Origin: Alphaproteobacteria bacterium
Lineage (GTDB): Bacteria; Pseudomonadota; Alphaproteobacteria; Micavibrionales; UBA1664
NCBI GenBank assembly: GCA_018969935.1
Contig: JAGWXJ010000003.1
Span: 1 to 35,674 of the forward strand
Length of the DNA stretch: 35,674 nucleotides
Reading direction: 5' to 3'
A program made the translations under genes and the position numbers. Within the stretch, counting starts at the first letter, position 1, and each line of letters begins with the position of its first letter. Positions 1 through 35,674 of the stretch are shown here, piece by piece. A model generated the notes under the pieces. That model ran no database searches and was not told the origin of the DNA. It saw only the letters and a list, made by a program, of their open reading frames with translations.

Positions 1-88
1 CTTTTTAAAATAGGCTTATTCCTATTATATGGCCTATTGACGCCCCTTTAAAAGGTAATTATTCCTATTGAGATAAACGGAGGTTTCA

Positions 89-685
89 ATGAAAAAGACA
101 TATATCAAAAACCATAAAAACAAGGGCATTATCTTTGAAGGCACATTCCCGAACCAGCGCGCCGCTTTGGAAGCCGCCGTCCGTGACCACGTATCGCTCG
201 CCTATGCCGATCTGCGCGGCGCACGCCTGAACAACGCAAACCTTGATGGCGCCGATTTGCGTTTCGCCCAGCTGGAAAACGCATCGCTTGTCGGCGCAAA
301 TCTATCCGAAACCGATTTCACGGGGGCCTCCCTTGGCAACGCCGATTGCAGCCTCGCCTGCCTGTGCGAATGCCGTTTACAGGATGCCGATTGTACGGAC
401 ACGGTTTTCGCAGGCACCCTCGTTGGCGGCAGCACCATCGATAATACGATTTTCACGGCGCTCTCGGCCTTTGCCTTGCCCTTTGCCGGTATAAACGCGG
501 GGCGCAACATCCTGCACCATGATGGCAGGGTTTATACATTTACGGGTGCACCCGTTGTTATCAGCGGCCTGCCCAAACGCATAGCCCTGCTGGATAACGC
601 GGTTATCATAGGCAACACGGCCTATGCGCGCGGCGGTTTTTCATCAAGCTGGCTGGCTGAATTGCAACGCCTGTGCGTTGCCTGA
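89..685 (+). CDS. pentapeptide-repeat protein
   Basis: Translation shows tandem A(D/N)Lxx pentapeptides (LAYADLRGARLNNANLDGADLRFAQLENASLVGANLSETDFTGASLGNAD); SD-like cggaggt upstream of the ATG. Confidence 0.85.
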   Translation: MKKTYIKNHKNKGIIFEGTFPNQRAALEAAVRDHVSLAYADLRGARLNNANLDGADLRFAQLENASLVGANLSETDFTGASLGNADCSLACLCECRLQDADCTDTVFAGTLVGGSTIDNTIFTALSAFALPFAGINAGRNILHHDGRVYTFTGAPVVISGLPKRIALLDNAVIIGNTAYARGGFSSSWLAELQRLCVA

Positions 686-690
686 TGCGG

Positions 691-777
691 TGGTGGCCCC
701 GGCCGGAATCGAACCGGCACGCCCTTACGGACTCACGATTTTAAGTCGTGTGCGTCTACCAGTTCCGCCACGGGGCC
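691..777 (-). tRNA. tRNA-Leu (anticodon TAA)
   Basis: Reverse complement ggccccgtggcggaactggtagacgcacacgacttaaaatcgtgagtccgtaagggcgtgccggttcgattccggccggggccacca: acceptor stem pairs, TpsiC GGTTCGATTCC, long class II variable arm, encoded CCA, anticodon loop acTTAAAAt. Confidence 0.95.
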
Positions 778-932
778 ATCATCACACCCGCGAAGATACG
801 GGAAATTGCACACGCGTCAACACAAACGCCGCCGGCAGCGGCGCGGCATGCCATTTGCGCAACCATTAAACCCTTGATTTCTGGGGGTTTGCGCCCTAGC
901 GTTTCTTCTGTCCCGTACAACAAAAAATCAGG

Positions 933-1475
933 GTGTGTGTCATGAAACGTGCAATCATCGGCGGCGCTTTTATGCTTGCCGCAGCTATCCCCCAACCGGC
1001 GCAGGCCCAGCGCCTTTCCGTGCCTGCAGGCGTAACCCCGCTGCAATATGACCGCGATATCCCCATCGTTTCGGCGCAGGGGTTTCAGGTTGCCACGATG
1101 GAAATCAAAAATCTGGATGACGTACGCTCATGGCTCCAAATGAAACGCCGTGGCCAGCCCCTGCCCGCCAACGCCGCCATGCGCGTGAATTACTATCTGG
1201 CTGCCAACAGCGGGCTTGATAAACAGGCACCGGCCTTCGTTATCTACGCGCCCGATATTGCGCCCGCCCGCGTCCAGCAAACAGGGCCGCAGGCCTGCGC
1301 CGCCTACTTCAATACGCGCTTCGATTACCAGACCAACTCATCGGAAACTGAGGCCGATATTTTTCTGGGCACCGCAGGTTCCATGCTGGAAGCCCTGTCG
1401 CGCTACGGCTGCATAATCGTGCACAACCAGCGCCATATCCGCGAAGGGCGCATACCCGTCCTTAACAAGCCGTAA
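933..1475 (+). CDS. hypothetical exported protein
   Basis: N-terminal signal peptide-like MKRAIIGGAFMLAAAIPQPAQAQ; full ORF ending back-to-back with a convergent gene. Confidence 0.7.
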   Translation: MCVMKRAIIGGAFMLAAAIPQPAQAQRLSVPAGVTPLQYDRDIPIVSAQGFQVATMEIKNLDDVRSWLQMKRRGQPLPANAAMRVNYYLAANSGLDKQAPAFVIYAPDIAPARVQQTGPQACAAYFNTRFDYQTNSSETEADIFLGTAGSMLEALSRYGCIIVHNQRHIREGRIPVLNKP

Positions 1476-2222
1476 TCAGTATTGCGGCACGGCGCCCGCG
1501 CCCTGCATCAGCGTACCTACTTCGCGTATGGCAGCCTCAACAGCCGCTTCGTCAGCCCCGCGCACCACAATCGTGGTGTGCGGCTGCTGGTTGGGCGTAA
1601 ACTTGGGGTAGGAACCGACCGTGATACCCGCATACTTGGCTTCTATGGCAGCAAGCCCGCCCGCTATAACGCTTTCGGGCACATCAGCCGATACGCTGCG
1701 GGAATGGATGACGGCACCACCCTGCAGTTTCGGCAACACGCCTTCCAGCATCGCGGCCATGATTTTCGGCACACCCGCCATCACATGCACATTCTCCAGT
1801 ATGAAACCGGGCGCCGTTGAAACAGGGTTGTCTATCAGCGCGGCCCCAACGGGGATGTCCGCCATCTTCGCGCGCCCTGCATTGATGTTCTCTTCCCCCG
1901 CATAATGCACGACAAGGCGGCGCCAGGCCTCGGCGTTACGCTCCAGCTTGGTGCCGAAAGCCTTGGCCATCGCCTCGGCGGTTTTGTCATCATGCGTGGG
2001 GCCAATGCCGCCCGTTGAAAAAACATAGGTGAATTTTTTGCGCAGCGCGTTCACCGTATCGACAATCGTTTCAATGACATCAGGCACAACCCGCACTTCC
2101 TGCACCTGTATCCCCCGCTCGCCCAGCATCTTGGCAATCGTCTGCACATTTGTATCCAGCGTGCGGCCGGAAAGGATTTCATCGCCGATAATCAAAATGG
2201 CTGCGGTGACAAGATTTTGCAT
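1476..2222 (-). CDS. molybdopterin-binding / CinA N-terminal-like protein
   Basis: MQNLVTAAILIIGDEILSGRTLDTNVQTIAKMLGERGIQVQEVRVVPD...FSTGGIGPTHDDKTAEAMAKAFG is typical of the MoCF_biosynth domain; start placed at the internal Met before the domain. Confidence 0.88.
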   Translation of the reverse strand: MQNLVTAAILIIGDEILSGRTLDTNVQTIAKMLGERGIQVQEVRVVPDVIETIVDTVNALRKKFTYVFSTGGIGPTHDDKTAEAMAKAFGTKLERNAEAWRRLVVHYAGEENINAGRAKMADIPVGAALIDNPVSTAPGFILENVHVMAGVPKIMAAMLEGVLPKLQGGAVIHSRSVSADVPESVIAGGLAAIEAKYAGITVGSYPKFTPNQQPHTTIVVRGADEAAVEAAIREVGTLMQGAGAVPQY

Positions 2223-2266
2223 AAATAAAACCAATCGTGCTAAGGGTTCGCGGGTAAAAACCATAG

Positions 2267-2695
2267 ATGCAGGATGAAAAGATGCAAGACTGCGCATCCA
2301 CACAATTTGAAACCGCCGCAAAGCCGCAAACGTTCCGCCCTTCTGTCAGGTATGCTGTTGGCTTTAGCAAGCTGTCGTCCTACTTCGGTAAGGTCAGCGG
2401 CGCAAGCTTGGTAATCATAGGCACGACAGGCATACCCACAAGCATTCTGTATACGGCCATCACGGGCGACTTTTTAACCGGCATTTATTTCGGTTATGAA
2501 AGCCTGAAAAGCGCATTCGTGGGCGCGCTGCTGTTTACCGCAAGCCACGCCACCATCAGCGCCATCGGCACCTACAGGGAAGTCGTGGAAAATACATCCT
2601 TCGGCAAAACCTATTCGGGTTCCGAGGTTTTAATGGCCTACCACCGCAGGTTCAACGGGCAATTCACCCAGTTCAATCCGTTCCGTCTGAACTGA
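2267..2695 (+). CDS. hypothetical protein with hydrophobic segments
   Basis: Intact ORF between annotated genes with hydrophobic stretches (ASLVIIGTTGIPTSILYTAITGDFLTGIYFG); no family recognised. Confidence 0.55.
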   Translation: MQDEKMQDCASTQFETAAKPQTFRPSVRYAVGFSKLSSYFGKVSGASLVIIGTTGIPTSILYTAITGDFLTGIYFGYESLKSAFVGALLFTASHATISAIGTYREVVENTSFGKTYSGSEVLMAYHRRFNGQFTQFNPFRLN

Positions 2696-2754
2696 AAAAA
2701 AGCCCACAAGACTTTGCATTTCACAAATCGGGCCTGAAAGGTTAATCTGCAGGC

Positions 2755-3561
2755 ATGAAAGACGTACAAAAACGCTCGCGGGACGGTATCCCGCTGCACG
2801 ATGCTTCCGCTTTCGCCTCCATGCGCGCGGCAGGCAAGCTCGCGGCCGAAACGCTGGACTACATCACGCCCTTCGTAAAAACAGGCGTGACAACCGAGGA
2901 ACTGGACAGGCTCTGCCACGACTTCATTACAAAGCACGGCGCCATCCCCGCACCGCTGGGCTACAAGGGCTACCCCAAATCCATCTGCACCTCGATCAAC
3001 GAAGTCGTGTGCCACGGCATCCCCGAAAAGCGCGAGCTGAAGGACGGCGATATCGTCAACATCGATGTCACGGTCATCCTCGACGGCTGGTACGGCGATA
3101 CCTCGCGCATGTACTGGGCGGGTGAGCCTTCCATCAAGGCCCGCCGCCTGACCGACATCACCTACCGCTCCATGATGGCGGGCATCGAGGCCGTAAAACC
3201 GGGCGCGACGCTCGGCTGCATCGGCCACGCCATCCAGACGCTGGCCGAAGCCGAACACTGCTCCGTCGTGCGCGATTTCTGCGGCCACGGCCTTGGCCGC
3301 GTGTTCCACGATACGCCCTCCGTGCTGCATTACGGCGAGCCGCATACCGGCGCCGTGCTGGAACCGGGGATGCTCTTTACCATCGAGCCGATGATCAACC
3401 TCGGCGACTGGCGCACGAAAGTGAAGTCCGATGGCTGGACAGCCGTCACCAAGGACCGCTCGCTCTCCGCCCAGTTCGAGCACACGATCGGCGTGACGGA
3501 AACGGGCTACGAAATTTTTACACTTTCACCAAAAAATCTTCATTTTCCTCCATATGCCTGA
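2755..3561 (+). CDS. map: methionine aminopeptidase type I
   Basis: GYKGYPKSICTSINEVVCHGIP, DGDIVNIDVTVILDGWYGDTSRMY, CGHGLGRVFHDTPSVLHYG, LEPGMLFTIEPMIN metal-binding motifs. Confidence 0.97.
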   Translation: MKDVQKRSRDGIPLHDASAFASMRAAGKLAAETLDYITPFVKTGVTTEELDRLCHDFITKHGAIPAPLGYKGYPKSICTSINEVVCHGIPEKRELKDGDIVNIDVTVILDGWYGDTSRMYWAGEPSIKARRLTDITYRSMMAGIEAVKPGATLGCIGHAIQTLAEAEHCSVVRDFCGHGLGRVFHDTPSVLHYGEPHTGAVLEPGMLFTIEPMINLGDWRTKVKSDGWTAVTKDRSLSAQFEHTIGVTETGYEIFTLSPKNLHFPPYA

Positions 3562-4240
3562 GGCCGCACCAAAGCACCACGAAGGCCATCGCGCGCGGCT
3601 CAAATCCCGCTTCCTTGATGCGGGCCCGCAGGCCCTCGCCGATTACGAATTGCTGGAATTGCTGCTGTTCATGGCCATCCCGCGGCGCGATGTAAAACCG
3701 CTGGCCAAGGCCCTGCTTGCCCGCTTTGGCGATATCGGCGCGGTCTTTGCGGCCCAACCGCACGATATGCTGGAAGTCGAGGGCATGACGGATGGCGCAG
3801 TCGTGGCCCTCAAGGCCATCGATGCCGCAGCCGCCCGCATCGGCAAGGCCGCAGTGGCCAACAAACCCGTGTTTTCATCCTACGCCCGCGTGCTGGATTA
3901 CTGCACAACCGTCATGGCCCGCGAAAAGGTGGAACAATTCCGCGTCCTCTACCTCAACCGCAAAAACATGCTGGAAGCCGATGAGGTCCACCAGCAAGGC
4001 ACCGTTGACCAATCCGCCGTCTTCCCGCGCGAGATTGTCAAACGCGCCCTCGCCCACGGCGCAACAGCCATCATTCTTGTCCACAACCACCCGAGCGGTG
4101 ATCCAACCCCCTCCGACGCCGACATCGAACTGACAGGCGAAATCGTACGGGCTATGGACCCGCTCGGGATTGTGGTACATGACCATCTGATAATCGCCCG
4201 CAACGGGCACACCAGCTTCAAAAAACAAGGACTGCTCTGA
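3554..4240 (+). CDS. radC: RadC-family JAB/MPN domain protein
   Basis: JAMM motif in GATAIILVHNHPSGDPTPSDADIELT; N-terminal HhH-like region; overlaps the map 3' end by 8 nt. Confidence 0.95.
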   Translation: MPEAAPKHHEGHRARLKSRFLDAGPQALADYELLELLLFMAIPRRDVKPLAKALLARFGDIGAVFAAQPHDMLEVEGMTDGAVVALKAIDAAAARIGKAAVANKPVFSSYARVLDYCTTVMAREKVEQFRVLYLNRKNMLEADEVHQQGTVDQSAVFPREIVKRALAHGATAIILVHNHPSGDPTPSDADIELTGEIVRAMDPLGIVVHDHLIIARNGHTSFKKQGLL

Positions 4241-5538
4241 TGATCCCCCGCTACACCCGCCCCGACATGGCCAAAATCTGGGAACCCGAGAACCGCTTCA
4301 ACATCTGGCTGGATATCGAAATCTACGCCGCCGAGGCGATGGAAAAACTGGGCGTCATCCCCAAGGGCGTGGCCGCCAAAACCCGCAAGCTCGCAAAATT
4401 CGATGTCGCCCGCATCGACGAAATCGAAAAGGAAGTCAAACACGACGTCATCGCCTTCCTGACCAACGTAGCCGAATACGTGGGCCCCGAAGCCCGTTTC
4501 ATCCATCAGGGCATGACGAGTTCCGATGTCGTGGACACCTGCTTCTCCGTCCAGTGCACGCAGGCCATTGATATCATCATCAAGGATGTTGACCGTTTGC
4601 TCGCCGCCCTTAAAAAACGTGCTATCGAGCACAAAAACACCATCTGCGTTGGCCGCAGCCACGGCATCCATGCCGAGCCCACAACCTTTGGCCTGAAACT
4701 CGCGGGCCACTATGCCGCCTTCAAGCGTTGCAAACAACGCCTCAAGGACGCCCGCAAGGAAGTAGCCGTGTGCATGATATCAGGCCCCGTTGGCACCCAC
4801 GCCTCCGTTGACCCCGCGGTGCAGGAACACGTAGCCAAAAAAATGGGGCTGGTGGCCGAAAGCGTCTCAACGCAGGTCATCCCGCGCGATAGGTACGCGG
4901 CCTACTTTGCAGCCCTTGGTGTAACCGCCAGCTGCATGGAAAATCTGGCCACGGAGGTGCGCCACCTCCAGCGCACCGAGGTGCGCGAGGCCGCTGAATA
5001 TTTCAGCAAAGGCCAAAAAGGCTCCAGCGCCATGCCGCATAAAAAGAACCCCATCCTCACCGAGAACATTTGCGGCCTCGCCCGCGTTGTCCGCATGGCC
5101 GTGGTGCCTGCCATGGAAAACGTGGCCCTGTGGCATGAACGGGACATCAGCCATAGCAGCGTCGAGCGCGTCATCGGCCCCGATGCCACGATTGCCCTCG
5201 ATTTCGCGTTGAACCGCATGGCCGGCGTCATCGAACAACTGCTGGTGTATCCAGAGAGGATGAAGAAAAACCTCAACAGCCTCGGCGGTCTGGTCTACTC
5301 CCAGCGCGTGCTGCTGGCCCTAACGCAAGCAGGCGTAAGCCGCGAGGATGCCTACCGCATCGTCCAGAAAAACGCGATGGATGTGTGGGACAGCGACGGC
5401 GAAAAATCATTCGCCGCCCTTTTAAAGAAAGACAAAATCGTCAGCAAAAAACTAAAACCCAAACAAATCGACGCCATCTTCGACAACGCCTTCTACACCA
5501 AGCACGTCGATAAGGTGTTTAAGGGAGTCTTCGGATAG
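4240..5538 (+). CDS. purB: adenylosuccinate lyase
   Basis: Signature GQKGSSAMPHKKNPILTENICGLAR and HQGMTSSDVVDT; start overlaps the radC stop (TGATG). Confidence 0.97.
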   Translation: MIPRYTRPDMAKIWEPENRFNIWLDIEIYAAEAMEKLGVIPKGVAAKTRKLAKFDVARIDEIEKEVKHDVIAFLTNVAEYVGPEARFIHQGMTSSDVVDTCFSVQCTQAIDIIIKDVDRLLAALKKRAIEHKNTICVGRSHGIHAEPTTFGLKLAGHYAAFKRCKQRLKDARKEVAVCMISGPVGTHASVDPAVQEHVAKKMGLVAESVSTQVIPRDRYAAYFAALGVTASCMENLATEVRHLQRTEVREAAEYFSKGQKGSSAMPHKKNPILTENICGLARVVRMAVVPAMENVALWHERDISHSSVERVIGPDATIALDFALNRMAGVIEQLLVYPERMKKNLNSLGGLVYSQRVLLALTQAGVSREDAYRIVQKNAMDVWDSDGEKSFAALLKKDKIVSKKLKPKQIDAIFDNAFYTKHVDKVFKGVFG

Positions 5539-5540
5539 AG

Positions 5541-6287
5541 ATGGCATCTGATAACCTTCCAATAGACATCCTTGAATTCGTTACTCGCGAACAAAAGAAT
5601 TTTTTGGTTAGCCTACATAATCAAAAAGAAGAAATAGCAGCACTTCAGCATTTGCAAGGTCTTTACGAGGCTTCATTAACTCTAAAAGAAGTAGACGAAA
5701 AAGATTTAATAATAATCCAACTTTTAACTTTCATTCACTACCACTACTTATACGCAACAGCGTCTTACATGAGATGCCATTTAAACGAAGCTTACGCCTC
5801 TGGAAGGATAGCAATAGACGCCGCTTTAAATGCAGGATTAATCCTCCAAGACAGATCTCTTCAAGTTAAGTATCTAAACAGAGAAGCCCCTTTCGATAAG
5901 ACGGTACGCCATTACAAGAGCTTACCCAAAAAAGGCTTAGAAGTGCACAAGTTCATCCCTGCACTTATCGACATTAATCAGAAATGTAGCATGCTTTGTC
6001 ATGCAGATATTTCCTCATTTCTTCACAGAGTAAATATAGAAAAATCAAAAGAAACGCAGACTCTTTACGTCCAGTATTTTCAGTTTTCACAAGATAAGAA
6101 TGAATTCAAAATTCACTTTCTTCAAACAATTCAAATTTTTGTATTATGTCTTGAAATTTTTTCTGAGTTTCTTGTCGACGAAAAGAAAATACTTCCTAAA
6201 AAATGGCACGAAGAGCTTACAGAACTAGGAACAGCTATTGAGACTAAGATAAACCAATTAAGAAAACTTCTTAATACAAGCGAATAG
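5541..6287 (+). CDS. AT-rich hypothetical protein (ORFan candidate)
   Basis: 248-aa ORF beginning 2 nt after the purB stop; markedly lower GC than flanking genes; no recognised domain. Confidence 0.65.
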   Translation: MASDNLPIDILEFVTREQKNFLVSLHNQKEEIAALQHLQGLYEASLTLKEVDEKDLIIIQLLTFIHYHYLYATASYMRCHLNEAYASGRIAIDAALNAGLILQDRSLQVKYLNREAPFDKTVRHYKSLPKKGLEVHKFIPALIDINQKCSMLCHADISSFLHRVNIEKSKETQTLYVQYFQFSQDKNEFKIHFLQTIQIFVLCLEIFSEFLVDEKKILPKKWHEELTELGTAIETKINQLRKLLNTSE

Positions 6288-6307
6288 TACAGCATTTGAA
6301 ATGCTAC

Positions 6308-6327
6308 TAATGGCAAACTTGCCATTA
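6308..6327. repeat. 20-bp inverted repeat TAATGGCAA-AC-TTGCCATTA
   Basis: Two perfect 9-nt arms separated by 2 nt, read directly. Confidence 0.9.
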
Positions 6328-6635
6328 AAGGAATATAATCCTATACTGCGGATATGCCCTTATCCCCCGCACCACGCCCCCAAATAAAAATCTCCAAACG
6401 AACTGATAGGCCCCTGAAAAGGGCAATAAAACCAAGGCGATGGTCCGCAGCGCAGCGGGCTGAACGCGCATTGGCCATCCGCCGCATCAGCCCGTGGGCG
6501 CACTCCACCGGCCCGCGCACGCCTTCGGGCAAATCCCGCGCATCGCAAAACGCCCTCACACACGGCCTGTCCATCGTGCTCGCGGCCCTCCGCGCGCAGG
6601 CGCGTTTCCTTCGTCACTACAAAAAACGGCAAAAC

Positions 6636-6665
6636 AAAAAGCCCGATGTTTCCATCGGGCTCTTG
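6636..6665 (-). terminator. intrinsic terminator of csp
   Basis: Stem agcccgatg/catcgggct with tttc loop, followed on the minus strand by tttttgtttt. Confidence 0.85.
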
Positions 6666-6692
6666 CAAAAATCTTGGTGCAACGGGCTGCGC

Positions 6693-6899
6693 TTAGGCGG
6701 CTTGTTGCAGGTTCGTGGCGGCGTCCTTGCCGCGTTCCGATTTGATTTCGTAGGAAACGCGCTGGCCTTCATTCAGCGTGCGCATGCCTGCCTGTTCAAC
6801 CGCGCTGATGTGTACAAACACATCCTTGTCGCCGTTGTCGGGCTGGATGAAACCGAAACCTTTTTGGTTGTTGAACCATTTAACCGTACCTGTAGCCAT
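6693..6899 (-). CDS. cold-shock protein
   Basis: [52 protein letters not shown] has RNP1/RNP2 motifs. Confidence 0.97.
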
Positions 6900-7072
6900 A
6901 GTGGCCTCCTTTGTAGAAAAAGCACTCTCGTGCATGGGCGCCAAACAACAATTGCAAAGCTACCCGTATCCGAAAAATGACGATGTCTTGGAAAAAGCCC
7001 GTAGGCGTAGCAAGCGGTAACGTAAGCTCTCGAATAGCCGCAACATATACCAATTGCACCCAAAGCGCAAAC

Positions 7073-8014
7073 TTAACAGCCAATCGCCTCGGCGGCGTTG
7101 CGCAAAATCTCGGCGCTGCGGGCAAGGTCCGCGGTTTCCTGCTGGTCCAGCGGCGGCACAATCACGCGGGTAACCCCGCCCGCATTGATGATGGCGGGCA
7201 GGGAAAGCGATACATCGTTAATCCCGCAAACCTGCCTGTGGCGCTGCGTACATGTCAGCAGCGCGTTTTCATCTTCCATGATGGCCTTTACCAGCCGCGC
7301 CATGCCGGACCCGATGCCGTAATACGTGGCCCCCTTCCCTTTGATGATGCGCGCGGCAGCGCGGCGCACCCCGTCATCGATATCCTGCCTGATGATGCTG
7401 GATATCGCCTTGCCCGTATCCGCCGCAAACGTGGCCAGCGGTATGGTGCCTACCGCAGCGCCGGACCAGTGCAACACTTCGCTGTCCCCGTGTTCCCCCA
7501 GCACATACGCATGGACGGAATGGCTGGATACCCCGAGGTGCTGCGCAAGCAGCGCCCTGAAGCGCGCCGTATCCAGCATGGTGCCGGACCCGATGACACG
7601 GTGGCTGGGCACCCCTTCCGCGCGGGCAATGTCGCTTGCCAGCTGCGTCATCACATCCACGGGGTTGGTGGCTATCAGCAAAATGGCATCGGGTGCCGCG
7701 CGGATGATCTGCGGGATGATCCCCCTGAAGATATCCGCATTCCGTTTCAGCAAATCAAGGCGCGTTTCCCCCGGCTTCTGGTTCACGCCCGCCGCCACGA
7801 TGATGACGCCGCAATCATGCAGGTCGGCGTATTCGCCTGCCGTAACGGGCATCGCGCGCGCAAACGGTGTTGCGTGCAAAATGTCTTCGGCCTGTGCAAC
7901 GGCTAGGTCGGGGTTGTGGTCCACCAGCACGAGGCCCGTACCAACGCCGCGCAGCACGCACGCATTCGCGCATGCGCTCCCCACATACCCTACGCCCACA
8001 ACACCTGTTTTCAT
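7073..8014 (-). CDS. ldh: L-lactate dehydrogenase (LDH/MDH family)
   Basis: MKTGVVGVGYVGSACANACVLRG Rossmann motif, ATNPVDVMT, GSGTMLDTARFR, VLGEHGDSE. Confidence 0.93.
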   Translation of the reverse strand: MKTGVVGVGYVGSACANACVLRGVGTGLVLVDHNPDLAVAQAEDILHATPFARAMPVTAGEYADLHDCGVIIVAAGVNQKPGETRLDLLKRNADIFRGIIPQIIRAAPDAILLIATNPVDVMTQLASDIARAEGVPSHRVIGSGTMLDTARFRALLAQHLGVSSHSVHAYVLGEHGDSEVLHWSGAAVGTIPLATFAADTGKAISSIIRQDIDDGVRRAAARIIKGKGATYYGIGSGMARLVKAIMEDENALLTCTQRHRQVCGINDVSLSLPAIINAGGVTRVIVPPLDQQETADLARSAEILRNAAEAIGC

Positions 8015-8134
8015 GGCACCCTCGCCCTCTTGTTTTACGGTAAGGAAATTATTGGAACCACCCAAGATTATCCTTGATTTTTGTTAAGCCAAAAATGGCG
8101 AAAATCTGTCTTTTTGGCGTTATTTCTTTGGGGT

Positions 8135-8160
8135 GGAACCTCCGCGCGTTCCCGTCTGTT
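8135..8160 (+). promoter_or_regulatory. EcfG-type general stress promoter match (GGAAC-N17-TGTT)
   Basis: GGAAC at 8135-8139 and TGTT at 8157-8160, upstream of the ATG at 8204; one mismatch to GGAAC-N16/17-CGTT. Confidence 0.4.
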
Positions 8161-8203
8161 GTCCCTCCGTTGGATGAATGCAAAACCCATAGGAGAATTG
8201 GAA

Positions 8204-9064
8204 ATGAAAACAGTATCAGGCGCGCATTATACGGCCCCTTATCACCAGCGCACCACCCTCAAGGCCTACACCCTCGAACCGACGGAGGAGATAGACGCCC
8301 CCACGCCGCACTCCCAGCTTCCCGATAACCGCCTCCCCCACATGGAAGACGATGACGATGATGACATCAGGCACCAGCCCCCAACGCTGCCCTATGCCAT
8401 CGATGTATCTTCGCCCATGCCCTCGGCGGCGGCCTTGGCCCTGCTACCCTTCGTCGTCGCTGAAAGACAAGGCAATAAGGTGATGTATACATTTGCCCCG
8501 CCCGCAAGTGTGCGCCCCGCTTCATGGCCCTCAGCGCGCTCGCTGGGCACAGCCGACGGCGTATCCATGCAATTCGTCGAACGCACCTGGACTCTATATA
8601 GCCAGATGCTCGCCGACGCCCATCTGGAACTGGTGCTCAAGCAGGCCACGGGCGTCCTGCCCCTTACGTTGCCCGAGGCCATCGCCCTCTACCAGCAACG
8701 CCCCGAATACCAAAACCTTGCGGGAATGGAGCAGGAGGAATTCAACAAAGCCCTTGCCGAAATCATAGCTTGGAGTGAAGCCAACGGTAACCCGCCCATG
8801 GCAACACTGGCACCCGAACACATCCACGCCCTGCTATTAAGCGTCGATGGCGATGTACAGAAACGGCAGGTTATCAGGGACGCACTGGACAAACTGTATC
8901 AGCACGCCCTTAATGAGGGGTACGTAACACAAAACGTAGCAACCGCTGCCCGCATGCCCGACCACGAGTGGGATTTGCATCGCCACATGCTGCCATTCCC
9001 CCACCCGATCCAGATATTTGCAAGGCCGCAACAATCCCAACCTGCCCCGATGCCTACACCTTGA
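8204..9064 (+). CDS. hypothetical protein with acidic Asp run
   Basis: ATG preceded by aggag (cccataggagaattggaaatg); translation MKTVSGAHYTAPYHQRTT...MEDDDDDDIRH...; no family recognised with confidence. Confidence 0.65.
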   Translation: MKTVSGAHYTAPYHQRTTLKAYTLEPTEEIDAPTPHSQLPDNRLPHMEDDDDDDIRHQPPTLPYAIDVSSPMPSAAALALLPFVVAERQGNKVMYTFAPPASVRPASWPSARSLGTADGVSMQFVERTWTLYSQMLADAHLELVLKQATGVLPLTLPEAIALYQQRPEYQNLAGMEQEEFNKALAEIIAWSEANGNPPMATLAPEHIHALLLSVDGDVQKRQVIRDALDKLYQHALNEGYVTQNVATAARMPDHEWDLHRHMLPFPHPIQIFARPQQSQPAPMPTP

Positions 9065-9120
9065 GTGCTGGCCGGATAACGGGTAGTCTAGGCGCCGAAC
9101 TATTCGGGAGAACCCAGATA

Positions 9121-9672
9121 ATGAAAACCTTGCTAACCCTTGCACTCGGAGCCCTGCTCATGACCACCGCTTCTGCCTCAGCTCAGGAAAAAGCCAACCT
9201 CGTATACATGGACGTACCCGCCGGCCGCGTCGTAATCGAACTGAAACCCGATCTCGCCCCCAAACACGTGGAACGCATCAAGACGCTTACACAAAAAGGC
9301 TTCTACAACGGCATTATTTTCCACCGCGTGATTGAAGGCTTCATGGCCCAGACAGGCGATCCGACGGGCACAGGCATGGGCGGCTCCGACCTCCCCGACC
9401 TTCCTGCAGAATTCAGCAACGCCAACTTCGGCCGCGGCACCGTTGGCGCAGCCCGCAGCGCAAGCCCTAACTCGGCCAACTCGCAGTTCTTCATCTGCTT
9501 CGATGATTGCAGCTTCCTCAACGGCCAATACACCATCTGGGGTCAGGTCATTGACGGCATGCAATACGTTGACAAAATCGCCCGCGGTGAGCCGCCAGCA
9601 AACCCCGATAAAATCGTGAAAATGCAAATGGCCGTGGATGCGGAATCCGCAGCCCCTGCCGCTGCACAGTAA
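9121..9672 (+). CDS. exported cyclophilin-type peptidyl-prolyl cis-trans isomerase
   Basis: Signal peptide MKTLLTLALGALLMTTASASA; cyclophilin motifs FHRVIEGFMAQTGDPTGTGMGG, SPNSANSQFFICFDD. Confidence 0.95.
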   Translation: MKTLLTLALGALLMTTASASAQEKANLVYMDVPAGRVVIELKPDLAPKHVERIKTLTQKGFYNGIIFHRVIEGFMAQTGDPTGTGMGGSDLPDLPAEFSNANFGRGTVGAARSASPNSANSQFFICFDDCSFLNGQYTIWGQVIDGMQYVDKIARGEPPANPDKIVKMQMAVDAESAAPAAAQ

Positions 9673-9681
9673 TTATATCCT

Positions 9682-11346
9682 ATGGATACAACGGCGCCCC
9701 GAAACCCCGCACAGTGGTGGAAGGGCGCCGTTATTTATCAGGTCTATCCGCGCTCCTATCAGGATAGCAACGGCGACGGCATAGGCGATTTGGCAGGGCT
9801 TACGGCCCGCCTGCCCTACATAGCATCCCTTGGCGTTGATGCCCTCTGGATCTGCCCTTTCTTTAAATCCCCCCAGCGCGACTTCGGATACGATGTATCG
9901 GATTACCGCGACATCGACCCGCTATTCGGCTCCATGGATGATTGCGACAGGCTGATTGCCGAGGCGCACAAACTGGGCCTCAAAATCATCTTCGATCTCG
10001 TTTTCTCGCACACATCGGAAACACACCCGTGGTTTGCGCAATCCCGCCGCAAACAAAACGGCATGGATGACTGGTACGTATGGGCCGACCCTAAACCCGA
10101 CGGCAGCCCGCCCAACAACTGGGTTTCCCTTTTTGGCGGCCCGGCCTGGACCTTCGACCCCATGCGCGGCCAGTATTACCTTCATAACTTCCTGAAGGAA
10201 CAGCCCGACCTGAACTTCCACAACCCGTCCGTACAGGATGCGATACTGGAAATTGTGCGTTTCTGGATGGACCGCGGCGTAGACGGCCTGCGCCTCGATG
10301 TCGTGAACTTCTACTTCCACAACCGCAATCTGGCCGACAACCCTCCACGCCCAAAGGAATTAAGCGCAGCAACCCAGTACGACAAGCCCGACCCGTACAA
10401 CATGCAGCGCCACATCCACGACAAATCCCAACCTGAAAACCTGACCTTCATCGAGCGCATGCGCGCCCTGACAGACACCTACGAAGCCCGCTTCCTGATG
10501 GGCGAGATTGGTGATGATTATCAGGTCAAACGCTCCGCCGAATACACACAAGGCCACAAGCGCCTGCACAGCGCATACTGCTTTGCCATGCTCATCGGCC
10601 TCGACATCAACCTGACAGCCGACTACATCAAATCCGCCATATTGGAGGAGCTGGAGGCATCGGGCAGCCAAAGCTGGCCCACATGGGCCTTCGGCAACCA
10701 CGATATGCCCCGCGCGGTCACGCGCATGGGCAGCCGCAATGTTGCCAACCCGGATTGGCCAAAAATGCTGATGGCCCTGCTGCTAACCCTGCGCGGCACC
10801 ATTTGCATGTATCAGGGCGAAGAACTGGGCCTGACGGAAGCTGTTCTGTCCTTTGACCAGTTGCAGGACCCATGGGGCAAACACCTCTGGCCGGTATGGC
10901 AGGGCCGTGATGGCTGCCGCACACCCTTCCCGTGGGATGACGGCATCAACGCAGGTTTCTCGCCTGCCAAACCCTGGCTCCCCATCGCACCGGACCACAC
11001 AACAAAAAACCAGAAAACGCAGCAAACAGATGCAACATCGATGCTGCATTTCACGATGGGTATGGCCACTTTGCGCAAAAACAATGCTGCGCTTAAAACG
11101 GGTGATATTGCATTCCTCGATGCACCGCAAAACTTGCTGGCATATACCCGCAAGGAAGGCAAAAACGCCTTTTTGTGCGTTTTCAACCTTCAGGATACCA
11201 CAGCCACGTTAAAACATGATCTGGATGTAAAAGCAGGCGGGCTGGCTAATCAGGCTGTTATTTCGGGCGGTACCGTAACGCTCGAAGCATTCGGATTTGC
11301 CGTTGTACCCGTTGCGTCGGAATCCATTTCCCGCGCAACAGCATAA
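9682..11346 (+). CDS. GH13 alpha-glucosidase
   Basis: WWKGAVIYQVYPRSYQDSNGDGIGDLAGL, DLVFSHTSETHPWF, DGLRLDVVNF, GEIGD, FGNHDMPR: conserved GH13 regions. Confidence 0.95.
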   Translation: MDTTAPRNPAQWWKGAVIYQVYPRSYQDSNGDGIGDLAGLTARLPYIASLGVDALWICPFFKSPQRDFGYDVSDYRDIDPLFGSMDDCDRLIAEAHKLGLKIIFDLVFSHTSETHPWFAQSRRKQNGMDDWYVWADPKPDGSPPNNWVSLFGGPAWTFDPMRGQYYLHNFLKEQPDLNFHNPSVQDAILEIVRFWMDRGVDGLRLDVVNFYFHNRNLADNPPRPKELSAATQYDKPDPYNMQRHIHDKSQPENLTFIERMRALTDTYEARFLMGEIGDDYQVKRSAEYTQGHKRLHSAYCFAMLIGLDINLTADYIKSAILEELEASGSQSWPTWAFGNHDMPRAVTRMGSRNVANPDWPKMLMALLLTLRGTICMYQGEELGLTEAVLSFDQLQDPWGKHLWPVWQGRDGCRTPFPWDDGINAGFSPAKPWLPIAPDHTTKNQKTQQTDATSMLHFTMGMATLRKNNAALKTGDIAFLDAPQNLLAYTRKEGKNAFLCVFNLQDTTATLKHDLDVKAGGLANQAVISGGTVTLEAFGFAVVPVASESISRATA

Positions 11347-11942
11347 ATCTTTTGCACAAGCGCATTCAGTTCGCGGGCGTCAGGCAACGCGTTCTCCGAC
11401 CGCCATAGCAGGAAGCATATCTCGCCATCCCCCATGAACATGACTTCGTCATGCGGACCTGCAATATCCATGAAAGACTTGAGCGCCTTGATGCGCTGGG
11501 GCGTCATCCAGGATTCCATGGCCGCACGGTTTTCCGTGGAAGACACGGCAACCTGCGGCCAATTTGCCGTGGTGGATGTATAAACCTCCGGCATCTCCAT
11601 ATCCGCAGCCATATCGGGGTGAAGATGCTTCTTGGAGATAATGAACCGTGTAGCCGGAAAACGGTTCAGATACACCTCGATATGCGAGTAAAGGCGGACG
11701 GTGCGCTCGTCCTCCGTCTGTTCAGGCTGGGTATAAATGACAATACGGCGGTTATTGAGTAGCCCGCTCACAGTAATAGGGTCGGCACTGGACCTGCCGC
11801 GCTCGAATTCCAGCTTGTAGCGGGAGGCAAATGTTTCCCACGCCTTCAGGCGCGCCATGTCGATCCCTGTCGTCATGAACATGTACGACAGCACGACAAT
11901 CGCAACCAGAACCCAGAATATGAGGCCCGCAATCGATACCAT
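11250..11942 (-). CDS. membrane-anchored hypothetical protein
   Basis: N-terminal TM helix MVSIAGLIFWVLVAIVVLSYMFM; intact ORF overlapping the alpha-glucosidase 3' end by 97 bp. Confidence 0.7.
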   Translation of the reverse strand: MVSIAGLIFWVLVAIVVLSYMFMTTGIDMARLKAWETFASRYKLEFERGRSSADPITVSGLLNNRRIVIYTQPEQTEDERTVRLYSHIEVYLNRFPATRFIISKKHLHPDMAADMEMPEVYTSTTANWPQVAVSSTENRAAMESWMTPQRIKALKSFMDIAGPHDEVMFMGDGEICFLLWRSENALPDARELNALVQKIYAVAREMDSDATGTTANPNASSVTVPPEITA

Positions 11943-11969
11943 GCGCTGATTCTGCCTGATTTGCAGGGC

Positions 11970-13328
11970 TTAGGCTACAGCCACCCTCGGGGCGCTGCCC
12001 GCCGGTATAAGCGCCCTGCCCTTGAGGCCCAGAAACTTGCCCATCTGCGCGCCCGTAAGCTGCTGGTCGTCAATATGCCCGCGGTGGTCCACAACAGGAA
12101 CGCAAGCATGGATAATATCCCTGATAACCGCCGTAGCCTCCTCGAAGGTCGTGGCCATCAGGTTTGCCTGCTCGGCCTTCACATCAGGCAGCTTACCCAC
12201 CTTTAACAGGCTGTCGATTATTCGTTGGCGGCGCATAGACATGCTTTCGGCCAGATCCGCCGCATGCTCGGCCACGATGTTGCCAATAGATTCACGGCTC
12301 AGTTCGAAGGCCTCTCGGTGGCGCTGGTCCCCGCCCATGATGTCGTGCAGTGATGACCTGATGGCCACAAGCTGCTTGCCGTAATTGTCAGGATGGCAGT
12401 TGGCCGCAATCGCCAGCACACCCTGCGTACTATTGTTAAACGGCACGATTTGCGCACCGATATCGTAAAGCTGCCCGCCCCTGAAGCGGATATCCTCGCT
12501 CAGGGCAGTCTGGAAGTACGATTCAACAAGCTCTAGCTTCGGCTTGACCATGGGATTGGCAAAAGCCTGCGAGGCATCGAACATGATGTTCATGTAAACG
12601 CGGTCGTCCTGCCTCTCAGGCATGGGGAATTTGAAATCCCGCATCATCAACTTGCCGCCAAAGCGCGGGCGGCGGTAACCGGGTTTAAGATGGCCGAAAT
12701 GTTGGGCGCAAAAAACGACATTGTCCTCGTGCGATATACCACCCGCGCTGACATACATCATGTTTTTGCCGACAACGTTATCATGCCAGAAATGCTGAAG
12801 TTGCTCGTAAGTAATGCGCTTCAGATGTTCGGGGTCACCGCCAACCGGCAACGTTGCACGGGCCGCATCCCCGTAAATGGCCTTAAGACGCGCACGCGTA
12901 GCAATCTGCTCGCGGCTGTTATGTTCTTCCTCCATCTCGTCCACGATGGGCTGGCGCTCGTGCTCGACTTGCGGTCTCGTAAACGAGCCTGATACGAACA
13001 TCCGCGCCACAACATCCATAAACTCCTGCACGCTGTCGCACCGCGCTTCGGCAAAGGCCTGTATATTATCCTTGCCTGTCGTCACGTTGCCACGAATGGC
13101 CTTGCGCTTGAGCATACGGTTGAAAGCAAGCTGGTTCATCTCGGGGTGCGCATGGGTCAGCATATGCTCCATGAAGTGGGCGCAACCTAGCTGGTCCAAC
13201 GGGTCATGGAAGCCGCCCGAAGCCAGCACAAGCGAGGCCGCAGCCTTGGGGTGCCCGGGGAAATAATCGGTAACAACGGTAAAACCATTGTCCAGAACCG
13301 TTATCTGGACCTGCTCGAAAAAGCGCAC
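11970..13328 (-). CDS. M16 family (pitrilysin-like) zinc peptidase
   Basis: Inverted zinc motif HxxEH in LGCAHFMEHMLTHAHPEMNQ; QPIVDEMEEEHNSREQ. Confidence 0.9.
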   Translation of the reverse strand: MRFFEQVQITVLDNGFTVVTDYFPGHPKAAASLVLASGGFHDPLDQLGCAHFMEHMLTHAHPEMNQLAFNRMLKRKAIRGNVTTGKDNIQAFAEARCDSVQEFMDVVARMFVSGSFTRPQVEHERQPIVDEMEEEHNSREQIATRARLKAIYGDAARATLPVGGDPEHLKRITYEQLQHFWHDNVVGKNMMYVSAGGISHEDNVVFCAQHFGHLKPGYRRPRFGGKLMMRDFKFPMPERQDDRVYMNIMFDASQAFANPMVKPKLELVESYFQTALSEDIRFRGGQLYDIGAQIVPFNNSTQGVLAIAANCHPDNYGKQLVAIRSSLHDIMGGDQRHREAFELSRESIGNIVAEHAADLAESMSMRRQRIIDSLLKVGKLPDVKAEQANLMATTFEEATAVIRDIIHACVPVVDHRGHIDDQQLTGAQMGKFLGLKGRALIPAGSAPRVAVA

Positions 13329-13418
13329 GTTCCCTACCCTGTCAGATTTTTCTTATTTCAGAAAATCCTGATACGGAAACATACGAATTGCAAGTGATTT
13401 GCAGTTAATATTACGCCG

Positions 13419-13871
13419 CTATTGCAGGACAGTTGGGCTTCTGGGCGCAGGCGTTTTGACAATCGCGACTTGCTTGCCTGCATAACCTTTACTCAAACCT
13501 GCCTCTTCCATGGCTTTCTTAACGGCAGCATCGGCAAGGGCACGCATTTTTGCATCTTGCACGCTGGTATCCGTAGGCTGCCCCGCATCACCCACATCCT
13601 GCATGGCCACATCAGGTTTCAAAGGCGGCATTTTTGCGGGCTCCATGGCCGTCGGCGTGTGTGAAGCCACACTAACCACCGCCGCAATACCGGCAGCAGT
13701 CGCCGCATTCACGGCTTTATCAACCAACGAGTCAAAACCGCGCTTTGCAAGGTATTTGAACGCAACACGAATGCGTTTGCGCGCTGTTAGGTGCTTGAAC
13801 ACTTTTTTGATGCTCATGCCCGATTTAAGCGTCTTCTTTTTTCTTTTAAATCTCGTTGCACTCTTAGCCAT
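13419..13871 (-). CDS. Lys/Arg-rich hypothetical protein
   Basis: MAKSATRFKRKKKTLKSGMSIKKVFKHLTARKRIRVAFKYLAKRG...; SD-like aggga upstream; an alternative ATG lies 9 nt upstream (13880). Confidence 0.6.
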   Translation of the reverse strand: MAKSATRFKRKKKTLKSGMSIKKVFKHLTARKRIRVAFKYLAKRGFDSLVDKAVNAATAAGIAAVVSVASHTPTAMEPAKMPPLKPDVAMQDVGDAGQPTDTSVQDAKMRALADAAVKKAMEEAGLSKGYAGKQVAIVKTPAPRSPTVLQ

Positions 13872-13887
13872 GATAACCATTCCCTGT

Positions 13888-13905
13888 ATTTACATTTATG
13901 TAAAT
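13888..13905. promoter_or_regulatory. perfect inverted repeat ATTTACAT-TT-ATGTAAAT, possible operator
   Basis: Two 8-nt arms with 2-nt spacer, 17-35 nt upstream of the minus-strand start at 13871. Confidence 0.5.
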
Positions 13906-14077
13906 TATCAGCGGGTGGTTAACGGTTGGTTAATCTTCATGCCCTACATGGCGGATTCCCTAAGCCCTACCCGCACTCAGGATATCCGAGGAGTCCAAAA
14001 GTGGCAGAAACCATGGGTTTCCATAAAATTATACAATTGAATGAAACTGCTGATTTTATTTGAACTTTTTTGCGTCC

Positions 14078-16144
14078 TCAGCGCGATTTGCGCTTCTGAG
14101 GCCTCTTGGCACCCTTCTGTAACGGCCCTGCAACCGTACCCGTGAGCCCAAGATCAACGGCCTCCAGCTGGCGGATTTCATCCCTGATGCGCGCGGCCTC
14201 TTCAAACTCGAGGTCGCTGGCCGCCTTGCGCATCTGGTCTTCAAGCTTCTTGATGTGCTTTTGCAACTCGGCGGGCGACATGCCCAACGCCTCCTGCCCC
14301 GCACTGGCAACCACCACGCGGTCACCGCGCTCGTACACGCTATCCATCACGCTCGTGATGTTCTTCTTCACGCTTTCAGGCGTAATGCCGTTAGCCGTGT
14401 TCCAAGCAATCTGCTTTTCACGGCGACGCGCCGTTTCTTCCATCGCACCCTGCATGCTCTTGGTAATGGTATCGGCATACAGCACGGCCTTACCTTCAAC
14501 GTTACGCGCAGCCCTACCGATTGTCTGTATAAGCGACGTCTTGGAACGCAAATACCCTTCCTTGTCCGCATCCAGTATCGCCACAAGCCCGCACTCGGGT
14601 ATATCAAGCCCCTCGCGCAGAAGGTTGATGCCCACCAGTATGTCGTAAGCGCCCAAACGCAAATCGCGGATAATCTCGATCCGCTCCAGCGTATCCACAT
14701 CCGAATGCACGTAACGGACCTTCATCCCGTTTTCGGTCAGATATTCGGTCAAATCCTCGGCCATGCGCTTGGTAAGGGTGGTTACCAGCACACGCATACC
14801 CTTGCCTACAACACGGCGGCATTCCTCCATCAGGTCATCCACTTGGTGCTTCGTCGGGCGCACCTCGACAGGCGGGTCAATAAGCCCCGTGGGCCTGACC
14901 ACCTGCTCGGTGAACACGCCTTTGGTCTGCTCCATCTCCCAAGGGCCCGGCGTTGCCGATACAAACACCGTCTGCGGGCGCAGGGCATTCCATTCCTCGA
15001 ACTTCAGGGGGCGGTTGTCCACACACGAAGGCAACCTGAAACCATACTCGGCAAGCGTGCTTTTGCGGCTGCGGTCACCACCGTACATGCCCGTCAGCTG
15101 CGGGATCATGACGTGGCTTTCATCCAGTATCATGATGGCGTTCTTGGGCAGATACTCGATGAGCGTAGGCGGCGGCTCGCCCGATGCACGCCCCGTCAGA
15201 TACCGTGAATAGTTTTCGATACCCTGACACATGCCCGTGGCCGCCAGCATCTCCAGATCGTACGTGGTACGCTGCTCAAGGCGCTGCGCTTCCAGAAGCT
15301 TGCCTTGCGCACGCAAATCCTCAAGACGTGTTTTCAACTCCGCCTTGATACCCTTGATGGCCTGCTGCATCGTAGGCCCCGGGGTTACATAGTGGGAGTT
15401 GGCGTAAATCCGTACCGCATCCATCTTGACCGCAACATCTCCCGTCAACGGGTCGAATTCTGCAATCTCCTCCACCTCGTCCCCGAAGAAGGAAAAACGC
15501 CAAGCGCGGTCCTCGAAGTGCGGCGGCAAAAGCTCTACGGTATCCCCCCGCACCCTGAACGTTCCACGATGGAAATCGATATCGTTTCGCGCATATTGCA
15601 ACTTGATGAACTCGCGGATCATGTCCTCGCGGCCAACCATGTCGCCGCGCCGTACATCAAGCACCATGCCCTGATAATCTTCCTTGGAACCAATACCGTA
15701 AATGCAGGAAACGGACGCAACGATAATAACGTCCGGTCGCTCGAACAGCGCGCGCGTGGCCGAGTGGCGCATACGGTCTATCTGCTCGTTGATGGTGGAT
15801 TCTTTTTCAATATACGTATCGGTGCGCGGAACATACGCCTCCGGCTGGTAGTAATCGTAATAGGAAACGAAATACTCGACCGCGTTTTCAGGAAAGAAAC
15901 TTTTCATCTCCCCGTACAACTGCGCTGCCAGCGTCTTGTTCGGCGCCATGATAAGGGTCGGCCTGCGCGTCTGCGCAATCACATGCGCCATGGTGAATGT
16001 TTTGCCCGAGCCTGTAACGCCTAACAAAACCTGATCCTTCTCGCCCGCCGCAAGCCCCTTCAACAGCTCCGCAATTGCCTGCGGCTGGTCACCCGATGGC
16101 TTGAAGTCGGATACAAGTTTGAACGGCTGGTCAGCATTCGTCAT
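14078..16144 (-). CDS. uvrB: excinuclease ABC subunit B
   Basis: [62 protein letters not shown]-terminal UVR motif. Confidence 0.99.
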
Positions 16145-16162
16145 AACAGCTATATAGCCTTT

Positions 16163-16843
16163 ATGACCGAACTTATCTACGCCCGCAAAAACCCCGCCGT
16201 CATCGAAACGCTCTTAAAGCGCAGATCCGCCTCCGCCAAGGCCATGGGCGGCGATTGCCCCCCTGAAACCGACATCAAAACCATGCTGGAGGCCGCCATG
16301 CGCGTCCCCGACCACGGCAAACTGAACCCGTGGTGGTTTATCGTTTTCAAAGGGGATGACCGCGCCGCCTTTGGCGAAATCATAAAAACCGCATGGGCTG
16401 CGCGCGAACCGCAATCAACACCCGAAAAACTGGCCGATGAGGCAAAACGCCTGATGCGGGCCCCGCTGGTTATCGCCGTTATCTCCGCCCCCCGTGAAAG
16501 CACGGTACCTGTATGGGAACAGCAATTATCGGCAGGCGCCGCGTGCTACAACCTCTGCCTCGCCGCAAACGCCCTTGGCTACGGCGCCAACTGGCTGACG
16601 GAATGGTATGCTTTTGACCCCGCCATACGCGCGAGCCTCAAATTGCAATCAACCGAAAGCGTGGCAGGTTTTATTTATATCGGCACACCCGAAAAAGCGC
16701 CGGAGGAACGCCCCCGCCCCGCCCCCGAAACGCTACGCAACGACGACTTCAGAAACGCAACAAACCGCGGTAACGAATACGCCAAACAGGGACTTGGCTA
16801 CGTAACCCACGGCCCTGACAACAGCGTTTACAAAAGCAAATGA
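16163..16843 (+). CDS. nitroreductase family protein
   Basis: [68 protein letters not shown]. Confidence 0.92.
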
Positions 16844-17163
16844 AACCAAAAGAAACCTATCTCGTACTCGATACGACATTCACCGGCAAAGCCGTAGGTA
16901 CGGCATGCGTGGGCGCAGCCAGCGTATCCCTAGGTGGCCTGACCATGGAAGCAACACAGCTGGCCTGCACATTCTTCCGATTTGCCAATCCTGAATTGGT
17001 TGTATTCTCGGCCGGTATATTGGCAATGGGCTACGCCGCACACGAAACATCGGAAGGAATAGCCCCCATGCTTGGCAAACGCTTCGGCCTGCGTATCCGC
17101 GAGGTATGCGCCCCCCGCTGGGATATAACCGGCATTAACTTCAGCAAGTTCTTGCTAAAATAG
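16840..17163 (+). CDS. hypothetical protein
   Basis: ATGA overlap with the nitroreductase stop; two hydrophobic stretches; convergent with fhs, overlapping by 9 nt. Confidence 0.55.
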
Positions 17164-18813
17164 GCCTACGATATTGCCGTCCGCATCAAGCCCGATAGCC
17201 TCAGCTGCTGGTACGCGCGGCAGGCCCGGCATGGTGTTGATGGTACCGCATAACGCAACAATAAACCCCGCCCCAGCCGATAACCTTACATCGCGCACAT
17301 GCAGCGTATGGCCTTCGGGTGCCCCCAGTAATTTAGGGTCTGTAGCAAAACTTTCCTGCGTCTTGGCCATGCACACGGGCAAACGGCCATACCCTTCCTT
17401 GATATATTGGTCGAGCTTGGCGCGCACGCCATCCCCCAGCGTTACATCGGATGCGCCGTAAAGCTTGGTCGCCACAGCCGCGATTTTATCCGCAGGATGG
17501 TAATCATCGCCGTAAAGATATTTGGGTGCGCTAGTTGCACAAATTTTGGTAACAATCGTGGCCAGCTCCTCACAGCCCTTGCCGCCTTCCGCCCAGTGGC
17601 GGCAAAGCGCAACAGGCACGCCCTCGGCTTCCACCAGCGCCTTCAGCGTCTGCCACTCCACATCGGTATCGCTCACAAAGTGGTTGATGCCGACAACAAC
17701 AGGCAACCCGAATGACTTCATGTTGCGGATATGGCGTTGCAGGTTCGCAAAACCCTTTTTAAGCGCCTCTACGTTCTCGTGGCTCAAATCGGCTTTGGCC
17801 ATGCCGCCATGCATTTTAAGCGCGCGCACCGTTGCAACAATCACGGCGGCATCGGGCCACAGGCCCGTCTGGCGGCACTTAATATCCAGAAACTTCTCAG
17901 CGCCCAAATCGGCCCCGAAGCCCGCTTCGGTAACGGCATAATCCCCCAAGGCAAGTGCCGTACGCGTGGCTATCACGGTATTGCACCCGTGGGCGATATT
18001 GGCAAACGGCCCGCCATGGACAATGGCAGGCGTGCCTTCCAGAGATTGCACAAGGTTTGGCGCCAGCGCATCACGCAGCAAGGCAACCATGCTGCCCACG
18101 GCCTTGAGATCAACAGGCGTTACAGGTTTGCCCGAACGCGTGTACGCCACAACAATCCGGGAAAGACGCGCAGCCAGATCCTCAAGGCTTTCCGCAAGGC
18201 AGAATATCGCCATGATTTCGGATGCAACCGTAATATCGAAGCGCGAGGCATGGCGCGTTTCAGGTTTGGTACCAACCTCGATATTCCTGAGCGCGCGGTC
18301 ACACACATCAAGCACGCGGCCCCATGTGATGGTCGAGGGGTCGATATCAAGCGCATTGCCAAAATGCAGGTGGTTATCAAGCATCGCGGCCAGCAGGTTG
18401 TGTGCTGCCGTGATGGCATGGAAATCACCATTGAAATGGAGGTTGATATCCTCCATCGGAATGATCTGCGCCCGCCCGCCGCCCGTAGCGCCGCCCTTAC
18501 GGCCAAAGCACGGGCCCAGCGATGGCTCGCGCAAGGCAATCACGGTTTTATGGCCGCCCCTGTTCAGTGCATCGGCAAGGCCAATCGTCGTCGTGGTTTT
18601 ACCCTCGCCCGCAGGGGTCGGGTTTGTGGCCGTTACCAATATCAGCTTGCCGCGGGGGTTCGCCGCGATGCGGCTCTGGCACCACGCAAGGTCAATCTTT
18701 GCCTTGATGTGCCCGTAAGGAATAAGCGCATGATCTGCAATCGCAACCGCATGCGCCACCTCCGCTATCTTTTTAGGGGTAACGCTACGTGCAATCTCAA
18801 GGTCTGTCGGCAT
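17155..18813 (-). CDS. fhs: formate--tetrahydrofolate ligase
   Basis: [73 protein letters not shown]. Confidence 0.98.
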
Positions 18814-18822
18814 GGCTAAGGT

Positions 18823-20331
18823 TTAGTCTTTCAATGGCTTCAGTGTGGGGAAGCAAATGACATCACGGATATTGGGTGAACCTGTCAAAATCATGGTCAG
18901 GCGGTCAACACCAAGCCCCCAGCCGCCGCATGGCGGCAGGCCGTACTCAAGGGCCGTCACGTAATCGGCATCCAGCATCTGCGCTTCCTCGTTACCAGCT
19001 TCGCGGGCCTTTACCTGTTCTTCAAAGCGGGCGTATTGGTCGGCAGGGTCGTTCAGCTCGGTAAACATATTCGCGATTTCCCAGCCGTTCACATACGTTT
19101 CCGTACGCTCCGTCAGGCGGGGGTTGTCGCGATGCACTTTTGCCAGCGGCGATATATCCAGCGGGAAGTCCGTCACATGCGTGGGCTGTATCAGCGTATC
19201 TTCCACCTTTTCTTCAAATACGGCTGCAACAACCTCACCCCACTTGGCGGTCGGTTCAACATGCACGCCCAGCTTCTTGGCAATCGCCCGCGCCTCGGCG
19301 GCATCGAAAATGGTCATGAAATCAATGCCCGTGGCATCCATCACCAGCCCGCACATGGATTTGCGCGGCCACTTGCCGCCTACGTTAATCGTGCGGTCGC
19401 CGTACTTGAATTCAAGCGCGCCGAATACCGTCTGCGCGATATGCTGCACAAGGCCTTCCGTCAGGTCCATCATATCGGAAACATCGGTATAGGCCTTGTA
19501 AAGCTCGGCGGATGTAAATTCAGGGTTGTGCTTGGGGCTGATGCCCTCGTTACGGAAGCAACGGTTGATTTCAAACACGCAATCAGCCAGACCACCAACC
19601 ACAAGGCGCTTGAGATACAGCTCGGGCGCTACACGCATGAAGAAATCGGTATCCAGCGTATTGTGATGCGTCACAAACGGCTTGGCCGTGGCGCCGCCAA
19701 GGATGGGGTGCAGCATCGGCGTTTCAACTTCAATCCCGCCCCATGTCTTTGTCAGGTACTCGCGCATGGCCGTCGTAATCAGGGAACGCTTGCGCAACGT
19801 ATCGCGGCTTTCCTCGTTCACAATCAGGTCCACGTAACGCTGGCGGTAGCGCTGCTCGATATCCGTAAGGCCGTGGTATTTTTCAGGAAGCGGCAGCAAA
19901 CACTTGGTCAAAAGCTGGACATGCGACACGCGCACCGATAGCTCACCGCGCGGCGTACGGCGGATTTTGCCCTTGGCCCCAATGATATCGCCGATATCAA
20001 GGGTATCGAGCTTCGCAAGTTCGTCCGCATTCATGCTGTCCTTGTGGCAAAACACCTGAATTTTGCCCGATGCGTCATGCAGGTCGATAAACATGCCGTT
20101 GTTGCGCATGGCCATGATACGGCCTGCCACCGATACTTCGTCTTCGGTTTCCGTGCCCGATGCCAGCTCGGCATACTTGGCCTGAAGCGCCCCCGCCTCA
20201 TGGGTACGGCCATAGGTATAGGCGTAGGGGTTGCCACCGGCATCACGCACGGCCTTCAGCTTGGCAAGGCGCGCGGCGCGCGGGTCGGTCAGGGTTTGGT
20301 CGGTTGCGGTCTTTTCAGCAGTTTTGGACAT
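18823..20331 (-). CDS. lysS: lysyl-tRNA synthetase, class II
   Basis: [61 protein letters not shown]. Confidence 0.98.
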
Positions 20332-20394
20332 GACATTTCACTAAGGTTCGAATAGACTTTGTGCTGTTTTATAACAAACACGGTGGGTCCGTCC

Positions 20395-21117
20395 ATGCTG
20401 AAACATGCTCAAAAGGGTAACGTTCTCTTTATTATCCTCATCGCGGTCGTATTGTTTGCGGCCCTGACATACGCGCTTTCCAGCTCAAACCGTGGCAATA
20501 CCACCATGGACCGCGAACGCGGGAGCATCAGCGCCACCGACTACCTGAGCTACGGCCAATCCATGGAAAAAATCGTAGCCCGCATGCTTTCCAACGATAT
20601 CTCGGAAAACGGCCTCAGCTTCGAAAACACCATCTGGAAGTTCTATGACGGCACGGACGTCATGGGCGCCAACGCCAACTGCACCTCATCGGCCTGCAAA
20701 ATCTTTGACCCCGCTGGCGGCGGTCAGGAACCCAAGCTGTTTGCGGCCCAAACCGTTGCATCCCCCGCCAATACGGATGTCCAGAGCGGGCATGGCGTTG
20801 TTTACGCCCTCAAAGTCACGGGCGTAGGCACCACAGCGCACGACCTTGTCATGATGATTGCCATTCTGGACAAAAACACCTGCATGCAAATCAACAACAC
20901 CCTTGGCGTTACCAACCCTTCCAATGCCCCACCGGCTGACTCATGGTCGGGCGCCACGCGTTACACCGGCGCCTTCACCGGCCCCAATGACGCAACGGAC
21001 GAGATTGGCGACGTAGCCACAGCCATCCAGCGCAAAACGGCTGGTTGCATCACCCGCTCGGGCGGCGCTTACGGCTCGGCCGACAACTACTACTATCAGG
21101 TGCTTTACGCCCGCTAA
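20395..21117 (+). CDS. prepilin-like hypothetical protein
   Basis: Short basic N-terminus then QKGNVLFIILIAVVLFAALTYALSSSNRG, resembling a type IV prepilin-like N-terminal helix. Confidence 0.6.
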   Translation: MLKHAQKGNVLFIILIAVVLFAALTYALSSSNRGNTTMDRERGSISATDYLSYGQSMEKIVARMLSNDISENGLSFENTIWKFYDGTDVMGANANCTSSACKIFDPAGGGQEPKLFAAQTVASPANTDVQSGHGVVYALKVTGVGTTAHDLVMMIAILDKNTCMQINNTLGVTNPSNAPPADSWSGATRYTGAFTGPNDATDEIGDVATAIQRKTAGCITRSGGAYGSADNYYYQVLYAR

Positions 21118-21860
21118 TCCTTGGGTACGCGGGCTATGGCCAGCACATCCACCGCGGCGGCCCCTGCCTTGTAAAGGGCATCGGCGCAGGCATTCAGCGT
21201 TGCGCCTGTCGTAAACACATCATCAACCAGCAAGACTGTTTTACCTGCAATTTGGCCCACGCGCGCAGGATTGACGCGGAATGCCCCGCGTACATTCTTA
21301 TCCCTCTCCTTACGGCTTAAGCTGCCTTGAGGTACTGTCCGCTTGATACGCTCAAGGGCATCCACACACACGGGCCGCCCCAGCCGCTGCGCCAAGAGGG
21401 CTGACTGGTTGTACCGCCGCCGCAACAGCCTGAAACGATGCAACGGCACGGGCACCAGCACGTCTGCCTCGGCCAGCACATCGGCCCCCGCCTCCCGCAT
21501 CCAGGGCACAAATGCCCGTACGGCCTGCAACTGGTCACCCGATTTGTAGCGAAGGATGATCTTGCGGCTCGCATCATCATAAATCAGGGCCGCCCGCGCG
21601 CGCCTGAAGGTAGGTGGATATTCCATGCACGCGGCACATATCAGCCCCTCCGGCTGCACCCCGCCCAAATCATGGGGGAAAGGCAAGGCGCACTGGCTGC
21701 AATAGGGCTTGCGGATAAACCTGAGGGAAGCCCAGTAATCATAGGCCACGGTGCCATGGGCATCAACCTCCTGCCCTGTTGCAGGGCACAAGGGCGGAAG
21801 CAGCCAATCAAGCCCGTTTTGGGCCAGTTTCAGGATGTTTTTGGCAAGTGCGGCAGGCAT
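21114..21860 (-). CDS. comF: ComF family phosphoribosyltransferase-like protein
   Basis: PRPP-binding motif VLLVDDVFTTGATLNAC; N-terminal Cys motifs CSQCALPF...ICAACMEYPP. Confidence 0.93.
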   Translation of the reverse strand: MPAALAKNILKLAQNGLDWLLPPLCPATGQEVDAHGTVAYDYWASLRFIRKPYCSQCALPFPHDLGGVQPEGLICAACMEYPPTFRRARAALIYDDASRKIILRYKSGDQLQAVRAFVPWMREAGADVLAEADVLVPVPLHRFRLLRRRYNQSALLAQRLGRPVCVDALERIKRTVPQGSLSRKERDKNVRGAFRVNPARVGQIAGKTVLLVDDVFTTGATLNACADALYKAGAAAVDVLAIARVPKD

Positions 21861-21882
21861 GGTCTATATCTATGCATACCAG

Positions 21883-24345
21883 ATGACCACGATGGACGAA
21901 ACACCCGCGCAACAAGCCGAGGACAGCTTTTTGAAAAGCCTGCCCCACGAAGTCGTGCTGCGCGCAAAATACATCGTATCCCACCTGCTGTTGCCTGAAG
22001 GCGCAACTGTCCTTGACCTCCAGTGCGATACGGGCGCCCTAACAGCCGCCATGGCGTATCTAAACCCCCGCCTCAACTTCATAGGTTTGGACCGTAACCG
22101 CCAACTGATCATGCGCGCCCGCGCACGGTTCAAAACGGCGCAACTTGATAACCTCGGCTTTGAAGTAGGCGATGCCCTGAACCTGCGCCGCGCTGATGAT
22201 AGCGTGGACGCCATCGTCGCTTCCAATCTGTTGGGCGATATCTACAGCCGCGGCAATTACGATGAAACCCGCATCGCCGACATGATGGGCAGGCTTTTCA
22301 AGCTTCTAAAAGCCGACGGCCTCATGGTCATCCACGATTACGCCATGCCCGAGGCGGACGAATACGTGCAAATCGAGTTCCCTGTCCCCATCCGCGACCC
22401 GCGGCATTTCAGGCTCTACGGCACCCCCATCGGCAAAACGCAAGGCGAGCGCGAAATCGAATTGCTGCAATGGTTCTCGGAAAACGCAAGCGCGCGTGAC
22501 GCCGTTAAAGGATTTTACCTTGAGGAATTGCCGCCCCATGTACCCTACACGCGCTGCTTCCGCCTGCCTGCCAAATGGGCCTACGAATTCATCATCCGCA
22601 AACAGAACATCCGCAAATTCAAAGCCAATATCGGCCACCAGCACACCTGCCTGACGGAAGCCGATTACGACCGCGTGCTTGGGCGTAACATAGGCGCGCG
22701 CATCCTGCTTACGGCCCCGCAGCGCCAGCCCCACATCACGCGCTCGCATTACGATGGCGCATTCAGGCTGTATACGGCAGAAGGCAAGGCACGCGGCTAT
22801 ATGCCAACAGGGCATATTGTTGTCGCACAAAAAATCCAGCAGGGCCGCCCCTTGCGCCTTGAGGAACTGCGCCCCTCTTCCCACGCCGCGCAATCCATCA
22901 GCATCCAGACAGTGCGCGACGAAAAGAACGGCGAGGTAGCCGATGTTGTCAGCCGCGTAACCCCGCGCGTTGAAATCATCCCCTACTTCATGGCCACCAA
23001 CGGTAGCCTGAAGGTGATATTGCAGGCGGAGGCCGAAAAGGGCATCGCCAACCTGACACCGCGCACGCGCAATAACCTTGATGGCAAACGCTGGTCCGGC
23101 CACATGGTATGTGCACCATCCCTTCCCGTTTACGAACTCGAAGGATTTGACCACGCAAGTTTGGGCGCCATCGCCCGCCTGATGATCCAGAAATTCGGCC
23201 TCACACCGCAGCACGGCAAAGGCTTTGAAGACGGCCTCAAGGGTTATCCATCCCCCGCCATGATCGATGAACGGATGGATACGATATACATCAACGTCCA
23301 GCCACCTATGGCCTTGGGCCCGCGCGCAACCAGCCCCTTCGATGAACTGCGCCTTAAGGTCTACGACGCCGAGGATGTGTTGCGTGCTACGGGCGCAGGC
23401 TTTATTCCCAATGCCTGGCTGGATATCCAGCTACAGGACCTCATGAAGCGCAACGGCCTGAAACCCAAGCCATGGCTGCACGAGGCCGTCCCCCTTTCCT
23501 ACGACCCTCCGCCCGAAGACCAGATGTTAAGGGCAGCGAAAATCCTGAAGCAGAAACCGAAGAAGCCGGAAAAACCATCCGCCAGCAAATGGGCCCCGCC
23601 CGAAAAATGGCCGGTACGCGCAGGCTCCTTCAAACCCATCCGCGGGCATGCGGGGCAGGTCACGGCCCATCGTTCGTCCTTCGTTGAACGCGGACAAAAA
23701 GACGGCGTGGTAAGGGGCCTTGCCGCCCACGACCTCGAATTCGCAAACCCGCAGGCCGACATGCAGAACATCGCGGCCATTATGCCTCTCACCGAGGATT
23801 TTCAAGGCAACACGCTGGTCGGTTTTGAATACAAGGAATTGCCAGTCCCAAGCCGCTTCGGGCAGGAAGGCCCGATGATGAACCTGCCAACCCTGCCCCT
23901 GCCAGCCAGCGTCACGAATATCGATGAAGCCCGCGCTTATATCGCCGAACAATTCGATGTCGAACTCGCGCGCGTAGCGCCGATGGGCGAGAGCTTCTTC
24001 ACGATGGTGGACCTGATGCCCCAGCGTGTTTATCCCTTTATGCTCACACGCTATCCGCGCCGCCGCAATTTAAGTATGAAGTTCAGAAACCTCTACGATA
24101 TCCTTGACCTCACGGACACGGATTTCGCCGACAGCTTCCTCTGGAAATGGGGCCTCGCCCACGCCTATCTGTGTCAGGAAACAGCGCACCAGAGCAACTG
24201 GGCCCCAAGGGCCGAAGCCCATCAGCGCGTGTTTGGCAAAAACGCAGCAAAATGGGAAAGCGCAAGCGCCAGCTGGTACAAGACCAGAAGCGCAAACGAT
24301 AAAAAGCGCATGGCATCAAACGCCCCTCGCCGCAGGCACGAATGA
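21883..24345 (+). CDS. large protein with N-terminal class I SAM methyltransferase domain
   Basis: PEGATVLDLQCDTGALTAAMAYLNPRLNFIGLDRNRQLIMRARARF is methyltransferase motif I/II; about 600 aa of unassigned C-terminal sequence. Start ambiguous (21859, 21883 or 21892). Confidence 0.75.
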   Translation: MTTMDETPAQQAEDSFLKSLPHEVVLRAKYIVSHLLLPEGATVLDLQCDTGALTAAMAYLNPRLNFIGLDRNRQLIMRARARFKTAQLDNLGFEVGDALNLRRADDSVDAIVASNLLGDIYSRGNYDETRIADMMGRLFKLLKADGLMVIHDYAMPEADEYVQIEFPVPIRDPRHFRLYGTPIGKTQGEREIELLQWFSENASARDAVKGFYLEELPPHVPYTRCFRLPAKWAYEFIIRKQNIRKFKANIGHQHTCLTEADYDRVLGRNIGARILLTAPQRQPHITRSHYDGAFRLYTAEGKARGYMPTGHIVVAQKIQQGRPLRLEELRPSSHAAQSISIQTVRDEKNGEVADVVSRVTPRVEIIPYFMATNGSLKVILQAEAEKGIANLTPRTRNNLDGKRWSGHMVCAPSLPVYELEGFDHASLGAIARLMIQKFGLTPQHGKGFEDGLKGYPSPAMIDERMDTIYINVQPPMALGPRATSPFDELRLKVYDAEDVLRATGAGFIPNAWLDIQLQDLMKRNGLKPKPWLHEAVPLSYDPPPEDQMLRAAKILKQKPKKPEKPSASKWAPPEKWPVRAGSFKPIRGHAGQVTAHRSSFVERGQKDGVVRGLAAHDLEFANPQADMQNIAAIMPLTEDFQGNTLVGFEYKELPVPSRFGQEGPMMNLPTLPLPASVTNIDEARAYIAEQFDVELARVAPMGESFFTMVDLMPQRVYPFMLTRYPRRRNLSMKFRNLYDILDLTDTDFADSFLWKWGLAHAYLCQETAHQSNWAPRAEAHQRVFGKNAAKWESASASWYKTRSANDKKRMASNAPRRRHE

Positions 24346-24370
24346 AAAAGGCGGGCCATGCCCGCCTTTT
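24346..24370. terminator. bidirectional intrinsic terminator
   Basis: AAAAGGCGGGC-CAT-GCCCGCCTTTT, perfect 11-bp stem between two convergent genes, immediately after the stop at 24345. Confidence 0.9.
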
Positions 24371-24389
24371 GAATTTATGACCGCGTAAT

Positions 24390-24677
24390 TTAGTGGCCTT
24401 CCTTGCATTTACCGCAGCATTTATCGCCTTCACCGCATTTGGTTTCCTGCAACATGCCCATCAACTGGTCCTTGATATGGACGCGGCGCTGCTTGAGGTC
24501 CTTCTCGATATCATCGGACGTGGCACCGCCGCCATTCTCGATTTTCTCGATCTCTTTTGTAAGCACATGGTAAGCTTCCATCAGCTTCTCGAAATGCGTG
24601 TTGGATACCTTGAGTGCATGGATGGCATCCTTGTACTCCGGTAAATCGTTGACCAAAGCGTGGTGTTCTACTGTCAT
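24390..24677 (-). CDS. DUF465/YdcH-like small protein with Cys-rich C-terminus
   Basis: HHALVNDLPEYKDAIHALKVSNTHFEKLMEAYHVLTKEIEKIENGGG...LKQRRVHIKDQLMGML then ETKCGEGDKCCGKCKEGH. Confidence 0.8.
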   Translation of the reverse strand: MTVEHHALVNDLPEYKDAIHALKVSNTHFEKLMEAYHVLTKEIEKIENGGGATSDDIEKDLKQRRVHIKDQLMGMLQETKCGEGDKCCGKCKEGH

Positions 24678-24787
24678 GGTAACTCCTTTGTTTCAGCTCC
24701 AAGCCTAGCAATCACGCCAAAATGCGCTTTGATGAAAGTCAACAATCCGTCATTTGCGTAAACCCTGAATCCCGCTAGGTTAGGCCC

Positions 24788-27580
24788 ATGCAACCAAAAC
24801 TGCCCTATGCAACGGCCTTGGCCGTCCAGTCCGGCCAGTGGGCCGCCCTGACCCCCGATGGCGAACTGCTGTCCGGCCCGCTGGCCGATGCATCGGCATT
24901 GCCCGCAAACGCGCCGGTAATGCTGTGCCATGCGCCCTTTGTGGCCACACGCGTGGCCCTGAATGTGCCCACCATCGACGTGCTGGAACTCTTTGCCTTC
25001 GTAAAACCCGCCCGATTTTGCGTCCCGACCATCGGCGGGCTGGCGCAAGCGTTGGGCCACCCTATCCCCCAATCAGCCGAAGACGCAGCCATGTTGCTGC
25101 CCACCCTTGCGGGCGAACTGCTGGTACATCTGCAAACAGGCACGCCCGAAAGCGCGCGCCCCCAAATCATCGCGCTGGCGGAAGCCATGGGCCAGCAAGG
25201 CCAGGGATGGGGCTGGAGCCAATGGATCATCGAAGCTTTGGGCAGCACCTACGACCCCAATAAAATCACCCGCTCGCGCGATGTGCTGGCCGCATGGGAA
25301 ACCCTGCCCGAATGGGCCGATGAAGCACCACCCACCCCGGCGTCTTCCTATGGAATCACGGGCGAGGAAGCGCGTGACCACCTCCGCGATCTGGTGACGC
25401 GCCGCCGCGGCTTTGGCCGCGCTGGCGAAGGCCGTACCGCACAGGAAAATTATACCACCCGCATCATCCCCGCCTTTGCCCCCCGCGAGCAGGAGGGCGA
25501 ACCGAATGTCGTAACCGCCGAGGCCGGCACAGGCGTAGGCAAAACACTGGGCTACCTTGCCCCCGCGCATCTGTGGGCCGAAAGAAACGAAGGCACGGTC
25601 TGGGTCGCGACCTACACCCGCAACCTGCAAAGGCAAATCGATTCCGAACTGGAAATCCTGTACCCCAACGCCGAGGAACGCGCGCGCAAGGCCGTCATCA
25701 GAAAAGGGCGGGAAAACTATTTATGCCTCCTCAACTTCGATGATCTGGTCGCAGCCACCCAAACCGCGCGTGACCCGCGCACGGTCATTGCGGCAGGCAT
25801 CATGGCGCGCTGGGTTGCCGCCACCAAGGACGGCGACCTTACAGGCAATGATTTCCCCGGCTGGCTCGAAGGCCTCCTGAAATTCGAACACACGACAGGC
25901 TTGGCCGACAGGCGCGGCGAATGCATTTACGCCGCCTGCGCGCACTACAAAAAATGCTACATCGAGCGCGCACAACGCAAAGCCAACCGGGCCCATATTG
26001 TTGTCGCAAACCATGCCCTTGCACTCTCTACGCTGGCACAGGCGGAAGCAGGCGACACCCTGCCCACACGCTACATATTCGATGAAGGGCACCACCTGTT
26101 TGATGCTGCCGACAGCATGTTCGGCATCCACTTGACCGGGCTTGAAGGGGCCGAACTGCGCCGCTGGATTCTGGGTCCTGAGGACGGCAGCGGCCCCCGC
26201 CGGGCGCGCCGCGCCAAGGGCCTGAAAAAACGGATGGAAGGCTTGGTGCTCGAAACCGATGACACGGCAAAACTGATTGAACAGGCCGTGATGGCTGCCC
26301 GCGTTTTGCCCGCACCCAACTGGAAACGAAATTTCAACAGCGACACACCGCAAGGCCCTATCGAGGCGTTTTTGCAGGCCATCTACCATCAGGTAAAGGC
26401 ACACGCTAAAGACGCGCAATCCAGCTGGTCGCTGGAATGCGATATCCATCCGCTAAACCCCGATGTGATTGTAAAGGCGGACGAATGCGTATCGGCACTC
26501 AAAAACCTTCATCGCCCGCTATTTGCACTATCCCGCAACCTGCGCGAAAAGCTGGACACCGACGCCGACCTCATGAATGCGGAAACGCGCATGCGCCTCG
26601 GTTCACTGGCAACCGGCCTTGAACGCAGGGCCACCCGTGTTGTCGCCGCATGGATAGCCATGCTTGAAAACCTCAGGGAGGAAACCCCGCCCGCCTTCAT
26701 CGACTGGTTTGCAATAGAACGCAACGATGGCCGCGATTACGATGTTGGCTACTACCGCCACTATCTGGACCCCGCCATCCCCTTCGGCACCGAGCTACGT
26801 CCGCATGCCCACGGCGTACTTGTAACGTCGGCCACGCTCAAGTCATCCCGCGCCGATGACGAGCGCGCATGGATGGAAGCCGACCGCATGACAGGCATGG
26901 AAGCATTAAGCCCGCTGGCACCCGTGCGCGTGGGCATCCAATCCCCCTTCAAATACGCCGAGCAAACGCGCGTGCTGGTCGTAAACGACATCCGAAAAGA
27001 CGATATAGCCCGCATGACCAAAGCCTACGGCAGCCTTTTCAAAGCATCGCACGGCGGTGCACTGGGCCTGTTCACGGCCATCCACCGCCTGCGCATGGTC
27101 CACGAAAAACTGGCCCCCGCACTGGAAGCCCAAAACATTCCTATTTACGCGCAGCACATCGATAACATCGGCATAGGCACCCTCGTTGATATTTTCAGGG
27201 CCGAGGAAGATGCCTGCCTGTTAGGTACCGATGCCGTGCGTGACGGTGTCGACGTACCTGGCCGCAGCCTGCGCCTCATAGTCTTTGACCGCGTGCCTTG
27301 GCCACGCCCAACCATAATGCACCGCGCCCGCAAGCAAGCCATGGGCGGCAAATCCTACGAAGAGTCCCTAACGCGCATGAAGCTGCGCCAGGCCTATGGC
27401 CGTCTGGTACGCAGCCCAACCGACCACGGGGTATTCGTACTGCTGGACAGCGGCTTCCCCAGCCGCCTTGAGGATAGCTTCCCCGAAGGCGTCGCAGTCC
27501 AACGCGTACCGCTTGATGAAGCCATCCACATCACGCGTTCCTTCTTCACCCGCCCCGAGGAACAGGAAAAAGTTGCCTGA
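24788..27580 (+). CDS. ATP-dependent helicase, DinG/Rad3-like (XPD family)
   Basis: Walker A EAGTGVGKTLGYLAPAHLW; motif II FDEGHHLFD; Cys-rich segment GECIYAACAHYKKCYIERAQ consistent with an FeS cluster; C-terminal LGTDAVRDGVDVPG and QAYGRLVRS. Confidence 0.9.
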   Translation: MQPKLPYATALAVQSGQWAALTPDGELLSGPLADASALPANAPVMLCHAPFVATRVALNVPTIDVLELFAFVKPARFCVPTIGGLAQALGHPIPQSAEDAAMLLPTLAGELLVHLQTGTPESARPQIIALAEAMGQQGQGWGWSQWIIEALGSTYDPNKITRSRDVLAAWETLPEWADEAPPTPASSYGITGEEARDHLRDLVTRRRGFGRAGEGRTAQENYTTRIIPAFAPREQEGEPNVVTAEAGTGVGKTLGYLAPAHLWAERNEGTVWVATYTRNLQRQIDSELEILYPNAEERARKAVIRKGRENYLCLLNFDDLVAATQTARDPRTVIAAGIMARWVAATKDGDLTGNDFPGWLEGLLKFEHTTGLADRRGECIYAACAHYKKCYIERAQRKANRAHIVVANHALALSTLAQAEAGDTLPTRYIFDEGHHLFDAADSMFGIHLTGLEGAELRRWILGPEDGSGPRRARRAKGLKKRMEGLVLETDDTAKLIEQAVMAARVLPAPNWKRNFNSDTPQGPIEAFLQAIYHQVKAHAKDAQSSWSLECDIHPLNPDVIVKADECVSALKNLHRPLFALSRNLREKLDTDADLMNAETRMRLGSLATGLERRATRVVAAWIAMLENLREETPPAFIDWFAIERNDGRDYDVGYYRHYLDPAIPFGTELRPHAHGVLVTSATLKSSRADDERAWMEADRMTGMEALSPLAPVRVGIQSPFKYAEQTRVLVVNDIRKDDIARMTKAYGSLFKASHGGALGLFTAIHRLRMVHEKLAPALEAQNIPIYAQHIDNIGIGTLVDIFRAEEDACLLGTDAVRDGVDVPGRSLRLIVFDRVPWPRPTIMHRARKQAMGGKSYEESLTRMKLRQAYGRLVRSPTDHGVFVLLDSGFPSRLEDSFPEGVAVQRVPLDEAIHITRSFFTRPEEQEKVA

Positions 27581-27587
27581 TTGAATT

Positions 27588-27827
27588 TTGGCGCAATCGC
27601 AAAACATACGTACCAACCGCATCGTCATCTGGCACGGCATGAACAACCGCGGCAAACCTGCCATCGCCTACATCAACGATGATGGCGCCGCCATAGTTGA
27701 TATTTTCAACATGCGCGGTTCTGTTTCGGAAGTGGCGGCAATGGTTGAATCCCGCTATCCGAAGGGCCTCGCGCGCCGCGGAATATTTGAGAAATTCACA
27801 ACTCTCTACAGCTTGATGCCGCGCTGA
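27588..27827 (+). CDS. small hypothetical protein
   Basis: 79-aa ORF directly downstream of the helicase with a TTG start; no recognised family. Confidence 0.4.
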   Translation: MAQSQNIRTNRIVIWHGMNNRGKPAIAYINDDGAAIVDIFNMRGSVSEVAAMVESRYPKGLARRGIFEKFTTLYSLMPR

Positions 27828-28005
27828 AATACGCGTGTAAAAAATCACGCTGCCACTAAAAAACCGTTTGCGAACCCCAGCAACTTGCCTCAAAATTTTT
27901 GAGTCGGGACAATCGTTCCGAAGCCTCAAAAAACTCTTGCATTCAATTTCAAAAAACGCTTTTTTCTCTGCCGCAGAAAGCCAGAGCCGTGAAAGGAGAA
28001 ACGTG

Positions 28006-28158
28006 ATGTTTGGTCTATCGCTCAAAATTACGGAGTTTTTCCCCGGTGATCTCACGGCTATCTTCGGCAACAAATGGCTTTGCCCCCAGCAGGAAACCGA
28101 AAAGTACAAAACCTACGGTGATTGCTACACCTGCCCCGGCACGCTGACGTTCAGCTGA
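28006..28158 (+). CDS. putative 50-aa small protein
   Basis: MFGLSLKITEFFPGDLTAIFGNKWLCPQQETEKYKTYGDCYTCPGTLTFS; strong SD gaaaggagaaacgtgATG. Confidence 0.5.
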   Translation: MFGLSLKITEFFPGDLTAIFGNKWLCPQQETEKYKTYGDCYTCPGTLTFS

Positions 28159-28212
28159 ACCACCGCTTCAAAAAAATTGCATCTGGAAACCGTTAGCCCT
28201 AACTATGCGCTA

Positions 28213-29043
28213 ATGGACTCGAAGCCGTTCGACATCTGCATGCATTTCCGCGCCGCGTCTGCGCAGGTGCATGTTGTCGACCCGAAGATCGCGGGCTCTT
28301 ACGAACTGCTGGAGCAAGCGTATAACGAGATGCTTGTCACAACCTTCCCCGAGGAAGCCCCCTACGAAACGCTCGAAAAATGGCACAGGCGCCTTGAAGC
28401 CGCCGACGCTCCCTCCCGCTATATAATCGGCATCTCGGGCGAACATCTGGACAACCCGAAAAAACGCAAGCTCATGGGCCTGTTTGTCGGCATCTACTAC
28501 AAGAAGGCCGATGCGGGTGTACTGGCCTACAACATCGTAAAACCCCAGTGGCAAGGTTCGGGCTTGGGCGCGGCCCAAGTAGAAATGCGCCGCAAACTGA
28601 TGCTGGAAGCTGCAAGACAGGAAGGCAAAAAGCTCGGCGGCATCTTCGCCGAATGTAATGACCCCGCCCTGATGCCATCCTCGGAAGACGTGATGGACCC
28701 GCGCAAGCGCATCGAGATGTACGCAAAAATGGGCGGCCTTCGCGTCCCCATCAAATACAGCCTGCAACTGGGCCCCGACCCTGCCGACAAATCCGACAAA
28801 ATGATGCTGATTGCCTTCCCTCACCCCGCAACGGAGGAATATCCGCAGTACCGCTGCATCGCCGAATTCATCAGGGGGATTTATGAAGTGCGCGGCTTCG
28901 ACCCCGAAAAGCACCCCGATTTCCACCGCATGGAAAGGCAATTGCGCCGCGGCTTCCACAAAGGCAGACAGTCAACGGAAGGCTGGTTAATACCACTGGT
29001 CAACAAACAGGGTCGTTACGACCGCCACCGCTTCATCCTTTAA
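28213..29043 (+). CDS. GNAT-like acetyltransferase
   Basis: VGIYYKKADAGVLAYNIVKPQWQGSGLGAAQVEMRRKLMLEAARQEG resembles the GNAT acetyl-CoA loop (Q-x-x-G-x-G); start chosen as the ATG inside the TTG-initiated ORF. Confidence 0.6.
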   Translation: MDSKPFDICMHFRAASAQVHVVDPKIAGSYELLEQAYNEMLVTTFPEEAPYETLEKWHRRLEAADAPSRYIIGISGEHLDNPKKRKLMGLFVGIYYKKADAGVLAYNIVKPQWQGSGLGAAQVEMRRKLMLEAARQEGKKLGGIFAECNDPALMPSSEDVMDPRKRIEMYAKMGGLRVPIKYSLQLGPDPADKSDKMMLIAFPHPATEEYPQYRCIAEFIRGIYEVRGFDPEKHPDFHRMERQLRRGFHKGRQSTEGWLIPLVNKQGRYDRHRFIL

Positions 29044-29977
29044 AGGCGATAATCCCGCCCGGCCACGCCTCGGCACCCTCGCGGCGCTTGCGGCGGATGG
29101 CATCAATCGGCACCGCCCCCACATGCACATCACCCGCATGAGTCATGCTCATGCCGTAGCTGGGCTCCGATTGCAAAATGATGCCGTCTACAGCCATATC
29201 CATCTCGCACGGGCCGTAAATGGCGGCACCCGCAAAATTGGTTTCGCGCCCCACAAGGTAGGGCGGCACGCCAACCCCGCCGACAGCCGCCACGCCCATC
29301 ATGCCCTCGACGGCCCGCGCGCGGCAATTCAGGAACACGCGGTTGTATCCTGATGGATGCATCGTCATGGAAGGCACTAGAAGCACCTCGATCCCCTCGT
29401 GCATCAGGGCATGCACCACAGCCGATTGCTGGACATCAAGGCATACAAGCACGCCCACCTTCACGCCGTTCAGCATGAATGACGATATTGTCTGCCCGCC
29501 CTGCATGTTGTCGCCCTGCTCGTCCAGCTCCCACGGCGTCAGCACCATCTTGTCCTGCGTCAGCACCAACGTGCCATCAGCCCCGAAGACATAGGCGCGG
29601 TTGAAATACCGCGTCAGCGCCTCGTTCTTGCGGGTGTCGTTAAACTGTTTGAAATACGGCTCCGGATACGGCTTGGGCGCCCGCACGGGATACGAGCCCG
29701 CCAGAATCGCCAACCCCGTTTTTTTGGCAACGGCGGCAACGCCAGCCAACCCCGCTTCGTTTTGTGACTCCGTCCACTCGAAGCCGTCACCCGCCTTCAG
29801 ATCCTTCGGCGCAAACTGGTACCAGTGCACGCATGCATATTCGGGCAGCACCAGAATGTCCGCATTCTGCGCCTTTGCGGCTAATGCCTTTTCTTCGAGA
29901 AGCGCAATCCACGCCTCCATCGAAGCGACGGGAAACGAAAAATCGATAGGCCAGAGGGCAACGCGGAAATCAGTCAT
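29033..29977 (-). CDS. carbon-nitrogen hydrolase (nitrilase superfamily)
   Basis: Glu-Lys-Cys triad contexts: ILVLPEYACVHW, LVLTQDKMVLTPWE, VKVGVLVCLDVQQS. Confidence 0.9.
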   Translation of the reverse strand: MTDFRVALWPIDFSFPVASMEAWIALLEEKALAAKAQNADILVLPEYACVHWYQFAPKDLKAGDGFEWTESQNEAGLAGVAAVAKKTGLAILAGSYPVRAPKPYPEPYFKQFNDTRKNEALTRYFNRAYVFGADGTLVLTQDKMVLTPWELDEQGDNMQGGQTISSFMLNGVKVGVLVCLDVQQSAVVHALMHEGIEVLLVPSMTMHPSGYNRVFLNCRARAVEGMMGVAAVGGVGVPPYLVGRETNFAGAAIYGPCEMDMAVDGIILQSEPSYGMSMTHAGDVHVGAVPIDAIRRKRREGAEAWPGGIIAFKG

Positions 29978-29999
29978 CCGGATAGGTTAATTTTTTTCT

Positions 30000-30026
30000 T
30001 TGACAGGGGGTAGAAAATATTTGTAT
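30000..30026 (+). promoter_or_regulatory. candidate sigma70 promoter for the ODC operon leader
   Basis: TTGACA at 30000-30005, with TTGTAT at 30021-30026 as a weak -10 (15-nt spacing, shorter than ideal). Confidence 0.3.
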
Positions 30027-30038
30027 CACGCCCCTAAT

Positions 30039-30057
30039 TGACTCATAATGTGAGTCA
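30039..30057. repeat. inverted repeat TGACTCA-TAATG-TGAGTCA
   Basis: Perfect 7-nt arms, 5-nt spacer, read directly. Confidence 0.9.
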
Positions 30058-30099
30058 TCACGTACGTGCCTCTGGCCTGAAATAGTGGTTTATGTAACG

Positions 30100-30364
30100 G
30101 CGTAAAACTTGGGTTGAATTGGGGACCAAGCCCCACAACTTTGAATTAGGGTTTTATGTCATGATCACTTTTACAACTGCCTGGGGCCACACGCCCCCCA
30201 TAGGAATGGAAATTGGTTCTTCCACTCACCTGATTGGGCACGGCGTGCTTTCGCACGCATCGACCCGTCGCAACGGATAAACGGTCAAGGCTTTAGAACT
30301 TCCGGCTTTTAATATGGCCGGGGGAACGAAGCCCTATCCGCTTTCCTCGATGGAGATGCGCACG
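30100..30364 (+). ncRNA. structured 5' leader, putative speF-type riboregulator of ODC
   Basis: Long leader before ODC with stems TGGGG/CCCCA (30119-30136), GGGGC/GCCCC (30183-30197), GCGTGC-TTTC-GCACGC (30243-30258), CCGGC/GCCGG (near 30302-30321), and an embedded uORF. Boundaries approximate. Confidence 0.6.
30161..30280 (+). CDS. putative 39-aa leader peptide (uORF) upstream of ODC
   Basis: ATG...TAA reads MITFTTAWGHTPPIGMEIGSSTHLIGHGVLSHASTRRNG*; AGGG 9 nt upstream; not in the supplied ORF track because of its size. Confidence 0.55.
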   Translation: MITFTTAWGHTPPIGMEIGSSTHLIGHGVLSHASTRRNG

Positions 30365-31570
30365 ATGTCAAACATCATCACCCCCCAAAGCTTTGCCAAC
30401 CGCACGCCGCGCCAAGTGGCCCTGCCCCCTCATGCCTATACGGGCGAGGTATCGGACGTTGTGCGCCAGCTGGCCCCCGTCAACCCGCTGTACATCATGT
30501 GGCCGGAACGCATTGCCGAAGCGGCAAAACAATTCCTGACCCAATTCCCCGGCGAAACGGTTTACGCAACCAAATGCAACCCAGACAAAATCGCGATCCA
30601 GACCATGTATCGCGCTGGCGTCCGCGCATTTGATGTCGCCTCCATCGGCGAGGTCCGCCTCGTCCGCAAGCTGGCCCCCAAAGCCAAGCTGTACTTCATG
30701 CACACCATCAAGTCGCCCGAGGCGATTGCCGAGGCCTACAAGGTCCACGGCGTCCGCGCCTTCGTGCTCGACAGCATGGATGAGCTTTACAAGATCATGC
30801 GCGCAACCGAACTCGCTCAGGACCTCGAGCTGTTCGTGCGCATGGCCCTGCCGAAAAACAGCAAAGCCCAGATCGACTTCTCGACCAAATTCGGGGCCCT
30901 GCCCTACGATGCAGCAGACTTGCTTAAAGCCTGCCGCCCCGTAGCCTCGCGCCTTGGCCTCTGCCTGCACGTGGGCACCCAGTGCACCGACCCTGCCGCC
31001 TACAAGCGCGCAGTGAAAGTGGCGGCGCAAGTGCTCAAGGCATCCAAAGTATCCATCGACGTCCTCGACGTTGGCGGTGGCTTCCCCGTGGAATACCCCG
31101 GCTCCCAGCCCCTGCCCCCGTTCCAGGATTTCGTGGACACCATCACGAGCGCCCTCAAGGCCCAGAAGATGGATACCATCCCCCTCATGTGCGAACCGGG
31201 CCGCGCGCTCGTGGCCAACGCCGTATCCCTCGTGGTGCGCGTGGAAGGCCGCAAGGGCAACCTGCTGCACATCAACGACGGCACCTACGGCGGCCTCTTT
31301 GACGCGGGCGCCCAAGTGCGCGCGCGTTATGCCACCAAAGTCATCTCGCGTAACGGCACCGCCCGCCGCGAGCAGGATCTCGTCCCCTACCGTTTCGCAG
31401 GCCCTACCTGCGATTCCATCGACATGATGAAAGGGCCGTTCATGCTGCCCTCCGACATCGTGGCAGGCGACTGGATTGAAATTCAGACCATGGGCGCCTA
31501 TTCTCAGGCCCTGAGGTCGAACTTCAACGATTTCGGTCACGCCGACCAAATCGTGATGAAAAAGATTTAA
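30365..31570 (+). CDS. ornithine decarboxylase (PLP fold III type)
   Basis: YATKCNPDKIAIQTMYRAGVRAFDVASIGEV (PLP Lys motif), DVLDVGGGFPVEYPG, CEPGRALVA, FAGPTCDSIDMM; SD GGAG 9 nt before the ATG at 30365. Upstream in-frame ATGs at 30314, 30350 and 30356. Confidence 0.93.
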   Translation: MSNIITPQSFANRTPRQVALPPHAYTGEVSDVVRQLAPVNPLYIMWPERIAEAAKQFLTQFPGETVYATKCNPDKIAIQTMYRAGVRAFDVASIGEVRLVRKLAPKAKLYFMHTIKSPEAIAEAYKVHGVRAFVLDSMDELYKIMRATELAQDLELFVRMALPKNSKAQIDFSTKFGALPYDAADLLKACRPVASRLGLCLHVGTQCTDPAAYKRAVKVAAQVLKASKVSIDVLDVGGGFPVEYPGSQPLPPFQDFVDTITSALKAQKMDTIPLMCEPGRALVANAVSLVVRVEGRKGNLLHINDGTYGGLFDAGAQVRARYATKVISRNGTARREQDLVPYRFAGPTCDSIDMMKGPFMLPSDIVAGDWIEIQTMGAYSQALRSNFNDFGHADQIVMKKI

Positions 31571-31580
31571 GGAGAAAAAT

Positions 31581-32807
31581 ATGGATAGCGTACTGATTAT
31601 CGGCGCCGGCGGCGCAGGTTCGGTTGTGGCCAAAAAATGCGCCATGAACCCCGATGTGTTCAAGAAAATCCACTTGGCGTCCCGTACGCTCTCGAAGTGC
31701 GAGGCCATCGCGCGCGAGTGCAAAAGCACGGTCACGACCTCGCAGGTGGACGCCGATGACACGCAACAGGTCATCAAGCTCATCGAAAAGGTGAAGCCCG
31801 ATCTGCTCATCAACATGGCCCTGCCGTATCAGGACCTCACGATCATGGATGCGTGCTTGGCAACAGGCGTCCACTACATGGACACCGCCAACTACGAACC
31901 CAAGGACGAAGCCAAGTTTTCCTACAAATGGCAGTGGCCCTACCACGACAAGTTCAAGGAAAAAGGCATCATGGGCGTGCTCGGCTGCGGCTTTGACCCC
32001 GGCATGTCCAACATCTACTGCGCCTACGCTCAAAACCAGCTGTTCGATGAAATCCATACCATCGATATCGTCGACTGCAACGCAGGTGACCACGGCCACG
32101 CCTTTGCCACCAACTTCAACCCCGAAATCAACATCCGCGAGGTAACCCAACGCGGCAAATACTGGAAAGACGGCCAGTGGATTGAAATTGATCCGCTCTC
32201 CATCGCCTGCATGGTCGATTACCCTGAAGTCGGCCCCAAAAAGTCTTACCTGATTTATCACGAGGAAGAAGAGTCTCTGGTCAAGAACATCCGTGGCCTC
32301 AAGCAAATCCGCTTCTGGATGACCTTCTCGGATAACTACATCAAGCACCTCGATGTCCTGCAAAACGTGGGCATGACCCGCATCGACCCCGTTATTTACA
32401 ACGGCGTCGAAATCATCCCGCTGCAGTTCCTCAAGGCCCTGCTGCCCGAGCCGTCATCCTTGGCTGAAAACTACACGGGCAAAACCTCCATCGGTTGCAT
32501 CTTCGAAGGCACCAAAGGCGGTAAACCCGTTAAAAAGTTCATCTACAACGTCTGCGACCACGCCAAAACGAACACCGAACTGGGCGCACAGGCCGTGTCC
32601 TACACCACGGGCGTACCAGCAGTCACGGGCGCGATGATGATGTTCAAAGGCATCTGGAAGGGTGCGGGCGTGTTCAACGTAGAACAACTGCCGCCCGAGC
32701 CGTTCATGGAAGAAGTGGCCAAACAAGGCCTGCCGTGGCACGTCAAGGACCTCGACGCCAAAACAGAAGCCGAACTCAAAGGCGCAAAAGAACTCAAAGC
32801 CGCATAA
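31581..32807 (+). CDS. carboxynorspermidine/carboxyspermidine dehydrogenase (saccharopine dehydrogenase family)
   Basis: MDSVLIIGAGGAGSVVAKKCAMNPDVFKKIHLASRTLSKCEAI, GVLGCGFDPGMSNIYCAYAQ; SD aaggag; sits between ODC and nspC. Confidence 0.92.
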   Translation: MDSVLIIGAGGAGSVVAKKCAMNPDVFKKIHLASRTLSKCEAIARECKSTVTTSQVDADDTQQVIKLIEKVKPDLLINMALPYQDLTIMDACLATGVHYMDTANYEPKDEAKFSYKWQWPYHDKFKEKGIMGVLGCGFDPGMSNIYCAYAQNQLFDEIHTIDIVDCNAGDHGHAFATNFNPEINIREVTQRGKYWKDGQWIEIDPLSIACMVDYPEVGPKKSYLIYHEEEESLVKNIRGLKQIRFWMTFSDNYIKHLDVLQNVGMTRIDPVIYNGVEIIPLQFLKALLPEPSSLAENYTGKTSIGCIFEGTKGGKPVKKFIYNVCDHAKTNTELGAQAVSYTTGVPAVTGAMMMFKGIWKGAGVFNVEQLPPEPFMEEVAKQGLPWHVKDLDAKTEAELKGAKELKAA

Positions 32808-32812
32808 GCAAA

Positions 32813-32839
32813 AATCCCCGCTACGGCGGGGATTTTTTT
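32813..32839 (+). terminator. intrinsic terminator-like hairpin inside the polyamine operon
   Basis: AATCCCCGC-TACG-GCGGGGATT followed by a T tract (ttttttt), perfect 9-bp stem. Confidence 0.9.
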
Positions 32840-34063
32840 ATGGCGCAAGCCCTAACCCCGCACTATCTTTTCAACATGAAAAACGCATCCCGCCTGCCAC
32901 TCGCAACCATGCACACACCCGCCTATGTCGCAGATGTGGCAGCCATCCGCCAGAACCTCGAACGTGCTGACAAAATCCGCAAAGGCGCTGGCTGCAAGGT
33001 GCTGCTGGCCACCAAGGCGTTTTCGTTTACCGCCCTCTTTCCCATGATGCGCGACTATCTGGACGGCACGACCGCCAGCGGCCTCTACGAAGCCAAAATG
33101 GGCGCTGATTACTTCGGCAAGGAAATCCACGTCTACGCCCCCGCCTACACCGATGCCGAACTGGAAGGATTGGCAAAGCTGACCGACCACATCTACGTGA
33201 ACTCCCCATCCCAGCTCGCACGCTACCTGCCCATCCTGAAGGGCAAGAAAATCGGCATCCGCATCAACCCCGAATATTCGCTCAGCACCGTCGGCGGCGA
33301 GCTTTACGACCCCTGCGCCCCCTGCTCGCGCTTCGGCACCCGCAAGGACCAGCTGGATGATTTGCCGTGGGAACACATCCACACCCTCCATGCCCACGTC
33401 CTGTGCGAAAGCCGTACCGCCGCGGGCACTATCGGCCTCATCGACACCCTCGATGAAAAATTCGGCGCCTACGTTAAACGCGTTAAAGCCGTGAACTTGG
33501 GTGGCGGGCACTTCTTCAACGATGCCGGTTTTGAAATCGAGCCACTAATCGCCCGCATCAAAGCCTTCCGCGAAAAATACGGCGTCGAAGTCATCCTCGA
33601 ACCCGGCGGTACGCTTGTGTATGATGCGGGTTATCTGGTTACATCCGTCATCGATGTCCACAAAAACGGCGATACGCAAATCGCCATCCTCGACAGCTCG
33701 GCTTCCTGCCACATGCCCGACATCATCGAAACCAACGGCGAATTCACGCCAGAAATTGTCGGCGCAACCCGCGACCTGATGGATGGCGCATACCCGCACC
33801 ACTACCTCATGGGCGGCAAAACCTGCATGACGGGCGACTTCATCGCAACCGCCTACGCCTTCAGGGAACCACTCAAAATCGGCGATAAAGTCGTCTTTTG
33901 CGACCAGATGCAATACAGCTTCGTCAAGGACACCACCTTCAACGGCACCCCGCTGCCCGATATGGCTGTCCTGCACGAAGACGGCCGCTACGAAGTAGTC
34001 CAGACTTACGGTTACGAAGACTTCCTCCGCCGCGTCGGCGGCCCCGTCAAAATATCAATGTAA
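32840..34063 (+). CDS. nspC: carboxynorspermidine decarboxylase
   Basis: TPAYVADVAAIRQNLERADKIRKGAGCKVLLATKAFSF, RINPEYS, HAHVLCE, VNLGGGHFFN, LEPGGTLV, YLMGGKTCMTGDFI. Start ambiguous between ATG 32840 and ATG 32876. Confidence 0.93.
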   Translation: MAQALTPHYLFNMKNASRLPLATMHTPAYVADVAAIRQNLERADKIRKGAGCKVLLATKAFSFTALFPMMRDYLDGTTASGLYEAKMGADYFGKEIHVYAPAYTDAELEGLAKLTDHIYVNSPSQLARYLPILKGKKIGIRINPEYSLSTVGGELYDPCAPCSRFGTRKDQLDDLPWEHIHTLHAHVLCESRTAAGTIGLIDTLDEKFGAYVKRVKAVNLGGGHFFNDAGFEIEPLIARIKAFREKYGVEVILEPGGTLVYDAGYLVTSVIDVHKNGDTQIAILDSSASCHMPDIIETNGEFTPEIVGATRDLMDGAYPHHYLMGGKTCMTGDFIATAYAFREPLKIGDKVVFCDQMQYSFVKDTTFNGTPLPDMAVLHEDGRYEVVQTYGYEDFLRRVGGPVKISM

Positions 34064-34555
34064 CCAGTCTTCTGATTGTAGCTTCGATAGCTCGCAGCAG
34101 GGTTGCCCGCCTAACAGCTTGTCAAAAGTAAACACGGGCGAGTTGTTGTATGCCAGCTGCGGCCATGCCGTTTGCGTAAACCCGCTGGCCTTGTAAAACT
34201 GCGCAAGGCGCGTGCCTTCAAGCTCCATCACCGTCGTCCAGATCAAAAAGCGCGAAGCCCCGCGCGCCGCTGCCTTGGCCAGCATCTCGTTCAATATGGC
34301 TTTGCCTAGCCCCTCGCCACGCCGCTCGGGCGCTAGGGCATACCAATCCATCCAGATATCGCCCGGATACTGCCTGAGGCCATAAATACCGCAGATGCCA
34401 AATGCGCCGGCTTGGTCACAAACAAGCCAGCGTTCATAGCCAACCACCTTGGCAGGGTCGGTCGTGTGGGAATCCTTTGGAAACAACGCCCTGAAAAGGC
34501 GCAGATATTCTTCCAAATTCGTGTCATTTACGCTAACAAGGCTGTAACTGCTCAT
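34055..34555 (-). CDS. GNAT family N-acetyltransferase
   Basis: MDWYALAPERRGEGLGKAILNEMLAKAAARGASRFLIWTTV...LAQFYKASGF. Confidence 0.88.
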   Translation of the reverse strand: MSSYSLVSVNDTNLEEYLRLFRALFPKDSHTTDPAKVVGYERWLVCDQAGAFGICGIYGLRQYPGDIWMDWYALAPERRGEGLGKAILNEMLAKAAARGASRFLIWTTVMELEGTRLAQFYKASGFTQTAWPQLAYNNSPVFTFDKLLGGQPCCELSKLQSEDWLH

Positions 34556-34572
34556 GTGAAGGATTTTACGCG

Positions 34573-35586
34573 ATGACCGCACAAATAACCATCCCGCCCG
34601 AGTGGGCACCGCAAAAGGCGATCTGGACCGCATGGCCCGCCAACCGCGAGGAATGGAATGACGATCTGGATACCCCGCGCCATGACGTGGCAAACCTCAT
34701 CCGTGCGCTTGCCCCCACCAACAAGGTGATGCTGCTCGTCCATGATGCCGAGGCCGAAGCCAGCGCCAAAGCAGCCCTAGGCGATGCCGCCACCTACGTA
34801 CCCGCCAAATACGGCGACATCTGGCTACGCGATACCGGCCCTATTTTTGCCAACGGCCCAGAAAACAATCACGTGGCCCTGCGCTTCAAAACCAACAGCT
34901 GGGGCGGCAAATACGACCTGCCCGATGACGCAACGGTAGGCGACACCATCGCCAACACCGCAAACAAACCCATCAAGCCCTTCCCCTTCGTGCTCGAAGG
35001 CGGCGCGGTAGACCACGATGGCAACGGCACGGTACTGACCACCAAACAAACCCTCCTCAACCCCAACCGCAACGGCTGGACAAAGGAACAAGGCGAAGCC
35101 GCGCTGAAGGAAGCCTTGGGCGCCCGCAAGGTCATCTGGATAGACGAAGGCCTGCTGAACGACCACACCGACGGCCACATCGACAACATCGCACGCTTTG
35201 TGGCGCCGCGCCGCGTCGTCTGCCAAGCCCCCGCCGATGCCGATGACCCGAATGCGCAAACGCTCAACGCCATCGCCGCCACACTGGAAGCCGCCACCGA
35301 TGCCGACGGCAATAAACTTGATGTCATCCGCATCCCCGGCGTTGGCAAGTATGTGAACCCCGAGGGCGGTATCTCCCCCGCCTCCTACATGAACTTCATC
35401 ATCGCCAACGGCGTGGTGGTTGTGCCCGTCTACGGCACCAAAACGGAAAGCGCGGCTTTGGCAGCCCTGCAAAACGTATTCCCTGACCGCAAGGTCATCG
35501 GCGTCAACTCCCGCGGCCTTCTGGGCAGCGGCGAGATGGGCGGCGGGTCCTTCCACTGCATCACCCAACAGGAGCCTGAACTATGA
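34573..35586 (+). CDS. aguA: agmatine deiminase
   Basis: PPEWAPQKAIWTAWPANREEW, YGDIWLRDTGPIF, VLEGGAVDHDGNGTVLTTKQTLLNPNRN, DEGLLNDHTDGHIDNIARFV, LGSGEMGGGSFHCITQQEP. Confidence 0.97.
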   Translation: MTAQITIPPEWAPQKAIWTAWPANREEWNDDLDTPRHDVANLIRALAPTNKVMLLVHDAEAEASAKAALGDAATYVPAKYGDIWLRDTGPIFANGPENNHVALRFKTNSWGGKYDLPDDATVGDTIANTANKPIKPFPFVLEGGAVDHDGNGTVLTTKQTLLNPNRNGWTKEQGEAALKEALGARKVIWIDEGLLNDHTDGHIDNIARFVAPRRVVCQAPADADDPNAQTLNAIAATLEAATDADGNKLDVIRIPGVGKYVNPEGGISPASYMNFIIANGVVVVPVYGTKTESAALAALQNVFPDRKVIGVNSRGLLGSGEMGGGSFHCITQQEPEL

Positions 35587-35674
35587 GAAAAACATATCTA
35601 CTTACTATACTGGCATCTACGACACTTCTTATAGCCGCTTGCACAAAAGATGCCGAAGTTGAAATTGCAAAATG
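35583..35674 (+). CDS. putative lipoprotein, truncated by the window end
   Basis: MRKTYLLTILASTTLLIAACTKDAEVEIAK: signal peptide with lipobox LIAAC; ATGA overlap with the aguA stop; no stop before the window end. Confidence 0.65.
   Translation, partial: MRKTYLLTILASTTLLIAACTKDAEVEIAK

Follow-up and report, generated by a model that had tools for sequence, protein, structure and literature searches.

The window analyzed here, a stretch of 35,674 nucleotides of alphaproteobacterial DNA, carries an ornithine decarboxylase (ODC) gene preceded by a leader in which a short upstream open reading frame (uORF) is embedded. The features of this locus, with the evidence for each, are as follows.

30044-30049, plus strand: candidate -10 box CATAAT, 20 nt before ACGTG, with a weak -35 box TTGTAT (30021-30026) and a 17-nt spacer
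30056-30102, plus strand: 5' domain of the leader RNA, ...ACGTACGTGCCTCTGGCC...GGTTTATGTAACGGCG (match of covariance model R1; alignment)
30100-30159, plus strand: predicted helix sequestering the Shine-Dalgarno (SD) sequence, 30100-30110 (GCGUAAAACUU) with 30149-30159 (GGGUUUUAUGU) (duplex energies; predicted fold)
30148-30151, plus strand: Shine-Dalgarno sequence AGGG (sequence and leader alignment)
30161-30280, plus strand: uORF, 39 codons and TAA (homologous AUG is the ODC start in other genomes; class-level frame constraint)
30183-30197, plus strand: hairpin GGGGC-CACAC-GCCCC inside the uORF (codons W-G-H-T-P), present in uORF and direct-start leaders
30289-30333, plus strand: hairpin between the uORF stop and the ODC ribosome-binding site (RBS) (predicted fold; comparison with L134)
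30365-31570, plus strand: ornithine (lysine/ornithine-type) decarboxylase, ODC (Pfam PF02784/PF00278)
31581-32807, plus strand: carboxynorspermidine synthase-like gene (NF043000, E 2.7e-126, under the curated cut-off; PF16653/PF03435)
32837-34063, plus strand: carboxynorspermidine decarboxylase (nspC-like) gene (TIGR01047, E 1.8e-116, slightly under the cut-off)

The ODC is of the Orn/DAP/Arg-type decarboxylase family and its best PDB match is the lysine/ornithine decarboxylase 2plj (E 1e-43). The carboxynorspermidine synthase- and decarboxylase-like genes probably share an operon with it, an arrangement that looks like an alternative-spermidine operon. A divergent carbon-nitrogen hydrolase gene (PF00795; 29033-29977, minus strand) has the intergenic region in common with the ODC promoter. 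A generic promoter scan returned no site at its threshold, the candidate CATAAT included; across the leaders, TATAAT-like boxes cluster 15-20 nt ahead of ACGTG.

The uORF runs from the ATG at 30161 to the TAA ending at 30280 and encodes MITFTTAWGHTPPIGMEIGSSTHLIGHGVLSHASTRRNG, the AGGG lies 9 nt ahead of its ATG, and 84 nt separate its stop from the ODC ATG at 30365, which has GGAG as its own SD. These coordinates reproduce in full the original prediction of an intact 39-codon uORF with AGGG at SD distance in the ODC leader. Two other possible starts were absent from that prediction: an ATG at 30156 (ATG TCA TGA), two codons long and nearer to the AGGG than the uORF ATG, and a TTG at 30119 in the uORF frame, which would lengthen the uORF to 53 codons. 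The former lies 5 nt upstream of the uORF ATG and overlaps the uORF start (30156-30164); G001, a genome of the same genus, has ATG TAG there. A further ATG at 30314, in the ODC frame, is out of frame in the closest relative, L134, whose ODC matches that of the window at 85.5% and whose uORF likewise has 39 codons and keeps the frame. By its length alone a uORF of 39 codons is within chance; what goes beyond chance, as judged from homologous leaders, is the start codon they share at this position together with the frame constraint that follows it.

A conserved leader RNA occupies approximately 30056-30163, just ahead of the uORF, and its 5' domain includes a stem between GGCC (30074-30077) and GGUU (30087-30090). 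Leaders of ODC homologues within the order have in common CACGTG...AACGRCG...AAGGG...ATG, and in the leader alignment the AGGG of the uORF is equivalent to AAAGGG/GAGAGGG in other leaders. A DNA search among 55 relatives found only G001, with a match ending within the uORF; G001 retains the 5' portion of the leader, and its uORF begins MNTYTSAWGHTPPI with several third-position silent changes and then diverges, having 28 codons in all. When GTDB genomes were scanned by pattern, at least 120 stretches were obtained, 80 of them among the matches listed, where Azospirillum, Magnetospirillum, Parvibaculum, Skermanella and Micavibrio appear; the candidate from Pedosphaera (L151) was discarded as a chance pattern match.

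The covariance model R1 was built from 28 leaders, none of them taken from the window's order. R1 matches the window at 30056-30158 (E 5.7e-5), and across the whole 1.85-Mb genome of the window the ODC leader is its only match (E 5.9e-4). Nearly all tested leaders of the window's order are matched as well, and R1 matches were found in 64 of 387 alphaproteobacterial genomes, with up to four per genome. RNAalifold, applied to a 72-leader MAFFT alignment, yielded 3 pairs only, because variable hairpins defeat it.

R1 also recognized five of the six loci of the speF family (RF00518), with E values from 1e-3 to 8e-3 (L033, L034, L036, L037 and L038), L035 giving just 0.72. In these same Rhizobiales ODC leaders (L033-L038) αr45 (RF02347) directly adjoins RF00518, and R1 covers the core common to both; moreover, L248 is matched by R1 (E 4e-4) and by RF02347 (E 5.5e-4). 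The RF00518 covariance model gave no match in the window at its gathering score, nor on 29980-30420 at E up to 10, the RF02347 model gave none on the window leader at E up to 10, and neither reaches the rest of the window leader's branch; a tRNA gene (694-777, minus strand) is the sole Rfam match in the window. We define here an αr45-speF leader superfamily, whose members are recognized by an independent model that recognizes known αr45-speF leaders and stand upstream of a polyamine biosynthesis gene. The window leader is recognized by R1 and precedes ODC and the carboxynorspermidine synthase- and decarboxylase-like genes, and on this comparison it is best described as a divergent member, a variant of the known αr45-speF leader family. 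Of the original prediction, this much was borne out: the uORF is intact and probably translated, its position is conserved, and the alphaproteobacterial ODC leader that holds it is a homologue of the speF leader.

The element ends on a start codon. In a non-redundant set of 73 leaders this AUG begins a uORF 47 times and the ODC 26 times, the latter count including long ORFs that run off the fetched stretch; a script called as start the first ATG following an SD-like sequence, and a few calls were corrected by hand. On a tree of the ODCs of 27 order members, four changes between uORF and direct start are needed, at least three of them forced by well-supported branches. In L021 the ORF is unbroken into ODC, and the resulting N-terminal extension is homologous to the uORF peptide of L014 and L015 (40% identity). 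Since direct-start genomes can produce ODC only by initiating at the element AUG, the homologous codon of the window is likely to initiate as well; the comparison marks the element-borne AUG as a true translation start, and the window uORF is probably translated. Looking for frameshifts or stops in homologous leaders, the refuting condition named in the original prediction, does not refute the uORF; it reveals that uORFs and direct ODC starts replace one another.

Constraint on the reading frame was assessed over 28 disjoint uORF pairs, in which changes at the three codon positions numbered 100/101/170 and pN/pS was 0.50 in frame vs 1.28 and 1.15 when the frame was shifted; pairs with greater divergence and gaps contribute most of this signal. 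The synonymous-biased substitution suggested as a check on the original prediction is present across the pairs; the window-L134 pair alone gave 1/2/1 and is uninformative, showing no purifying selection on the C-terminus of the window uORF. Whether the AUG opens a uORF or ODC, a G-rich/C-rich hairpin comes after it (mean score 7.6 vs 4.0 for shuffles); where it opens a uORF, the last G of the hairpin's G-run falls on codon position 2 in 21 of 29 leaders, mostly at spacings of 22, 25 or 28, and in 14 of 21 after clustering of similar sequences. By these measures the uORFs as a class are under frame constraint, which together with the in-frame hairpin spacing makes translation likely. The uORF C-termini recur by clade (L145, L108, L095, L096, L082, L087 and their relatives) as DPSSL-stop, NPLSS, QSSMGGLSA-stop and KSM-stop, several of them with a Ser-Ser or Ser-Met core.

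These data bear on an explanation in which only the RNA matters, that is, the element and its hairpins, and initiation at 30161 has no regulatory role. Conservation is indeed strongest at the RNA level, the C-terminus of the window uORF is not demonstrably constrained, and no ATG is recognized at the uORF-start position in the leaders of L018 and L125. However, spacings in multiples of three and the third-position bias of the uORF leaders run against it, as does the fact that the same AUG starts ODC elsewhere and must initiate there; we consider an incidental uORF unlikely.

As for how the start codon might be controlled, the strand after AACGRCG is predicted to pair with the SD-AUG strand in a helix that encloses a hairpin at 30113-30139, and 30149-30164 is occluded in the predicted fold. 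Over the 73 leaders the own duplexes averaged -15.3 vs -12.1 kcal/mol for swapped ones, made with partner strands from dissimilar leaders, and were better in 60, relatedness inflating the p-value (8e-10). In a covariation test within A2 the helices did not rise above shuffles, and this test is not counted as support. Gating of the SD of the window uORF is thus suggested by modelled pairing. Farther downstream, both-sided changes in L134 preserve the pairing of the hairpin at 30289-30333; the predicted occlusion of the ODC RBS is not clearly retained in L134. No intrinsic terminator was found in the window, and intrinsic terminators were rejected as a general relay, terminator-like sites occurring in just 6 of 73 leaders; in a few relatives a terminator-like hairpin with a U-run lies inside the uORF (L006, L014, L015) or inside the fused ODC coding region (L021). 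At least five U follow the strand matching the 5' end in 40 of 73 leaders, resembling the αr45 terminator, and the window is without them.

Regarding the signal, the genes after the element at the 80 scan loci among the matches listed are ODC in 62, SpeD/SpeE in 3 and homospermidine synthase in 1, while in 12 the contig breaks off and the last two are a chance match and a GGACT-family gene; further copies of the element precede homospermidine synthase and speD-speE. At L125, where the usual position lacks an ATG, the gene behind the element is gamma-glutamyl cyclotransferase-like (GGACT, PF06094). Since neither homospermidine synthase nor speD-speE makes use of ornithine, the presence of the element ahead of these genes too fits polyamine status better than ornithine, and polyamine status is the signal most likely read by the leader.

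The reading that we favor, and hold to be more likely than not, is an RNA-gated switch with a translated uORF that relays to ODC, the signal most likely being polyamine status. It builds on what the leaders display when compared, namely homology of the element, a shared start codon, repeated switching between uORF and direct start and class-level frame constraint. The ODC mRNA would begin with a divergent αr45-speF leader RNA, in which the strand after the conserved 5' domain would pair with, and hide, the SD and AUG with which the element closes. Since this AUG is the ODC start in many relatives, the element would directly gate ODC translation there; in the window it starts the 39-codon uORF, so that the element would gate uORF translation. 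Ribosomes on the uORF would then open the downstream structure around the ODC RBS and so pass the signal on to ODC, and where a lineage has terminators within its uORF the relay may operate by suppressing termination.

The original prediction had proposed an arrest or attenuator peptide analogous to SpeFL, from the position of the uORF, its His residues and the Arg-Arg before the stop. On a SpeFL-like reading, residues of the nascent uORF peptide would themselves bind ornithine or else a polyamine, whereupon the ribosome would stall and ODC be induced. The uORF does sit between promoter and ODC, the uORFs are as a class under frame constraint, and C-termini such as DPSSL-stop, NPLSS, QSSMGG and [MV]W-stop recur clade-wise, but the window shares no C-terminal motif with those clades. 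Its Arg-Arg is Arg-Leu in L134, the shorter uORF of G001 ends differently, and no conserved sensor or arrest residues of SpeFL type were found when L134 and G001 were compared. The conserved AWGHTPPI stretch coincides with the GGGGC...GCCCC RNA hairpin, which is likewise found where the same AUG starts ODC; several uORFs have just 8-17 codons, and the element is unchanged where the uORF is absent and also precedes genes not using ornithine. An arrest peptide sensing ornithine through its own sequence is not supported, and we regard this explanation as improbable; of the proposal that the uORF is translated and senses ornithine or polyamines, probable translation stands, on the conserved start and the frame constraint, whereas ornithine sensing by the peptide does not.

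Least probable of all is a leader that acts mainly by attenuating transcription, liberating an αr45-type sRNA and regulating read-through into ODC, since the GGGC and U-run that end Rhizobiales αr45 (RF02347) directly ahead of RF00518, the existence of αr45 as a separate RNA in Bartonella (PMC7717549) and the U-runs of the 40 leaders are offset by the window itself, which has AAAACUUGG at the αr45-end position, no U-run and no terminator-like site.

Compared with known systems, the RNA-gated switch resembles the spermidine riboswitch in being an RNA leader on spermidine-pathway genes; the latter is a SAM-I variant unrelated in sequence to the window leader, and the paper describing it mentions neither speF nor alphaproteobacteria (PMC10853860). 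The SpeFL/orf34 leader of gammaproteobacterial speF likewise has a short ORF before ODC and a structured RNA between uORF and ODC RBS, but no peptide sequence is shared (comparison by eye showed no SpeFL resemblance, in agreement with the original prediction), and in the window it is an upstream RNA element that owns the start site. The gammaproteobacterial speF product is an ODC of a different fold family from that of the window. Translation of the leader ORF is required for ODC expression in that system (PMC6386406).

The closest likeness is to the αr45-speF leaders of Rhizobiales, which share with the window the CGCACGUGCC...GCAACGACG core, a hairpin and then an SD-like AGAGG upstream of ODC. 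Unlike RF02347 and RF00518, the element of the window branch ends at an ATG opening ODC or a uORF, and the window, with GCGUAAAACUUGGG, is without the terminal GGGC and U-run of RF02347 or any other terminator-like site. A UUG 9-10 nt after AGAGG in the RF00518 leaders was considered as a candidate start; its position is conserved by eye and its frame is not (L037 would have a stop after 3 codons). The αr45 end resembles an attenuator in the L033-L038 ODC leaders, and the αr45 sRNA may accordingly be a prematurely ended ODC leader. Function and ligand of the speF leader have been lacking since 2005: with the A. tumefaciens RNA, no binding was seen of ornithine, lysine, putrescine, cadaverine, spermidine or diaminopimelate, and no ligand was found (PMC1273637); αr45 is catalogued as an uncharacterised sRNA, and a literature search returned nothing on uORFs in alphaproteobacterial speF leaders. 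We put forward, tentatively and with less confidence than the switch itself, that αr45, speF and the window branch form a single class of alphaproteobacterial regulatory RNAs, which read polyamine status and gate a start codon of their own, whose driven product (enzyme, N-terminal extension or relay uORF) evolution repeatedly swaps across ODC, homospermidine synthase and speD-speE. Such a one-leader view narrows the likely signal to polyamines, and a single leader that carries its own start codon and recurs in many families of alphaproteobacteria and at three polyamine steps offers a switch that can be tested at its SD helix, its uORF start and its relay.
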